Shown: one piece after another, positions 1 through 64,000 of the stretch
How positions within the stretch are numbered: position 1 is the first letter of the stretch
Layout: every line of letters starts with the position of its first letter
Source of the DNA: Deltaproteobacteria bacterium
GTDB taxonomy: Bacteria > Myxococcota_A > Polyangia > Polyangiales > JADJMO01
DNA: 64,000 nucleotides
Direction of reading: 5' to 3'
Assembly: GCA_022843175.1 (NCBI GenBank)
Contig: JALHOE010000003.1
Location: 1 to 64,000 of the forward strand
Position numbers and translations under genes: made by a program
Notes under the pieces: generated by a model
The model's input: only the letters and a program-made list of their open reading frames with translations
What the model was told of the DNA's origin: nothing
Databases searched by the model: none

Positions 1-309
1 CTCGGAGCCCTTGGGCTCGCGACCGCGCTGTTCATTGGCAGCACCGTGCGAGCCGAGCCGTCCAAGCCCAAGGTCACGCTCGAGGCGGCGCGCGCCACCG
101 CGCTCGCCGCAGTCCCCGGCACCGTAGCCAAAGAGGCGCTCGAACAGGAGGACGGCAAGGACGTGTACTCCTTTGATATCAAGCCGCCGAAGGAGGGCTC
201 CGCGATCAAGGAGGTCAACGTCTCGGCAGAGACCGGTGCGATCGTTCCGAGCGACGACGGAGACGAGGATGAAGAGAAGGAGGACGGCAACGACGATCAC
301 GACGATTGA
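1..309 (+). CDS. PepSY-domain secreted protein (5' partial)
   Basis: The reading frame is open from the first base, so the true start lies upstream of the window. The first residues (LGALGLATALFIGSTVRAEP) are the end of a signal peptide. A PepSY-like repeat follows: helix EAARATALAAVPGTV, then a strand with KEVNVSAETGAIV. The tail is Asp/Glu-rich and ends HDD, which could bind cations. PepSY proteins are periplasmic and often sit beside two-component systems; here the gene converges on the kinase gene and overlaps its end by 13 bases. The direct partner is unknown. Confidence 0.75.
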   Translation, partial: LGALGLATALFIGSTVRAEPSKPKVTLEAARATALAAVPGTVAKEALEQEDGKDVYSFDIKPPKEGSAIKEVNVSAETGAIVPSDDGDEDEEKEDGNDDHDD

Positions 310-1403
310 TCATCGGCCCTCGGCACGCGCACGTTGAACCGAGCTCCACCGGCCGACGAATCCTCGACGGCGATGCCACCTCGGTGACGCGCGACGATGC
401 GTCGCGCGATAGCGAGCCCCAGGCCGTGGCCGGTGGGAGCGCGTTCGCCCGACGCACCGCGGACGAGCGGGGAGAAGATCACCTCACGCTCGGCGGCGGG
501 GATCCCCGGACCGCTGTCCTCGATCGACACAGTCGTGAAGCCCAGCTCATCGCGCGCCATGGCCACCGAAACGTGTCCTCCCGCCGGCGTGTAGAGTACG
601 GCGTTGTCGATGATGTTGCGGATCGCGCTCGCGAGTGCGTCGGGATCGCCATCGATCCACACCGGTTCGTTCGAGCCCTCCACCGCCGCGGAGAGCTCGA
701 TTCCCTGTGCCCGCGCGTGCGCGCCGAGGCTCGCGAGGACTTGATCGACTTGCTCGCGGAGATCGAAGCGCACGGAGCGCTCGAGTGGGCTGTCCGCTCG
801 TGCGAGCGCGAGCAGGGCGTCGACCAGCCTCGAGAGGCGGCGTATCTCAACGAGAGAGGTCTCCGCCGCACGACGCCACTCCTCGCTTGTTCGTGGCGCA
901 CGAAGTGCGACGTCCAGCTCCGCAGCGACGATCGCGAGCGGGGTACGGAGCTCGTGTGAGGCGTCGGCCGCGTAGCGCGAGAGCGCACCGAATCCGATCT
1001 CGAGCCGGCCGAAGAGCTCATTGAACTCCTCCACCAAAACGTACAGCTCGTCGCGTTGACTCGGGAGCGCGAGGCGGCGATGCAATTCCGACACACTAAT
1101 GCTCCGCGTCTCGCGCACAATCGCATCGAGCGGAGCAAGGGCCCGCCGGCCGAGAATGACCGCACCACCAACACCGACCAAGAGCGCGAGCGGCGCAGCA
1201 ATCCCCATGGCGATGAGCAGCTGCTCGCTCGCTTCGCCCGCGAGCGTCTCTCCGCTTTGTGCGTGATCCACGCTCCGTTCCTCGAACCGGAGCGCCACGT
1301 AGAGTACGCCCACGAAGGTCATCAGCGTGAACAGGGTCGAGATCGTCACCCACAACGCGAGCCGGGCCCGAAGCGTCGTCTGCGGTGCATGCGACCTCAT
1401 CAC
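297..1403 (-). CDS. Sensor histidine kinase (HisKA, two-TM)
   Basis: This is a 368-residue membrane sensor kinase that would phosphorylate the response regulator encoded just upstream. Membrane segments lie at about residues 14-37 and 62-86 with a short periplasmic loop between them. A HAMP-like linker follows, then the dimerisation/phosphoacceptor motif ASHELRTPL with His at about 150. The ATP-binding part shows an N box (NIIDNAV, about 268), a G1 box (DSGPGI) and a G2 box (GHGLGLAIARR). Length and order match the QseC/PmrB-type kinases paired with OmpR regulators. Its ATG overlaps the regulator's stop by 4 bases (ATGA), so the two are translationally coupled. The signal is not evident; the neighbouring efflux operon makes a metal or envelope signal plausible. 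Confidence 0.93.
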   Translation of the reverse strand: MMRSHAPQTTLRARLALWVTISTLFTLMTFVGVLYVALRFEERSVDHAQSGETLAGEASEQLLIAMGIAAPLALLVGVGGAVILGRRALAPLDAIVRETRSISVSELHRRLALPSQRDELYVLVEEFNELFGRLEIGFGALSRYAADASHELRTPLAIVAAELDVALRAPRTSEEWRRAAETSLVEIRRLSRLVDALLALARADSPLERSVRFDLREQVDQVLASLGAHARAQGIELSAAVEGSNEPVWIDGDPDALASAIRNIIDNAVLYTPAGGHVSVAMARDELGFTTVSIEDSGPGIPAAEREVIFSPLVRGASGERAPTGHGLGLAIARRIVARHRGGIAVEDSSAGGARFNVRVPRADDQSS

Positions 1404-2092
1404 AGGACCTGCAATCGGTAGCCGAAGCCGCGGACGGTCTCGATCTCGACCCCGCCACGTGCGATCTTCCGGCGCAGGTGAGAGATGTGCACGTCGATTA
1501 CGTTCGTGCCCGGATCGAACTCATAGCCGAACACTTCTCGAAGCAGGTCGCGACGAGATACGGTCTCACCCAGGCGGCGGATGAGGACTTCGAGGAGCGC
1601 GTGCTCGCGAGGGGACAGGCGCTTCACCGTTCCATCGACAGCAATTTCGGGCTCGCCATGGCGGAGACTCAGACGCGCGGCGTTGATTGGCCCCGACCGC
1701 GGAGCCGCAGCCCTGCGGAGAAGCGATCGCACTCGCGCCAAAAGCTCGTCGAAGGCGAAGGGCTTGACCAGGTAGTCGTCAGCACCGCCATCGAGCGCTT
1801 CGACGCGAGAACGCACTGCGTCTCTCGCGGTCAATACGAGAATCGGGACAAACACCCTCGCGGCGCGAAGCTGAATCAGGAGCTCGAGGCCGTCGAGGTC
1901 GGGGAGACCGAGGTCCAGCACCACCGCGTCCGGAGGTTCTTCGTGGAGTTTCTGCTTCGCGTCTGCTGCAGTGCGGGAGACCTGTGCACGGAAGCCCGAC
2001 TCGCGAAATCCTCGCGCGAGGGAGTCGGCAAGGGCGGCAGCGTCCTCGACGATCAGCAGACGCGAAGCTCTCGTGGACGCGTGAGTGAGCAT
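1400..2092 (-). CDS. OmpR/PhoB-family response regulator
   Basis: This is a 230-residue DNA-binding response regulator. The receiver domain (about 11-125) has the acidic pair E16/D17 in LLIVEDA, phosphoacceptor D60 in VVLDLGLPDLDG, T88 and K110 in LVKPF. A winged-helix domain (about 140-228) follows, with EHALLEVLIRR and the recognition-helix region TNVIDVHISHLRRKI. It is the first gene of a two-gene operon with the kinase. The first ATG is used; no strong ribosome site decides between it and nearby starts. Confidence 0.94.
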   Translation of the reverse strand: MLTHASTRASRLLIVEDAAALADSLARGFRESGFRAQVSRTAADAKQKLHEEPPDAVVLDLGLPDLDGLELLIQLRAARVFVPILVLTARDAVRSRVEALDGGADDYLVKPFAFDELLARVRSLLRRAAAPRSGPINAARLSLRHGEPEIAVDGTVKRLSPREHALLEVLIRRLGETVSRRDLLREVFGYEFDPGTNVIDVHISHLRRKIARGGVEIETVRGFGYRLQVL

Positions 2093-2239
2093 ATGGAAGG
2101 GACGTCGAAGCGAGATGCGATGTTCCAGTGGAAATGAGCAGCAAACACACTATACCCACGACAAGGCGATCTACCGTTGACGCGCACCCGAAGCGTCGAT
2201 GTCGGCACCGCTGTCTCACCACAGCACTACGAAAGCGGG

Positions 2240-2990
2240 GCAGTAGTGCTAGAGCGAAGAAGCGTCCTTGAGGATGTTGTGGAACTGGTAGTTCGCCGTC
2301 TCGGCGGCCGTTCCGCATCGCGGTGCGCGGTGGATCGTCCTCTGCGTCGCGGTCATTGTCGCGATGGGATTCGTGATCCGTCTCGCGCAACATCGGAGCG
2401 CGCTACCACCGGAAATGGCGACCCTCTCGAGCCCGCAGGGCGACGCGCGCTGGGAGCGCCAACGCATCGGTGGTCGCGAGCAGATCCGCGTGTCGTCGTT
2501 CTCCTACCCGACGGTGAGATCGAGGATCTCGGAACGTCGTTCTAGGTGACCGTGCGCGGCGCACGAACGATCGCGCTCGGCGTCACCGAGGGCGCGGTCG
2601 TCTTCCACCGTCGCGATGGCACTGGTGACGTGCGTCTGACGGCGGGCAGTTCGTGGGCTGCACCGACCCTCGCCTCGATCGCGGGTGCCACCTCGGACAG
2701 CCCCTCGAACGCGGTGCCGTCGAGTGTCCCGCTTGTGCTTGAGCGCGCGCCACCTCCGACGTCCGCCGTGCCTGCCCGGCCGACGCCTGCGATGTCGCTC
2801 TCCACAGCGAAGGCGGCGCAGAGCGCGACCGTTGTGGACGAGCACGCCGACGAGGATGCCGCTTACCTGCGAGTGATCGCGCTCGTCCGCGAGGGGCGCG
2901 CCGCCGATGCCAGGCTCGCGGCCCGCGCATACCTGCTGCGGTTTTCCCACGGGCTTCCGCCGTGAAGAGGTTGAGCCCATCGCGAAGTGA
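2240..2990 (+). pseudogene. Degenerate FecR-domain protein
   Basis: Pieces of one FecR-type protein are spread over different frames. An N-terminal stretch reads EDVVELVVRRLGGR in frame 2. A membrane segment (VLCVAVIVAMGFVIRLA, from about 2337) and DARWERQRIGGREQIRV are in frame 3. The FecR core VVVLLPDGEIEDLGTSF returns to frame 2, meets an in-frame TAG at 2543-2545, and continues as VTVRGARTIALGVTEGAVVF. The C-terminal tail (AYLRVIALVREGRAADARLA) needs one more shift near 2950 to finish as FRREEVEPIAK and stop at 2988-2990. At least two shifts and one stop make it non-functional. FecR proteins normally sense a signal for a partner sigma factor; none remains beside it. Confidence 0.7.
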
Positions 2991-3072
2991 GCCGAGCAAC
3001 GAGCCGATCCTCCTCGAAACGAAAGAGTCTGCCTGTTAAGGCCTCGTTCAGACGCCTGCGCTATTTGGCAGC

Positions 3073-4404
3073 ATGCGGACATCGGGCTCCTTCGGGCTGC
3101 TGCTGGTCACCGTCGCGACAGGATGCGCAGCATCCTCCTCCTACGATCGCGACTGGGTCGCGCGCGAGGTCAGCGCGCGCGCAGGTCACGCCGTCGGTGA
3201 TCCGACGAATGGGCCGAGCCTGCCGCCGGGCATGAAGGATCTGCGCGCACTCAGTGAGGACAACGCCATCCGCGTCGCGCTCTGGAACAGCGCTGCGTTT
3301 GAAGTCGAGCTCGCGCAATTGGGTTACGCGCGCGGCGATCTCGAGGACGCCGGCGCGCTACCGAACCCCACACTCTCGTTTCTGTTTCCGATGGGCCCCA
3401 GACAACTCGAGTTCAGCGTCCTCTACCCGCTCGCAGCGCTTGTCCACAGGCCCTATCGCGTCGCCGCCGCCAAGATGGAGGTCGAGCGCACCGCACATGC
3501 GCTCGTGCAAACGGGCCTCGATCTCATGCGCGACACCCGCGTGGCGTACGCAGACCTCGTCCTCGCAGGCGAGCGCGCTGCGCTCCGCGCGACCATGGCC
3601 GAGACGTGGTTGCGCATCGCTGCGGTCGCCCGGGCGCGAATAAAGGCTGGCGATGTACCAGCGATCGAAGCGGCCGCCGCCGAAGCGGACGCCGTCGTTG
3701 CGGCAGACCTCGCCAAGCGCGCCGGTGCCGACGCATCAGTCGCGGCGGCGCGCCTGCGGTTCATGATCGGGCTCGCCGATACCACGCTCGGCGAGAATCT
3801 CACGACGGCGTCGAAGCCGGTGAATTTGCGTCCAGCGGGCCCAGAGGATTCGCTCCTCAGGGCCGCGCTCGCAGCGCGCCCCGATCTACGCGGTGCCGAG
3901 ATCGCGATCGAGGGTGCGGGCAAGCGCCTGGGGTGGGAGAACGCGCGAATATTCCAGTTCATGGCCCGCCTCGACGGCAAGCCGATCGGACCGAGCGGAG
4001 GCGCGCCCGTGATCCTCCTCCCTGGGTTTCAGACGGACATCCCGATCTTTAATTGGAACGGGGGCGCGCGAGAGCGCGCACGCGCCGACGTGGTGCGCGC
4101 GTCGTTCCGTTACATGCTCTTGCGCCAGACGGTGGCGACCGAGATTCGCATTGCCCGCGCGACCCTCACGCAGGCGATCGACTCCTTGGCGCCCTTCCGC
4201 GAGAAAGTGGTGCCATTACTCGAGAAGCTCGTCGCCTCCGCGATCCGCAGCTACGAGGAGGGCAACGAGCCCTACGTCTTCGTGCTCGAGGCGACGCGTC
4301 GGCTGCAGGATGCGAAGTTGAGAGTCCTCGAGCTCGAGGCTGATGTCCGCCGGGCGCGCGCAACGCTCGACCGCAACGTCGGGAGGCGGACCGATGCGCT
4401 GTGA
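3073..4404 (+). CDS. TolC/CzcC-like outer membrane efflux lipoprotein
   Basis: A 443-residue outer membrane factor that would form the exit duct of the RND pump encoded downstream. The N-terminus (SFGLLLVTVATGCAA) is a signal peptide with a lipobox cysteine at about 18. The remainder has the paired long-helix repeats of the TolC family, for example YARGDLEDAGALPNPTLSF, where the ALPNP motif is typical, and a second copy around FQTDIPIFNWNG. It is the first gene of a three-gene operon; its last codons overlap the adaptor start at 4394. The substrate is not shown by the sequence; the pump class suggests metals. Confidence 0.9.
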   Translation: MRTSGSFGLLLVTVATGCAASSSYDRDWVAREVSARAGHAVGDPTNGPSLPPGMKDLRALSEDNAIRVALWNSAAFEVELAQLGYARGDLEDAGALPNPTLSFLFPMGPRQLEFSVLYPLAALVHRPYRVAAAKMEVERTAHALVQTGLDLMRDTRVAYADLVLAGERAALRATMAETWLRIAAVARARIKAGDVPAIEAAAAEADAVVAADLAKRAGADASVAAARLRFMIGLADTTLGENLTTASKPVNLRPAGPEDSLLRAALAARPDLRGAEIAIEGAGKRLGWENARIFQFMARLDGKPIGPSGGAPVILLPGFQTDIPIFNWNGGARERARADVVRASFRYMLLRQTVATEIRIARATLTQAIDSLAPFREKVVPLLEKLVASAIRSYEEGNEPYVFVLEATRRLQDAKLRVLELEADVRRARATLDRNVGRRTDAL

Positions 4405-5560
4405 GCTGCTCGTCCTCGTTCTCCTCGTCGGCTGTAGCAACAAGCCAGCGGCCAACAAGTCGGAGAAGCCCGCTTCCGTTGCTCATCCGGCGGGCGAGAC
4501 CGAGCAGGCCGTCGTTACGCTGACGCCGCAGGCCGAGACGCGGATCGGTCTCGCGACGACAAAGGTCGTGATGGGCGCCATGCGCCGGACGAGAACGGTG
4601 CCCGGCGAAGTGGTCGTTCCCTCCGGTGGCCAGATCGCCTTCGTCTCGCCGTTCGCCGCGACGGTACGACCGATCTCGGCGACCAAGGCGCTGCCTCGAG
4701 CCGGGGATCTCGTTCATCGCAAAGAGAAGCTGCTGCGACTTGTCCCGCTTGCCCCCGCCGATCGGGACGTGCGCGCGCAAGCCGAGAAGACGCTCGCGGT
4801 CGCGGAGTCGCGTCTCCAGGGCGCGCAGCAAAAGCTCACACGCATGGAGAAGTTGCTCGCAGAGGGAGCTGCATCCGCGAAGCAGGTCGAGGAAGCAAGC
4901 GCCGATCGCGACGCCGCCGCCGCAGAGCTGGCCGCGGCGAAGAAGCGGCTCAGCGCGATCGACTCCTCACCGCTGTCGGCAGACGTCAGCGTCACGCTTG
5001 AAGCGCCCGCTGATGGCGTTGTGCGATTGTCGCCGGTCACCTCCGGTCAGCTTGTCGCGGCGGGCGGATCGGTGCTCGAGCTCGTTCAGAAGGGCGGGTT
5101 CTGGGTGAGAGCCAGCGTGTACGCGGGTGACGTCGCGTCGGTTCGCTCGGAGTCCGTAGCGAGGATAGCTTCGCTCGGCGCTGACCCGTTGACCACGGTC
5201 GACGCCAGCCCCGTGGCCGCGCCCCCGAGCGCGGATCCCTTGGCGTCGACCGTCGACTATTTCTTTGTGCTTCCCGAAAGCCCGATGCGCAAGCCCGGAG
5301 AGCGCGTGAGCGTGACGCTCGAACTGGTAGGCGATGAAGAGGCACTCCAGGTTCCCGCGTCCGCCGTCGTCTACGACGCCGCGGGTGGTAGCTGGATCTA
5401 CGAGAAGACGGGCGCGGGCAAGTACGCGCGCCGTCGGATCGATGTGGCGCGCTTCTCGGGGGATCGGGTCGTGCTTGCGAGAGGGCCGGCGTCGGGTACC
5501 GAGATCGTCTCCATCGGCGCCGCACAGCTGTTCGGCGTCGAGTTCGGTGCGGGTCACTGA
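4394..5560 (+). CDS. RND efflux periplasmic adaptor (lipoprotein)
   Basis: A 388-residue membrane-fusion protein linking inner membrane pump and outer membrane factor. The ATG at 4394 was chosen over an in-frame ATG at 4343 because it directly precedes a lipoprotein signal ([18 protein letters not shown]). A beta-barrel/lipoyl half ([18 protein letters not shown]), a helical hairpin (about 130-190, [22 protein letters not shown]) and the returning lipoyl half ([11 protein letters not shown]) appear in order. It overlaps the end of the outer membrane factor gene by 11 bases, and its stop overlaps the pump start (TGATG). No His-rich metal-binding tail is visible, so the substrate stays open. 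Confidence 0.92.
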
Positions 5561-8500
5561 TGCGCGGCCTCGTTGCGTGGTGCCTTCGGTACCGACTCGT
5601 CGTCGTCGCGGTCACGCTGGTCCTCGCCGTCGTCGGATATCGACGCGTCAAGGACACGCCGGTCGATGTCTTTCCCGAGTTCGCCCCACCGCTCGTCGAG
5701 GTTCAGACGGAGGCGCCGGGGCTCTCGAGCCTTGAGATCGAAGAGCTCGTCACGGCGCCCATCGAGCGGGCGGTCTTCGGCGTTCCCTTCCTCAAGACGG
5801 TTCGTTCGAAGTCGGTCCTCGGCCTCTCGTCGGTGGTGATGCTCTTCGCCGACGGCACGGACGTCCTCCAAGCACGGCAGCTGATCCAGGAGCGCATCGC
5901 CCGTGTTACCCCGCAGCTGCCAACGGCGTCGCACGCGCCGGTGATGCTCTCGCCGCTCTCGTCGACGAGCCGCATCCTCAAGATCGGGATCACCTCCACC
6001 ACGCTCGATCAAATCGCCCTCACCGACATCGTCCGCTGGACGGTGCGACCTCGCCTGCTCGCGGTGCCCGGTGTCGCCAACGTGGCGATTTGGGGCGAGC
6101 GAGACCGGCAGCTCAAGGTCGTCGTCGATCCGGCGAAGCTGCAAACCGCGAACGTGCAACTCGACGCCCTGATCGCGGCGTTGCGGGGCGGCGTCACGCC
6201 GGCAAGCGGAGGCTTCGTCGACACGGCCCTGCAGCGCCTCGCGCTGTCGCTCCGCCCGATGGCGACGACCGCGGCCGAGGTCGGGCAGATCGGGATCGGC
6301 ACGAAGGCGACGGCGCTGCGGATCAAAGACGTAGCAGAGGTGCGCGAGGGCCATCCACCGCCGATCGGAGACGCGGTCGTGAACGACGTGCCGGGCCTCC
6401 TCCTGATCGTCGAGAAGCAGCCGTGGGGGAATACCCTGGAGGTCACGCGGAAGGTGGAGGAGACCCTCTTCGCCCTCAAACCCGTATTCGCCAATGTGGA
6501 CGTCGATCCTCGGATCTTTCGCCCCGCGTCGTTCATAGAACGCGCGCTGGCGAACCTTCAGGAGACGCTGTTCGTCGGCTGCGTGCTCGTGATCATCATC
6601 CTCGCTGCGTTTCTCTACAACGTGCGCACAGCCGCCATCAGCGTGATCGCGATCCCGCTGTCGCTCCTCAGCGCCGCGATGGTGCTGAACCTTCGAGGCC
6701 GCACCATCGATACGATGGTGATCGCCGGTCTCGCGATCGCGCTGGGCGAGGTGGTGGACGACGCGATCATCGATGTCGAGAACGTGCTCCGGAGGCTACG
6801 ACTCGAGCAGCAGGAACCGAATCCGCGCCCTGCGTTCGACGTCGTGCTCGAAGCGTCGCTGGAGGTACGGAGCGCCGTCGTCTACGCGACTGCGATCGTC
6901 GCGCTGGTGTTCATGCCGGTGTTCTTTTTGGAGGGGCTGCCCGGCGCCTTCTTCCGTCCCCTCGCGTTGTCGTATGTGCTCGCGGTCGTGGCGTCGCTCG
7001 TCGTTGCTCTCACGGTAACGCCTGCGCTCTGTCTCCTGCTCCTGCCACGCACAGCGAAGACGCATCGAGAGGCGCCGCTCGCAACGTTCCTGCGCCGCAG
7101 CTTCGCGCCAGTCCTCGGTGCGTTGCTCGAGCGCCCGCGCCGCGCGCTCGCCTCGCTCGTGGTGATGATCGGGATCGCGGCAGCCGTCACACCCATGCTC
7201 GGGGAGTCGTTCCTGCCCGCGTTTCGCGAGAGCGACTTCCTCATGCATTGGGTTGGCAAACCAGGCACCTCCCTTGCCGAGATGCGGCGAACGATCGAGC
7301 TGGCGAGCAAGGAGCTCCGCGCGATCCCGGGCATCAAGCACTTCGGTTCGCACATCGGGCGCGCCGAAGTGGCCGATGAAGTCGTCGGCCCGAACTTCGC
7401 GGAGCTATGGATCAGCATCGACGATCAGGCCGATCACGCGCAGACCATCGCCAAGGTGAATGAGGTCGTCGAGGGCTACCCCGGGTTCTATCGAGACGTT
7501 CAAACCTACTTGCAGGAGCGCATCAAAGAGGTCCTCTCGGGCGGCAGCGGCTCGATCGTCATTCGCATCTACGGCACCGACCTCGAACGCCTGCGCATCG
7601 ACGCGGCCGCGGTTGGGCACAAGCTGGAGGGCGTCGCGGGCGTCGCGAACCTCAAGGTCGAACCGCAGGTGGTCGTCCCGCAGATCGACGTGCGCCTGCG
7701 CCCCGACGACCTCGCGCGAGCCGGATTCGCGGCCGTCGATGTTCAGCGCACTCTCGCCACCGTTTTACAGGGCACGCGCGTGGGCGAGATCGTACGCGAC
7801 GGTCGCCTTATGGAGGTCGTCGTCGTTGGCCACGACAGCCTGAAGTCGGACATCGCGTCGCTCGCCGACCTCCGACTGGTCTCGCCCAGCGGGGGGGTCA
7901 GTCGCCTCGGCGACATCGCTTCACTCGCGATCAACCCGGCGCCGAACATCGTCCCGCACGACAGCGGCTCGCGGAAGATCGATGTGTCCTGCGACGCAAA
8001 GGGGCGCGACCTCGGCGCCGTTGCGAAAGACGTCGCTGCCGCGCTCGCGGGCGTGCAGCTCGGCCCGGGCCATCACGCGGAGGTCACGGGGGAGTACGCG
8101 ACACGCGAACGTGCGCGCACGAATCTGCTCGGTCTCGCGGCGCTCTCTCTGCTCGGCGTAGGGATCGTCCTCTATGCGGACTTCAAGTCGTGGAAGCTCA
8201 CCCTGCTGGTACTTGCGACCCTCCCGCTCGCGCTGATCGGTAGTGTGGCTGCCGTCTTCTTCACCGGGCGGGTGGTGTCGCTCGGTTCGCTCGTGGGCTT
8301 CGTCACGGTGATCGGCATCGCGGCACGCAACGGGATCATGTTGGTGAGTCACTACCGGCATCTCGAGACCGAAGAGGGCGTCGCGTTCGGTCGTGAGCTG
8401 GTGCTGCAGGGAACGCTCGAGCGCCTCGCGCCGATCCTGATGACGGCGCTAGCGACTGCGCTCGCGCTCGTCCCGCTCGTCGCCTTCGGCGAACGCCCGG

Positions 8501-8628
8501 GGCAAGAAATCGAGCACCCGATGGCCATCGTCATCATTGGTGGTTTGGCAAGTTCGACGGTCCTCAACCTATTGCTCGTGCCGACGGCCTACCTGTTCTT
8601 GCGGCGTTCGACCGTCGCGGGCGTGTGA
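5560..8628 (+). CDS. RND efflux pump, heavy-metal (HME/CzcA-like) family
   Basis: A 1022-residue proton-driven inner membrane pump. The N-terminal helix is followed by the family signature [20 protein letters not shown], and twelve membrane helices are arranged in two halves. Helix 4 carries [14 protein letters not shown] with the acidic residues used for proton relay. This differs from the DFGxxVDGAV form of CzcA seen in the second pump of this window, so the two systems are not recent copies and may export different ions. The start overlaps the adaptor stop. No sign of truncation. Confidence 0.93.
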
Positions 8629-8772
8629 TCAGCGCTCTGCCACCGTTTGGGCGCGGCGACTGCTGCGGTCCGTATCGGATCGGTGAAGCTCGAACTGACC
8701 GAGAAGCTGGCTGCCGTTGTGTGTGGGTCAGGAACGGACGCGACTTCAGTGATCGCGCGGACGCAACCTTGG

Positions 8773-9000
8773 TCACTGGGCCGTGCGAAGAACGCGTTCC
8801 AGTGCTCGTCCCACGATCCGTGAATGACCCGACGACGCCTGCATCGCACGCGCGATCGCAAGCATTTTCGCCTCATCCAGCGGGCGACCGCCGGCGGCCT
8901 CAACCCACAACCTGACGGCCGAATCGGCGCGATCGTCCCCGAGGACCGGCGCCAGTGCGTCTCGCGCTCGCACTAGCATTCCCTCGAAGTCCCTCGGCAT
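8773..9000 (-). CDS. Small hypothetical protein
   Basis: A 75-residue frame with a protein-like composition, starting MPRDFEGMLVRARDALAPVL and ending ALERVLRTAQ. It is predicted mostly helical, soluble and without a signal peptide. The same frame stays open upstream and contains a CxxC pair (FCRTCADAGH), so a longer protein with an unusual start, or a truncated zinc-ribbon protein, is possible. No family was recognised. It is convergent with the RND pump gene and divergent from the barrel protein at 9178. Confidence 0.4.
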   Translation of the reverse strand: MPRDFEGMLVRARDALAPVLGDDRADSAVRLWVEAAGGRPLDEAKMLAIARAMQASSGHSRIVGRALERVLRTAQ

Positions 9001-9177
9001 CTGGTTAGGTCGGTGTGCTGACGGCAACGCGTGCCCCGCATCGGCGCATGTGCGGCAGAATATGCGGTCACCCTTAATGCGAGCCGAACGGTGGGCCTGA
9101 AATTCCCCGGAGCGCGAGCGCGTACCGTACGCGCTTGTCACGCCCGCGCTGGAACGCGTCGTGCTGAGACTCTTCCT

Positions 9178-9819
9178 GTGAACCCGACCCGCGTAGCCAT
9201 CGTCTTGGGTTCCGTCGCGCTGTTGGGACTCGCTCGGCCGGCGAGCGCGGAACTCGACGCTGCTGCCGGGGCAACGTCGCACACGCGGCGCTCCATGGAC
9301 CTCGGGCTCGGCGTAGGAGCTATTGGAAGCGGCCACCAGTTCTCCTCCGGCGGAGGCGGGTACGCAGGCACGGGTCTCGGCGGCGAGCTCGCTGTCGATC
9401 TGCTCGTCGGCCGAGGGTTCTTCCGCTTCGGCGCATACGGTAGCTGGGCTCCCTTCCGAGCGCGCAGCACGCCGGAGCTAGCCGTGGAAACGCTGACCCT
9501 CGGCCTACAGGCGCAGGTTCTGTTCGCACCGCGAGCGCTCTGGCGACCATACCTGTCGATCGGAAGCGGCTATCGCGCTCTGATCGTGGAGCGCGATGGA
9601 GGACGGCGGTCGATCTACGACGGCTTTCAGGTTGCGCGCGCGCGGGTCGGCCTCGAATACGCGTTCACCAGCGGCGCATCGATGGGACCCGTCGTGGGCA
9701 TGGACCTCACTGTTTTCAAGGACCGCCGGTCCGAAGGCACTTCCACAGAGATGCTGAACATCGTGGCGCCCTACTACTTCGCAGGAATCAGCGGGCGCTT
9801 GGACGTACTCGCCAAGTAG
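9178..9819 (+). CDS. Outer-membrane beta-barrel-like secreted protein
   Basis: A 213-residue protein. The GTG at 9178 is preferred over an ATG at 9031 because it begins a clean signal peptide (VNPTRVAIVLGSVALLGLA, cleavage after PASA). The mature part has alternating polar/hydrophobic strands (FFRFGAYGSWAPF, YLSIGSGYRALIVER, ARARVGLEYAFTSG) like small OmpA/OmpW-type barrels. It is followed closely by a PAP2 phosphatase gene; a similar PAP2-then-barrel pairing occurs at 53.4-55.3 kb. Function unknown. Confidence 0.65.
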   Translation: MNPTRVAIVLGSVALLGLARPASAELDAAAGATSHTRRSMDLGLGVGAIGSGHQFSSGGGGYAGTGLGGELAVDLLVGRGFFRFGAYGSWAPFRARSTPELAVETLTLGLQAQVLFAPRALWRPYLSIGSGYRALIVERDGGRRSIYDGFQVARARVGLEYAFTSGASMGPVVGMDLTVFKDRRSEGTSTEMLNIVAPYYFAGISGRLDVLAK

Positions 9820-9873
9820 TCGGACGCAAGGTTCCGTCGCGATGCGCCGGGACGACGCGACATCGTTGCGGGG

Positions 9874-10893
9874 ATGATGAGTGCCCATCGCATCGCTGCT
9901 GTCCTCGCAGTAGTCCTCCCGCTCGGTTGGGGGCTGCCGGCGGGAGCCGCGGCGGAGAACGAACCGGCCGGCGCTGCGCCGTCGGCGCTGCCGGGACTCT
10001 CCGCGGGCGCGACGCCTTCGGCGACTGCACCGGCAGGCGCGAGCCCAACGGCCGCCGCGAGCTCCGAGGAGCGCAAGACCTCGCTCACCCCAAAGCCAGC
10101 GCACCATCCTCCCGCGAAGATGCGCTTCCTCGCGGACCCGCTCTCGGATGGAGCCGTACTCGCGATCGCATTTGGCTTCGTTGGGCTCTCATCGGTCATC
10201 ATGTCCAGCGGCGAGCTCAAGCCGCAACAGCCCGTTGCAAGCTCCAAGCTGACCAGCCTCGACCGCTACGCCATCACCCAGACCGTAGATCCAAACGCAG
10301 GCCGCCTCTCGAACTTCGGGTTGTACGGTGCGATTGCTTTCGCCATCGTCGGTCCAGTTGTCACTGGGGTGAGGGAGAGCAGCGCTCAGGCGTTCCTCGT
10401 CGACGCGATGCTGTACCTGCAAAGCACTGGAATTACCGGCGGGCTGACCAACCTCGCGAAGATCGCCGTGCGCCGCCCGCGCCCTCGCGCCTATATCGAA
10501 CAGCAACGACTGCTCGATCTGTACGGCGACCGAGCCGAGGAAATCGGGGCAACCGACTATGCGCTCTCGTTCCCGTCCGGCCACGCGTCGACGACCGCGG
10601 CGATCGCGGCAACGGCAACTTACCTAGCCTTCGCACGTGCCGGCCGGCACAGTCCTCGTCCTTGGATCACCCTGGTAGTAGGGGTTTTGGCGACGGCCTT
10701 CGTGGGATACGAGCGAGTGCGCGCTGGAGCGCACTTTCCCACGGACGTGATCGGTGGCGCGCTGATTGGCGGCGGCGTGGGCGTTTTAGTCCCCCACATC
10801 CATCGCGAGCAATCCCTCAAGGAGCGTCCAGTGTGGATCGGATATCAGCCGCGTGCCGGCGGCGGGATCGCTTCCCTCTCCATCACGCTCTGA
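9874..10893 (+). CDS. PAP2-family membrane phosphatase
   Basis: A 339-residue protein with a signal or membrane anchor (about 4-28), an Ala/Pro-rich linker, and a PAP2 phosphatase domain. The three signature motifs are present: KIAVRRPRPRAY, PSGHAS and a third motif ending GAHFPTD. Members dephosphorylate lipid phosphates or diphosphates such as undecaprenyl pyrophosphate or phosphatidic acid. A paralog at 22777-23914 shares long runs such as SGELKPQQPVASSKL and TQTVDPNAG, so one arose by recent duplication. The position of the active site relative to the membrane is not clear. Confidence 0.88.
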   Translation: MMSAHRIAAVLAVVLPLGWGLPAGAAAENEPAGAAPSALPGLSAGATPSATAPAGASPTAAASSEERKTSLTPKPAHHPPAKMRFLADPLSDGAVLAIAFGFVGLSSVIMSSGELKPQQPVASSKLTSLDRYAITQTVDPNAGRLSNFGLYGAIAFAIVGPVVTGVRESSAQAFLVDAMLYLQSTGITGGLTNLAKIAVRRPRPRAYIEQQRLLDLYGDRAEEIGATDYALSFPSGHASTTAAIAATATYLAFARAGRHSPRPWITLVVGVLATAFVGYERVRAGAHFPTDVIGGALIGGGVGVLVPHIHREQSLKERPVWIGYQPRAGGGIASLSITL

Positions 10894-10913
10894 GCGACGC
10901 CGCGAGGGCTCGG

Positions 10914-11231
10914 CTACCTGCACTTACCACCCTTGCACGACTCGCCGCTGTCGCATCGACGGCCGCAGTCGCCGCAGTTCCTACCATCGTTAAGCACGTC
11001 GGCGCATGTGGTACCGCACCGCTTTTCTGAGATCGCGCACGCTAGGGGCGACTCCGGCCTCGCGGTGTCCGTCGCAACCGCGGCGGTGTCGTTCGTAACG
11101 GCGTCCGCGCCACCGACCGCGGTGTCCTCGGTCGATGAAGCATCACGCGCGGCCGGCGCTCGGAACTCGTCGACCGGAAAAGAGCAACCAGCCAGCATGC
11201 AGATGGCGATGATGGCTTCGCCCGCGCGCAT
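10914..11231 (-). CDS. Small Cys-rich lipoprotein
   Basis: A 105-residue lipoprotein. The ATG at 11231 begins MRAGEAIIAICMLAGCSFPV with a lipobox (LAGC). An Asp/Thr/Ala-rich linker leads to a C-terminal cysteine cluster, RCGTTCADVLNDGRNCGDC followed by GRRCDSGESCKGGKC. This module is common in myxobacterial surface proteins. No enzyme domain. It converges on the PAP2 gene. Confidence 0.65.
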   Translation of the reverse strand: MRAGEAIIAICMLAGCSFPVDEFRAPAARDASSTEDTAVGGADAVTNDTAAVATDTARPESPLACAISEKRCGTTCADVLNDGRNCGDCGRRCDSGESCKGGKCR

Positions 11232-11348
11232 CAACCGCAGCGTAGCAGCACTGCCGGGGGCCGCATTCCGCGGCCGTCCGCCTGCGCCCGGCCCTCCATT
11301 CAGCACCTGTTAAGGTGCAACGAACGCCCTCCGTGGCAAACTCGCTCC

Positions 11349-12500
11349 GTGAGCATCGCTCGTACCGTACTTGCGTTTTGCTTCGCCACTGCGTGCTCGG
11401 GTGCTGGTGGCAGCTCGGAGACCGACGGCGAGCGTCGTGACACTGGCGCGCGTGACACGGCTACCGCCGACGACAGCGCGGTTGTCGACACCGGTTCGTC
11501 CGACAGTGCGCCGCCAACGGAGACGACGCCCGCCGACACGGCGTCCCTCGTCTGCCCGCCGCGACCCAAATGCGACGCTCCGCCGCCCGACCCGGGGCCA
11601 AAGCGATCCTTTCGACACACGACGTCGGGTTGGGGCGGCAGCGCGAATCATCGCGGGCGCGACCTCTTCGTAAAGCCCGGCTCCAAGCAATGGGCTCTGG
11701 CGAAGTTCGCGTACGGCGCTCCCACCCCCGACAACGACGCTCAAGATGAGGACGTCGACGTCTACTTGCTGCGTGACTGCGGCACGACCTGGAAGAAGCT
11801 CGGAACCTTCCGCACGACGAACGACGGCGAACACCCCACGGTGGAGGGCGTGGCCGATACGGGCGGACGAATCTACGTCGACATCGCAGCGCTCGAGGCC
11901 AAGCCCCTCGGCGTCGGAAGGCACCGCGTGCACTTCGTGATGGCTGGAGATCTGTCGAAAACCGATCAGTACATCGAGGTGCTCCCCGACGGCGCCAACG
12001 TCGTCGTCAGTGACATCGACGGCACGCTGACGACGAGCGAGAGCGCGTCTTGGAGCGAGGCCTTCGGGGGCGCGCCACCGGCCGCCAACCCCGGATCCGC
12101 CGACGTACTCAACGCCTTCGCGCGGAAGGGCTACTACCTCTTCTATCTCACCGCGCGACCGGAGTTCTTCGTGCAGAAAACGCGGGATTGGCTGCGCGAT
12201 AAGGGCTTCCCGACGGGCATCGTGCACACGAGCTTCAGCCAGATCGGCGAGAGCGGAGCGGCGGGCATCACCTACAAGACGACGGAGCTTGCAGACCTCA
12301 AGGGCAAGACCGGCATTACGCCTGCGTACGGGTTCGGCAACACCGACACCGACACGACTGCGTACGACAACGCCAAGATCACGCCGGCGGCGAATCGGTT
12401 CTTCTTCAAGTACATGACGGATCTGAAAGGCGGCACGTACCACGACGACTACACGAAGCTCGTGTCGGTGTTCGAGTCGTTGCCGGCGGTGTGTAAGTAG
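11349..12500 (+). CDS. Lipin/LNS2-like secreted phosphatase, lipoprotein
   Basis: A 383-residue protein starting at GTG 11349. The N-terminus (SIARTVLAFCFATACSG) is a lipoprotein signal, followed by a Thr/Asp-rich linker and a beta-rich domain (about 85-215). The C-terminal domain has the HAD-type LNS2 signature VVVSDIDGTLTTSE (DxDGT, the nucleophile being the first Asp) and YYLFYLTARPEFF, as in lipin, Smp2 and PITP C-terminal domains that act on phosphatidic acid. Later Asp residues (GFGNTDTDTTAY) fit HAD motif III/IV. The protein is exported here, so its substrate would be extracellular or outer-membrane lipid; that is inference. Confidence 0.78.
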   Translation: MSIARTVLAFCFATACSGAGGSSETDGERRDTGARDTATADDSAVVDTGSSDSAPPTETTPADTASLVCPPRPKCDAPPPDPGPKRSFRHTTSGWGGSANHRGRDLFVKPGSKQWALAKFAYGAPTPDNDAQDEDVDVYLLRDCGTTWKKLGTFRTTNDGEHPTVEGVADTGGRIYVDIAALEAKPLGVGRHRVHFVMAGDLSKTDQYIEVLPDGANVVVSDIDGTLTTSESASWSEAFGGAPPAANPGSADVLNAFARKGYYLFYLTARPEFFVQKTRDWLRDKGFPTGIVHTSFSQIGESGAAGITYKTTELADLKGKTGITPAYGFGNTDTDTTAYDNAKITPAANRFFFKYMTDLKGGTYHDDYTKLVSVFESLPAVCK

Positions 12501-12512
12501 GCTTCCTGGATC

Positions 12513-12686
12513 ATGATCGTCCGCACGCTGTTTGCGCCTTGCCTGTGGCTTGTAAGCTCGCTGTCGTTCGTTGTTCTCGCGACTTGCTGGAGCTCCTGTC
12601 TGTACCCCGACATCGAGAACCCTGATCCGCGAGACACTGCTCCACAAGTGGACGGCGGGGCCGGTGACGGGATGGTGGACGGGTGA
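12513..12686 (+). CDS. Very small lipoprotein-like ORF
   Basis: A 57-residue frame with a hydrophobic N-terminus (LVSSLSFVVLATCWSSC) that fits a lipoprotein signal. A short acidic/Gly-rich tail (YPDIENPDPRDTAPQVDGG) then ends in a stop. Such tails are the linkers of longer myxobacterial lipoproteins, so this may be the stump of a gene that lost its main domain. It begins 12 bases after the LNS2 gene and may be co-transcribed. Confidence 0.35.
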   Translation: MIVRTLFAPCLWLVSSLSFVVLATCWSSCLYPDIENPDPRDTAPQVDGGAGDGMVDG

Positions 12687-12797
12687 CAGCTTTGGGCCTG
12701 CCCGGAGGCCATCGCGGCTCCTATCAATCTCCTACGAGAGACCGCGTGAATCGCTGGTTGAGAGGTGCCTGTGAGCCGTCCCCCGCACGCCGGCGCG

Positions 12798-13307
12798 ATG
12801 AGCGCGACGACCATGGGAAAGCAGCTCTTCACGCAGGCGGTGTGGTCCGCCTGCTGCTCGCGGGCAAGCTCCCGATCGCTAATCCTCGTCTTCATGGTCG
12901 CACCCGCGATCGCTTGCACCGCGCCGCCCGCCCGGGAGATCGACGACGCGCTCGTCCTCGCCGACACGGGCACCGCGGACTACGGCCTGCTCCCGTGCAG
13001 TTACGACGGCGCGCTTCCCGTCGCGATCGACGGCGGCGGATGTTCGGCCGAGACAGCCCCGTGCAGCGACCTCACCCAGGAAGCACTGCGCGCGTCGGCT
13101 GCGTGCGGCGCGATGTCGTGCTTGTTCTGCGCGGCCTTCGAGGTCGAGCTCGATGGTGCGGGCTGCGCACGGCGGATAACCGCAACCGGGCCCGACTCCA
13201 TCAAGCCGACGGCGGACTCGATGTTGTGCATTGCGCGCCGCCTTACGCCGGGACGTTGGTCGTGCGATGCGGCGAAACCCATACGTGTACGCGGATGGTG
13301 TGACTGA
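12798..13307 (+). CDS. Cys-containing secreted lipoprotein, hypothetical
   Basis: A frame of up to 169 residues; the start is uncertain. A hydrophobic segment SLILVFMVAPAIACTAPPA fits a lipoprotein signal with a weak lipobox. The mature part has about ten cysteines, including GGGCSAETAPCSDLT and CGAMSCLFCAAFEVEL. No family was recognised. Codon use looks coding. Confidence 0.5.
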   Translation: MSATTMGKQLFTQAVWSACCSRASSRSLILVFMVAPAIACTAPPAREIDDALVLADTGTADYGLLPCSYDGALPVAIDGGGCSAETAPCSDLTQEALRASAACGAMSCLFCAAFEVELDGAGCARRITATGPDSIKPTADSMLCIARRLTPGRWSCDAAKPIRVRGWCD

Positions 13308-13764
13308 TGCCGACGCCCGTGTCCGAACATTGCATTCGCGGTCGGGGATGCTGCGTCGTGCCCTTGCTGCGCCGCTCCTGACATCCTGCCTACTGGCCCC
13401 TCCCCTTACCGCCTCGCTGCGAGCACGCGTCAGGAAGCGGAGAAGGAAGACGCCGGACGCTTCGGCTCGAGTCGCTAGAAGGCTTCTTGCGTGCGTTCGA
13501 CCTCACGCCACGCGACCTGCGCGAGCTCGCGCAGCGAGGGGGCAGGCTCACGGGCGGTCCCGCTCAGAGGGTCGTGGTCAGCAGTCAGACCGATCGAACC
13601 CGCGTCGGCCCGCACGGTCGCGGATGCCCGCACCGCCGACATCTCGGGCGTCGATGTATGGGGCTGCGTCGCGATCGCGTGCCTGACGTCAACTACATCT
13701 CCCCATCGTGTTGCCTCACTTACGAATGCGACCAGGCATCTCCGCGTGGATCACACCGGGGAAC
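13308..13764 (+). pseudogene. Stretch without intact gene; possible decayed lipoprotein
   Basis: No intact gene is seen. An ATG at 13348 gives a lipoprotein-like start (MLRRALAAPLLTSCLLAPP), but the frame soon turns Arg-rich. Protein-like pieces follow in other frames, such as FLRAFDLTPRDLRELAQRGG (about 13480-13540) and NYISPSCCLTYECD (about 13690-13735). The simplest reading is a decayed lipoprotein gene with several frameshifts. Confidence 0.25.
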
Positions 13765-14095
13765 TATCTGACCCACGACTCCGGCCTCGGTAGAAGCGGC
13801 CTGAGCTCCGCGCGGTGGTGGAGGTACTGACCGAACGTCCATCCGTCGCGCTCGGCCTTTTGCGCGACCTCTTCGTGGTAGTGCGCGAAACCCGGGAGTT
13901 TGAGCGCGCGTAGCAGCAACGCGAGCGACTCCCTTGGTCTTGCTGTCGCTCATGACGCCACCGCCTCGGCGACGAGCAGCTCGTCGTAGCCTGTCAGGTC
14001 GACCACGGGGCGTCGACCGGCGGCACGTCGATGCGCGCGTCGCCGGCAACGAGAGGCTTCACCGCCTCGGCGGTGTTCGCGCGCTGGTCACGTCA
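13765..14095 (-). mobile_element. IS21-family remnant (istA 3' end, istB 5' end)
   Basis: On the minus strand the end of an IstA-like frame (VDLTGYDELLVAEAVAS, then stop) overlaps an ATG at 13953 (ATGA), the usual istA/istB junction. After a frameshift the IstB N-terminus is readable: LLLRALKLPGFAHYHEEVAQ, then KAERDGWTFGQYLHH, ending near 13765. The upstream IstA tail (EAVKPLVAGDARIDVPPVD) also needs a shift. No catalytic DDE core or ATPase Walker motif remains and no terminal repeats were found, so it cannot move. Confidence 0.65.
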
Positions 14096-14286
14096 GCTTG
14101 CTTCGCACCCGCCTCCACCTCGTGGATGGCGTCGATCATTTTTCCTTCTCCGAAAAGTTGCTCCTGCGGGCCATTCCGTGCCTCCTTCGAGCATACGGAA
14201 TCGCTGGGCCAAATTTCGGGGGTCAGGTCACTCGCGAGCGCTCGCGGCGCGACGTTTCCCTTCGCGGGCGACGCAGCGCGTCGCGC

Positions 14287-15516
14287 TCAGAATTTCGGCT
14301 CCACCGGTGTCGACGACGCCGTCGTCACGCCGGTGCCCAGCTGGAACGAGTCGTTCTGACCGAAGCAGAGCACGCGGCCCTTGTCGGTTAGGGCGCACGC
14401 ATAGTCGCTCGCAACGCCGATGCTCGTGATGGCTGCGAGGCCCACAATCTTCGTCGGCGTGGTGCGACCGAGGGGAGTGGCGGTGGTGGCCCCTGGCTCG
14501 AAGCCGGCGGTCCCTCCCCAGCACACGACGCTCCCGTCCGTGAGGACGGCGCATGACTGCACGCCACCCGCTGCGATGGCGCGCACGTTCGTCAAGCTCG
14601 AGACGGGGCGCGGCGCTGCGCGGCCGGTCGTCGTGGCGTCGCCGAGCTGACCGTACTTGTTCGCGCCCCAGCACTGCACGGAGCCGTCCGCAATCAGCGC
14701 GCACGTATGAGCGCCGCCCGCAGCGAGCGCGACGGCGTCGGTCACGCCGGGCACTCGGTGCGGCGCGTACACGGTTCGACCGACGTCGCCCGTCGCTCCC
14801 TCGGAGTTGTTGCCCCAACACATCACGCTTCGATCCGCGATGAGGGCGCACGCGTGCCACCCGCCCGCAGAGAGCTGCTTGACCGCGGTAACTCCGGCGA
14901 TCGGCACGGGCGTCAGTTCGTACATCTTCGTTCGCGCGATGCCGATCTGGTTGAGCTGGTTGTCACCCCAGCAGCGCACGGTTTGATCCGAGTCGAGGAC
15001 GCAGTGAAAGTCATTACCTTGCGCCACGGCCAATGCCGACGACTCCGCCGCGATCAGCTCGGGTGCCGCGACCGTCCTCGGCAGGTCGCCGAAGTATCCG
15101 TGGCCCCACGCGAGCAAACGCCGGCTCGCCGTGAGCGCGATGCGTCCATACCAACCGATCGAGAAGTCGACGGCGTCGTCGAGACCCTTTACGCGAGTGG
15201 GCACTGGATCGCGTGTGAGCCCGCTCATGGCGCCGACGCCCCAGCACCACGTCGCTCCGGTGGCATTTCGCGCACAGGTCGCAGTACCCGATGTCGAGAG
15301 CGCGACGATTTCCGGGGGAGCGGGTGACGGCGGCGCGGTGTCGACGCGATCGGGCTCGGCGTCGGCGGTCGACTCGACACCTTGGTCCGAGGACAACGTC
15401 GTGTCTGCCGGCAGCGCTGCATCATCGATGGCCGCGCGGCGCACTTCGAGCTCACTGCGCGCGCCGCAGCCGGTAACAAGCGCGACGGTCAACAGCCACG
15501 CGAGGCCCGAGCGCAC
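14287..15516 (-). CDS. RCC1-repeat lipoprotein
   Basis: A 409-residue beta-propeller protein. Two adjacent GTG codons (15519, 15516) can start it; both precede a lipoprotein signal (RSGLAWLLTVALVTGCGARS). A Ser/Pro/Asp linker is followed by six or seven repeats of the type AIAAGGVQSCAVLTDGSVVC then WG, each with a Cys pair, ending TTASSTPVEPKF. RCC1 blades fold as a propeller and bind partners; in myxobacteria these are surface-exposed and of unknown function. It is divergent from the lipoprotein at 15611. A decayed relative lies at 60.4-61.2 kb. Confidence 0.83.
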   Translation of the reverse strand: MRSGLAWLLTVALVTGCGARSELEVRRAAIDDAALPADTTLSSDQGVESTADAEPDRVDTAPPSPAPPEIVALSTSGTATCARNATGATWCWGVGAMSGLTRDPVPTRVKGLDDAVDFSIGWYGRIALTASRRLLAWGHGYFGDLPRTVAAPELIAAESSALAVAQGNDFHCVLDSDQTVRCWGDNQLNQIGIARTKMYELTPVPIAGVTAVKQLSAGGWHACALIADRSVMCWGNNSEGATGDVGRTVYAPHRVPGVTDAVALAAGGAHTCALIADGSVQCWGANKYGQLGDATTTGRAAPRPVSSLTNVRAIAAGGVQSCAVLTDGSVVCWGGTAGFEPGATTATPLGRTTPTKIVGLAAITSIGVASDYACALTDKGRVLCFGQNDSFQLGTGVTTASSTPVEPKF

Positions 15517-15610
15517 CACCCCCGGAAGCTTACTTGTTTCGGTCGCTCGCACGCAGGCGTTCCGCGACGGGCGAACGATGGTCTGCAGAAAGCGATGTAC
15601 CATCATCGAT

Positions 15611-16156
15611 ATGCGGCTCGCAGAGGTGATCGCAGCGAGTGTCCTCGTCGCGTGCGACGCGGCGGACGCGCGCGTCGATCCAATGGCCGACGCCTCGAGC
15701 TCAGACGCCGGCGGTGATGGTGCAGCGAAGGCGTGCTCGATGCTCGAACCGGGTCCGCCCGTTGCCGTGGAGGCCTTTGCCAAGAACCCGATGGCGCTCA
15801 CCACGGGCGGGACGATTGTTCCCGGCACCTATCGCGTGACGGCGGCGACCGACTACACGGGTGTCGGGGGCGTGAGCGGACCGCGCGGGACGATGCGGCG
15901 AACGATGCTCTTCACCGCGACAGCCTACGAGACCGCGCGGCGCGATAACGACGACCCCGTGAAGACGTTCGCAGGCACTTGGGTCTACGGCAAGTCGGGA
16001 ACGGGCCTGCCGACGTGGCAGCCGACCGATACGTGCCCGGGCACGACCGCAACGACTTACGGCGCGCTGTACGAGGCTACGCCGACGACGATCAAGATGT
16101 ACGTGAGCAACGGCATCGACGGGCATGTGCGACTCGTCACGATGACGAGGAGCTAG
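15611..16156 (+). CDS. Lipoprotein, hypothetical
   Basis: A 181-residue lipoprotein. The ATG at 15611 begins MRLAEVIAASVLVACDAA with a lipobox. The mature domain is beta-rich (GTIVPGTYRVTAATDYTGVG, PTTIKMYVSNGIDGHVRLV) and seems compact. This fold type recurs among myxobacterial lipoproteins, but no function is known. Divergent from the RCC1 gene. Confidence 0.65.
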   Translation: MRLAEVIAASVLVACDAADARVDPMADASSSDAGGDGAAKACSMLEPGPPVAVEAFAKNPMALTTGGTIVPGTYRVTAATDYTGVGGVSGPRGTMRRTMLFTATAYETARRDNDDPVKTFAGTWVYGKSGTGLPTWQPTDTCPGTTATTYGALYEATPTTIKMYVSNGIDGHVRLVTMTRS

Positions 16157-16264
16157 CCAGACGGAACCTCGATTACAGCGGCAGCGCGATGGCGTGGTTT
16201 GGCGTCGCACGCGGCGCTGGCTGGTTCCGGCCACCAGTCACCCTTGCGAGCGGCGCGCCGGAAA

Positions 16265-16765
16265 TCAGGGTACGGTACCCGACTCAAATTTCCGGCGACG
16301 ACGTCGAATCACGGAGGCCGCGATCAGTAAGGCGCACCACCCCGCCGCTGCTGCCGAGGCGCGTGGCGACATCATGCAACCGCCGCTGCCGCCGCCGCTC
16401 CCGTCTGCCGCCGCCGTCGCGCAGACGCTGCCCTGACAGGTCGTGCCGTTGACGCAGTCGGCGTCGGTCGAGCACGCGCTCCGGCAGTACGCTCCGTCGC
16501 ACCTGTACGGCGCGCAGTTGCGGGTACCGTCCGCCGACGTCAGTGTGTGATAGCCGTCGCATGTCCAGTCGGTCGGCGGCGGCGGCGGGCCGGCATCGCT
16601 CACGCCGTCCATATGGCAGCCGGTCGTCTTGGAGCAGCCTCGGCCCGCGAGACACGCCTTTTCGTTCGGCTCGCACGTCCCCGACCCATTGCACTTGGGG
16701 TGGGTCTCGCTCCACGTGCTGGAGAAGCTGTTGTAGACGCAATCGCGCGGGAGGCACTCTACGCC
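16265..16765 (-). pseudogene. 3' remnant of Cys-rich MYXO-CTERM-type protein
   Basis: This minus-strand frame is cut at the left end of the IS66 element, so it has no start. It reads GVECLPRDCVYNSFSS, then CNGSGTCEPNEKACLAGRGC, then NCAPYRCDGAYCRSACSTDA and CVNGTTCQGSVC. It ends with a Gly-rich linker, a Cys, a hydrophobic stretch and RRRRRK, like a MYXO-CTERM sorting tail. Such tails end long secreted kelch- or Cys-rich proteins. The N-terminal piece beyond the IS (19128-19675) belongs to the same protein class, but the middle part is absent. Confidence 0.65.
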
Positions 16766-16787
16766 GTATCCGTTCGACGAGCCGCGT
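16766..16787 (+). repeat. IS66 left terminal inverted repeat
   Basis: Begins GTATCCGTTCGACGAGCCGC. The reverse complement of 19106-19127 matches it at 21 of 22 bases (G/A difference at position 16). It marks the exact left end of the element inside a Cys-rich protein gene. Confidence 0.88.
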
Positions 16788-16826
16788 TCCTGACGGCGAG
16801 CGCCCGATCGCATAGCTCTCGTCGCG

Positions 16827-17168
16827 ATGAAGCGAGCGACGCGCGCGACCTGGGCGAAGCGAATCGAGGAGTGGAAGGCGAGTGGGCTCGATGCGCTGGC
16901 GTTCGCAGCGAAGCTCGGGGTCACGCCGCGCACGTTGAAGTGGTGGACGTGGCAGCTCGGCGACCGCTCGCGGCGTAAGCCGAAGGCGATCGCGCCGCCA
17001 GTGGAACGCGGTGCGACGACCCCGCCGATGACCTTCGTCGAGATGACCGCCGTCGTCCGCGGCGAGCCGATCGAGATCGTGCTTCGCAACGAGCTCCGCG
17101 TTCGCGTCGCTCCCACCTTCGACGAAGCGACCCTCGACCGAGTGCTCGACGTTCTGGGGCGACGGTGA
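16827..17168 (+). CDS. tnpA: IS66 accessory protein TnpA
   Basis: A 113-residue protein with a helix-turn-helix-like N-terminus (WAKRIEEWKASGLDALAFAA then TPRTLKWW) as in IS66 TnpA/IS66 Orf1. It is needed with TnpB for transposition in this family. The stop overlaps the TnpB start (GTGA, 17165-17168). Confidence 0.85.
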   Translation: MKRATRATWAKRIEEWKASGLDALAFAAKLGVTPRTLKWWTWQLGDRSRRKPKAIAPPVERGATTPPMTFVEMTAVVRGEPIEIVLRNELRVRVAPTFDEATLDRVLDVLGRR

Positions 17169-17473
17169 TCCCCAGCGCCGTTCGCATCTTCGTGTGCACC
17201 GAGCGCCAGGACATGCGCCGTTCGTTCGATGCCCTCGCGCTGGTGGTGCAAGAGCGCCTCGCGCTCGACCCCCAGAGCGGCGCGCTGTTCGTCTTCGCGA
17301 GCAAACGCGGCAATCGGCTCAAGGTTCTGTGGTTCGACCGCAACGGGTTCTGCATCCTCTACAAGCGCCTGCACGGCGCATTGTTCGAGCTGCCGAAGGC
17401 TGATCCCGATACGGCGATGGTGCACATCGACGCACGTGCCCTTGCGGCGATCCTTCGCGGTGTCGAAAAGTGA
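17165..17473 (+). CDS. tnpB: IS66 family accessory protein TnpB
   Basis: A 102-residue protein of the IS66 Orf2 (TnpB) family, with the conserved TERQDMRRSFDALALVVQE and the following LFVFASKRGNRLKVLWFDRNG, and ending before tnpC. Full length for the family. The GTG start overlaps the tnpA stop. Confidence 0.92.
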   Translation: MIPSAVRIFVCTERQDMRRSFDALALVVQERLALDPQSGALFVFASKRGNRLKVLWFDRNGFCILYKRLHGALFELPKADPDTAMVHIDARALAAILRGVEK

Positions 17474-17529
17474 TCGACGAGTTCGAATCCCGTTGACTCG
17501 AGAGATCGCATCGCGCAGAAATCGATCTC

Positions 17530-19098
17530 GTGAGTGGCGCGGTCGATATCGAGAAGCGACTCGATGCGCTCGAGAAGGACGTCGCGCACTACAAGCGCCT
17601 CTATCTCGAGGCGCTCGAGCGCTGCCGCAAACTCGAGCTGGGCCTCTTCTCGTCGAAGTCCGAGCACCTGCCGGCGAGCGACTCGCAGCTCGCACTGTCG
17701 GTGCTCGGCATGATGCTCGACGGAAAGGCCAAACGAGATCTCGAAGCCGCGCTGACCGACGCGACCGACGAGCAGAAGATCCCCGAGCACACGCGCCGCA
17801 AGCCGACAGGTCGCAAGCCGATCGCTGATGATCTCCCGCGCGTCGAGATCAAGATTCTGCCTCCCGAGGTCGAGCAGCACGGCCTCGATGCCTTCGAGAA
17901 GATCGGGGAGGAGATCAGCGAGACCATCGAGCGACGGCCTGCGTCGCTGGTAATCGCTCGCGTGATCCGTCCGAAGTTCGTGCGCAAGGACCGCGCGCGT
18001 CATGCGGCGACCGAGGTGCTGATCGGAGAGGTGCCCGAGCTACCGATCCCGCGCGGCCTCGCGGGTCCCGGCATGCTCGCCGATACCATCGTAAAGCGCT
18101 GGCAAGATCATATTCCGCTCAATCGCATGGAGGACATCTATGCGCGCGAGGGACTCGATCTCGCGCGGTCGACGATCTGCGGGTGGCACTTCGAGCTGAA
18201 GGACCTCGTGCAGCCGCTGATCGCGGCGATGCGCGAAGACGCGTTCAAGCAGCCATACATTTGCACCGACTCGACCGGCGTCCTCGTGCAAGACAAGGAC
18301 AAGTGCCGGACCGGACACTTCTGGGTCCTCGTCGCGCCCGCGCGGCACGTGCTCTTCGAGTACACGGCCAATCACTCGGCAACCGCCGTCGACGACGTGC
18401 TCGCCGGTTACAAGGGCTATATCGTGGCCGATGCTCACGTCGTCTACGACCACCTGTACAAGAGCGGTGAGATCGTTGAAGTGAATTGCTGGGCGCACTG
18501 CCGCCGGTACTTCTTCAAGGCGCTTACCTCGGATCCAGAACGAGCGCGCGTTGCGCTCGACGCGATCGGCGCGCTGTTTCGGATCGAGCGCACGCTCGCG
18601 GACTCACCGCGCAAGAAGAAAGAGGCGATCCGACAGAAGCGATCGAAGCCGATCGTCAGCTCCTTCTACTCGTGGTGCGATGCCGAGGCCTCGAAGGTCC
18701 TCGACTCGACGCCGATTTCCGACGGCATTCGCTACGCGCGCAACCAGCGCGTAGGGCTCTCTCGATTTCTCGAGGACGGCCGTCTTCCGATTCACAACAA
18801 CATGAGCGAGCTCGCGCTTCGTCGCGAAGCGGTCGGCCGAAAGAACTGGCTCTTCGTCGGCAACGACGAGGGCGGCGCGGTGAACGCGGCCTTCACCTCG
18901 CTGCTCGCGAGCTGCGCGCTCCACGAGATCGAACCGTGGTCGTACCTCCGGGATCTCTTCTGCTTGCTCCCGCAGTGGCCCGAGCACCGCGTCCTCGAGC
19001 TCGCGCCGGTCGAGTGGTCAGTGACCCGCGAACGCGATGACGTCCGCGTGCTCCTCGATGCGAATCGGTTCCGTCAGCTCACGCTCGACCGGGGCTGA
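17530..19098 (+). CDS. tnpC: IS66 transposase TnpC
   Basis: A 522-residue transposase. An N-terminal coiled coil (about 5-40) is followed by a linker with PTGRKPIADDLPR. The DDE catalytic core begins near the first Asp in YICTDSTGVLVQD and continues with YIVADAHVVYDHLY and the Cys/His stretch EVNCWAHCRRYF. The C-terminal region LPIHNNMSELALRREAVGRKN supplies the last acidic residue (Glu). The IS66 C-terminal domain follows. It starts at GTG 17530. No frameshift, so the element may still be active. Confidence 0.92.
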   Translation: MSGAVDIEKRLDALEKDVAHYKRLYLEALERCRKLELGLFSSKSEHLPASDSQLALSVLGMMLDGKAKRDLEAALTDATDEQKIPEHTRRKPTGRKPIADDLPRVEIKILPPEVEQHGLDAFEKIGEEISETIERRPASLVIARVIRPKFVRKDRARHAATEVLIGEVPELPIPRGLAGPGMLADTIVKRWQDHIPLNRMEDIYAREGLDLARSTICGWHFELKDLVQPLIAAMREDAFKQPYICTDSTGVLVQDKDKCRTGHFWVLVAPARHVLFEYTANHSATAVDDVLAGYKGYIVADAHVVYDHLYKSGEIVEVNCWAHCRRYFFKALTSDPERARVALDAIGALFRIERTLADSPRKKKEAIRQKRSKPIVSSFYSWCDAEASKVLDSTPISDGIRYARNQRVGLSRFLEDGRLPIHNNMSELALRREAVGRKNWLFVGNDEGGAVNAAFTSLLASCALHEIEPWSYLRDLFCLLPQWPEHRVLELAPVEWSVTRERDDVRVLLDANRFRQLTLDRG

Positions 19099-19105
19099 TC
19101 GCCGT

Positions 19106-19127
19106 ACGCGGTTCGTCGAACGGATAC
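19106..19127 (-). repeat. IS66 right terminal inverted repeat
   Basis: Ends GAACGGATAC on the plus strand; its reverse complement pairs with 16766-16787. The adjacent minus-strand gene is interrupted right here, after PPWGRSM. Confidence 0.88.
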
Positions 19128-19675
19128 ATCGATCGACCCCAGGGCGGCACAGCAGAGTTGTCGACCGCGCAACCGTGCACGGTGGTGTGGGCCGCATGGC
19201 GCGCGCCGTGCGCGTCAATCACGTAAGGAGGCGCCATGCGCAGTCGTGGCGCGCCACCGGCGTCGAGCAGCTCAATCGCGTCTTCAATCACCCGGATACC
19301 GGCTACCCCGTGCGTCAACGCCAACACGTAGCGCGCCTCACGCACCGCGGAATTGAAGTGGACAAAATCCTCGAACGAGCCCTCGGCCCCGCGCACCACG
19401 ATGTCGCCACCATCCGGCGAGGCGCCTCGATACACAGTCTCGCTGCCCAAGACCTCGCGCTGCGCCGCGTCCCGTGCCCCCTCCAACCGGAATCCAATCG
19501 CGAGCTCGCGCGTCGCGATGGAGAAGGCGTCGGTCGCCCTGAGCGGGAGCTGGACCTCCAACCCGTTCGTCGTGCGCACGGCGGGACGCGATGTTGTCCC
19601 CTCGGGTGTGGATGCCGTCGTCGAGCAGCTCAACAAGGTAACCGCGATGCAGCCGACAAGGCGCGAGGGACTCAT
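19128..19675 (-). pseudogene. 5' remnant of secreted Cys-rich/kelch-type protein
   Basis: The gene starts at ATG 19675 with a lipoprotein signal (MSPSRLVGCIAVTLLSCSTT). The N-terminal domain has motifs common to large myxobacterial kelch-repeat surface proteins: LVLALTHGVAGIRVIEDAIE-like segments (here ALTHGVAGIRVIEDAIELLD), then GAPRLRMAPPYVIDAHG and VHGCAVDNSAVPPWGRS. It breaks at the IS66 right end, and the reading frame runs into the element as MYPFDEPRT. The expected repeat region is missing. Together with 16265-16765 it may represent one gene split with loss of its middle, or two related genes. Confidence 0.65.
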
Positions 19676-19758
19676 CGGACAAGCCAACCATCAAAAGCCC
19701 GAGTGGCAAAGCGGCCCTCGTGTCCTCCCTGACGGGTTGGACGGACGAAACTGAAGCG

Positions 19759-20310
19759 TCAGTCGCAACAGATGTCGCGCCCGTGCGACTCGCAATGCAA
19801 ACACTCGCCATCGGGGGCGAAGAGGCAGACTTGGCCACCCGCGAACGGGTTGCCGAGACAACCCGCCGGGTACACATAGGAACCACTATCGCCGAGCGGC
19901 AGACGCGGCGCGCAGCGGAACGCGTGTCGGGGTTTCTCCTGGAGTCGGCACGTCCAGTCGTCGTCGGGGGTGCGGGTGCAGCCCGGGGGAGCGGCCGAGC
20001 CGGCGCCGGAGCTGACGGGATTGGGTTCAGCGGGGACCGGTGGCGAACCCGCGGCGCAGCAAAATTCCTGGCAGTTGATGCAGTCGGGCGCGATGTACGA
20101 GCAATCGCGCGGAAGTCGACGGCAGAGCCATCGTGTCGATCGCCCCGGGAAACGCGAGCAGTACTCCGGGAAGTCGGATGGGACGCACGAGGGTCCGAGA
20201 TCGCGCTCGCACGGCGCAGCGTCCGCGGTCTGATCGCTGGCCACCCGCGCGTTGCAGCCAGCAATCAACGCCAACCCGAGCACAGTCGACGTCAGACGGC
20301 TCGCCGGCAT
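19759..20310 (-). CDS. Cys-rich lipoprotein, hypothetical
   Basis: A 183-residue lipoprotein. The ATG at 20310 begins MPASRLTSTVLGLALIAGCN with a good lipobox (IAGC). The mature part has about twenty cysteines, including CIAPDCINCQEFCC-like clusters (observed YIAPDCINCQEFCCAAG) and ECLHCESHGRDICCD at the C-terminus, suggesting a disulphide-stabilised or metal-binding surface protein. No family was recognised. Confidence 0.65.
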   Translation of the reverse strand: MPASRLTSTVLGLALIAGCNARVASDQTADAAPCERDLGPSCVPSDFPEYCSRFPGRSTRWLCRRLPRDCSYIAPDCINCQEFCCAAGSPPVPAEPNPVSSGAGSAAPPGCTRTPDDDWTCRLQEKPRHAFRCAPRLPLGDSGSYVYPAGCLGNPFAGGQVCLFAPDGECLHCESHGRDICCD

Positions 20311-20414
20311 GGCGCGTAGTGTACCCGCCGGCCCGCGGTCAGGATCGCATCGGTATGCCAACACTCGAACACCGACTCGGTCGACCGCCGGCCGCCGCTG
20401 TACCATGCCGTGTG

Positions 20415-20828
20415 ATGACCACGCGCTCGCGATGGGCGACCGTCGCAACCGCGTTCGGGCTGCTCCTCCTCGCAAGCGTCGCCGCATGTCGGACCCGCGA
20501 GCCCAATGCAGCCGCGGTCCCGACGGGCGATGGGCGGTTCTGCGCCAAACGTCCGCGCGGCAGCACGCTGTGTGTGCGAACGCGCACGGAGTGCGAAGGT
20601 GGTGCCGCTAACCCTTCAGCCGAGTGCATGCCGGTCGGTTCGGCGCGCTGCTTCACGTTCGTGGCGAAGGATGGAACCAAGCAGGCGAGCTGCAAGATGA
20701 CAGCGAGTGAATGCGAGCGACAAGCGGCAATCTTCGAGCGTGACGAGGTGGGGTGTCGGAGTGCGCGGCGTGGAAGTGAGTCGCGACGTGTTAACATCTG
20801 GCTGTGCGACGCTGGGCTGGCCTCCTGA
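20415..20828 (+). CDS. Small lipoprotein, hypothetical
   Basis: A 137-residue frame. The ATG at 20415 (GTG at 20412 also possible) gives TVATAFGLLLLASVAACRTR with a lipobox. The mature part has paired cysteines (CVRTRTECEGG, CFTFVAKDGTKQASC, MTASECERQ), resembling small cysteine-stabilised modules repeated in other myxobacterial lipoproteins. Its end overlaps the GTG start of the next gene (20804). Confidence 0.55.
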   Translation: MTTRSRWATVATAFGLLLLASVAACRTREPNAAAVPTGDGRFCAKRPRGSTLCVRTRTECEGGAANPSAECMPVGSARCFTFVAKDGTKQASCKMTASECERQAAIFERDEVGCRSARRGSESRRVNIWLCDAGLAS

Positions 20829-21756
20829 TTTGTGCGTGCAGCTCGAGGGTCGCTCCGCCGCTCGTCGACAGCCTCTTCGACGCGGCGAACGTGGATCCGC
20901 CCGACACGTCGCCGTGCAACCTCGTCGACCCGAACGATCCGCCCATCGGGTGTCCGCCAACGTCCGGACCGAGCCGGTGCTCGACGCCGGACAAGGTATC
21001 GAGCTGCCCGCCGACACCGTGTGCATGGCGCGCGCCCCGCAGTCGGCCGACCGCTCGACCCTTCGTATTGGGCGCCTGCGGCTGTGGAAGCCCGAAGCAG
21101 CGCTCGCGCTTTCCTCGTTCGAGCTCGATCCCAGCGTCAACGCCCAGTGTGCGAATCGCGGGACCGAGTCCATCTCGTGGCTGCTCCATCTGCAGACGAT
21201 CACCCTCACGACGGGATCCGCGCGCCCGAGCGTCGACGGACGAACGTTTTCGTTCGCGAACGAGACCCTTGCGGCACCGATGGACTGCCCCGGCTTTGTC
21301 GGGAGGCCCGCGACCATCGCGCCGGCCACCGTCGAAGTGAGCCGCAGGGGCACGGGATTCCGCGCTCATCTCGAGGCCCTCAACATCGCGGCCTACGCCT
21401 TGCCGTTGCGTGACCTCACGTTCGACGTACCGACCATGAACAACCCGGCATGCATCGGCGCGTGGGATCCGCAGTGGTGGTGCGACGCCGACTCGCTCGG
21501 TTGGACAACCGGAGGTCGAATTACTGCGAAGCTCGGCGTCGAGGATGCCGACCGCATCCCGATCAAGGCGGCGGGGTGTCAATCTCTGTGCGCGATCCTC
21601 GCGAACGACGCAATGAAGACCGGGGGCAAGGTCTGCAAGCGCGGCATCGACGGTCGCATCGCCGAGATCGGCGACGCGTGCATCGGTGGGGATACGTGCA
21701 AGAACGCGTTTCAGTTCGTCATCACCTTCGCGGCGTACGGTATTCAATTGCGCTGA
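20804..21756 (+). pseudogene. Frameshifted lipoprotein, hypothetical
   Basis: The start (GTG 20804, RRWAGLLICACSSRVAPP) and an acidic linker ending LVDPNDPPIGCPP are in frame 2. From about 20960 on, coding continues in frame 1 as VRTEPVLDAGQGIELPADTV, through FSFANETLAAPMDCPGFVG and TFDVPTMNNPACIGAWDPQW to AAYGIQLR and a stop at 21754-21756. A single-base indel between about 20940 and 20970 joins them. The large domain is beta-rich with scattered Cys pairs; no function recognised. Confidence 0.5.
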
Positions 21757-22190
21757 GACGAGGACGCGCCATTGCGCACGATCGGCGTCCGGCGAGCGAG
21801 CCGGCGCGTTGCGACGACAGCCGAACAATGTCGAATACAGGCCGAAGCGTTCCACGGGACGATTTCTCGGCGTCGCGCACGAACATCCCCCGGCATCGCT
21901 GCTCGGTGGCGGAGCCCCCGCGTCCGCCCCGCCGCAGTCCCCACCATCGCAGAGCGCGGCGGAGGTGCAGGCCCCGCTCTGACAACGCTTTCCCGACGCG
22001 CACTCAGAGTCCTTCGTGCACGACTTGCCACACGCACCAGCGACGCACGCGTAGTCGCCACACGTGCCGTGCCGCGCACGACCGGAGATCGGTGTGCACG
22101 CGCCGCGGCTGCCCATGACATCGCATGCCTCGCACACGCCATCGCACGCGCGGTCGCAACAGACTCCATCCGCACATGACCACAGCCCGA
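21757..22190 (-). pseudogene. C-terminal remnant of Cys-rich kelch/MYXO-CTERM protein
   Basis: A minus-strand frame without its own start reads CADGVCCDRACDGVCEACDV, then CTPISGRARHGTCGDYACV and KSCTKDSECASGKRCQSGAC. This is the usual end of large myxobacterial Cys-rich secreted proteins. It reaches GGCSCATPR, the beginning of a MYXO-CTERM-like tail, but no membrane stretch follows in frame. It lies tail to tail with the gene ending at 21756. Confidence 0.55.
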
Positions 22191-22240
22191 CGCACGCCAA
22201 CCGCCAGCGCCGATCCCTTCCAATCGTCGTTGAGTGCCAC

Positions 22241-22687
22241 CTACCTACAAAGCCTGGGCTCGGCGCACTCGTCGGCGAGAACTGAGTACGAGTTGCAGCT
22301 CGCGTCAGCGGTACGCTTGACGCACGCAGCCAGCTTCTGGCCGTCATATGCAGTGCACGTCGAGGCGCCGAACGATGTGCGCAGATCGACTCGCGCAATC
22401 TCGACGCATTCCCAATAGGTCGGCTCCTCACGGAGCGAGCCGATCGCGCCACAACGTGCGGCGGCATTACAGCGCGCGTGCGCCAGGCTGTCGATCGCGC
22501 CCTCACGCTCTGGAGTATCGCCCGCGGCGGGACCGCCGCCGTTACCGTTCGGCACCGTCGTCCCTGCGGGCCCGCGCTCGGGCGCGGGGACCACGACCGT
22601 GTCGCCGCCGCGCCCGGTGGGGTCGTGGGAGCGACATCCGATACCGGCGACCAGGGCCACCGCGTACCGCAAGATTCCGTTGTTCAT
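22241..22687 (-). CDS. DUF6184-like lipoprotein
   Basis: A 148-residue lipoprotein. The ATG at 22687 has an AGGAG ribosome site 8 bases upstream and begins MNNGILRYAVALVAGIGCRS (lipobox GIGC). After a Gly/Pro linker comes a Cys-patterned helical domain (CNAAARCGAIGSLREEPTYW, LAACVKRTADASCNSY, ADECAEPRLC), as in the DUF6184 lipoproteins often found in myxobacteria near natural-product genes. Role unknown. Confidence 0.65.
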   Translation of the reverse strand: MNNGILRYAVALVAGIGCRSHDPTGRGGDTVVVPAPERGPAGTTVPNGNGGGPAAGDTPEREGAIDSLAHARCNAAARCGAIGSLREEPTYWECVEIARVDLRTSFGASTCTAYDGQKLAACVKRTADASCNSYSVLADECAEPRLCR

Positions 22688-22776
22688 GTTCGAGTCTCCT
22701 GACTTCGCCGTGCAGATCTGGCGCGACCGTGCAAGATGTGGTTCACGCGGTCGATCCACAGCCGCGCAGGTTCTCC

Positions 22777-23914
22777 ATGCAAAAGACAACCCGCCCGAAC
22801 GGCGAGGAGCCTCCACCGCGGCGCATGGAGCTCCACGGGGCGGCGCGATGTGAGACTGTCGCCAGTCGCCCCACCGCGCTGCGCGCTGTCGTGCGACATC
22901 GCATCCCGGTGATTCGAAATCTTCAGCGCCTCGGGCGGTATGCCGCGGTTGCATCGATCGGTTGGTCGATCTACGCGAACACCGCGAAGGCCAGCGCTGC
23001 GTCGTCACCGAGCGCGTCCGCCGCGCCGGTCGCGAGCGTCAGCGCGGAGCCCCCCGCCCCAGTTCCCATTGCCCACGCGAGCTCGGAAGAGCGGAAGACG
23101 TCGATCTCACCCAAACCCGCGGCACCGCCGCCGTCCAAGATGCGATTCGTCGCGGACCCGTTGTCGGATGGTGCGGTCCTCGTCATCGCATTCGGGTTCG
23201 TCGGGCTGTCTCAGGTCATCATCTCGAGCGGCGAGCTGAAGCCCCAGCAACCGGTAGCAAGTTCGAAGCTCTCTGCCATCGACCGCTTCGCGATCACTCA
23301 AACGGTGGATCCCAACGCTGGACTGCTGTCGAACCTGGGTCTGTACGGCGCGATCACCTTCGCAGTCATTGATCCGGTGATCACCGGCGTGCGCGAGGAG
23401 AGCGCCCAGGCCATGCTCGTGGATGCCATTCTGTACCTGCAAAGCGCAGGGATCACCGGCGGCCTCACGAACCTAACAAAGATCGCGGTACGCAGACCTC
23501 GACCGCGCGCATACATCGAATGGCAGCGTCAGGTCGACGCTGTACGGCGAGAACGCGCAGGATATTGCAGAAACCGACTCCTCGCTGTCGTTCCCGTCAG
23601 GTCACGCATCGACGACGGCGGCCCTCGCGGCGACGGCGACGTATCTCGCGTTTGCGCGCTCGCAAAAGCGGAGTCCGAGGCCGTGGATTACCCTTGTGAT
23701 GGGTCTCCTCGTAACCGCGTTTACCGGGTATGAACGCGTCCGCGCGGGTGCGCACTTCCCGACCGACGTCATTGGCGGCGCGCTGATCGGCGCCGGTGTC
23801 GGGGTGCTCGTCCCACACATCCACCGCGAACAGACGCTCCAACAACGACCGGTGTGGATCGGCTTTCAGTCGCAGCCGAGCGGCGGCGTGGCGCTGGTCA
23901 CGCTCGGGCTCTAG
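22777..23914 (+). pseudogene. PAP2 phosphatase with one frameshift
   Basis: A paralog of the PAP2 gene at 9874-10893. It shares runs such as MRFVADPLSDGAVLVIAFGF and KIAVRRPRPRAYIE. At about 23539 one extra base (or a loss of two) shifts the frame just after WQRQVD. The continuing frame gives LYGENAQDIAETDSSLSFPS, then GHASTT and GYERVRAGAHFPTD, to a stop at 23914. As it stands, the last two catalytic motifs would not be made. The N-terminal start is uncertain: the ATG at 22777 was taken. Confidence 0.72.
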
Positions 23915-24052
23915 ATCGAGCGATCATCGACACCGCGCATCTGACGCCGGACGGCGCGTTCGACCCGGCAAGACTCCCCGGGGCTGTCCCATTCGGCCCC
24001 GGCGCGGCTCTGCATGTCGGGAGGAAGCGTGAAGCTGCCAGCGCGCCAAAGG

Positions 24053-24068
24053 TGGCCCGGGCCTTGCC
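24053..24068 (+). promoter_or_regulatory. Sigma-54-like promoter
   Basis: TGGCCCGGGCCTTGCC matches the -24/-12 pattern TGGCACG-N4-TTGCW, with the invariant GG (24054-24055) and GC (24066-24067) separated by exactly 10 bases. The predicted transcript would begin near 24079 and read into the receiver gene. Chance matches occur in GC-rich DNA, so the call rests on the similar sites at 30.1 kb. Confidence 0.4.
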
Positions 24069-24202
24069 CAACCGACTGCATGACCCACTCCCTCGAAACG
24101 CTCTCGCGCAACGCACATCGAGTCGAACGCCGTCTCACGCACGAGCGTCTGCGCGGCGCGACCCGCGATGTCGACGACTGCTTCGACACCGAGACGGCCG
24201 CG

Positions 24203-24643
24203 ATGCGACACCGAGCGGCCTCCACGGCGCTCTCTCCCGCGAGGCCCCCGTTTGTCCTGCTGGCGAAGGATGACACGAGCATGCGCGAATTGCTGGCGAG
24301 CGCGCTGCGGAAGGGGGGATGCGTGGTGCGCGAGCTGTCCTCGCGGGCCGAGCTCTTGATCGAGATCGAGACGCTCGTCATGGACGTGCCCTCGCTGATC
24401 CCAGTCGACTTGATCGTCAGCGACGTATGCATGCCGGGGCTGTCGGGTCTCGAGCTACTCCACGACGTCCGCGGCGCGCAGCTCGAGACTCCGTTCATCC
24501 TGGTGACCGCGTTCGGAAGCGACGAGGTGCGACAAGCTGCGGTCGGGATGGGCGCGAGCTACCTCGAGAAGCCGTTCCGCATGAAGGATTTCCAAAGGGC
24601 GGTAGGCGCGCGCCTCCGTCAGCAGCAGCAGGGTGCGTCGTGA
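24203..24643 (+). CDS. Stand-alone receiver-domain response regulator
   Basis: A single receiver domain with no output domain (146 residues from the ATG at 24203; earlier in-frame starts at 24014 and 24080 exist). It shows the acidic pair in VLLAKDDTSMRELL, phosphoacceptor D74 in LIVSDVCMPGLSG, T in LVTAFGSDEV and K in YLEKPF. Such CheY/Spo0F-type proteins act by protein contact in phosphorelays. The closest relative in this window is 30232-30723, with the same layout. Its stop overlaps the start of a small membrane protein (GTGA). Confidence 0.83.
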   Translation: MRHRAASTALSPARPPFVLLAKDDTSMRELLASALRKGGCVVRELSSRAELLIEIETLVMDVPSLIPVDLIVSDVCMPGLSGLELLHDVRGAQLETPFILVTAFGSDEVRQAAVGMGASYLEKPFRMKDFQRAVGARLRQQQQGAS

Positions 24644-24810
24644 GCCCCGGCGTGCTCTCGGGCTTACACCGAGCGAGCGGACCGACCGCCGCGGTGTCGA
24701 CCGGTGATGGCCAGCCCGGTGAGGACATGTATCGCGCGGTCCGCCGGATCGGGTGGTCGGCGATGATCGTCTTCGCGATCATGCTGACCATTTGGTGGCA
24801 CAACGGCTGA
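24640..24810 (+). CDS. Small single-pass membrane protein
   Basis: A 56-residue protein starting at a GTG that overlaps the receiver gene's stop by 4 bases. A polar N-terminus (SPGVLSGLHRASGPTAAVS) leads to one membrane helix (IGWSAMIVFAIMLTIWW) and a short HNG end. The overlap suggests translational coupling with the receiver. Function unknown; it could anchor or tune a signalling partner. Confidence 0.5.
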   Translation: MSPGVLSGLHRASGPTAAVSTGDGQPGEDMYRAVRRIGWSAMIVFAIMLTIWWHNG

Positions 24811-24942
24811 GGAAGACGAGCGACGCAGCTTCGTCTCGGTCTTCCCCGGAGTCGTTCGCGTGCACGGCGGCTTGGGCACGGGTTAGAGCGAGCGCGCGCG
24901 GGGCAGCTGTCTCCGGATCCTCCTTCCGCTACTCTCGGGCCA

Positions 24943-26328
24943 GTGACCGGACGAATCCTGGTGGTCGACGACGACGCCGCCATGCGCGAGCTGCTCGAGA
25001 CCGCCCTGCCAAGACGCGGGTACGAGGTCGCTTCGGCGGCGTCCGGCGCGCTCGCGCTTCAGCGGTTGGGCGAAGAGGGCTACGATGCGGTCGTCAGCGA
25101 CCTCGCGATGGCGGAGATGGACGGGCTCGCGCTGTGCGAACGAATCGTCTCCGGCTACCCAGACGTTCCGGTCATCGTCCTGACCGCGTTCGGGAGTCTC
25201 GAGAGCGCCGTCGCTGCGATTCGTGTCGGCGCCTACGACTACCTGACGAAGCCGGTGCAACTCGATGCGCTCTCCATCGCGTTGTCGCGCGCTGTGGAGC
25301 ACCGCCGCCTGCGCGAAGAGGTGAAGCGCCTACGGCGGACTTCCGAAGCGCGGATGGGCTATGGAGAACTCGTGGGCGAGAGCGCCGCCATGCGCGCCGT
25401 CTACGACCTACTCGGTCGCATCGCCGAGTCCAACGCGACTGTGCTCATCACCGGCGAGAGCGGGACGGGCAAGGAGGTCGTCGCACGCGCGCTCCATCGG
25501 CAGGGAGTCCGGAGGGCCGGCCCGTTTGTCGCGATCAACTGCGCGGCGATGCCCGAGGCCCTGCTCGAGAGCGAATTGTTCGGGCACGCCAAGGGGGCGT
25601 TCACCGACGCCCGAACGGCGCGGACCGGTCTCTTCGTTCAGGCCAGCTCCGGCACGCTCTTCCTCGATGAGATCGGCGAGTTGCCGCTCGCGCTCCAGCC
25701 CAAGTTGCTTCGCGCGTTGCAGGAGCGAGTGGTGCGACCCATTGGAGGCAACAACGAGGTGCCCTTCGACGCTCACATCGTCGCGGCGACCAACCGCGAC
25801 CTCGAATCCGCTGTCGAGGAGGGGCGCTTTCGTCAGGATCTCTTTTTCCGGATCAACGTCATCCAGGTCGAGCTTCCGCCACTCCGCACGCGAGGGGCCG
25901 ACGTGCTTCTCCTCGCCGACACCTTCCTCCGCACGTTCGCGTCGCAAGCCAAGAAGACCATTCGCGGTCTGTCTTCGGCGGCGTCGGAGAAGCTCCTCGC
26001 CTACGCGTGGCCGGGAAACGTCCGCGAGCTGTCGAACGCGATGGAGCGCGCCGTCGCGCTCGCGCGTTTCGAGGAGATCCAGGCCGACGATCTCCCAGAT
26101 CGCGTGAAGCAGTATCGTCCATCGCAGGTTCTCATCGTTGCGGATGACCCGAGCGAACTCGCGCCGCTGGAGGAAGTCGAGCGGCGGTACATCCTACGAG
26201 TGTTCGAGGCCGTGCAGGGGAATCGCTCCCGAGCGGCGAAAATCCTCGCCCTCGATCGCAAGACGCTGCGACGCAAGCTCATCGCCTACGGGGAGCTGTC
26301 CGTGGACGACACCGAGGATCGCGGCTGA
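24943..26328 (+). CDS. NtrC-family sigma-54 response regulator
   Basis: A 461-residue transcription activator starting at GTG 24943. The receiver domain has D10/D11 and phosphoacceptor D53 (VVSDLAMAEMDG). The AAA+ domain has Walker A GESGTGKE, the sigma-54 contact loop as GAFTDA instead of the common GAFTGA, and Walker B-like GTLFLDEIGE. A Fis-type helix-turn-helix (NRSRAAKILALDRKTLRRKL) ends the protein. It would bind far-upstream sites and open sigma-54 promoters; candidates at 24.05, 30.09 and 30.18 kb lie in the same island. The likely kinase is the one at 27501-28637. Confidence 0.94.
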   Translation: MTGRILVVDDDAAMRELLETALPRRGYEVASAASGALALQRLGEEGYDAVVSDLAMAEMDGLALCERIVSGYPDVPVIVLTAFGSLESAVAAIRVGAYDYLTKPVQLDALSIALSRAVEHRRLREEVKRLRRTSEARMGYGELVGESAAMRAVYDLLGRIAESNATVLITGESGTGKEVVARALHRQGVRRAGPFVAINCAAMPEALLESELFGHAKGAFTDARTARTGLFVQASSGTLFLDEIGELPLALQPKLLRALQERVVRPIGGNNEVPFDAHIVAATNRDLESAVEEGRFRQDLFFRINVIQVELPPLRTRGADVLLLADTFLRTFASQAKKTIRGLSSAASEKLLAYAWPGNVRELSNAMERAVALARFEEIQADDLPDRVKQYRPSQVLIVADDPSELAPLEEVERRYILRVFEAVQGNRSRAAKILALDRKTLRRKLIAYGELSVDDTEDRG

Positions 26329-26345
26329 GCGGCAAGAAGGACAAC

Positions 26346-26963
26346 GTGCGACACAACTTCGAGCCCTCGCTTCATCCCGTCGCGCTCTCGGCGCTCCGGC
26401 CAACTCAGATGACCGTCGGAATGAAGGAGGTCATGCGTAAGCGCGCCGAGTGGCGAGAACGCAGAGAGCGCGATGGTTCCGACTTCCTCGGCCGGCACAT
26501 CGTTCCCGTCGTGCTCGGTCCACGTGGGAGATATTACCTGCTCGATCATCACCACCTGGTGCGTGCGCTGCTCGACGAGGGTGTCGAGCGCGTGCTCGTG
26601 GGTCGAGTGGAAGACCTCCGGTTGCTCCCTCCCGAAGGGTTTTGGACCTTCATGGACAACCGAAATTGGCTGCACCCCTTCGATGCCGACGGCAAGCGGC
26701 GCGACTACGCCGAGCTACCGAAGTCTGTCGAGGGGTTGGTCGACGACGCGTATCGCTCGCTCGCTGGGGCGGTGCGTCGCAGCGGGGGCTACGCGAAGGA
26801 CTACACACCCTACGCCGAGTTCCTCTGGGCGGACTTCTTTCGAACGCGTATCGGTGCCCGCGGCATGAGGGCGGACTTCGAGAGAGCGTTGCGTCGAGCG
26901 TTGGAGCTCGCTCGCTCGCCCGACAGCCGCTATCTACCCGGCTGGTGCGGCCCATCGGACTGA
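26346..26963 (+). CDS. ParB-like nuclease-fold protein (ParBc_2 type)
   Basis: A 205-residue protein starting at GTG 26346, 17 bases after the NtrC-type gene. It has LHPVALSALRPTQMTVGMKE at the N-terminus and PVVLGPRGRYYLLDHHHLVR, the pattern of the PF08857 ParB-like family, in which a YLxDHHH stretch replaces the usual ParB box. Later motifs (GFWTFMDNRNWLHPFD) are also typical. The biochemical activity of the family is not established; there is no partition locus here. Its end overlaps the convergent MgtC gene by 34 bases. Confidence 0.8.
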   Translation: MRHNFEPSLHPVALSALRPTQMTVGMKEVMRKRAEWRERRERDGSDFLGRHIVPVVLGPRGRYYLLDHHHLVRALLDEGVERVLVGRVEDLRLLPPEGFWTFMDNRNWLHPFDADGKRRDYAELPKSVEGLVDDAYRSLAGAVRRSGGYAKDYTPYAEFLWADFFRTRIGARGMRADFERALRRALELARSPDSRYLPGWCGPSD

Positions 26964-27433
26964 CTCGCCCGTTCTGGGGCGGGGGCGGGCTCGCCCTTTG
27001 CCGCGTACCGACGAAGCGCTCGCTCGAGATGTCCCCCGAGCGTGAGGACCGCGAGAGTCAAGGTCCCCGCGACCAGCACCATCGTCCAAGCACCAAGGCC
27101 GCATACGATGCCGAGCGCCGCTGTGATCCAAACGCTCGCGGCGGTGGTCATCCCGCTGACCTCTCCCGTGGTCTTATCGCGTATGATCACGCCGGCTCCG
27201 ATGAAGCCGATGCCGGTCAGCACACCCTGGATCACGCGACTCGCCGGATTGAGGTCGGTGACCGTGGCGGAAAAATCGGCGCTTGCCATCGTGACCAGCG
27301 CCGTGGCCATCGAGACCAGGCCGAGGGTGCGCATCCCGGTGGGCTTGTGACGAAGATCGCGGTTCAAGCCGATCGCCATCCCGGCGACGAGCGCGGCCGA
27401 CAGTCTGAGGACTTCTTCGCGAATGTCGGTCAC
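26930..27433 (-). CDS. MgtC/SapB-family membrane protein
   Basis: A 167-residue inner membrane protein with four or five helices and the family motifs AGMAIGLNRDLRHKPTGMRT and GIGFIGAGVIIRDKTTGEVS then GMTTAASVW. MgtC proteins support growth at low magnesium and modulate the F-ATPase or envelope. The C-terminal cytoplasmic extension is short. A truncated MgtE magnesium channel gene is 3.5 kb away, giving the island a magnesium theme. Confidence 0.9.
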   Translation of the reverse strand: MTDIREEVLRLSAALVAGMAIGLNRDLRHKPTGMRTLGLVSMATALVTMASADFSATVTDLNPASRVIQGVLTGIGFIGAGVIIRDKTTGEVSGMTTAASVWITAALGIVCGLGAWTMVLVAGTLTLAVLTLGGHLERALRRYAAKGEPAPAPERASQSDGPHQPGR

Positions 27434-27500
27434 GGGTCGAGCGTCGCACGCTGGAAGAATCTCGGTTAATCAAACCGACCATGAGCGCTTTGGGCGCGAG

Positions 27501-28637
27501 CTATGGTGCGACGACGGGAAGCCGGACAGTGAACGTGCTCCCGGCGTCGAGTCGGCTCTCGACCCCGATGCTCCCGTCGTGATCCCGGATGATGCCGTAG
27601 CTCACCGACAGGCCGAGCCCGGTCCCGCGACCGACGTCCTTGGTGGTGAAGAAGGGATCGAACACGCGGTCGAGGTCGTTCGGGGCGATGCCCGAGCCCT
27701 CGTCGATGATGGCGAGGCTCGCCACGAATCGTGAGCGTCCGAAGGGATCGCTCTCCGCGCGGCTGCCGTATCGGAGCCGCACTTCTCCGCCGTTGGGCAT
27801 CGACTGAATCGCGTTCATCACCAGGTTGTTGAGGACCTGTTCGAGCTCCTGGCGGTTGCCGAGGACACTGATGGTCGGGCCCGGCTCGACGCGGATCTCG
27901 ATGCCCTGCTTGCGCGCCAAGGGAGTCAGCAGCGCCGCCACGTCCGAAGCGAGCCGTCCGAGGTCGAGGGGCATCGCCGCGGTGCCTCCCTTTCGACTGA
28001 AGTCGAGTAGCTGACGGATGATCCCGGCCATTCGCTCGGTCTGCTTGCGAATGATGCCCGAGAGGCGCCGGATCTCACCGGAGCCGGTGGGATCTTCCTC
28101 AATCAGCTCGGCGCTGCCGAGGATGACGTTCAACGGAGTTCCGAGCTCGTGAGCGACGCCCGCCGCGAGCTTGCCGACGGCGTTGAGTCGGTCGGCGTGA
28201 CGAAGTTGCTCGACGGCGATCCGCCGTTCGTCGATCTCACGGCTGATGAACTGGCGGAGGCGAGATAGGAGCAGGATGACGAGCACGAACGCCGCCAGCG
28301 TAGAACCGTGATTCCACACCAGGGTGACCGGCCGCAGCGGCCACCCGTGGTGCAGTCGGGTATGGGCCTCCGTGAGCGCTGCAAGCGAGGCGCAGAGCGC
28401 TGCCACCAAGAGGGCGAACAGACGGCCCCGATACCAGGTAGCGATGGCGATTGGGAGGAGGTAGAGCAGCGTGAACGCGAACTCGACACCGGTGACGAAG
28501 TCGCCGAGGCCGAGGAGCAGAGCGAGGAGGAGCGCGATCGGGATCGAGCTCTTGGGCCCGAGCACCGACATGACCGGCCCGGTCACGCGCGCGATCCCCC
28601 TCGGTACCTCTCGACCCGCGACCCGAGCGGACTCCAT
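27501..28637 (-). CDS. Membrane sensor histidine kinase
   Basis: A 378-residue kinase. The ATG at 28637 has a GGAGG ribosome site 4 bases upstream. An alternative ATG at 28676 overlaps the DUF2127 stop (TGATG). Three or four membrane helices (about 32-48, 54-68, 72-88, 112-127) form a sensor without a clear extracellular domain. The HisKA motif is GVAHELGTPLN with His at 163. The ATPase has N box NNLVMNAIQSMPNGG, IDEGSGI and GTGLGLSVSYGII. It is the third gene of a minus-strand operon behind the GGDEF-like and DUF2127 genes, and is the best candidate kinase for the nearby NtrC-type activator and lone receivers. Confidence 0.9.
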   Translation of the reverse strand: MESARVAGREVPRGIARVTGPVMSVLGPKSSIPIALLLALLLGLGDFVTGVEFAFTLLYLLPIAIATWYRGRLFALLVAALCASLAALTEAHTRLHHGWPLRPVTLVWNHGSTLAAFVLVILLLSRLRQFISREIDERRIAVEQLRHADRLNAVGKLAAGVAHELGTPLNVILGSAELIEEDPTGSGEIRRLSGIIRKQTERMAGIIRQLLDFSRKGGTAAMPLDLGRLASDVAALLTPLARKQGIEIRVEPGPTISVLGNRQELEQVLNNLVMNAIQSMPNGGEVRLRYGSRAESDPFGRSRFVASLAIIDEGSGIAPNDLDRVFDPFFTTKDVGRGTGLGLSVSYGIIRDHDGSIGVESRLDAGSTFTVRLPVVAP

Positions 28638-28675
28638 AGGACCTCCCGAGTGACGCTGGCGTGTCCCCCGAGCCA

Positions 28676-29170
28676 TCAGTTTCGCATGCTCCGCTCTCGT
28701 TGCGCATATCGAAGGAGGTAGACCGCGACGATCGTATTGAGCGCGAGGATCGCCATGCGGCCGGCGCCGCCGCCGTGGGCCGCGATGCCGGCGGCCTCGA
28801 TGGGGAGCAGAGACGCCGTCAGTCCTGCGACCAACCAGGGGCCCCACGTCAGGCCTCGTCGGAGAGCCCACCCCTCCGCGAGCCCGAGAACGCCATCGAA
28901 CGCCAGCGCCACCGTGAGGATCCACAAGTGTCGCGTTGTGCTCGCCGCGATGAGGCGTCCGATGAGCCAAAGGCTCCACGCGTTAGCCACGTGATGACGA
29001 AGCGCCTCCTCGTGCGCGGTGAGCATCGCCTCGGTGCGGCTCAGGAGAAGACCAGCGGCAACTCCGGCGACCATGAGCTGGATACTGCCCTTCACGAACT
29101 TGTAGGCGATGAGCATCCGTAGCGCGCGCGGCCGCCGCGGCGGCCCGGGTTCAGTGTTGGGGATCGGCAA
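28676..29170 (-). CDS. DUF2127 membrane protein
   Basis: A 164-residue protein with about four membrane helices. It begins with MPIPNTEPGPPRRPRALRML and carries the DUF2127 features (YKFVKGSIQLMVAGVAAGLL, a long loop with HEEALRHHVANAWS, EGWALRRGLTWGPWLVA). The family is uncharacterised. Its start lies within the GGDEF-like gene (20-base overlap), and its stop overlaps a possible kinase start, so the three genes form one tight operon. Confidence 0.83.
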   Translation of the reverse strand: MPIPNTEPGPPRRPRALRMLIAYKFVKGSIQLMVAGVAAGLLLSRTEAMLTAHEEALRHHVANAWSLWLIGRLIAASTTRHLWILTVALAFDGVLGLAEGWALRRGLTWGPWLVAGLTASLLPIEAAGIAAHGGGAGRMAILALNTIVAVYLLRYAQRERSMRN

Positions 29171-30077
29171 GGTCGCACGTTAGCGATGCCGCGAGGACAT
29201 CTGCGCGGAATCGACGCATGTCTCGCTCCGCCTCGGCGAAGAGCTGGTCGACGGTGCGTGTGTGTTCGGACGCACGGGCGATGCCGGCGCTCAATCGTAA
29301 GGTCTCGGTGGGAAGGGCGATGGCTCGACCAACCCGTGCGCGCACGCGACGGAGCAGCGGCTCTACCTCTGACACAGGACCGTTGATCGCCGCGACGAAC
29401 ACGTCGAGGCCGCAGCGCGCGATGTGGTCGTCGGCGGAGAGCTCCTCGGCAACAGAACGAGCGAGCGCTTGCATCACCTCGTCGACGGCCGAGTGATGGT
29501 AGCGATTTTCGAGGGCGGCGAGGTCGTCGACGTGCACGTATAGCAGCGTGTGGGTTTGCTTCGATCTGCGTAGCCGCGGCAGCTGCTCCTCCAAGTACGC
29601 ACGCAGCGCCCGCTCGTTCCAAACTCCAGAGCCGGAATCGAGCGCTGAGAGCGCGCGCGCACGACCAACCAACGCATGGGCATGCGCGGCCACGCCTCCG
29701 ACCGCGAGCAGGAGGCCACCCTCGAGCAGGAGATTCCAACTCGTGAGGAAGGGGTGCTGCCAGCAGCTTGCGGGAAGGAGCAGGCCTCGCAGCGCCAGGC
29801 TCGCCGTGGCGACGGTCCCCGCGGCGCGCTTGCCGAACCGCCAACCCGCTGCCGCGACGGGGATAGCGTAGAGGATCCAGAGCGAGAGCTCGTCGCTGGT
29901 GACGGCATCGAGGACCGACACCGACGAGGCAGAGAGGGCCACCACGAACACGACGAGGATCGGATGGTACTCGTGGAGCCAACGTTCGATGCGCCCTTCG
30001 GTGCGCGGTTCGATGTTCGCTGACTTGGGCGGCCAAACGTACGGCGGGGGCTGAGTCGCATGGACCATCGTCATCAT
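29151..30077 (-). CDS. Membrane protein with degenerate GGDEF domain
   Basis: About 308 residues from the ATG at 30077 (also 30074, 30068). Four or five membrane helices in the N-terminal half are followed by a GGDEF-fold domain: GVWNERALRAYLEEQL, then YVHVDDLAALENRYHHSAVD, with the active-site loop reading RCGLDVFVA where an active cyclase has R-x-GGDEF-x. The second Gly and the Glu are lost, so it should not make c-di-GMP and may instead bind GTP or a partner. First gene of the operon with DUF2127 and the kinase, directly downstream of a sigma-54-like site. Confidence 0.78.
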   Translation of the reverse strand: MMTMVHATQPPPYVWPPKSANIEPRTEGRIERWLHEYHPILVVFVVALSASSVSVLDAVTSDELSLWILYAIPVAAAGWRFGKRAAGTVATASLALRGLLLPASCWQHPFLTSWNLLLEGGLLLAVGGVAAHAHALVGRARALSALDSGSGVWNERALRAYLEEQLPRLRRSKQTHTLLYVHVDDLAALENRYHHSAVDEVMQALARSVAEELSADDHIARCGLDVFVAAINGPVSEVEPLLRRVRARVGRAIALPTETLRLSAGIARASEHTRTVDQLFAEAERDMRRFRADVLAASLTCDLADPQH

Positions 30078-30087
30078 GGCGACCCTG

Positions 30088-30104
30088 GTGCAGCGCCCGT
30101 ACCA
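30088..30104 (-). promoter_or_regulatory. Sigma-54-like promoter
   Basis: Read on the minus strand: TGGTACGGGCGCTGCAC. GG and GC are 10 bases apart, and 10 of the 11 specified positions of TGGYACG-N4-TTGCW fit. The predicted start near 30078 is immediately before the first ATG codons of the GGDEF-like gene, which would leave a very short leader. Confidence 0.5.
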
Positions 30105-30176
30105 CAACACACTGCCGGGACGTTTGTCCCCGGGTTCCCGGCGCGCGGCGGTTCGCGCGCGCGTGCCGAGAGCTCA

Positions 30177-30192
30177 CGGCACGCGTGGTGCA
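30177..30192 (+). promoter_or_regulatory. Sigma-54-like promoter
   Basis: CGGCACGCGTGGTGCA has GG (30178-30179) and GC (30190-30191) 10 bases apart and fits TGGCACG-N4-TTGCW at all but two positions. The predicted transcript starts near 30203 and carries a GGAGG ribosome site (30219-30223) 8 bases before the receiver gene's ATG. It is back to back with the site at 30088-30104. Confidence 0.5.
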
Positions 30193-30231
30193 GTCGGAGG
30201 TGATCGCGAAGCCTGACTGGAGGCGCACATC

Positions 30232-30723
30232 ATGGAAAACCGAAACTCACTGACATTCGAGGACGAAGACACCAATCCGGGTCTTGAAACGCGGCGCGGC
30301 GCGCGGATCATCGTCGCGGACGATGATCCGGAGATGCGTCACCTGATGGCGCTAAGACTCGCCGATCGCGGCTACGAGGTGTGCGAGAGCTCGTCGGGTA
30401 CCGAGCTCCTGCGAATGCTCGAACGGATCACGTGCGAGGCGTGGCCGCTCGCGGGCGTCGATCTGATCGTGCTCGACCAGCGGATGCCGGGGCTCCCGGG
30501 AGTGGATGCGATGCAGAAGCTTCGTACGGCGCACTGGACGATCCCTGCCATCCTGGTCACTGCGTTTCCCGATCAGGAGGTGCGCCGCCGAGCCGCGTCG
30601 CTCGGCATGTGGGTCCTCGCGAAGCCGTTCTCGCTCGACGAGCTGACCGACGCCACACGATGCATGCTGCTGAGCAAGCACGATGATCCCTCGCATCACG
30701 CGTATCGAGTGCCACGACCATAA
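30232..30723 (+). CDS. Stand-alone receiver-domain response regulator
   Basis: A 163-residue protein with an acidic leader of about 20 residues, then a receiver with the acidic triplet in IIVADDDPEMRHLM, phosphoacceptor D82 (LIVLDQRMPGLPG), T in LVTAFPDQEV and K in VLAKPFS. There is no output domain. It is similar in layout and motif wording to the receiver at 24203-24643, including an insert with a short hydrophobic stretch before the phospho-Asp. It is divergent from the GGDEF-like operon. Confidence 0.87.
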   Translation: MENRNSLTFEDEDTNPGLETRRGARIIVADDDPEMRHLMALRLADRGYEVCESSSGTELLRMLERITCEAWPLAGVDLIVLDQRMPGLPGVDAMQKLRTAHWTIPAILVTAFPDQEVRRRAASLGMWVLAKPFSLDELTDATRCMLLSKHDDPSHHAYRVPRP

Positions 30724-30968
30724 TGGGCGACACCCGCGCGGCCGCGCCGGTTCTTGGCGGCAGAGGTGCGCGGTGACTCCCTTGGCTCGTTGGACCGGCC
30801 CTCTGCTCCCCGGGGAATTTCGCCCATCCGGGGGAGGACCGCCCGGGCAAAGCGAAAACCCGCACCGCTGTGAGAGCTCCCGAGCCGCTGCCGCGCGCAA
30901 ACGACGCTCCCGAAAAATTCGTGTCCGTCCCACGGCGGATGGACCGCTGCTTGCCCTCCCAAACCGTC

Positions 30969-32069
30969 ATGGCGAACGAACGCCTCCGCCCGAGCGAGCT
31001 GTCGGATGCGTGGGCTGTGCTCTCCGATCCGGAGCGATCGGAGGGCCTCGGCCTCCTCGGGACCAAAGCGTGCGACTTCTTCCTCGCCCTCTCGCAGCAC
31101 GATCAGGCCTCCTTGATTCGACGCGCGGAAGACACGGAGCGCCGCCTTTGGATGCGCGTCCTTCCGCCTGAGGCAGCCGCGAACCTGTTGCAGGCCGTGC
31201 CCCCGCATGAGCGCACCGAGCTGCTGAAGCTCTTGGATGAGAGCAGTCAACATGAGGTGACCGCGCTCCTCGCCTACGACGAGGATGTCGCCGGCGGTCT
31301 CATGAGCCCCCGCTTTGCGCGGCTGCGGCCGTCGATGTCAGTCGACGAGGCGGTGCGTTACCTCCGGCGCCAAGCGCATGCACGCCTCGCGACGATCTAC
31401 TACGGATACGTGCTGGACCCCGACCAGCAGCTCGTGGGTGTCGTCTCGTTCCGCGATTTGTTCGTCGCGAGCGAGGACGCGCGCATCGCGGACGTGATGC
31501 GACGGCCGGTCATCACCGTTCGCGATGATCTCGACCAGGAGGCGGTCGCTCGAGTCATCGCGGAACACGGTCTTCACGCTGTGCCGGTGCTCGACGCCGA
31601 CGGGCGCATGCGCGGCGTCATCACCATCGATGATCTTGTCGACGTCGTGCAGCGCGAGGCGACGGAGGACATGCACAAGGTCGGCGGTATGGAGGCTCTC
31701 GATTCGCCGTACCTCGCCACGACGCCGCTGGCGATGGTGAAGCAGCGCGCCGGCTGGCTCGCCGCCCTCTTCCTCGGCGAGATGTTGACCGCGAGCGCGA
31801 TGTCGCATTTCGAGGCCGAGATCGCGCGCGCCGTCGTGCTCGCGCTCTTTGTGCCGCTGATCATCTCGAGCGGCGGCAACTCGGGGTCGCAAGCCACCAC
31901 GCTCGTCATTCGGGCGCTGGCGCTCGGCGAGTTGAAGCAGCAGGACTGGAGGCTCATCCTGCGCCGTGAGCTCATCGCCGGTGGCGCGCTCGGCGTGATC
32001 CTCGGCTCGATAGGCCTCGTCCGTAAGGGAAGGAGTCACCTCCGGCAAGGTGCCCATCGCGCCGTGTAG
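30969..32069 (+). pseudogene. MgtE-type Mg2+ channel, C-terminally truncated
   Basis: From the ATG at 30969 (GTG 30870 is possible) come 366 residues: an N domain (LSDAWAVLSDPERSEGLGLL, MRVLPPEAAANLLQAV), two CBS domains (YLRRQAHARLATIYYGYVLD; ITVRDDLDQEAVARVIAEHG) and a plug helix with the first membrane helices (FVPLIISSGGNSGSQATTLV). The pore signature is intact, but the protein ends at about helix 3 (RELIAGGALGVILGSIG, then an Arg-rich tail). Intact MgtE is about 450 residues with five helices; the missing part was not found in the next 200 bases. Probably non-functional as a channel. Confidence 0.72.
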
Positions 32070-32267
32070 GAGCGGGCCCGTCCGATGGACCGTGCGTGCT
32101 GCGTTGGCGATCGGATCGCTCGGGTTTCTCTCGCTGTGCACGAGCCTGTACTGGCTCTACCACGGTGCGAAGGTCTCACAGCTCTGGAGGCTGATACAGG
32201 CAGGACTCCTCGGCGGAGCCCGCGTTCCTCGCCTCGCTGGTCCACAGCTCTCACTGACGCGCGTCGG

Positions 32268-32813
32268 CTATAGCTGTTCGTCGGGTGTCGGCGCGCAATC
32301 GCAGTCGAGACACTGCCGCGCGCTCTCCGTGCCACAAACGCGCGCCAGCTCGGCTCGTAGCGCCTTGCGAGCGCGATGTAGCCGCACCGTCGCGTTGTTC
32401 ACCGTGATGCCAAGAGAGGCTGCCACGTCCGGCAGCGGCTCCTCGAGCACGTCGAGCCGGCGGAGAACGTCGGCGTACTCCGCACGGACCGACTGCAGCA
32501 GCCCGAGGCTGCACGCGCACGTCGCCAGCTCCTCCTCCCCGGCCTCGCTCACCTCAGCCGCCAGCAACTGAGTCGCGTCGCGTTCGCGATCACGAGCCGT
32601 CCATCGATTGACGATTTCACGGCGAAGGATTCGGTAGAACCAGGGGACCGCGCGTTCCCGGTCGCGAAGCTGCTCGGCGTGCTCGCCCGCGCGAAGGATT
32701 GCCTGCTGGAACGCGTCGTCGGCGTCCGCTGGCGATCCCAAGCGCGCGCGCAGGAACGACAGGAAGCGGGGGCGCCGCTTGTGAAGCTCGCTGAGTAGAG
32801 CGTCTCGGTCCAT
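32268..32813 (-). CDS. ECF sigma factor with C-terminal Cys cluster (CorE-like)
   Basis: A 181-residue ECF sigma factor. Region 2 (about 10-78) contains LGSPADADDAFQQAILRAG and PWFYRILRREIVNRW. Region 4 (about 112-160) has RRLDVLEEPLPDVAASLGIT and RLHRARKALRAEL. A C-terminal extension follows with CGTESARQCLDCDC, that is C-x7-C-x2-C-x-C. In CorE-type (ECF44) sigma factors such a Cys-rich tail senses copper or another metal directly and replaces an anti-sigma factor; the match here is by pattern, not by alignment. It lies 11 bases downstream of the metallothionein-like frame and is likely co-transcribed with it from the promoter at 33016-33041. Confidence 0.85.
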   Translation of the reverse strand: MDRDALLSELHKRRPRFLSFLRARLGSPADADDAFQQAILRAGEHAEQLRDRERAVPWFYRILRREIVNRWTARDRERDATQLLAAEVSEAGEEELATCACSLGLLQSVRAEYADVLRRLDVLEEPLPDVAASLGITVNNATVRLHRARKALRAELARVCGTESARQCLDCDCAPTPDEQL

Positions 32814-32824
32814 GGTCTAGCTAG

Positions 32825-32972
32825 CTAGCGCTTCTTGGCGCAGCGGCACTTCGCAGCGCAGTCGCAGTCGGGGCCGCATTTTGCACGCCGGACCACAGCA
32901 GCAGTCCGTGCTCCTCGGGTCGCACGACTCGCAGCCCTTGCACGCACAAGCCGTCTCGGTGCACTTCGTCAT
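32825..32972 (-). pseudogene. Metallothionein-like Cys-rich peptide, +1 frameshift
   Basis: The minus-strand ATG at 32972 reads MTKCTETACACKGCESCDPR and then STDCCCGPACK. In the raw sequence the frame becomes Arg-rich and ends at 32817. Removing one A from the run of four at 32879-32882 gives CGPDCDCAAKCRCAKKR and a stop at 32825, so a 48-residue protein with 14 cysteines in CxC, CCC and CxxC patterns. Such density is metallothionein-like and would bind soft metal ions in the cytoplasm. It is the first gene in front of the ECF sigma factor. Whether the extra A is real or a sequencing error is open. Confidence 0.65.
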
Positions 32973-33015
32973 TTCATGCTCCTGGTTGTGTCCCGAAATC
33001 GGGATCACAGGTGCT

Positions 33016-33041
33016 GACACCGGGCCCGCCGGATTCTTACA
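33016..33041 (-). promoter_or_regulatory. ECF-type promoter, metallothionein/sigma operon
   Basis: On the minus strand TGTAAG (33041-33036), 16 bases, TGTC (33019-33016), then AGCACC. The same spacing and wording occur in 33063-33088 and 40058-40083. The ATG of the Cys-rich peptide is about 45 bases downstream. Probably recognised by the ECF sigma factor encoded in the same operon (inference). Confidence 0.62.
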
Positions 33042-33062
33042 CTCTTCTTTTCGACGCGCCGC

Positions 33063-33088
33063 TGTAAGGGTCGGACCGGGTTGCCGTC
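33063..33088 (+). promoter_or_regulatory. ECF-type promoter, RND/CDF operon
   Basis: TGTAAG (33063-33068), 16 bases, CGTC (33085-33088), then AGCACC. It is the mirror image of 33016-33041, with 21 bases between the two -35 boxes. It would drive the Cys-bearing small protein, the RND operon and the CDF transporter. Confidence 0.65.
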
Positions 33089-33184
33089 AGCACCGGCAGA
33101 CCCATGAAACCAGCCGTCGCCGCCCGCATCCCCTACGGCTCTCTGAGTTGCGGCATGATCGGTAAACGCCTACAACTAAGCGAG

Positions 33185-33565
33185 ATGCGCCGCGACCGGG
33201 TCAGGAAGACTCGCCGTCTGCAACGAGCGTTCGCAATCATGTTGCGCGTGCTTGTGGCGCTGCTCGCGCTCCAGCTATCCGGGCTACCGCACGCCATCGA
33301 CGATCTCGCCGACGCTGTCGTCGCCGAAGCCGGCATCTCTCATCACGCCGGCTGCAACGAGGGCGACACCAACGACGCCGACTGTCCGCCGGGCTGCCCG
33401 AGCTGCCACTGCGTGCACCCGAACGTGTTGCCGCCGGCGCACACCGCCGATCTGTTCGGCTGGCACGTCGCGGGTGCTGAGCTCGCCGAGCTCCTCTACG
33501 ACCAGAACCAGCCGCTGCAGCCGCTCCTGCCGCACGTGTTTCGTCCTCCTCGCGCCGCCGCCTGA
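33185..33565 (+). CDS. Small secreted protein of metal efflux locus
   Basis: A 126-residue protein from the ATG at 33185 (ATG 33104 and 33239 are alternatives). The N-terminus is basic, then hydrophobic (IMLRVLVALLALQLSGLPHA), which fits a signal peptide. The mature part contains HHAGCNEGDTNDADC, then PPGCPSCHCVHPN, a His/Cys cluster suited to metal binding. Small proteins of this shape often precede CzcCBA-type operons in proteobacteria; their role is thought to be periplasmic metal handling but is not proven. First gene after the promoter at 33063. Confidence 0.7.
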   Translation: MRRDRVRKTRRLQRAFAIMLRVLVALLALQLSGLPHAIDDLADAVVAEAGISHHAGCNEGDTNDADCPPGCPSCHCVHPNVLPPAHTADLFGWHVAGAELAELLYDQNQPLQPLLPHVFRPPRAAA

Positions 33566-33626
33566 CTCGCGGGCGATTGAAGACACCGAAACAACTCGGC
33601 ACGCCGAGTCACGCGGGAGCACCGCT

Positions 33627-34823
33627 GTGCGACAACTATTTATATGGGCGATCGCCTTCATGGCGTTCGCTCCCCCGGCTCTTGCCACTGGGTGTGGCAA
33701 GCCGAAGCCCGACCAGAAGGCTGAGGCCAAACCGGCCGCTTCGACTCACAAGGATGAGCCCGCGCACGCGGAGCTCGCGAAGCGCGTGCGGCTTACGCCG
33801 CAGCTGATCGCAGACGCGAAGATCAAGACAGTCAAGGTCACGCGCGAGACGCTGATCACGAGCCTCTCTCTTCCCGGCGAGCTCTCGATCGACCCCGATC
33901 ACGCCGCCGAGATCTCGTCGCCGCTACCCGGTCGGGTGCAAGAGGTGACCTTCAAGGAGGGCAGCGTCGTGAAGAAGAACGACGTCCTCGCGCGGGTCGC
34001 GGTGACCGAGATCGGGAAGCTCCGCGCAGTCCAGTCCTCGGCGCTCGCTCACGCCAAGGCGGCGCGGGCCGAAGCGGATCGCCTCGCCCCCCTCGTGGCG
34101 AGCGGCGTGCGCGCGCAGCAGGAGCTCCTGAACGCGGAGGCACAGGCAAAGAGCAACGAGGCAGAGGCCAGCGGGATCGCGGCGCAGCTCGCGGCGATGA
34201 GCACTGCCGGCTCCACCCTCGGGGGCTCGAGCCAGATCGTCCTCCGCGCGCCGATGGATGGCGTCATTCTGACGCGTGACGCGGTCGTTGGCGGGGCGGT
34301 AACGAGCGAGCGTCCGCTGGCGAAGATGGCCGACCTCTCCGAAGCCTGGTTCCTCGCGCGGGTGTTCGAGAAGGATCTCGGCAAGCTGCGAGTCGGTGCC
34401 AAGGCGGACGTCACGCTGAATGCCTACCCAGCGGAGTCGTTCGCCGGAACGGTCGACTATCTCTCGCGCCAGATCGATCCGGTCGCGCGCACGGTCACCG
34501 CGCGGATTCGCGTCGCCAACCGCGATGACCTGCTGCGGATCGGCTTGTTCGGGACGGCGCGAATCGCGACCGGCGACGCTACGCCGCGTCCTGCGGTATT
34601 GGTCATACCCCGGTCGGCGATCATCGAGATCGCGGGCAAGCACGTGGCCTTCGTCCGCCACCCCGACGACGACTTCGAGCTCCACGAGCTTGTGCTCGGC
34701 GAGACCTCGGTAGGCAAAGTGGAAGTCGTCTCGGGTCTGCGCGAGGGCGAAGAGGTCGTGTCCGAGGGCGCGTTCACGCTCAAGAGCATGGTCCTCAAGA
34801 GCACCCTGGCCGAGGAGGACTGA
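33627..34823 (+). CDS. czcB: RND efflux periplasmic adaptor (CzcB/CusB-like)
   Basis: A 398-residue adaptor. The GTG at 33627, with GGGAG upstream, begins VRQLFIWAIAFMAFAPPALA and a lipoprotein-like GCGKPKPDQ. It carries the lipoyl half (SLPGELSIDPDHAAEISSPL), a helical hairpin (about 135-190), the second half (IVLRAPMDGVILTRDAVVGG), a barrel (LRVGAKADVTLNAYPAESFA) and the membrane-proximal domain. Closest in wording to CzcB/CusB adaptors of heavy-metal pumps. Its stop is directly followed by the pump ATG. Confidence 0.92.
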   Translation: MRQLFIWAIAFMAFAPPALATGCGKPKPDQKAEAKPAASTHKDEPAHAELAKRVRLTPQLIADAKIKTVKVTRETLITSLSLPGELSIDPDHAAEISSPLPGRVQEVTFKEGSVVKKNDVLARVAVTEIGKLRAVQSSALAHAKAARAEADRLAPLVASGVRAQQELLNAEAQAKSNEAEASGIAAQLAAMSTAGSTLGGSSQIVLRAPMDGVILTRDAVVGGAVTSERPLAKMADLSEAWFLARVFEKDLGKLRVGAKADVTLNAYPAESFAGTVDYLSRQIDPVARTVTARIRVANRDDLLRIGLFGTARIATGDATPRPAVLVIPRSAIIEIAGKHVAFVRHPDDDFELHELVLGETSVGKVEVVSGLREGEEVVSEGAFTLKSMVLKSTLAEED

Positions 34824-37800
34824 ATGGCCGCCCTCTCCGCCATCGTCGCTTGGTCGCTGAAGCACCGGGCGGTCGTCCTCGTCCTAACCGCGCTACTCGT
34901 ACTGGTTGGTCTTCAATCGGCGCATTCGTTGCCGATCGATGCCGTACCCGACGTCACCAACGTGCAGGTGCAGATCATCACCACCGCACCTGCGCTCTCG
35001 CCGGTCGAGATCGAGCAGTACATCACAGTGCCGGTCGAGCGCGCGATGGGAGGCCTTCCGCGAGCGACGCAGGTCCGCTCGATTTCGAAGCCCGGGATCT
35101 CGGTGGTGACGATCGTCTTTCGCGACGACACGCCGATCTACTTCGCGCGTCAGCTGGTCAACGAACGAATGCGCGACGTTCAGGAGGCGGTGAAGCACGG
35201 CAAGCCCGACATGGGCCCGATCAGCAGCGGCCTCGGCGAGATCTTTCAGTTCGTCGTTCGCAACGAGGGCATGAACGCCATGCAGCTCCAAGAGGTGCTG
35301 AAGTGGCAGATTGCCCCCGCGCTGCGGGCGGTGCCCGGCATCGTCGAGGTCAACGCGTTCGGCGGAGAGGAACGCCAGTACCAAATCGTTCTCGATCCCA
35401 AGCGCCTGCAAGCGTCGGGTCTCTCGGTGATGCAGGTCGTTGGGGCGCTCAAAAAGTCCAACGCCAACGCGGGCGGCGGCTATTTGGAGCACGATCGCGA
35501 GCAGGTCGTGATCGGCACCGACGGCCTGGTCAAGAGCCTCGACGACCTTCGGCGCGTCGTCATCGGTGCCACGCCGCAAGGTACGCCAATCACAGTCGCG
35601 ACCGTCGGCGACGCACGCTTCGGCGCGCGGCTTCGTCTCGGAGCTGCGACCAAGGATGGGAAGGGCGAGGTCGTGATCGGCGTTGCGATGATGCTCCTCG
35701 GGGAGAACTCGCGCACCGTGACCGAGGCGGTCAAAACGAAGCTCGCCTCGCTGCAGGCATCGCTGCCGCCGGGGACCAGGGTCGAGTCGTTCTACGACCG
35801 CTCGGTCCTGGTCAATCGCACGATGAGCACCGTTGCCCGGAATCTTATCGAGGGCGCCCTGCTCGTCATCGCCGTGCTGTTTCTCTTGCTCGGCGATGTA
35901 CGTGCGGGCTTGATCGTCGCGCTCACCATCCCCTTGTCGCTGCTCTTCGCGGTGACCGCGATGAACGCCTTCGGCCTGTCCGGAAACCTGATGAGTCTCG
36001 GCGCGATCGACTTCGGTCTGCTGGTCGACGGGGCCGTCATCATCGTGGAGAACGCCGTCCGACGGGTAGATCTGCGCCAGAGAGAGCTCGAACGGGAGCT
36101 CGGCGACGAGGAACGAGTCGACGTGGTGCGCGAAGCCACGATCGAGGTGCGCGCCGCCAGCGTCTACGGCGAGGCCATCATCGCGATCGTGTACTTCCCG
36201 ATCCTCGCGTTGAGCGGCATCGAGGGGAAGCTGTTTCGCCCGATGGCGACGACCGTGCTCCTCGCGCTCGCCGGCGCATTCATCTTCTCGCTGACAACTG
36301 TGCCGGTGCTCGCCAGCCTCGCGGTGCGGCGAAAGGTGGCCGCCGCGCACGACGAGACGTGGATCGTGCGCAAGGTGCACGCCGCGTTCCTGCCTGCGCT
36401 GTCGTGGGCGATGCGTGCTCGGTTCGCGACCATCGGCGTCTCGGTCCTGGCCTTCGCCGCCGCCATCACCCTGTTCACTCGCATCGGGGCGGAGTTCGTG
36501 CCGCAGCTCGACGAAGGCGATTTGCTGGTCGAGGCGCGCCGTTTGCCCGGCGTATCCCTTACGCAGTCCGTGCAGCTCGACGGGCGAATGCAGAAGGCCG
36601 TGCTGGAGATTCCCGAGGTGCTCCATGCAGTTGGGCGCGCGGGCGCGCCGGCGATCGCCAACGATCCGATGGGCATCGAGCAGACCGATCTGTACCTCAA
36701 CCTCAAGGAGCGCGGTTCGTGGCGACCGGGTCTAACGCGAGACGCCCTCATCCGAGTAATCACCGAGAAGCTGGAGCAGCGCGTGCCCGAGGTCGGCGTT
36801 GGCATCTCCCAGCCGATCCAGATGCGAACCAACGAGCTCATAGCCGGAGTCCGGTCAGACGTTGCCGTCCTCCTGTACGGGAGCGATCTCGACCAGCTCG
36901 CAAAGCTGGGCGCAGCGATCGCCGACATCGCGGGTAAGGTGCCGGGTGCCGTCGATGTGCGCCTCGAGCAAGTCGCGGGGCTTCGATATCTCCGTGTTGT
37001 TCCGGACCGTGCGCGTCTCGCGCGCTACGGCCTCACGATCGAGGACGTTAATGTCGTCACCGAGACGATGGCGGTCGGCCACCCCGTCGGCGAGGTGCTG
37101 GAGGGGGACCGCCGATTCGAGATGGTCGTGCAGTCGGGGCACGAGTTCGTGGGCGACTTGGAGCCGCTGCGAGCGCTGCCTCTACGCTCGCTGAGCGGAC
37201 AGATCGTGCCGCTCGGCGACGTCGCAACGCTCGCCTTCACGACCGGCCCTGCGCAAATCAGCCGCGAGAATCAATCACGGCGCATCACTGTCGAGTTCAA
37301 CGTGCGCGGTCGTGATCTCCTCACGGTCGTTCGCGAGGTCGAGGCGCGAATCGCTCGGGAGGTGTCGCTCCCCAGCGCTTACCGAATCGAGGTCGGTGGC
37401 CAGTTCGAGCACTACCTCGACGCCCGCTCTCGGCTCGTTGTCGTGGTTCCGCTCTCGCTGGCGTTCATCTTCTTTCTGCTGTTCGTGGCGACTGACTCGC
37501 TCCGCAGCGCGGCTGTGATCTTCCTTGGCGTTCCCTTCGCCGTCGTCGGCGGCGTAGTGGCACTCGCTCTGCGCGGGATGCCGTTCTCGATCTCGGCCGG
37601 CATCGGATTCATCGCGTTGTTCGGCGTCGCAGTCCTCAACGGGTTGGTCCTGGTCTCCTTTGCTCGTCACCTCGAAGCAGAGGGAATGAATCCCATCGAA
37701 TCGATGCGCCGGGCTGCAGAGCTTCGACTCCGGCCGGTCCTCATGACCGGGCTCGTCGCGGCGCTCGGCTTTCTCCCGATGGCGCTCTCCAGTGCGCCGG

Positions 37801-37934
37801 GGTCAGAGGTTCAACGGCCGCTGGCGACCGTCGTCATCGGCGGCCTGCTCAGCGCCACGCTCCTCACACTGCTCGTTCTGCCGGTCGTCGACGCGGTGAC
37901 GCGCGGCCGCAATGTTCCGCCGAGGTCCGCATGA
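34824..37934 (+). CDS. czcA: Heavy-metal RND pump, CzcA family
   Basis: A 1036-residue proton-driven pump. It starts AALSAIVAWSLKHRAVVLVL and has the signatures LPIDAVPDVTNVQVQIITTA and, in helix 4, DFGLLVDGAVIIVENAVRR (the HME1 form of Zn/Co/Cd pumps, with two relay Asp). The periplasmic docking and porter domains are complete and the C-terminus ends in a helix plus Arg-rich tail. The family expels Zn2+, Co2+, Cd2+ or Ni2+; the exact ion cannot be read from sequence. Overlaps the downstream outer membrane factor by 4 bases (ATGA). Confidence 0.95.
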   Translation: MAALSAIVAWSLKHRAVVLVLTALLVLVGLQSAHSLPIDAVPDVTNVQVQIITTAPALSPVEIEQYITVPVERAMGGLPRATQVRSISKPGISVVTIVFRDDTPIYFARQLVNERMRDVQEAVKHGKPDMGPISSGLGEIFQFVVRNEGMNAMQLQEVLKWQIAPALRAVPGIVEVNAFGGEERQYQIVLDPKRLQASGLSVMQVVGALKKSNANAGGGYLEHDREQVVIGTDGLVKSLDDLRRVVIGATPQGTPITVATVGDARFGARLRLGAATKDGKGEVVIGVAMMLLGENSRTVTEAVKTKLASLQASLPPGTRVESFYDRSVLVNRTMSTVARNLIEGALLVIAVLFLLLGDVRAGLIVALTIPLSLLFAVTAMNAFGLSGNLMSLGAIDFGLLVDGAVIIVENAVRRVDLRQRELERELGDEERVDVVREATIEVRAASVYGEAIIAIVYFPILALSGIEGKLFRPMATTVLLALAGAFIFSLTTVPVLASLAVRRKVAAAHDETWIVRKVHAAFLPALSWAMRARFATIGVSVLAFAAAITLFTRIGAEFVPQLDEGDLLVEARRLPGVSLTQSVQLDGRMQKAVLEIPEVLHAVGRAGAPAIANDPMGIEQTDLYLNLKERGSWRPGLTRDALIRVITEKLEQRVPEVGVGISQPIQMRTNELIAGVRSDVAVLLYGSDLDQLAKLGAAIADIAGKVPGAVDVRLEQVAGLRYLRVVPDRARLARYGLTIEDVNVVTETMAVGHPVGEVLEGDRRFEMVVQSGHEFVGDLEPLRALPLRSLSGQIVPLGDVATLAFTTGPAQISRENQSRRITVEFNVRGRDLLTVVREVEARIAREVSLPSAYRIEVGGQFEHYLDARSRLVVVVPLSLAFIFFLLFVATDSLRSAAVIFLGVPFAVVGGVVALALRGMPFSISAGIGFIALFGVAVLNGLVLVSFARHLEAEGMNPIESMRRAAELRLRPVLMTGLVAALGFLPMALSSAPGSEVQRPLATVVIGGLLSATLLTLLVLPVVDAVTRGRNVPPRSA

Positions 37935-39136
37935 AGAAGCGATCGTTTCTCTGCATGTCACTTTTGTTCTGGGCGGCATCTGCGAGCGCCGATCCGGTGC
38001 TCGACCGGGCGGAGGTTCTGCGTCGGGCCCAGAAGAGTGCGCCCGTCCTCGCCATCGCCGGAGCGCGCGTCGCTCAGACGAAGGCTTCGATCAACGGCAC
38101 CTCTCTCGTCTCTCTCGAGAACCCGACCGTTTTCCTGCTCGGAGGTGTGCGGTTCGGCGACCCAAAGACACCTGAGTTCCGAGGTCAGCTCGCGGTGCCG
38201 TTCGACCTCGGCGGCCGTCCTTCGGCACGACGCGAGACCGCCGAGGCCTCCGTCCGAGTCGCCGCGGCGGAAGCGGAGGACACGGCTCGGCTAACGGCGC
38301 GCGAGGCGCTCATGCGGTGGGCTCGGGCCGTGCGTGACACCAAGATGCTCGCGCTCGCACGAGACCGCCTGAAGATCGCCGAGGCGCTCCTCGACGCGGC
38401 GAAGAAGCGCGTCGCGGCGAAGGATCTCGGCACCGGTGACGTGGCGCTCCTCGAGCTCGAACGCGCTCGGGATGCCGCCGCCGTGGCGCAGGCGGTGGGC
38501 AACGCGCAGTCGAGCGCGATCCTGCTCGGTGCGTTCATCGGCGCTCCCGGAGACCCGACGGTGTCCGGTGAGCTCGTCGACGAGGCACCGATGCCAACGC
38601 TCGAGTCCCTTCTCGCAGCGGTCGACAAGCGCCCCGACGTGCGCGCTGTGTCCGCTGAGATCATCGAGGCTCGCGCGCGCTCGGGGCTCGCCAAGGCCGA
38701 CCGTTGGCCCACGCTGAATCTTGTTGGCACGTACGAGTACCACGAGTCCACGAACTTCGTTCTCGTTGGTCTCTCGATGCCGATCCCGGTGTTCAACGCC
38801 AACACGCAGACAGTTGCAACCACCACCGCAGCGATCGACGTGGCGAACGCGCGGCTGGAGGCTGCACGCGCGATGGCGCTCGGCGAAATTCGTGCAGCCT
38901 GGAAGCGTTGGTCGGCCGCGCGCGAGGCGCTCACTACCATCCGGGCAACCGCTGCGCCGGCCGCGGCAGCGATCGACGCGACCGCGCAGTCATTCCTCGC
39001 GGGCAAGTCCTCTATCGTCGAGGTGCTCCTTGTGCGACGCGTGGCCAACGAGGCGGCGGTGGACCGCATCGCTGCGGAGCTCACGTTCGCCGAGTCACGA
39101 ATAGAGCTCGATGCCTCCGCCGGGAGGTTGCCGTGA
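37931..39136 (+). CDS. czcC: Outer membrane efflux protein (CzcC/TolC-like)
   Basis: A 401-residue outer membrane factor with a signal peptide (MKKRSFLCMSLLFWAASASA). It has two copies of the TolC repeat (from VLRRAQKSAPVLAIAGARVA and from LESLLAAVDKRPDVRAVSAE), with SLENPTVFLLGG and LVGLSMPIPVFNANTQT at the equatorial loops. It completes the CBA pump. The start overlaps the pump stop (ATGA) and its stop overlaps the CDF start (GTGA), so translation is coupled through the whole operon. Confidence 0.92.
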   Translation: MKKRSFLCMSLLFWAASASADPVLDRAEVLRRAQKSAPVLAIAGARVAQTKASINGTSLVSLENPTVFLLGGVRFGDPKTPEFRGQLAVPFDLGGRPSARRETAEASVRVAAAEAEDTARLTAREALMRWARAVRDTKMLALARDRLKIAEALLDAAKKRVAAKDLGTGDVALLELERARDAAAVAQAVGNAQSSAILLGAFIGAPGDPTVSGELVDEAPMPTLESLLAAVDKRPDVRAVSAEIIEARARSGLAKADRWPTLNLVGTYEYHESTNFVLVGLSMPIPVFNANTQTVATTTAAIDVANARLEAARAMALGEIRAAWKRWSAAREALTTIRATAAPAAAAIDATAQSFLAGKSSIVEVLLVRRVANEAAVDRIAAELTFAESRIELDASAGRLP

Positions 39137-40023
39137 GCGGAGGGCACGATCACTCGCACCGCGGTGCGAATAAGAAGCGAATGGCCATCGCTCTGGGCCT
39201 TACCTCCGCGTATTTGATCGCCGAGGTCATTGGGGCGATCGTTACGCGAAGCCTCGCGTTGCTCGCCGACGCCGGCCACATGCTCACAGATGTGGCGGGG
39301 ATAGCGCTCGCGCTCTTCGCAATGAGATTCGCCGAGAAGCCAGCCACCCCCGAGAGGACTTACGGCTACCACCGCGTCGAGATCGTCGCCGCGCTCGCGA
39401 ACGCGGTGACGCTGATCCTGATCTCGCTCTACGTCCTCTACGAGGCGGTGCTGCGCTTTCGCACGCCGGTCGCGGTGGCCGGAAAGCCGATGCTGTTCGT
39501 CGCGGCGATCGGCTTGGTCGTGAACCTGATCGCGCTCTCAGTCCTTCGCGGAGGCTCGCAGGACAGCCTGAACATGAAGGGCGCCTACTTCGAGGTGCTC
39601 TCCGACATGCTCACCTCGGTGGGCGTGATCATTGCGGCGGTCGTGGTCCTCACGACCGGCTGGACGTACATCGATCCGTTGGTGTCGGCGGGCATCGGCT
39701 TGTTCATCTTTCCCCGCACATGGCGATTGCTGAAGGAGGCCGTCGGCGTGCTCCTCGAGGGCACGCCGGCCGACGTCAACATCACGGCGCTCCGCGAAGC
39801 GATGGCGTCGGTGGCGGGCGTCTCCGACGTGCATGATCTCCACGTGTGGAGCCTGACCTCGGGTGTGAACGCGATGAGCGCCCACGTCGTGCAGGCGGAC
39901 GGCGCACCGCACGACGTTGTCAGGGCGGCGGTGCGAGCTCGAGTGGCGAGCGACTTCAAGATCGCGCACGTGACGCTGCAGGTCGAGGCTTCAGCGTGCG
40001 GTGAGGAGCACCTGCACCTCTGA
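39133..40023 (+). CDS. czcD: CDF cation efflux protein (CzcD-like)
   Basis: A 296-residue cation diffusion facilitator starting at GTG 39133. His-rich N-terminus (GGHDHSHRGANKK), six membrane helices and a cytoplasmic C-terminal domain with SDVHDLHVWSLTSG. Helix 2 has the metal-site HMLTD (HxxxD). In helix 5 the usual HxxxD is ExxxD (YFEVLSDMLTSVG), which may change ion preference. It moves metal from cytoplasm to periplasm, where the RND pump can take it on. Confidence 0.93.
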   Translation: MSGGHDHSHRGANKKRMAIALGLTSAYLIAEVIGAIVTRSLALLADAGHMLTDVAGIALALFAMRFAEKPATPERTYGYHRVEIVAALANAVTLILISLYVLYEAVLRFRTPVAVAGKPMLFVAAIGLVVNLIALSVLRGGSQDSLNMKGAYFEVLSDMLTSVGVIIAAVVVLTTGWTYIDPLVSAGIGLFIFPRTWRLLKEAVGVLLEGTPADVNITALREAMASVAGVSDVHDLHVWSLTSGVNAMSAHVVQADGAPHDVVRAAVRARVASDFKIAHVTLQVEASACGEEHLHL

Positions 40024-40057
40024 AATCGAAGTGCCCGAGGAGAATCGCCCAGCCAAC

Positions 40058-40083
40058 TGTAAGAGCTCGGGCTGGGGCGCGTC
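40058..40083 (+). promoter_or_regulatory. ECF-type promoter, DUF3703 gene
   Basis: TGTAAG (40058-40063), 16 bases, CGTC (40080-40083), then TGCACC. Third copy of the element found at 33016 and 33063. The DUF3703 ATG is about 44 bases downstream. This makes the DUF3703/TPR genes part of the same predicted regulon. Confidence 0.62.
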
Positions 40084-40126
40084 TGCACCAGCAACGCACC
40101 TGGCGTGTGGAAGGTAGGAGAGAGCG

Positions 40127-40479
40127 ATGGACCAGCGAAGATTGGACGCCTTCGAACGTGAGCTCGCTGTCGGCATTGGCTTCATACACGCACGCGCCTT
40201 CGGCGATGCCTGGCATCACTCGAGCGGGCCGATGTTCTTGGCCAGCCCTCGGCGGTGTCGCACCTCCGATCTCACGTGGCGATGCTGCGATGCGCGTGGC
40301 GTGAGCGTGATTTTCGTGAAGTTGTCGGCCAGGTCGTTCGCGTGGTTCTCGCCGCGCCCGCTTCGCTCATCGGCCGCTACCCCGCGGGCAACTCGGGCCG
40401 TGCGCGCCTCAGCATGTTCGAGCCCGACCCGCGGCTGGCGGCCTCAATCGAAGAGGCTTTGGACGCGGGCTCTCGTTAG
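40127..40479 (+). pseudogene. DUF3703 protein with one frameshift
   Basis: The ATG at 40127 (GGAG upstream) gives MDQRRLDAFERELAVGIGFI, then HARAFGDAWHH in frame 2. At about 40219 one C seems lost: the continuing frame 1 reads LERADVLGQPSAVSHLRSHV, then WRERDFREVVGQVVRVVLAA and GRYPAGNSGRARLSMFEP, to a stop at 40479. That is a full DUF3703 domain. DUF3703 genes are recurrent neighbours of CDF and RND metal exporters. Mutation or sequencing error cannot be separated here. Confidence 0.75.
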
Positions 40480-40522
40480 GGCGATCTCGCTTTCGTCGCC
40501 CAACGCGGGTACGACTCGGCGG

Positions 40523-40945
40523 GTGTCTCGTGCCGTTCTCGTCGCAGTCCTGGTCGGTCTTGCGTCCGGTATCGGCGGCTTCGCCCTTGGCCGCTACACA
40601 CACATCTTCGAACGCCACGCGGCGGCTGACGCTGAGCTCGAAAAGCTTGTTGCGCGGGCCGAGAGCGCGCTCGTCGCAGAGCGGTTCGACGAGCCTGCGA
40701 ACGACAACGTGCTCGACGCGACGGATCAGATCCTGGCCAAGCGCCCCGACGACGCGCGCGCCAGCGAGCTACGTCTCCGCGCCGCCAACCGTTTGGTTCG
40801 CCGTGGCCTCTTGCGCAAGGCAAGCGGCGACCCGGCGGCGGCGCTCAAGGACTACAACCTTGCCGCACGCTTCACCCGCGCTGACCACGGGCTGCTGGAG
40901 GAGATCGAAGCCACCAAGCGTGATCTCGCCAAGCTCGGGAAGTGA
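40523..40945 (+). CDS. Membrane-anchored TPR-like protein
   Basis: A 140-residue protein starting at GTG 40523 with a single membrane anchor (SRAVLVAVLVGLASGIGGFA). It then has helical repeats resembling tetratricopeptides (LEKLVARAESALVAERFDEP, DDARASELRLRAANRLVRRG, GDPAAALKDYNLAARF). Such domains bind partners. Its place after DUF3703 suggests a link with metal export, but no direct evidence. Confidence 0.65.
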   Translation: MSRAVLVAVLVGLASGIGGFALGRYTHIFERHAAADAELEKLVARAESALVAERFDEPANDNVLDATDQILAKRPDDARASELRLRAANRLVRRGLLRKASGDPAAALKDYNLAARFTRADHGLLEEIEATKRDLAKLGK

Positions 40946-41105
40946 CTCCTCGACGTACGCGGCGCGTCGACCCTCATCTCTGCGCGACTACGACGCGGGC
41001 CCAAATAGCGGCTCCGTCGGTGGCTACCGACGCGCCCGCCGGAGACACCGGCGCGCCGGCACGATCCTTGGAACGGCGCGTGGTCGCCACCCGAGGAGGT
41101 CCCTT

Positions 41106-42986
41106 ATGATCCGCGCGCTCGCGTTCCACGCCGCTCTCTTCACCACGGTGCTCGCTGCATCGGCTGCATCCGCCGGGGTCGTCGCCGACGAGAACGGCAA
41201 GGCCGGCTTCGCCTACAACTGGACGGCGGGAAGCGACGGTTCAGCGCGGTTCGATGGCGTTGCCGACGTCTATCCGGCGCAGTGGTCGATCGCCGCGGGC
41301 GACACCGTCAAGCTCAAGGTCCGCTCGACGACGACCTACGACCTGCGCGTCTTCCGGCTCGGTTGGTACGGCGGCGCCGGCTCGCGCGAGGTGAAGGTCG
41401 TCACCGGACAGCCCGCGAGCCCTCAGCCGTATCCGATGGCGGACGCGAAGTTCGGAATGGCGGAGGCCAAGTGGAGCGATTCGGTTTCGATCGCTACGGA
41501 CAGCACCTGGCTCACCGGGCTCTACGTCGCCCGCGTCGAGCAGCCCTCGGGCAAGCAAGCCATCACGTTCTTCACGGTTCGCGATGATGGGATGGCGACC
41601 AAGCAGCCGATCCTTCTCGTCGTCGGCCTCGCGACCCACGCCGCGTATAACGCGTGGCCCGGCCCCGAGCGCGGCGGTAAGAGTCTCTACGGCTTCAATT
41701 CCAGTGCCGCGCACCCGAGCGACTCGATCGGCACGCTCACGCAGTCGGTTCAGGTGTCGCTCGATCGTCCGTTCTTCGTTGGCGGTGGCATCGCCGACGT
41801 GGGCGGCTACGAGTATCCGTACGTCCGCTGGCTCGAGAAGAACGGGTACGAGGTCGCGTACGCCACGGACGAGGACCTGCATCGCGATCCGAGCATCGCC
41901 AAGGGCCGCAAGGTCGTCACGTTCTCCGGCCATGAGGAGTACGTCAGCTGGCAGATGTTCGACAACGTGCTCGCTGCGCGCGACTCCGGCACGAACTTCC
42001 TCATCCTCAGCGGCGACACGTGGTCATGGCAGGTGCGCTTCGAGCCCGGATCAGGCGGGCCGCGCAGCACGATCGTCGGCTACAAGGAGAGCTGGGTCCG
42101 CGACCCGATGCAGAAGGAGGCGTTCTCGCTGAAGAGCGCCGGCAAGATTGAAGAGGCGAAGGCGAAGTACCGCCTCGTCACGCGCGGCTGGAAGAACCTC
42201 GAGCACGATCCCGCGAGCGGAATCGACGAGCGACGCCCGGGCATGCTGTTCACCGGCGTGCAGTCCTCGGGCATCATCCGCGACGCCGCGGGCAACCCCA
42301 AGCATGGCGGTCTCTATCCGTGGGCCGATCTCGTCGTCACCGATCCCTCGTTCTGGATGTTCGAGGGCACGGGTCTCAAGGCCGGGGAGACGATCCCGAA
42401 GGTCTTCGGGTACGAGGTCGATTCGACGCTCGCGAGCAGCACCGAGTTCGACAAGTTCCGTCAGCCCGGTCAGCGCGTCTTCGGGGCCATCAAGCAGGTC
42501 GACGACGGCAAGATCAAGGGCTCGGCGGCGTTCTATCGCACGTCGGGCGGAGCAGAGGTCGTGGCGATGGGCGCCATCTTCACCTCTTGGGCGCTGGACA
42601 ATTGGGCAGCGAAGACCGGCGGCGCGACCGACAGTCTCAACGCGAACTACGAGAAGATGATCAAGAATGCGCTCACGCGGTGGTCGGGGCCGACTGTCCC
42701 GCCCGAGCCCGCGCCGCCTCCGGATGGCGGCACCTTCGACGCGGGCCGAGAAGAGGATGCTGAACCGGTCGAGAAGGACGGCGGCACGTTCACCGAGCCG
42801 GGCGCCGATGGCGGGATTCCCGGGCCGGCTGCGGACTCCGGCGCGAATCCGGGCGCGACACCGCCGCCGACCGGCGACGACGGCGGAAGCTGTTCATATG
42901 GCGGGAGCACGTCCAACGCGCTCGCCTCGAGCGCGATCCTCGGCTTCGCGCTCGCCGCTGCCGCGCGTCGTCGTCGTCGCGCCTAG
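41106..42986 (+). CDS. DMFase-like (N,N-dimethylformamidase beta-type) secreted protein
   Basis: A 626-residue protein with a strong ribosome site (GAGGAGG, 41093-41099) and signal peptide (MIRALAFHAALFTTVLAASA). The large domain resembles the C-terminal domain of N,N-dimethylformamidase large subunits: RVFRLGWYGGAGSREVKV, THAAYNAWPGPERGGKSLYG, VVTFSGHEEYVSW. A Pro/Asp/Gly-rich linker precedes a MYXO-CTERM-like tail (GGSCSYGG, hydrophobic, RRRRRA). It is therefore exported and anchored or sorted. Enzymatic activity is unproven; the family name may not reflect the substrate. Confidence 0.75.
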   Translation: MIRALAFHAALFTTVLAASAASAGVVADENGKAGFAYNWTAGSDGSARFDGVADVYPAQWSIAAGDTVKLKVRSTTTYDLRVFRLGWYGGAGSREVKVVTGQPASPQPYPMADAKFGMAEAKWSDSVSIATDSTWLTGLYVARVEQPSGKQAITFFTVRDDGMATKQPILLVVGLATHAAYNAWPGPERGGKSLYGFNSSAAHPSDSIGTLTQSVQVSLDRPFFVGGGIADVGGYEYPYVRWLEKNGYEVAYATDEDLHRDPSIAKGRKVVTFSGHEEYVSWQMFDNVLAARDSGTNFLILSGDTWSWQVRFEPGSGGPRSTIVGYKESWVRDPMQKEAFSLKSAGKIEEAKAKYRLVTRGWKNLEHDPASGIDERRPGMLFTGVQSSGIIRDAAGNPKHGGLYPWADLVVTDPSFWMFEGTGLKAGETIPKVFGYEVDSTLASSTEFDKFRQPGQRVFGAIKQVDDGKIKGSAAFYRTSGGAEVVAMGAIFTSWALDNWAAKTGGATDSLNANYEKMIKNALTRWSGPTVPPEPAPPPDGGTFDAGREEDAEPVEKDGGTFTEPGADGGIPGPAADSGANPGATPPPTGDDGGSCSYGGSTSNALASSAILGFALAAAARRRRRA

Positions 42987-44785
42987 CGTGGATCGCCGGA
43001 GAGCACTTCCATGATGGCGGTGATCTCCGGCGTGTGTAGCTCCACGAACTCGCCGACCCACAGCTCGCGCTCCCCGATCGTCAGCGGATCGCCGGTCTTC
43101 AAGCCAGCGGTCGAGTACATCTTCGAGAGGTCCGCGAGCGTCGCGATCGTCCCGCTGTGCCCGTACGGACCAGTGGTGGTGAGCGCGCGCAGTGTCGGAG
43201 TCTTGAACGCACCGACTGTCCAGGGGCCGGGGGTGATCCGGTCGAAGCGCCGCGCGGGACCCTTCGCGTCGCTGAACGGGCCGTCGGAGCGGAACTCGCT
43301 GGCCAGCAGCGAGGCGATTCCCGTCGAGCGACCCTCGTCCGGCTTGCCGTCCTTGCGGCCGGTGGGAAATCGCAGCACGTGGAATGCGTCGTCGGTGAGG
43401 CGCGGGCCGTAGTGACACTGCGCGCAACCCGCGCTGAAGTAGGTGCGGAGCCCGACCCGCTGGGCAGGGGTGAGTGCCGCGAGGTCGCCGGCGGCAAAGC
43501 GGTCGAGCGCGTTGGGCTTCACGCGGAGTGTTCGCTCGAACGCAGCGATCGCTTTTGCGACATTGACGAACACACGCGTGACCGCGACTTGATCGGCCGT
43601 GGCCATCGCCGCCCACGCCGGCTCCCCCGGCTTTCCACTGGGGGGAAATCGAGCGCCGTCTTCCAGAGCCGGCAGGGGCCCGAACACGGTTTCGTATTGT
43701 GCGCGGTGAAGCCGCCTCACTGCGTGAGCGACGAACAACCGGCTCGAGCCGAACTCGGCGGGGTTCTCGAACGGCCCCGTGGCCTGCGCCCAGAGCGTGT
43801 CGGCGCGGCCGTCCCAAAACTGCCATCGCGCGTGGCTCGCGAGGAGGATCGATGGTGCGTTGCGGTCACCGACGGCGACTCCCAAGGACTGCGGTCGCCC
43901 GTCGGCGAAAGACTTGGCGCCGTCGTGACAGCTCGCGCAGGAGACCGTGCCGGTTGGTGACATCGACGTGTCGCTGAACAGCACCTGACCGAGCTTCGCT
44001 GCCGCGGGATCGTCCGCCTTGGCGTTTGTCGGATCGGGCGGCGGCGCCTCGGGGAGCTTCATGTCGCGAAGCATGTCCCAATCCTTGAGCCGCAAACCAT
44101 CGACACGCTTCGGTGGGGCGGGGGGGCTCGTCTTCTTCCCATCGAGCTCGTCGAGCTCAATCGTGACTCGGCCGACGACCTCCTCCGTCGCGGGATCGTC
44201 GAGGACGACCAGGAGCTTCATGGTGCGCCGGTCGACAATCGCGTACGCGGGCAGGGGCGCGTAGCCGATGCGCCCGGAGTGAAGCTTGAACGCGGGATCG
44301 ATGGCCGCGCGAACGATTGCGTCGGTACGTGCGCCCAGCAGTGAGAGATCTTCGGTGGTCGCCGGTGCGTTGTCGTCATCGGCGATGAGCAGATCCAGCA
44401 GCTCGACGCGCCCCTCGGGGAGCGCTGCGCGGAGAGCCTTGGTGTGGGCGTAGTCCCATCGACACGATCCGCACCACAGAGCGCCGACGCGCACGACCAA
44501 GAGGCCAGGGCGCCCCGCACAGGGCGCGTAGTATTCGCGGAGCGCGATGCGCGTGCGGGCACCGTCCGCCGTCACCGAGTCGAACTCGAGGTTGGGTAAG
44601 GTCCTGCTCACGGCGATCTCACCGTCGGAGCTCGGGTATGAAACCGTGCTCTTGCCGTCGACGCACAGCGAGGCCGCGTCCGCGCCGCTGTCGACGACCG
44701 CGGCGATGCCGGTGTCGGGCGTGCCAGCCTGCTGACTCGTTCCGCACGAGAGCAGGGTTAGAAGGAACGCTCCGCCGAGCCGCAC
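42983..44785 (-). CDS. Thioredoxin-like / MauG-type diheme peroxidase fusion, lipoprotein
   Basis: A 600-residue lipoprotein starting at GTG 44785 with AGGAG upstream and a lipobox (RLGGAFLLTLLSCGTS). The first domain is thioredoxin-like with a WCGSC active site (VVRVGALWCGSCRWDYAHTK). The second is a cytochrome c peroxidase/MauG domain with two heme motifs (CASCH and CAQCH) and typical RNAPSILLASHARWQFWDGR and YGHSGTIATLADLSKMY. Fusion of a thiol-disulphide domain to a diheme peroxidase is unusual. It follows the NHL gene by 4 bases and is one operon with it. Confidence 0.85.
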   Translation of the reverse strand: MRLGGAFLLTLLSCGTSQQAGTPDTGIAAVVDSGADAASLCVDGKSTVSYPSSDGEIAVSRTLPNLEFDSVTADGARTRIALREYYAPCAGRPGLLVVRVGALWCGSCRWDYAHTKALRAALPEGRVELLDLLIADDDNAPATTEDLSLLGARTDAIVRAAIDPAFKLHSGRIGYAPLPAYAIVDRRTMKLLVVLDDPATEEVVGRVTIELDELDGKKTSPPAPPKRVDGLRLKDWDMLRDMKLPEAPPPDPTNAKADDPAAAKLGQVLFSDTSMSPTGTVSCASCHDGAKSFADGRPQSLGVAVGDRNAPSILLASHARWQFWDGRADTLWAQATGPFENPAEFGSSRLFVAHAVRRLHRAQYETVFGPLPALEDGARFPPSGKPGEPAWAAMATADQVAVTRVFVNVAKAIAAFERTLRVKPNALDRFAAGDLAALTPAQRVGLRTYFSAGCAQCHYGPRLTDDAFHVLRFPTGRKDGKPDEGRSTGIASLLASEFRSDGPFSDAKGPARRFDRITPGPWTVGAFKTPTLRALTTTGPYGHSGTIATLADLSKMYSTAGLKTGDPLTIGERELWVGEFVELHTPEITAIMEVLSGDPR

Positions 44786-44789
44786 GAGC

Positions 44790-45932
44790 TCACTCCTTCG
44801 GCGGATCGAGGCGAAGAAGACGGCTCCCCGCGAGATCGACGAAGTAGAGCTTGTTGTCGGGCCCGAAGCTGAGCCCCGCGAGCGCGCCCGGGCCGACGCC
44901 GGTGTCGATCGCATTCAGCTGCTTGCCCTCGAGATCGAACGCGACGATGCGGCCGGTCGCGTTGTCGCTGACGTACAGGATGTCGTTGTGGATCTCGAGA
45001 CCGGAGGGTGCGGTGAGCACGCCGGCGGGAACGACGTCGGTCAGCGTGGCGCCGGTCATCCGGTAGTGCCCACCCTTCTGGGGCTCCTTCGTGGCGAGCT
45101 TCAACGCGCGGGTGCCGCTCTTGGTATCGAGCTTGGCGACCCTGCCGTTGCCGCTGTCGGCGATGTAGAGCATCGAGTCCGCGGCGCGGTACGCGAGGTG
45201 CGAGGGGACGCCCAGGAGGAACTTGATCTCGCCGCGCACATATTCGAGCGATGCGCCGTCGCTGTGATCGTCGAGACCGATGTCGTGGTCCTTGCCGAAG
45301 TCGTAGCGCACGATGGCGTTGGATTTACCGCTGAGGGTCCAGTACGCGTTGCCGCTCTCGTGCGCGATGCCCATGCACAAGGGGCTGTTGTGCAGCATGT
45401 CGAGGTGCGAGCCGAGTCCCGCGGGGTTCTTCTTGGCGAAGATCGCGAGGTCGGAGGTCCAGAGCACGGGACCCATGAAGTCCTCGCCGCCCTCGACGCC
45501 GTTCTCGTTGCGTGACTCGCCGCAGGTCGCGAAGGTGCCGACCGAGCCGAATGTGGTCCCGTCGGCGCCGAACGCGATCGAGGTGGGGCGATGGAGAAAA
45601 TGATCCGCCGCGGCGTCCCTGCGGCGCTCGGCATTCCGGCCATCGGTCGATGCGTTGTGAACGATGACGACGCTGTTGTCGCTGTCGTTGGTGATCCAGA
45701 GCTCGTCGGGCCGGAGGGGATTGAAGGCGAGATCGCGCGGCCGCTTGAGACCGGCGGCCGGTCCGAGCACCTCGGTGACCACTGCCGAGCCGTTGCGCCC
45801 GAGCTCGGGCGCGAGAACGGGGCCGGGCTTCTCGGGCGGGGTCGGGGTTGTCGCCGCGGCCGGCTCGTTGCCTCCTCCGCAAGCGGAGGTGAGGGCGATG
45901 AATCCAACGCACGTGAGCCATCGGCGAGTCAT
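44790..45932 (-). CDS. NHL-repeat beta-propeller lipoprotein
   Basis: A 380-residue lipoprotein from the ATG at 45932 (MTRRWLTCVGFIALTSACGG, lipobox). The propeller blades carry NHL-like repeats (LKRPRDLAFNPLRPDELWIT, LTAPSGLEIHNDILYVSDNA, ALAGLSFGPDNKLYFVD). Cysteines are few. It is probably a binding or scaffold protein at the outer membrane. First gene of the operon with the thioredoxin-MauG fusion; divergent from the BNR gene at 46008. Confidence 0.8.
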   Translation of the reverse strand: MTRRWLTCVGFIALTSACGGGNEPAAATTPTPPEKPGPVLAPELGRNGSAVVTEVLGPAAGLKRPRDLAFNPLRPDELWITNDSDNSVVIVHNASTDGRNAERRRDAAADHFLHRPTSIAFGADGTTFGSVGTFATCGESRNENGVEGGEDFMGPVLWTSDLAIFAKKNPAGLGSHLDMLHNSPLCMGIAHESGNAYWTLSGKSNAIVRYDFGKDHDIGLDDHSDGASLEYVRGEIKFLLGVPSHLAYRAADSMLYIADSGNGRVAKLDTKSGTRALKLATKEPQKGGHYRMTGATLTDVVPAGVLTAPSGLEIHNDILYVSDNATGRIVAFDLEGKQLNAIDTGVGPGALAGLSFGPDNKLYFVDLAGSRLLRLDPPKE

Positions 45933-46007
45933 GGCAGGAGGAGTGCCACGTCGTGGTTGCGCCGTCCACCGCGCCCCCGAGTTCCAGATCTTGCTAGGGT
46001 GTGCGGC

Positions 46008-47399
46008 ATGCTTCGGAGAGGAGTGACCGCAGCGACCACACTGTTGGCGCTGACAGCGATCCGCTCGCCGGTCGCCGCAAACGGCCGCTTTCCCAACGCG
46101 ACGCAGCTCGTCGCTAGCCCCGCGGATCCCAAGCACTTTCTCCTGCGCACGACGTACGGCGTCATTCAAACGTTCGACAACGGTGGAACTTGGGCATGGT
46201 CGTGCGAGCGCGCCGTGGGGTACTCGGGCGCGTTCGACCCGGCGTTTGCGATCAGCGGCACCGGAGCGGTCCTCGCGGGGCTCTCCGACGGATTGGCGCG
46301 CAGCGGCGATCGGGGCTGTGAATGGGCACGCCAACCCTCGCTCGCCGGCAAGTACGTCATCGATCTCGCGGTCGATCCACGGAACGCAATGCGCGTGGTC
46401 GGCGTGACAGCAGGCGAGCGAGCGTCGGTGATCGAGTCCATCGACGGCGGCGCCACATGGCTCACGGTGAGTGAGCTGGACGCGGACGTTCGCGCCGAGA
46501 CACTCGACGCCACCGCGTCGGATGGCCAACGCCTCTACGTGAGCGGCGCCCTCAGCGGAGATCCGAACAACGGAGTGCTGCTCCGATCCGACGACGGCGG
46601 GCGCACCTTCAAGCGCCATCTCATCGAGCTGAGGGGCGGCGCCGCTCCATTCATCGCCGCCGTCGACCCGACGAACGCGGATGTCGTCTACCTCCGCATC
46701 AACGTGAGCGATCGGCCAGATGGCGGCGTTGGCACCGATCATCTGGTGGTGACGACCGACGGGGGCGGCTCGTTCCGTAACGCCGCCACCGCCACGGGAC
46801 AGATGCTCGGCGTCGCGTTGTCGCCAGACGGATCGAAGATTGCGTATGGAGGCCCCCGCGACGGATTGTTGGTCGCATCCACCTCCGACTTCGCGCTTCG
46901 CCGCGTCGGCTCGCACAGCGCGCGCTGCCTCGCGTGGCGCAGCGAAGGCATGTACGTGTGTGTTCCGGAGGGTGAGCTGGGCTTCACTGTCGGGCTCTCG
47001 ACAGACGATGGTGCGTCGTTCCGCCGCTTCTACACGGTGACCAAGGTCACCGAGCTGAAGTGCGCCGCGTCCACCAGCACCGGCGCGATGTGCCCCGCGG
47101 ATTGGCCAGCCATCTACTCGATGGTCGAGGACGATGTGGTGATCGGAGCGGATGCGTCCATCGCTCCGCGTGCGCAACCCGCAGCGCCGGAGCCCGGGAA
47201 GGGGTGTTCCGGCTGCGCCGCGGACGGCGCGCACTCTCGCGCAAGCGGGCTCCTCGGTCTTGTGCTGCTCACCGCTTGGTCCGTGGCCAGAAGTCGCCGT
47301 TCCACTTTACGTGCGGCGCCGTCGCAGCAGCGAGCGCCGTCCGATGGCGCCGAGCAACGTGACGGTGGCGAGGAGCCCGGCCGACCAGCCGGTCGCTGA
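46008..47399 (+). CDS. BNR/sialidase-like propeller, MYXO-CTERM-like
   Basis: A 463-residue secreted protein with a signal peptide (LRRGVTAATTLLALTAIRSP) and repeated Asp-box or BNR motifs (SDDGGRTF, STDDGASF, GVIQTFDNGGTWAWSCERAV). It ends with a CSGC motif, a hydrophobic segment and Arg-rich region, followed by a hydrophilic extension that overlaps the convergent paralog by 93 bases. It is clearly related to 47307-48644 (shared ANGRFP start, LRTTYG, FDPA). Role unknown; such propellers are often structural or bind partners. Confidence 0.78.
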   Translation: MLRRGVTAATTLLALTAIRSPVAANGRFPNATQLVASPADPKHFLLRTTYGVIQTFDNGGTWAWSCERAVGYSGAFDPAFAISGTGAVLAGLSDGLARSGDRGCEWARQPSLAGKYVIDLAVDPRNAMRVVGVTAGERASVIESIDGGATWLTVSELDADVRAETLDATASDGQRLYVSGALSGDPNNGVLLRSDDGGRTFKRHLIELRGGAAPFIAAVDPTNADVVYLRINVSDRPDGGVGTDHLVVTTDGGGSFRNAATATGQMLGVALSPDGSKIAYGGPRDGLLVASTSDFALRRVGSHSARCLAWRSEGMYVCVPEGELGFTVGLSTDDGASFRRFYTVTKVTELKCAASTSTGAMCPADWPAIYSMVEDDVVIGADASIAPRAQPAAPEPGKGCSGCAADGAHSRASGLLGLVLLTAWSVARSRRSTLRAAPSQQRAPSDGAEQRDGGEEPGRPAGR

Positions 47400-48644
47400 T
47401 CCGGTCAAGCGACAGCCGCACCCCGACGATTCCTCGCCCTGCGCGCGCGGACCAATCGCGGCGTCCTTCGTATCGCCGCTGTCGATCCCACCGTCATCGG
47501 GGGCGCCGATGGTATCGCGGACCTTCGGCCACTCCGCCGCGCACGCCGCCGTAGTTGCGCTGGTCGCCGGGCACTCGAGCGGCGACAGGTTGCTCAGGCT
47601 GTAGATCGTCTGCAGCGTCTTGCCCTCGTCGGTCGTCTTGGCGACGGTGAAGCCGTCGGGGTACTCGGTGCCGCAGATAAAGAGGCCGTCGTTGGTCCAC
47701 GTGAGGCACCGGACCCCCACGGCGGCGGTCTGCTTGAACGCGTAGTCGGTCGTCGCGGCGATGCGGAGGCCGGCCACTGGTCCGCCGATCGCCACGCGCG
47801 AGCCGTCGGGCGACAGCGCGAAGCCGTACATGCTGCCGTCGACCGAGCCGACCTCGCGGAAGGTCTTTCCACCGTCTTCGGAGACCAACAACCGATCGAC
47901 GTAGCCCGCGTCGGCGGAAACATCGCCCTCGAGGCGCACGTACAGCACGTCGGGATTCATGGGGTGCACTGCGGAGATGAACGGCGCGCGGCCGCCGTTG
48001 AGCGGAAGCTCATACCGCGTCCACGTCTTCCCTCGATCGTCCGAGCGCTCGATGAGCCCAATCCGCGGCGGCGGGCCTCCGCTGATGCCGCTCGCATAGA
48101 TGCGGTTGGGATCTGACGGCGCGACCTCGACCGTCTCGCTGTTGAAGTCAGTCGGCAGATCGGCGCCGAGCGCTGCCCACGTCTTTCCGCCGTTGGTGGT
48201 CTCGCCGAGCGCGACGTGAAAGCCCGCGTCACCGCGCCCGCTGGAGGTGATCGCGATCGCCCGCATCGGATCGGCGCGCTCGACCACGAGGTCGATCATG
48301 AACTCCTTGTCGAACGGCGGACCGGTGTACGACCAGTTGCACCCTCGGTCGTTGCTGACCCGCAGGCCGTCAAACACGCCGACGAGCAGAGCGCCGCTCG
48401 CGGTGATCCCGATCGCAGGGTCGAACGTCCCGCTGTAGTTGACGGTCTTCTCGCACAGCCAACGCCAGGTCTTCCCTCCGTCGAACGACTGCACGATGCC
48501 GTACGTCGTCCGCAGCGCGATGTGCGCAGGGTCCTTCGGGTGGACGACGAGCTGGTTGGCGAAGGGGAAGCGGCCATTCGCCCCCGCGACGGCAGTCGTG
48601 AGCGAGGCGGCGGCAACGACTAGGCCAGCGACGAGGCAGCGCAT
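47307..48644 (-). CDS. BNR/sialidase-like propeller, MYXO-CTERM
   Basis: A 445-residue paralog of the preceding gene on the other strand. Signal peptide (MRCLVAGLVVAAASLTTAVA), Asp-box motifs (SFDGGKTW, SDDRGKTW, SEDGGKTF), and a clear MYXO-CTERM-like tail (SSGCGCRL, hydrophobic helix, RRSLLRRRRT). Cys pairs match those in the paralog. The two genes converge and overlap at their 3' ends, so the tail coding of each lies in the complement of the other. Confidence 0.83.
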   Translation of the reverse strand: MRCLVAGLVVAAASLTTAVAGANGRFPFANQLVVHPKDPAHIALRTTYGIVQSFDGGKTWRWLCEKTVNYSGTFDPAIGITASGALLVGVFDGLRVSNDRGCNWSYTGPPFDKEFMIDLVVERADPMRAIAITSSGRGDAGFHVALGETTNGGKTWAALGADLPTDFNSETVEVAPSDPNRIYASGISGGPPPRIGLIERSDDRGKTWTRYELPLNGGRAPFISAVHPMNPDVLYVRLEGDVSADAGYVDRLLVSEDGGKTFREVGSVDGSMYGFALSPDGSRVAIGGPVAGLRIAATTDYAFKQTAAVGVRCLTWTNDGLFICGTEYPDGFTVAKTTDEGKTLQTIYSLSNLSPLECPATSATTAACAAEWPKVRDTIGAPDDGGIDSGDTKDAAIGPRAQGEESSGCGCRLTGSATGWSAGLLATVTLLGAIGRRSLLRRRRT

Positions 48645-48708
48645 CGTTTAGCAGTGTACTCGGAAGGCGAGAGTCTAGTGCGGCGCGGCCGTGCTAAACC
48701 AGAAACCG

Positions 48709-49902
48709 ATGCGCCGAAGGTTCCTCTCGCTGAGTGCCGCGTTGGTCACGGCCTGCGCGTCGACGGAGAACGTCCGCGAGGCACCCTACGCGGGTGATGC
48801 TTGGTCCGCGCAACGGCCGCCGCACGGCATCCCATCGAGCGCTCTCGCGATCGTGTCCAACAGTCGCTCCGACGACCTGTCGCTTATTGACCTGACGAAG
48901 AACGAGGTGGTCACGACGGTTCCGATCGATGTCGATCCTATCGGTCTTGACGCTCCCCACCACCTTGCGATGTCTCCGCGCGGCGACTTCCTGTACGTAC
49001 CGCTGTCGTACCCGCCGCCGACGGCAGCGCTCGGACCGCATGGGCAACACGGCGCTTCTGCGCTTCCGGGGCTCGTCGTCAAGCTGCGCGCCTCTGACCT
49101 TTCGCGTGTTGCAATCACGACGGTCGATCAGAACCCCGGAGACATCGTGCTCACACCGGATGGCTCGCGGGCGCTCGTCAGCCACTTCGACCTCAAGAAG
49201 GCGATCGATGGCATTACGAAGGGGCGGCCGCTCGCTGAGCTCCGCGCGGCGTTGATCGTGCTCGACACCGCCACACTGAAGAGGCTCGCTTCTCCTTCGC
49301 CGTGCGTGGCCGCTCACGGTCTGGTCGTCACACGTGACGGCACACGTGCTTACGCGGCCTGTTATGGCGAAGACGCGATCGCGATGATCGCGCTCGACAG
49401 TCCCTCGTACGCGAGCGAGCTGTGGCCGCTCGGTAGTGCTCTCGCCATTCCGCCCAACGTCTCGTTGGGTCCCTATTTCGTATCGCTCACGCCCGCTCAA
49501 GACGCGATCGTCGTGTCGCAGACCGAGCGCAAGGAACTACGCGTCGTGGATGTCGCAACCCGCAAGACCATGGCCGTCGTCGACACGCGCGGGGCGGCGT
49601 TCGGCCCCGCGTCGAGCGCAGATGGCGCGCTCTGGATCGTGCCGACGCAGGGTCCCGACACCCTTCTCGCGGTCGACGGCAAGACATGGTCGGTGACCGC
49701 GACGCGCAACCTGACGACGACCGAATGCGACAAGCCCCACCAGGTCGCGCGGAAAGGCGATCGCTGGTTCGTGGTGTGTGAGGGCGACTGGAAAACGAGC
49801 AGCACCGTGCTCGAGCTCGACCCCGCCACTCTAGCGACGCGCCGCACATTCAAGGTCGGTGCGTACCCGGACATGATCCTCTTCGGCACCGAGGCCCCGT
49901 GA
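48709..49902 (+). CDS. YVTN-type beta-propeller lipoprotein
   Basis: A 397-residue lipoprotein from the ATG at 48709 (MRRRFLSLSAALVTACAS; an earlier ATG at 48691 is possible). The propeller repeats are of the YVTN type (LAIVSNSRSDDLSLIDLTKN, LVVTRDGTRAYAACYGEDAI, RVVDVATRKTMAVVDTRG). Such proteins frequently accompany c-type cytochromes, and its stop overlaps the start of the cytochrome gene (GTGA). Confidence 0.8.
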   Translation: MRRRFLSLSAALVTACASTENVREAPYAGDAWSAQRPPHGIPSSALAIVSNSRSDDLSLIDLTKNEVVTTVPIDVDPIGLDAPHHLAMSPRGDFLYVPLSYPPPTAALGPHGQHGASALPGLVVKLRASDLSRVAITTVDQNPGDIVLTPDGSRALVSHFDLKKAIDGITKGRPLAELRAALIVLDTATLKRLASPSPCVAAHGLVVTRDGTRAYAACYGEDAIAMIALDSPSYASELWPLGSALAIPPNVSLGPYFVSLTPAQDAIVVSQTERKELRVVDVATRKTMAVVDTRGAAFGPASSADGALWIVPTQGPDTLLAVDGKTWSVTATRNLTTTECDKPHQVARKGDRWFVVCEGDWKTSSTVLELDPATLATRRTFKVGAYPDMILFGTEAP

Positions 49903-50609
49903 GAGCGCTCCTCGCCTGCGCGCTGATCGCTTGCAGTGATCCCACCGAGCGGACCATGACCGCGGCCGAGCGCGGCGAAGTCCTCGCGACGACGCCGGCG
50001 TTCTCCTTCTCGAAGTTCAACGCGTACTCATGCACGACGTGCCACTCGATAGCCGGTAGCGGCGACCGGTTGCTCCCCGGAGCTCCCCTCGGCGGCGCGT
50101 TTCGGCGCCCGAGCTTCTGGGCTGGCCGGTTTCTGACGCTGCAGGAGGCAGTCGACGAGTGTGCGCGGCGCTTCATGCGCAATGTCGACTTCCTCCCGTC
50201 CGGGCAGAAGGAGATCGAGCTCTACGCATACCTCGAGTCGATCGCCGACAAGGGACCGACCGCCGCCCAGGCGTTCGAGGTCGCCATCGAGACGAAGGAT
50301 CTTCCGGCGGGCGACGCGGCGCGTGGCGAACGCACTTGGGGTCGTGCATGCCGCACGTGCCACGGCGACATCAAGACCGGTGCCGGGCGCATTCAGGCTC
50401 CGGGCGGCGGGTCGCCTGCGTCGATCGTTCCCAACGACACTCTCGAGCTGCACTCGAAGGACGGTCTCCCGATCGCCAGACAGGTCATCATCGAGAAGAC
50501 GCGCCATGGCGCGTATCTGGGTTTCCCCGGCGTGATGCCGCCGTTCTCACGGAATGTGCTGTCCGACGCCGACGTCAGCGACCTCGCGGCCTATCTCGGC
50601 TTGTACTGA
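49899..50609 (+). CDS. Diheme c-type cytochrome lipoprotein
   Basis: A 236-residue protein starting at GTG 49899 with a short lipoprotein signal (RALLACALIACSDP). Two heme-binding motifs (CTTCHSIAGSG and CRTCHGDIKTG) and methionine-bearing loops such as GVMPPFSRNVLSDADV fit class I cytochromes c. It probably passes electrons in the periplasm or at the surface. Coupled with the propeller gene upstream. Confidence 0.87.
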   Translation: MRALLACALIACSDPTERTMTAAERGEVLATTPAFSFSKFNAYSCTTCHSIAGSGDRLLPGAPLGGAFRRPSFWAGRFLTLQEAVDECARRFMRNVDFLPSGQKEIELYAYLESIADKGPTAAQAFEVAIETKDLPAGDAARGERTWGRACRTCHGDIKTGAGRIQAPGGGSPASIVPNDTLELHSKDGLPIARQVIIEKTRHGAYLGFPGVMPPFSRNVLSDADVSDLAAYLGLY

Positions 50610-50637
50610 GAACCGGCGCGGCGCATTCACGCGTTGC

Positions 50638-51249
50638 TCAGTCCGTCGCCGCATCCGGCAGCGGCCCGAGCTTGTCGGCAAGGAACGCGCGTATCCTCGA
50701 GAATGCCGGTGGCCCAGCGCCGACATCGAGAATCTTCATTCCGTTCTGCACGTCGATGAGTAGGTAGGTCGCGTTGCGCCCGAACTTCTTGAAGAGCGTC
50801 TCGTCGGGTTCGAGCCCAGCCGGGATGTGACTGGTGTTCTGCGCGATCCAGAACTCGAGGTCGCCGCGTGTTGCGCGCTCGCCACGGAGGTTGTCGACGT
50901 AGACCTGCAGAGCGCGGAAACGGGCTCCGTACGCGTTGACCCACCGGAGCTGCTCCTTGGCCTCGTCCCAACACCACTCGCACCAACCGAACGCAACGTG
51001 AACCAGCAGGTACTCGGGCTTTCCATCCAACACGTCGCGAACACGGAATGCGCCGAACTCGGTCGGCTCGAGAGACTTGTTCGCGTTGCGGTCGACGAAG
51101 CCCTGGAGCGCGACCTCGGGAAACACGGCTCCCTTGTCGTAGCCCGACTGTGCAGCTGGAGATGCATCCGATGCCGGCGCAGGAGCCTGCGACGGGTTGT
51201 TCGCACTGCATCCCGCCACGAGGACGAGCAAAGCCAGAGTCGCCTTCAC
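50638..51249 (-). CDS. TlpA/thioredoxin-like lipoprotein
   Basis: A 203-residue lipoprotein (MKATLALLVLVAGCSANN) with a redox motif in LLVHVAFGWCEWCWDEAKEQ (WCEWC). The thioredoxin fold continues with a cis-Pro-type region later. It would handle thiol-disulphide exchange in the periplasm. A WCxxC thioredoxin-like domain also occurs fused to the diheme peroxidase at 43-44.8 kb. Confidence 0.8.
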   Translation of the reverse strand: MKATLALLVLVAGCSANNPSQAPAPASDASPAAQSGYDKGAVFPEVALQGFVDRNANKSLEPTEFGAFRVRDVLDGKPEYLLVHVAFGWCEWCWDEAKEQLRWVNAYGARFRALQVYVDNLRGERATRGDLEFWIAQNTSHIPAGLEPDETLFKKFGRNATYLLIDVQNGMKILDVGAGPPAFSRIRAFLADKLGPLPDAATD

Positions 51250-51328
51250 GACGCCACTTTGTCTGCCGATCGCTCACCGCGCAAGGCTCGACGCATAACG
51301 GCCCCCGCGCGCTGTTCCGAGCCGTCGG

Positions 51329-52189
51329 TCAGTCGGTGCCGCTGCGAAGCTGCAGGCGGCCGACGTACAACATGGCGCGGTAGGGAGACCCGCGCACCGC
51401 CACGAACTTGCGTTCATGGGGCTCGAGCTCGAGGTTGAACTGTCGAGGCGGAGCGGGCAGGGCGTTGATGATCTCGCTCGGAACCACCATCGTCCCGGTG
51501 TCCGGTGCGACGCATGCGACCGTCGCCTGAGCGCCGTCGCGCGACCGCACGTCCAAGCGGACGAATACCGATGGAGCGCGAGCGCCCGCCCACGACAGGC
51601 GGAAAGGTCCGCTCGCTGGCAGGTGCAGAGTCGATGGCTCGGTGATCGTCACGGCGCTCGGAGCGACGACGCTTCCCGAGAACGTCGCGGCATCGACCTG
51701 TAGCGTTTCGCCTCCCGCGAAGACGGCCTGTTGGAACGGCACGTTCGCGCGGTAGTACGTTCCCGACCAGCGGATATCGAGGTTCGGCGCGACCGAGCTG
51801 CCACGGATCGTGACCGGCCCGGCGTCGAAGAACGACAACGCCTTGAAGGGAGCGCATGTGTTCTCGCGCGTGCAGTATTCGCGGTTGCCGTCACACGATG
51901 GCTCGCAGGACGTTGGACGAAACAACGCGCACGGTCCCGCGGCTACGGTTGCTTCCACGGCGAAGTTGACGACCTGGTCGCCGAACAGAGGCCGAAGTTG
52001 CGTCGGCTCGCGGAGGAAGGTGGCAGTGACGTGCGAGCCCTCGTCGTACTGATGGATGTGAACCTGGGCGGTGATCGCGTCGGCGTTGAATAGCTGGGGA
52101 GACGCCGGCTCGTCGACGGTGCAGCCGCCAAGGCAGAGGCATACAGCCCACGACGTTCGTCTTCGAAGCACAGCACTCGCGAGGCTCAC
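51329..52189 (-). CDS. Lipoprotein, hypothetical, beta-rich
   Basis: A 286-residue lipoprotein from GTG 52189 (SLASAVLRRRTSWAVCLCLG, then GCTVDEP as lipobox). Mature part beta-rich with CxxxC pairs (FRPTSCEPSCDGNREYCTRE). A similar arrangement with HIHQYDEGSHVTATFLREP is known only as uncharacterised myxobacterial protein type. No function assigned. Confidence 0.62.
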   Translation of the reverse strand: MSLASAVLRRRTSWAVCLCLGGCTVDEPASPQLFNADAITAQVHIHQYDEGSHVTATFLREPTQLRPLFGDQVVNFAVEATVAAGPCALFRPTSCEPSCDGNREYCTRENTCAPFKALSFFDAGPVTIRGSSVAPNLDIRWSGTYYRANVPFQQAVFAGGETLQVDAATFSGSVVAPSAVTITEPSTLHLPASGPFRLSWAGARAPSVFVRLDVRSRDGAQATVACVAPDTGTMVVPSEIINALPAPPRQFNLELEPHERKFVAVRGSPYRAMLYVGRLQLRSGTD

Positions 52190-52314
52190 CGTGCCGACTG
52201 GGTACGTCAACGCCCGTGATTTCTTGGGTGTTTGAATTCCTGAGGCGCACCCTGTCCCGCGCGTGCGCACCTCTGCCCCCTTTCGGCCGGTGAGTGTCGC
52301 TTTAGAGACACTGC

Positions 52315-53304
52315 ATGAATCGAATCGACACGCTCATCCGTTCGCTGCTCGTCGCCGTGCCCTGCGTTGCCCTCGTGGCTTGCGGCGGTGCGGGCGCAGA
52401 AGACGGTTCAGCCATCGCAAACGATCCGACGACGAGCGCTCCCGCACAGGAGACGAACGGCGACGCCCCCGTCGCGGCGGGCGAGAACACTCCGTCGGAT
52501 CCGATCGCGCTCAATGCCGACGGCGTCCCGCTCAACGAGCTCGGCACCGAGACGAAGGCGGAAGGGACCGAGGGCGACGATACGGGCTACGCGGCCACTG
52601 TCGGCCAGGATGGAGAGCTCCCGCCGCCGGTCGCGGACGTCGACTACGGCGACGACATTGGCCAGACGAGCCAGGCGCTACTCAGCTCGCGTGGCACGGC
52701 GTTGAAGGCAGAGGGCATGCGCGTCAGTGACTTCCTCAATCGGTCGGCGTCGTATTACTCCCACACCACGTACATGAACGAGTCTACCGGGACGCGTCGC
52801 ACAGACTGTTCGGGTCTGACCGGGTACATGCTCACGCGCGTCCTTCGTGAGGCCTACGACAAGGTCCCGCGCCCGAGCTGGCGTTCGAAGCCGCTCGCGG
52901 AGGACTACTTCGACTACATCGCCACCCGCTACACCAGCGCGTCGCAGCAGTCCTCTGCGCGCTGGCGGCGGATCACGTCGGTGAAGAACCTGAAGCCGGG
53001 CGACATGGTGGTGTGGAAGTATCCTGCGTCGAACCCGAACACGGGTCACATCATGATCGTTCGCGACTATCCTCGGGCCGGTCGCGCAGATCGCAGCGAG
53101 TGGATCGTTCCGGTCGTAGACAGCACGTCGACCCCGCACGCCTACAAGACGTGGGATAGCCGCGGCTCTACGTACACGGGCGTGGGTCAGGGTAGCATCG
53201 GTCTCAAGATCGACTCGAGCGGTGCGCCGCGCGCGTACTACTGGAGCGGCGGCAACAGCCCGACGGCCGTGTACAAGAGCATCGTGATGGGGCGCATCGA
53301 GTAG
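52315..53304 (+). CDS. NlpC/P60-like cysteine peptidase lipoprotein
   Basis: A 329-residue lipoprotein (MNRIDTLIRSLLVAVPCVAL, then VACGGAG). A long acidic linker leads to a papain-like fold with catalytic Cys in RRTDCSGLTGYML (about 163) and catalytic His in NTGHIMIVRDY (about 244), preceded by LKPGDMVVWKYP, as in NlpC/P60 or CHAP peptidases that cut peptidoglycan stem peptides. The third catalytic residue is not certain. Monocistronic; a hairpin follows. Confidence 0.75.
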   Translation: MNRIDTLIRSLLVAVPCVALVACGGAGAEDGSAIANDPTTSAPAQETNGDAPVAAGENTPSDPIALNADGVPLNELGTETKAEGTEGDDTGYAATVGQDGELPPPVADVDYGDDIGQTSQALLSSRGTALKAEGMRVSDFLNRSASYYSHTTYMNESTGTRRTDCSGLTGYMLTRVLREAYDKVPRPSWRSKPLAEDYFDYIATRYTSASQQSSARWRRITSVKNLKPGDMVVWKYPASNPNTGHIMIVRDYPRAGRADRSEWIVPVVDSTSTPHAYKTWDSRGSTYTGVGQGSIGLKIDSSGAPRAYYWSGGNSPTAVYKSIVMGRIE

Positions 53305-53312
53305 GGGCCGTT

Positions 53313-53329
53313 GGTCGCGCTGCGCGACC
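53313..53329 (+). terminator. Hairpin after NlpC/P60-like gene
   Basis: GGTCGCG, loop CTG, CGCGACC: a perfect 7-bp stem 9 bases after the stop codon. No T-run follows, so it could stop transcription weakly or protect the 3' end. Confidence 0.4.
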
Positions 53330-53381
53330 ACAAGGAACCGCTGCAGCCATCGCCCCAACGATGGCATGATCGCTCGCGGCG

Positions 53382-54452
53382 ATGGCGATCCGACGCGATG
53401 TGGCGAGCGCACCGGCCGCGTGGTTGATAGCGCTCGCCGTCATCGCCTGGCCGGCGGCGGGGCGGTCGGACGATGCGGTGCAGGGTTCGTCCTCTCAGAA
53501 CAAGGAGGAGCTCGCCGATGAGAATGACGACACGCCGGCGAGCGCGGATGGCGCGGACCATAAGTCCTTCCCGATCGCGAGTCCGCCGAAGCTGCCGCTC
53601 GCGGGGAAATCCATCAAGGTAGGGCTTCCCGAGAAGGACCAGGGTTCGTCGCTGCTGTGGAAGCCGCGATGGCGCAGGTTCAGCACGGGCGAGTGGGTCG
53701 TGACGGCCGTATCACTGTCAGCGGCGCTCGCGAGTCTCTTTGTGCCGGTCCGCGCAGATGCATGGAGCCGGCCCGGTTTCCTGTTCGACGAGCCGGCGCG
53801 AAACACGCTGCGCGTTCGCAGCGAGGGGTGGAGGCTCAACGTCCGCGACACCAGCGACGTGTTGCTCTCCATCTCTACGACGTACCCGTTTCTGGTCGAC
53901 TCGCTCATGGTCGCGTGGTGGCACCGCGGTTCCTCGACGGTGGCGACCCAGATGACGCTCATGAACGCCGAAGCCATGGGCATCAGCGCCGGCATTCAGG
54001 GCGTGGTGTCGGCATTGGTGAGCCGCGAGCGACCGTTCGGTCGCAACTGCGAGGACAGCGTCATCGGGCAGACGCAGGACTGCCTCACATACAACCGCTA
54101 TCGCAGCTTCTTCTCGGGCCACTCGTCGCAGGCTTTCGTCTCCGCGATGCTGACGTGCGCGCATCACGCGAACATCCCGCTCTACGGCACGCGGGGCGCG
54201 GATCGCGCGGCCTGCGTGACGCACATCGGCGTCGCGGCGGCCATCGCGACGATGCGCGTCCTCGCAGACGTCCACTACGTATCGGACGTCATCACCGGCG
54301 CGATCGTCGGCAGCGCGGTTGGGCTCGCGGTTCCTTATCTCCTTCACTACCGCGGTTCATCGGAATCCGCGCCGGCGACGAAATCGGCTTGGTCCAACGT
54401 TCGCGTGGTGCCGATGCCGACGGGCATCGCGATCACGGGTGTCTTCGGATGA
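53382..54452 (+). CDS. PAP2-family phosphatase (third, distant)
   Basis: A 356-residue protein with a signal anchor (WLIALAVIAWPAAGRSDD), a polar linker and several membrane helices. PAP2 motifs are recognisable but divergent: VSRERPFGRN, SFFSGHSSQ and ADVHYVSDVITGA. It is not a close copy of the genes at 9.9 and 22.8 kb. Its last bases overlap the following gene (ATGA). Confidence 0.75.
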   Translation: MAIRRDVASAPAAWLIALAVIAWPAAGRSDDAVQGSSSQNKEELADENDDTPASADGADHKSFPIASPPKLPLAGKSIKVGLPEKDQGSSLLWKPRWRRFSTGEWVVTAVSLSAALASLFVPVRADAWSRPGFLFDEPARNTLRVRSEGWRLNVRDTSDVLLSISTTYPFLVDSLMVAWWHRGSSTVATQMTLMNAEAMGISAGIQGVVSALVSRERPFGRNCEDSVIGQTQDCLTYNRYRSFFSGHSSQAFVSAMLTCAHHANIPLYGTRGADRAACVTHIGVAAAIATMRVLADVHYVSDVITGAIVGSAVGLAVPYLLHYRGSSESAPATKSAWSNVRVVPMPTGIAITGVFG

Positions 54453-55303
54453 GCATCGCCGCTGTGGTTCTCGCGATGACCGTCGTGCCGCTCGCGTCTG
54501 GGCCCGTCGGCGTCGGCACTCCGATCGAGGCGCATCCAATGCCGAGCGGCCTCGAAACCGGCAACCGCCGCGCCTTCTGGTCGGGCGGTTCACACCGTTG
54601 GTTTGTCTCCTCGATCGTTGACGGTGGGTATCTCTATCTCCGGCCGCAGATCGCCTTCGGCTACGGCAAGCCACATTGGCGCTTTGCGCAGCTCGAAACC
54701 GCCGCGACTGTCTCCGCTGGGGGTGTTGGTCAATACGGTGGTCTGCGCGTGGCGCTCCCGTACGTCGAGCTCCGCGGCGGGTTGCGTGCGCAGATCCCCT
54801 TCGCGCGCTCGTTCCTGCCACGGCAGCCAGCCTATGATCGATTCGATCTCGAGAACGAGAGCTCACCGTCGGCGCGCTACCTCGCGCTCGACGCCGATGT
54901 CGTCGCGACTGCACCTGCGTACCGAGGGGCCGTGTTTGCCCTGGTCGGGGCGCATCGTCTCCTCTCCGTGCCGGCGGAGTACGATCTCTACGAGGAGCAG
55001 CTTCGCGTGGTCGTGCGGCCGCCATGGGCCTTCCGTGCGCGCGTCGGATACACCCTGCGCTTCGGCGAGCAGGGCGCGGTCCGCATCGGTCCCGTCGCCG
55101 AGGTTGTGTACGTGCCGGCGCGAACGGCGACGATTTTCCGCGCCGGTCTGGTCGCGACGGTCGTCCTCAGCCACCACGTCGAAGTGCTGGTGACGTTGGT
55201 CCCAACGATCGTCAGTCCCGACCGCATCGGGGCTGCCGGCGGCGACTTCGCGCAGCTCGGGGTTCGCTATCGCTGGGCGACGCCGGAGCCGCCGCGCGAG
55301 TAA
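54449..55303 (+). CDS. Secreted beta-barrel-like protein
   Basis: A 284-residue protein with a signal peptide (MSIAAVVLAMTVVPLASG) and many amphipathic strands (YLYLRPQIAFGYGKPHWRFA, LRVVVRPPWAFRARVGYTLR, AGLVATVVLSHHVEVLVTLV), probably an outer membrane barrel. It starts within the end of the PAP2 gene, so the pair is translationally coupled. Function unknown. Confidence 0.6.
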   Translation: MSIAAVVLAMTVVPLASGPVGVGTPIEAHPMPSGLETGNRRAFWSGGSHRWFVSSIVDGGYLYLRPQIAFGYGKPHWRFAQLETAATVSAGGVGQYGGLRVALPYVELRGGLRAQIPFARSFLPRQPAYDRFDLENESSPSARYLALDADVVATAPAYRGAVFALVGAHRLLSVPAEYDLYEEQLRVVVRPPWAFRARVGYTLRFGEQGAVRIGPVAEVVYVPARTATIFRAGLVATVVLSHHVEVLVTLVPTIVSPDRIGAAGGDFAQLGVRYRWATPEPPRE

Positions 55304-55306
55304 GGC

Positions 55307-55901
55307 TCACGCGCGGCGTTGCGGATCAACACGACGGACGGCGTCCCAGAAGCCCGGGGCGTCGGTGAGCGTGAGCGCTACGTCGCCGAACGCGACGTCC
55401 TCGCCGAGCGCGATCAGCGCGCTCCGTGGGTCGCACCCGCGCGCCGTGGACCTTGGTTCCGTTTGCGGAGTCGAGGTCGGTGATCTCGATGAAGTCGGCG
55501 CCGATAGCGAGCTCGGCATGGCGGCGCGAGACGCTTCGGTGATCGATGACGACATCGGACGTCGGTGCACGCCCCAGAAGTCGAGCGGTGGCTGACGTCA
55601 GGGGGAGGCTCACCCAGATCTCGGTCGACTCGCCGCTTCCGGCAAGCGTCGTCTCAACGTCGTTACGCCGCGACTTCACGGTTGCCGCGCCACCGTGCGG
55701 CGCGCGCGAGCGCGGGATGAAGAACAGGCGACGGTTCGCTATCGCGAACTCGTCGCGCTCGAGCTCGAGGGCGGACCGTGCTGCGTCGAGCATTGCCGGA
55801 GCATCATCCCACGACGCGACCTGCAAACCGGTGGCGTGACGTGCTCGGCAGCGTGAACGCCTCACCGGTGCGGAAAGAGTAAAGTCCGGTGCGATGTCCA
55901 C
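55307..55901 (-). pseudogene. FHA-domain protein, frameshifted
   Basis: The ATG at 55901 gives an N-terminal region and an FHA phospho-Thr binding core: RLLGRAPTSDVVIDHRSVSR, RHAELAIGADFIEITDLDS and ANGTKVHGARV. Between about 55420 and 55445 the frame breaks; the other frame continues with SALIALGEDVAFGDVALTLT to RRVDPQRRA and a stop at 55307. A one-base indel explains both. As sequenced, the last two strands are wrong. Its ATG overlaps the YnfA gene by 8 bases, divergent. Confidence 0.6.
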
Positions 55902-56232
55902 ACCTCTTCCGATCGCGCGAACCCTTGCGCTGTTCGCGGCGACAGCCGTGGCGGAAATTGTCGGGTGCTACCTGCCATACCTCTGGCTGCGGCGCGCCGG
56001 ATCCGCGTGGCTCGTCGCCCCGGCGGCAGTGAGCCTGTCGGTGTTTGCCTGGCTGCTGACGTTGCATCCAGCGTCGGCGGGCCGCACATACGCGATGTAC
56101 GGCGGCGTGTATGTCGCGGTTGCAGTTGTGTGGGCGTTCCTCGTTGAGAAACAGCAACCAGACCGCTGGGATCTCTTCGGCGCTTCGGTGTCGCTCCTCG
56201 GAATGGCAATCGTTGCCTTCGCTCCACGCTGA
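55894..56232 (+). CDS. ynfA: YnfA/UPF0060 membrane protein
   Basis: A 112-residue protein with four membrane helices and the family wording [40 protein letters not shown] and [18 protein letters not shown]. The family belongs to small multidrug-resistance-like transporters of uncertain substrate. Complete in length. Confidence 0.9.
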
Positions 56233-56238
56233 GGTCGG

Positions 56239-56556
56239 TCATGAAGCCGCGATTACGCGCGACGCTCCCCACCCAGCGAAGACACCGGCGACCAGCACGG
56301 CGCCGGTCGCGACAGCGACGCCCAGCCCGAGTCCGGCGCAACCCACCGCGATAGCCGCTACCGCGATTGCCGCTGCCGCAAACCAGCCGGAGCTGGAACG
56401 CAACGAGCGGCTATGTACGGCGGTGACGACCGCAGCCGAAGCGAAGCCTATCAACGATCAGTACACGCCGCACTCGCGGACCGAATCGGCACCGCACAGC
56501 GCGCGGACGACGAACACGGTTGCGATTGGCGCGGCTCCTGCGATCAGGCCCGCCAT
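56239..56556 (-). pseudogene. Small membrane protein with in-frame stop
   Basis: The minus-strand ATG at 56556 reads MAGLIAGAAPIATVFVVRAL, then ADSVRECGVY and a TGA at 56460-56458. The same frame then runs on as SLIGFASAAVVTAVHSRSLR and two further hydrophobic stretches to a stop at 56239. It may be one three-helix protein broken by a nonsense change, or two small proteins. No family recognised. Its upstream side abuts the 3' end of a group II intron remnant. Confidence 0.3.
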
Positions 56557-56596
56557 CGCACCGTTGCCTGCGGTTCGGCTCCTCCATTGGTAGATC

Positions 56597-57248
56597 TTAC
56601 TTTCCCATCGCGTTAAGCGATGTTTCCGGAAGACCCCCGTTCAAACCGTGCATGCGGATTTCCCGCACACGGCTTACCGATGATCTCTCGTGGCGTCGCA
56701 TTACGCAGCCTCCGGGTAGCGGATGGTTCCGCGCAGGCGGTGAAGGCCGTGGGCTTCGAAGAAGTCGCGTTGCCAGGTCAGGGCTTCGCCGGGGCGAAGA
56801 TTTCTGCCCTTTCTCTTGATCATCAGCGTCCGCAATCTTTCGAGTACGTAGCTGTCGACGGCGAGAAACTTCTTCGCGGCATTTCCGGTACGGAAGTAGT
56901 TGCCCCAGCCGCGCAGCACCGGATTCAGCTCACCAATGATGGTGCGCAGATCTTGATGTCGCCGCCCGTTCGGAGCGATCTCCTTCACGCGTTGCCGTAC
57001 CCGCTTCATGCTTCGCTGCGACGGTTCGCGCTGCAGGAAGAAGACGCGTTTCCGCGACCGCTCCCAGATCGGACCCGACATGCGCTTGCGCAGATGACAG
57101 CCGAGGAAGTCGAAGCCTTGCAGTCCCCTGCTCAGATCGACGCGCCTCGTTTTCTCCGGATGGAGCTCCAAACCGAGCCGAGAGAGGATCGCGTGGATCT
57201 TCTCTTCGGCTTGCTCGATCGCCTTCGTCGTATTGCACATCACGACGA
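56597..57248 (-). mobile_element. Group II intron remnant A (3' half, host of inner intron)
   Basis: The minus strand begins at TCGTCGTG, continuing LVVMCNTTKAIEQAEEKIHA and ILSRLGLELHPEKTRRVD, which is the part of a group II intron reverse transcriptase right after its YADD motif. Maturase domain X follows (IIGELNPVLRGWGNYFRTGN; stop near 56701). Domain V (56643-56676) and a domain VI-like hairpin lead to a plausible 3' end near 56597. The 5' half is missing. The point where coding begins is exactly the 3' border of the inner intron. Confidence 0.7.
56643..56676 (-). ncRNA. Group II intron domain V (outer intron)
   Basis: On the minus strand the hairpin AAGCCGTGTGCGG, loop GAAA, TCCGCATGCACGGTTT has the AGC catalytic triad, the GNRA loop and the 2-nt bulge of domain V. 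It follows the maturase stop at the expected distance. Confidence 0.65.
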
Positions 57249-58190
57249 GTCGAGTAGCCCGAGGGAATCTCACCCTCGGGCCCTCACAGAACCGGACGTG
57301 AAACTCTCGCCTCATCCGGCTCCTCCGATCCCGGCCGCAGGTGTCGCGCCAAAACGCCAGTGCGCGAAGAGGGCAGGCTCGCGTCGCGCGATCCCTCCCA
57401 ACCAGTGCACCGATGCGCGTTCTCGACGACGAAACCTATTAAACTTTCGTCGCGCCCATGACGTTAGGGCCTCGTTGATGTGCCGCAGGACTTGGATGCA
57501 CTTCGATCGGTAGAAACGACCGTAGAAGTTCATCCATCCCTGCGCCACCGGGTTGACGAGACGTGCGAGGTCTTCGATCGGACGGTTGTTCCTCGTGGAG
57601 GCCATCCGCCAGTCTCGAATGCGCGCCCGAATCGACTTGGCTGCCTTGGTACTGATCGCCGGCAGGAAGCTCACGAAGTGCTTACCCCACCGGTTCTTCG
57701 CTCGTCGTGGCTGGAAGGTGTAGCCGAGGAAATCGAACGCGACGTGTTCGTGTTCCCCGCGCCGATCGTCATCCTTGCAGTAGACGATCTTGGTCTTCTT
57801 CGGATGAAGCTCCAGACCGCACTGCGCGAGACGATCTCGGATGGCCGCCAACACCGTGCGGGCCTCGCGTTCGGTCCGGCAGTGCACGACAGCGTCGTCC
57901 GCGTACCTCTCGAAAGAAGTGTGCGGGAACGTCCTCTGCATCCACTTGTCGAACGCGTAGTGCAAGAAGAGGTTCGCCAGGAGCGGCGAAATGACGCCAC
58001 CCTGGGGAGTCCCCTTCGTCCGCGACTCCAAGGTGCCGTCTTCGCGTTGCAGGGGAGCACGGAGCCACCGCGCAACGTAGAGGCTCTCGACGTCCGGCTT
58101 GGGAACCGCAGATCTCTCCGCGTACCCCGGACCTGCTACCCGGCGCTTCGGCGCTTACCGGGACGGGACTCTCACCCGCTGGAAAAGCGC
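57249..58190 (-). mobile_element. Group II intron remnant B (inner, 5' truncated)
   Basis: Minus strand. An RT frame opens around 58130 (LYVARWLRAPLQREDGTLES), with RT motifs TKGTPQGGVISPLLANLFLH and FERYADDAVVHC. It continues through KTKIVYCKDDD, FDFLGYTF and domain X (LVNPVAQGWMNFYGRFYRS) to a stop in domain V (57312). RT domains 0-3 are missing. Between 58130 and about 58190 a structured stretch (GTGAGAGTCCCGTCCC, GTAGCAGGTCCGGGG) resembles intron domain I, so the 5' part is fused by deletion. The 3' end, CTACTCGAC, is at 57249, abutting remnant A. Confidence 0.7.
57288..57322 (-). ncRNA. Group II intron domain V (inner intron)
   Basis: Minus strand: GAGCCGGATGAGGC, loop GAGA, GTTTCACGTCCGGTTC. 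Domain V features: AGC triad, GNRA-type loop, bulge. A stem CCCGAGGG/CCCTCGGG after it (57258-57283) is domain VI with the branch-point A near the 3' end. Confidence 0.7.
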
Positions 58191-58377
58191 AGCGAGCTGA
58201 GCACGTACGATGTGCCTGGGCACTTCGGCTGCGATCAGCGTCACGACGCGACACCGCGAAAAGACTACGAGGGCGATCAGCACCGCGGATGCGATCAGAA
58301 TCCGGCCGGTCAACGGCCCCGCAATCACGACACCGGCGGCTGTAAACACCAACGCCGCCGGCGCCAGCCGCGCTGCG
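58155..58377 (-). pseudogene. Membrane protein fragment
   Basis: A minus-strand piece with two hydrophobic segments (LVFTAAGVVIAGPLTGRIL, IASAVLIALVVFSRCRVVTL) and EVPRHIVRAQLAALFQRVR. It has no proper start upstream because it is cut at 58378 by the recombinase remnant, and at the other end it runs into the intron remnant. Family not recognised. Confidence 0.3.
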
Positions 58378-58961
58378 CCCTACCATCTGCTTGCAGAGCT
58401 ACAACTCAGGCTCGGACTCCGGAGGGGTGAAGTGCTTGCGCTTGAAAGCGATTGGCTGGACGAGGCCGAAGGCAGGGTCACGGTTCCATGTAACGCCCGC
58501 TTTGCACCGAAGAGCCGGCAGGCGCGCGTTGTCGATGGCGTTGATCCGGAGACTTTCCACCTCGCACGCGTCGCGGTCGAGGCCAAGGCCGCACTTTGTG
58601 TGACCGAGGCTGGATACAAGATGGCGCTCCGTCGCGCATGCGCGCGTTGGCTGAGGCCGGACGACCCTGGCGGTTCCGGAACAAGTCGCACTCCCTTCGA
58701 AGCGCGTACACAACGTGGAGCAAGCACGTTGGCGTGCCGTTGGACGTTGTATCGCGACGGCTCGGTCACTCGAGCGAGCGCATCACGGAACGTCATTACC
58801 TCGGGCGAACGAACGATCCGCCGACGGTACCGTTCGCGCGTCTTCCGCTCGTCTCGCTCGACGCGGCCGGCACTTCGGCAGCTGCCTCGGGGCTCGGCGG
58901 CGTATCCTCCCCACTACCCGATGGGATGCTCGGCGCACGCTCGCCCGGCAACGGAACGTGA
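58378..58961 (+). pseudogene. Tyrosine recombinase catalytic-domain remnant
   Basis: The plus-strand sequence reads YHLLAELQLRLGLRRGEVLA (first catalytic Arg region) to YKMALRRACAR. It then shifts frame at about 58645 to LAEAGRPWRFRNKSHSLRSA (HxxR box) and LDVVSRRLGHSSERITERHY (third box with the nucleophilic Tyr), ending near 58961. The N-terminal half is absent. It is related in wording to the recombinase on the opposite strand at 59130-60459 and points towards it. Confidence 0.65.
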
Positions 58962-59129
58962 GTGATCATGGTTCGCGACTTGGCTTCTGAGAAGCCGGCG
59001 AGTGACCCAAAAGAGCTGACGCCAATCGACTTGGCCTGCGCTGAGGTGTGTTCTGTCCGGAAGGGGGCCTGCGGAGGAGGAACCTTGCGCGTCCGCGATG
59101 CCATTGCCGCCAGACTGAAGTAAGGATGG

Positions 59130-60459
59130 TCAGCGAGCCGACAGAAGTGCACTTCCTTCGAATGGTGACCGCTGCCGCTCCTCGGTGCGCCCGAAGTAGT
59201 GGCGCTCCGTCGTCCGCTCGCTTGCGTGCCCGAGCCGCAGCGCGACGACCGGGAGCGGAACCCCTGCATGCCTGCTCGCCACGGCGTACGCCGATCGCAA
59301 CGCGTGCGTTTTCCTCGTGAACGGCCACGGATGCCCATCCCGCGCGAGCCTCGCGCACGCACGATCGAACGCCTCGCGGTACCCGCAGACGGTCACATGC
59401 TGCGCTCGCTCCACCGCGATCACCTCCCGCGCGAGTTCGAACGTGAGCTTGTCGACTCCGTAGACGATCCGCCCCTCGTGCTTCTTCGTCTCAAACGCGC
59501 CGTCGACGATCACGTGCACCTCGCTGAGCCCCTCGTGAAGCCAGTGCTCGTCGAGCGCGATCACCTCGCCGCGGCGAAGCCCGAGCCGGAACTGCAGCTC
59601 GGCGATCTGGTGGAACGGGATCGCGCCGCGCCGCCTCGGTGTCATCGCCGCGAGCAGCCGTCCGATCAGCTCGTGACTCGCGACGCCCTCCTGACGGGTG
59701 CGGCGAGGGACACGCGCAGCTCTCGGCGCGTTCACCTCGCGCGTCGCGGCGAGCGCGTCGCCGGACGAGCCCGCGCCGCTTCGCGTACTCGACAAGGCGT
59801 CGCGCCGCGATCAGACGGAGGCGTAGCGTGTCGCGGCTCGCACGAAGCCGTTCGCTCTCCAGCCACCGCTCGACGAGGATCTCGTCGAGCTGGCGCGACG
59901 TCGTGCGCTGCATCGACGCGGCGAACCCGACGAGGCCGCCGCGCTTGCCAGTAAGGAGCGCGCGGTAGAGCGCGACGGTGCTCGCTGCCGGACGACAACC
60001 TGGAAGCTCGCCTTTGAGGAACGCAGCGAGGAACTCTTCGACGAGATCGTTCAACGACACGACGACGGCCGGCGCTGCTGCGGGACGCACGCCGCCGAGC
60101 GCGGCGTACACCTCGATGCGGCGCCGTTCGAGGATCGTTCGCGCCTCGCTCTCGTCGTCGGTCCCGGTCGCCTCGATCGCGGCGACGCCGGCCTCGCGCG
60201 AGAGCTTCCGGCCCCACCGGATGCCGAGGAGCCCGGACCGGAGCCGCACCGGATCGACGTCCCCGCACCGTGCCCGGCGCGGGCGTTTGCTTGCTTTTGC
60301 TTGCGACGGCGCGCCGGCCGTCGCGTTCTGACCTTGTTTTTCCGGTGTGCCGCGGTTCGAGCGCCTTACCTGGGGGTCGGAGGGGTGCGCGAGCGGGGCT
60401 CGGCGCGTCGTCGCAACGGATGCCAAGCGGTTGGCGATGGGGCGCTTCGGGATCTGCAT
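59130..60459 (-). pseudogene. Tyrosine recombinase, frameshifted
   Basis: The ATG at 60459 starts MQIPKRPIANRLASVATTRR. The N-terminal SAM-like core-binding part (LVEEFLAAFLKGELPGCRPA, STVALYRALLTG, RRLVEYAKRRGLVR) is followed by a shift near 59765. The catalytic domain continues as FHQIAELQFRLGLRRGEVIA, FTRKTHALRSAYAVASRHAG and LGHASERTTERHYFGRT (active Tyr), stop near 59130. One indel separates an otherwise full integrase. It starts inside an RCC1 remnant on the other strand. Confidence 0.65.
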
Positions 60460-61204
60460 CGTGACCGAGGACGGACGCGTGAAGTGCTCGCCGCAGTAGC
60501 GCCGCCGCGAGCCGGCTTGTGAGCTCGGAGCGTCGTTGCCGCGTTGCAACTCGCAAGGCGCCTCCGAGCGCACGCTCCGCCCCGAATGGTGGACGTGGAA
60601 CGCTATCGACGATGCCGTCGACGTCGCGGTCGGATTGCACCACGCGTGCCTCCTCCGTGCGGGCGGCGACGTCGTCTGTCACGGCTGGGATGCCATGGGG
60701 TCGTTCGCGATCACGTCCCGACGACCCGTCGCGCCGTCGATCGCGATCGCGGCCGGGACCGACTCCACGTGCACGCTCTCGGCGGAGGGCGTCGTTGCCT
60801 GCGCCGGCGTCGTGGCCGGCACGCCGATCGAGGGCAACGCCGCGCAAGTGGACTGCTCGTTCGGCACGACCTGCGTGCGGCACCCAGTCGAGGCTACGGG
60901 AAGGTACCGCGCGATCGCGATGTCGGGCGACATGTCCTACGGCTACACATACGCGGCGACGTACCAGGGCACCAACACGTCGTGCACCATCGACCTCGAC
61001 GGTCGACTGCAGTGCACTGGTATCAGCAGGTACTCGTGGCGGCCGGAGCGGCCACATGAAGTCGAGAGCCCTGCGGTGGCCGTCGCCGCCGGCACGAGCT
61101 CGGTGTGCGCAGCATTTGCGGATCGCAGCGTTCGATGCTGGGGGGCCCTGGGGGATTGGTTTTGGTGGCCCGAGGTACCGTTCTCAAAGGGCGCGATACC
61201 CTGA
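60380..61204 (+). pseudogene. RCC1-repeat protein remnant with in-frame stop
   Basis: The plus strand is readable from about 60380 as GCASGARRVVATDAKRLAMG, then RFGICIVTEDGRVKCSPQ, a TAG stop at 60497-60499, and on in the same frame to RTLRPEWWTWNAIDDAVDVA, HHACLLRAGGDVVCHGWDAM and VCAAFADRSVRCWGALGD, stop at 61204. RCC1 Cys patterns match the protein at 14287-15516. The N-terminus is lost where the recombinase gene begins on the opposite strand. Confidence 0.55.
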
Positions 61205-61281
61205 CCGCGATGCCCCTACCACCCGTACGTCCACGAGTCGGATCCGTCGTCTACCGGGGTCGTGCGCGCACTCCCGTAGCC

Positions 61282-61695
61282 TCAAGCGGGCTTGTTCGAC
61301 GAGAGCGGGAGATGGATCGGCACCACCGCCCACTCCGCGCAGCGCCGGTACTTTCCGCTCCCCTGCCAATGCACGCAGATCGCGTTGCGAAACACGAGGC
61401 GTGAGGCGCTCCACCCGACGTCCGGAAAGTCCGCGTGGGTCTGCTCGACGCAAATGCTCTGCGCGTCGGTCCATAAGGTCGCTTCGAAGCCGGGCTTCAC
61501 CTTCGCATCGAGGAGCTTCGCCAGGCCCGAGTCGCAGGGCATCACGCTGCCGGACCAGATGCGGACGCGTATCGCGTGGGACCCGCTCACCGAGACGTAG
61601 ACGGGCGCGATCGGAAACGGCGCCTGCGGCGCAGCCGAATGGGCCAGCCCGCTCGTGAAAATCAGCCCCCACGCCGCGACGGTCGTGATCCGCAC
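61282..61695 (-). CDS. Small secreted protein, hypothetical
   Basis: A 137-residue frame from GTG 61695 with a signal peptide (RITTVAAWGLIFTSGLAHSA). The mature part has two Cys pairs (VMPCDSGLAKLLDAKVKPGF, SICVEQTHADF, NAICVHWQGSGKYRRC). No family recognised; probably a surface or periplasmic protein. Confidence 0.5.
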   Translation of the reverse strand: MRITTVAAWGLIFTSGLAHSAAPQAPFPIAPVYVSVSGSHAIRVRIWSGSVMPCDSGLAKLLDAKVKPGFEATLWTDAQSICVEQTHADFPDVGWSASRLVFRNAICVHWQGSGKYRRCAEWAVVPIHLPLSSNKPA

Positions 61696-61849
61696 CGCCC
61701 GAGGGGAAGCATCAATCGCGCCACCACATGAATCTCGTCGACGTCCTCGTATCGGTCGCGGCGAGATGTCCCTTGGTGGACACGGCTGCTCTCGGTGGTT
61801 CGTTGGGCGAAGTGCGTCCGTATGGTAGACCGATGCAACGCGAGGGACC

Positions 61850-62995
61850 GTGATCGAAGACTCAATACCGTGGTCGGTCGTGCTTGCCTGCACACTCGCG
61901 GCAGCGGCCGGCTGCGCGCGGGTCGACGGGGACGCCGCAGAGCCCGGGGTCGATAGCGAGGTCCCCGCCATCGACACCGGCGTCGCGGATCAGGCCGTCG
62001 ATACCGCCCCGAGCTGCGCGATGTGCGGCGACGCCTGCGTCGTCGTGCGAGACGATCCGAAGCACTGCGGGGAGTGCGATCATAACTGCGCCGGTCGCTG
62101 GTGCAACCAGGGCGTCTGCTCGCCGCGAAGGATCGCCGACAACACGACCGGGATCGCGATCGCCCTCGACGATACGCACGTGTATTGGTCTTCGCTCCTC
62201 AGGAAGCCGGTCCCCGCGATCCTTCGCGCGCCAAAAGCGGTGGCCCGGTCGAGGTCCTCGCGAGCGACGGCGTGGTCCACATGCGCGGCCTCGCGCTCGA
62301 TGACGGTCACGTCTATTGGGTCAACAACTGGTACGGCGGAACGGTGCAGCGCGTCGCGAAGTCCGGCGGGCCCACTGAGACCGTGCTCGCCGAGGGGCCG
62401 AGGCCGTTGTGGGTCGCGACAACGCCGGGGGGATTCGTTTGGTCCGCACAAAATACCGACGGAACAACGCATCTCGTCGGACGTATGCGCGCAGACGTCG
62501 CGACGAGCCTCTCGAGCGACATCGATACGGGAAGTCACGGTCGACCTCACGCACGCGTACTTCTTCACCCACGGCGGCGACGTGCGGCGCGTCGCGCTCA
62601 CCGGCGGTCCCGCGACGACGCTCGCCACCAAGCAAGCGTCTCCCATGGCCGTCGCGCTCGATGACGAGCACGTCTATTGGAGCACGTGGGGCTCGCACAA
62701 GAGCGGCGACTACAGGCCCTACGGCAAGGTGTTTCGCGCACCGAAGGCGGGCGGCGCGCCGCTGGAGATCGCGACGGGCCAGACGGCGCCGACGAGCCTC
62801 GCCGTCGACGCCACGCATGTGTACTGGACGAACATCGGCAGCGGAGAGGTCCTCCGCGCGAAGAAGACCGGCGGCGCGCTGCTCGTACTCGCGCGCGGAC
62901 AGTCGATGCCCGACGCCGTCGCCGTCGATGCGCGAGAGGTCTTCTGGGTCAACTCGAACACCGGCGCACTGGGTGTCGCAGCGGTGCCGAAGTGA
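61850..62995 (+). pseudogene. Cys-rich lipoprotein with propeller domain, two frameshifts
   Basis: Starts near 61850 (VLACTLAAAAGCARVDGDAA, lipobox) with CAMCGDACVVVRDDPKHCGE, a Cys module. Propeller repeats (IAIALDDTHVYWSSLLRKPV) begin in frame 2. After APK at about 62237 the coding moves to frame 1 (SGGPVEVLASDGVVHMRGLA, LDDGHVYWVNNWYGG), then back near 62530 (REVTVDLTHAYFFTHGGDVR, VALDDEHVYWSTWG) to the stop at 62995. Two indels of opposite effect would restore a complete gene of about 380 residues. Confidence 0.55.
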
Positions 62996-63099
62996 CGCTG
63001 CGCCGCTCCGCGCATGTTGGGCCTGACTTCGGGCCGCATCCACCCGACATCGCATCGAACACGGCGTAGGACGGATGCCGGTGGCGGACTTGCGCTCGT

Positions 63100-63463
63100 G
63101 CACGGAGGACGATGGACCGCGCTGTGGCGACGGTGCACGCGAAAGTGGTCATCGTCCTCGATGAGCTCAAGGACGTCGACGATCAGTCGCCGCGCGCCCG
63201 AGTACGCCATCACACGTTGCAGTTGTCGCATCTCGTGAAGCCAGAGCTCGCGGAGATCCCGATCGAGCCCCGTACCGGTCTTGCGCCACAGTTTGAGGGT
63301 GCGCTCGACGCCGCTCGCGATCTCCTCGACCTCATAGATCGCTCCGCGGAGCACATGAGCGTCGCCGCCGTCGAGGGCGTCGCCGTGGAATGCGATCGGT
63401 CGCGGAACGACGACGGCGTCATCCTCGATCTCCGACTCGCGTGTGTCCCGGCGGCCTGTTCAT
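63100..63463 (-). pseudogene. Third gene of GTPase operon, hypothetical, frameshifted
   Basis: An ATG at 63463 overlaps the stop of the preceding gene (ATGA) but its frame ends after 14 codons. Another frame, open from just after, reads DTRESEIEDDAVVVPRPIAF, then GDAHVLRGAIYEVEEIASGV, RTLKLWRKTGTGLDRDLREL and LELIEDDDHFRVH, to near 63100. A one-base indel near 63450 would connect them. The end of the protein is unclear. No family recognised. Confidence 0.4.
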
Positions 63464-63657
63464 GACCCGCGGAACAGCCGAGCGAACCACCCAAACACAG
63501 CGCTTACCGCACCGCCGATGATCGGGCGGATGAATCGCGTGATCCAATCAAGGAGAGATTCGGTGACCGCGGACTCGATCCTCGCCTGCGTGTGCTGCTG
63601 GCGCAGCCTCGCCTGCTGGAGGCGGGCCAGTTGTTCCTTCGAGGGCTTCTCACTCAT
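63460..63657 (-). CDS. Small hypothetical protein of GTPase operon
   Basis: A 65-residue protein (MSEKPSKEQLARLQQARLRQ at its start) with a basic helical N-terminus and an amphipathic or membrane-associated C-terminus (IIGGAVSAVFGWFARLFRGS). It overlaps the GTPase stop by 4 bases (ATGA). It may tether the partner GTPase to membrane; inference only. Confidence 0.6.
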   Translation of the reverse strand: MSEKPSKEQLARLQQARLRQQHTQARIESAVTESLLDWITRFIRPIIGGAVSAVFGWFARLFRGS

Positions 63658-64000
63658 TGCGCGCACTCCGCGTTGGCATCGGCCACGACCGGGTCGACGA
63701 GTTGATTGAAGTCGGCGTAGCTCGCTCGGTCCGCAAGCAACCACGCGCGCGACTCCCCGCAGGCCAGCACCATTGCCTCGAAAAGGCCCTCGACGTTGTA
63801 GAACGTGCGCGCGGAGTACGCGACGATCTGGCGAGCCGGGAAGCTCGCGATCTTTTGCAACTTCCCGGCCACGTCGCTGCGCCGGGCATCGATCGTATGC
63901 TCCTGCTCGAGAGACGGCAGATTGATCATCGAGTCCCAGCTCCCGGGCTGGAGGAGATCGACCTGGTTGAGGGCGACGACGAGCCGGTTCGGATCGAGCA
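63654..64000 (-). CDS. GTPase (dynamin/Era-like), 5' partial
   Basis: The frame is open to the end of the window, so the start lies beyond. It contains the G4 motif as NQVD in RLVVALNQVDLLQPGSW and a G5-like stretch in QIVAYSARTFYNVEG, then a helical C-terminal part ending ANAECAQ. This matches GTPases of the YfjP/YeeP or dynamin-like type. N-terminal G1-G3 motifs are not in the window. First gene of a three-gene operon on the minus strand. Confidence 0.7.
   Translation of the reverse strand, partial: LDPNRLVVALNQVDLLQPGSWDSMINLPSLEQEHTIDARRSDVAGKLQKIASFPARQIVAYSARTFYNVEGLFEAMVLACGESRAWLLADRASYADFNQLVDPVVADANAECAQ

Follow-up and report, generated by a model that had tools for sequence, protein, structure and literature searches.

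When a short reading frame loses its cysteines at a run of four A directly in front of a gene for an ECF sigma factor, does it represent a true metallothionein gene disrupted by a single base, and what would such a gene do beside that sigma factor? The question is raised by positions 32825..32972 (minus strand) of the 64 kb stretch of DNA analysed here (hereafter the window), which derives from a 9.75 Mb draft assembly in 470 contigs. An earlier note on the same DNA had read the frame as a metallothionein-like peptide with a one-base break. Here we report that this reading is upheld by scoring against a profile that leaves out the window and by homologs in related genomes. On our best reading, the peptide belongs to a new metallothionein family, apparently undescribed to date, that is co-transcribed with a metal-responsive, CorE-like sigma factor; the combination of the two in one operon is what appears to be new here.

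A cysteine-rich frame interrupted by one base

From the ATG at 32972 (minus strand), preceded at a distance of 6 bases by a Shine-Dalgarno-like AGGAG, the raw frame reads MTKCTETACACKGCESCDPRSTDCCCGPACK|MRPRLRLRCEVPLRQEAL.., its cysteines being lost behind the AAAA run at 32882-32879, and ends 3 nt ahead of the sigma factor ATG. As the earlier note had claimed, skipping one A yields on translation a peptide of 48 aa with 14 Cys, MTKCTETACACKGCESCDPRSTDCCCGPACKCGPDCDCAAKCRCAKKR*, in which MTKCTETACACKGCESCDPRSTDCCCGPACK is followed by CKCGPDCDCAAKCRCAKKR and then by a stop codon (32827-32825) located 11 nt ahead of the sigma factor ATG at 32813. The corrected peptide, encoded by a gene that is disrupted in the assembly, has the general traits of metallothioneins, which are short, with about 20-30% Cys, CXC and CC motifs and few aromatic residues. 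The five Cys regained behind the break (positions 32, 36, 38, 42 and 44) all fall in columns conserved among homologs, which are invariant in the closer intact homologs, C42 being kept in more than 90% of the wider set.

The frame was scored against a profile of 18 homologs from which the window was excluded; scores obtained in homolog searches with the window's own peptide are circular for the window and were set aside as evidence. The best match of this profile across the whole genome was 32828-32884 (minus strand, model positions 34-52, E 0.0125); the upstream half of the gene alone fell short of the E 1 limit in the same search. When every possible single-base insertion and deletion in the peptide gene was scored, removal of any one of the four A's came out on top, with 68.2 bits against 34.0 bits for the raw sequence. 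Composition inflates the profile scores of Cys-rich peptides, and because these were computed without composition correction a control was supplied within the window: at any other place in the 64 kb, the highest score for two frames joined by a single indel was 19.7 bits.

Homologs in Myxococcota

Searches of the order, class and phylum (Myxococcota) yielded intact homologs in more than 30 genomes, and 34 homologous loci were assembled for comparison. The encoded peptides are mostly 50-59 aa long with 9-16 Cys and share the core CCCG..C.C...C.C...C.C, with 13 Cys columns invariant among the 18 best homologs. The earlier note had named two outcomes that would speak against it, an absence of homologs and homologs devoid of the Cys-rich second half; what we found instead is that this half lies in frame in nearly all of the 34 loci. 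When the genome contig collection was scanned, the alignment-based search independently gave two confirmed loci, in Lujinxingia vulgaris and in a Sandaracinaceae MAG, and the single-protein search with the window peptide gave none. Searches of plasmids and of viral contigs for the family found no members. Two further loci, L076 (G014) and L051 (G019), have more distantly related Cys-rich peptides (MQS.STNVSACACC...) whose core is similar but which are accompanied by neither a sigma factor nor the promoter motif.

Curated libraries offer no counterpart. None of seven family members, and not the window peptide, had a significant match in Pfam or NCBIfam, including their metallothionein families, and 18 members compared with Pfam gave insignificant matches only (Metallothio_5, E 0.38; Metallothio_2, E 1.8). 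The family profile retrieved from PDB sequences solely the metallothionein of the snail Littorina (E 0.15 and 0.21), and this search revealed no relation to the solved bacterial metallothioneins of the SmtA/BmtA type. The earlier remark that the gene is too small and too broken for routine gene calling holds for the broken frame of the window; elsewhere the family is intact and is unmodelled by Pfam and NCBIfam. In the open-licence papers searched, the pairing of a metallothionein with an ECF or CorE sigma factor is undescribed, and a description elsewhere is possible.

The linked sigma factor

The gene downstream of the peptide (32268..32813, minus strand) encodes a SigZ/CorE-like ECF sigma factor of 181 aa, which matches Sigma70_r2 (4.4e-11) and Sigma70_r4_2 (1.2e-6) in Pfam, and thus has both ECF regions sigma2 and sigma4, and matches the SigZ family below its cutoff. 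The search for intact homologs beside CorE-like sigma factors, which the earlier note had proposed, bore out the pairing: in 24 of the 34 loci the peptide gene is followed by a related sigma factor gene of the same orientation, which starts within about 120 nt in 22. It lies on the opposite strand in three loci (one of them, G105, cut by the contig end) and is absent nearby in the other seven.

A CXC motif in the linker, TCAC in the window, is present in every readable sigma homolog, and a tail CG-x5-7-C-x2-C-x-C in nearly all of them, the window tail reading C-x7-C-x2-C-x-C. The CRD of Myxococcus xanthus CorE has its cysteines at 181, 184, 189, 192, 194 and 206, and Cys184 was termed absolutely conserved among the 21 CRD sigma factors of 2011 (PMC3107203). 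The window protein has equivalents of Cys181, 189, 192 and 194, the residue equivalent to 184 not being Cys, and so retains three of the four invariant Cys of the CorE CRD (181, 184, 192 and 194); all five equivalents occur in the sigma factors of L102, L104, L105, L078 and L080. The earlier designation as CorE-like therefore stands for the design, that is, the linker CXC and the Cys tail, and fails for strict membership, because the equivalent of Cys184, a published invariant, is missing. In a rough tree with sigma factors from genomes of the same order, the window sigma factor clusters with those of another family (f12) rather than with its own genus or family, which suggests acquisition by horizontal transfer.

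A promoter motif shared by the family

The pattern TGTAA-N16-19-GTC lies 39-136 nt 5' of the start codon in 29 of 35 peptide genes, the window included, and in 0.17% of random segments from the same loci. The window copy is a putative ECF-type promoter, TGTAAGAATCCGGCGGGCCCGGTGTC (33016..33041, minus strand), which stands 69 nt ahead of the peptide gene's ATG; a second, divergent copy, TGTAAGGGTCGGACCGGGTTGCCGTC (33063..33088, plus strand), stands back to back with it, so that one is directed toward the peptide-sigma pair and the other toward a CzcBAC/CDF operon. The strict motif has three occurrences in the 9.75 Mb genome, these two and one that was discounted since it lies within coding sequence adjoining ftsA. 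A further match in the window, at 40058-40083, is no more than chance would produce. Four other genomes, 7-12 Mb in size (G028, G038, G095 and G131), each contain a single match to a comparably strict pattern, located before the metallothionein gene, and no match to the reversed control pattern. From this position and specificity we infer that the sigma factor recognises the motif. Some homologs with no sigma factor nearby (G134, G093, G031 and G147) still carry the motif, which fits control in trans. In G031 a lipoprotein gene takes the place of the sigma factor next to the metallothionein, and the only other strict match in that genome (L119, G031:C116, 1372-1397, minus strand) faces a putative secreted lipoprotein.

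The possibility that the peptide is a chance Cys-rich frame, of the sort that TGC and TGT codons readily create in GC-rich DNA, was ruled out for practical purposes, since more than 30 genomes conserve the peptide together with its invariant Cys, its place in the operon and its promoter, and by the in-window controls of indel scoring.

The divergent efflux operon and its surroundings

The fit with neighbouring metal genes that the earlier note had pointed out is borne out by the genes behind the divergent motif. The first is a small ORF with a CPPGCPSCHC motif (33104..33565, plus strand; start uncertain), for which Pfam and NCBIfam gave no match. On the same strand follow an RND efflux periplasmic adaptor of CzcB/CusB type (33630..34823, start approximate), a heavy-metal RND pump of the CusA/CzcA family (34824..37934, 1036 aa), an outer-membrane efflux protein, CzcC/TolC-like (37931..39136), and a CDF cation efflux transporter (39130..40023, start approximate). 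The pump carries the signature DFGLLVDGAVIIVEN, which we take to be akin to that of the Zn/Co/Cd class. Among the loci checked, efflux genes adjoin the peptide-sigma pair in the window only, apart from RND-like pieces near the copy in G030. Another RND permease, CusA/CzcA-related and below the family cutoff, lies at 5560-8628 (plus strand).

On the other side, next to where the sigma factor gene ends, an mgtE gene (30870-32069, plus strand) is truncated: it reaches only position 376 of the 450 in the model, and no other frame continues it. Its edge is possibly the junction of an island. Another contig of the same genome (L002, G000:C56, 1501-2214) has the locus a second time in degenerate form, without metallothionein or the remainder of the sigma factor, with 95.6% identity to window positions 33142-33685, the small ORF being strongly conserved, and 84.7% identity to the 5' end of the sigma factor gene (32708-32779).

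Origin of the extra base

Two accounts of the extra A are about equally likely. We give an even chance to an error of sequencing or assembly, the gene being intact in the organism. The sequence behind the break is perfectly preserved through 17 codons, with every conserved Cys and with a stop correctly placed before the sigma factor gene, none of the homologs is broken at the AAAA site, and the assembly, with its 470 contigs, is a draft. On the other hand, since the long neighbouring genes (the 1036-aa CzcA, CzcC, CDF and the sigma factor) are unbroken, indel errors must be uncommon in this contig, and four is a short run for a homopolymer error, the window containing 54 A/T runs of four and seven of five.

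The probability that the base is a real and very recent slippage mutation, leaving a fresh pseudogene or a first half with 9 Cys that is still produced, we place a little below even. Frameshifts in A runs are common mutations, and the region appears to be evolving, because mgtE is truncated and a degenerate partial copy exists on C56. Moreover, as the raw stop lies just before the sigma factor ATG, translation of the sigma factor need not suffer, whether the base is error or mutation. Against a mutation speak the undecayed codons downstream of the break and the retained promoter and sigma factor, which suggest a module in use. Were the base real, the window copy of the peptide may be non-functional because its frame is broken. 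The peptide is absent from the same-genus genome G001 and from three same-family genomes, so that a sister sequence by which to judge the base is lacking.

We regard it as very improbable that the AAAA run itself allows the full peptide to be made, through programmed +1 frameshifting or through transcript slippage. The lysine tRNA that reads AAA could pair anew once it had slipped by +1 on AAAA, but a run of at least four A's occurs at this place in none of the 34 homologs, whose frames are continuous, the polymerase would have only a short run on which to slip, and a ribosome-stalling stop codon is absent at the site.

Proposed working of the module

We consider it likely that the pair forms a metal-responsive operon of two genes, the first for a small metallothionein of the cytosol and the second for a CorE-like ECF sigma factor. 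An excess of a thiophilic metal (Zn/Cd/Co or Cu) would bind the Cys of the sigma factor's linker and tail and render it active; the active factor would transcribe its own operon from TGTAA-N16-19-GTC and, in the window genome, the divergent CzcBAC/CDF operon as well. The metallothionein would then buffer cytosolic metal during its export by the pumps, and the resulting fall in free metal should help to switch the sigma factor off again.

A bolder form of this proposal, which we advance as a tentative possibility, is a stress module widespread in Myxococcota in which the sigma factor shares one transcript with its off-switch, the metallothionein withdrawing its metal and so replacing both the missing anti-sigma factor and the missing function of Cys184. 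Less probable still is that the peptide is no general buffer at all and acts as a dedicated partner of the sigma factor, a metal donor or metal-dependent inhibitor that would be the missing anti-sigma factor of the CorE-like group. The tight pairing is in keeping with such a role, as is the lack of a linked anti-sigma factor in CorE-like sigma factors (PMC3107203); in CorE, Cys189 is the main residue for activation and Cys184 for inactivation (PMC3107203), and the window sigma factor and most partners lack an equivalent of the latter. Yet homologs with the promoter and no nearby sigma factor exist (in the four genomes listed above), the linked sigma factors of L102, L104 and L080 keep the Cys184 equivalent, and 14-16 Cys would suit multi-metal clusters.

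Bacterial metallothioneins are seldom recognised, owing to their small size and to a shortage of good models. Under the likelier reading, that of a metallothionein and its metal-responsive sigma factor, they gain a family with over 30 members that curated libraries miss. The paired regulator and promoter make the family easy to find and to test, and for the CorE-like sigma factors, two of which have been reported as experimentally studied, there would be a well-defined set of targets and a possible shut-off mechanism.

Comparison with known systems

The closest parallels are CorE and CorE2 of M. xanthus (ECF44, now ECF238), which likewise combine a CXC between sigma2 and sigma4 with a C-terminal Cys tail; they too lie near metal-handling genes, and we noticed no anti-sigma gene near the window locus. 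The CRD of CorE is essential for its metal response (PMC3107203; PMC8999054), and the Cys of the window sigma factor at i, i+8, i+11 and i+13 reproduce the spacing of Cys181, 189, 192 and 194. Besides the missing Cys184 equivalent, the window system differs in the metallothionein ahead of the sigma factor, undescribed for CorE, and in its presumed promoter, TGTAA-N16-19-GTC, whereas the search for the -35 element of CorE was anchored on AAC.

With SmtA, BmtA and PsdMT of cyanobacteria and pseudomonads the peptide shares its small size, its Cys richness and a bacterial metal context. SmtA is a zinc-finger-containing metallothionein under the divergent repressor SmtB (PMC7387436); the window peptide, in contrast, would rely on Cys alone, has almost no His and is apparently under sigma factor control. 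MymT of Mycobacterium tuberculosis is also a short, metal-controlled bacterial metallothionein, governed by the repressor RicR (PMC10141476). The divergent operon, finally, resembles CzcCBA in its CzcB/A/C-type RND efflux genes, here accompanied by a CDF transporter. CzcCBA is usually regulated by a two-component or CnrYXH system, whereas the presumed regulator in the window is a CorE-like sigma factor with a metallothionein.
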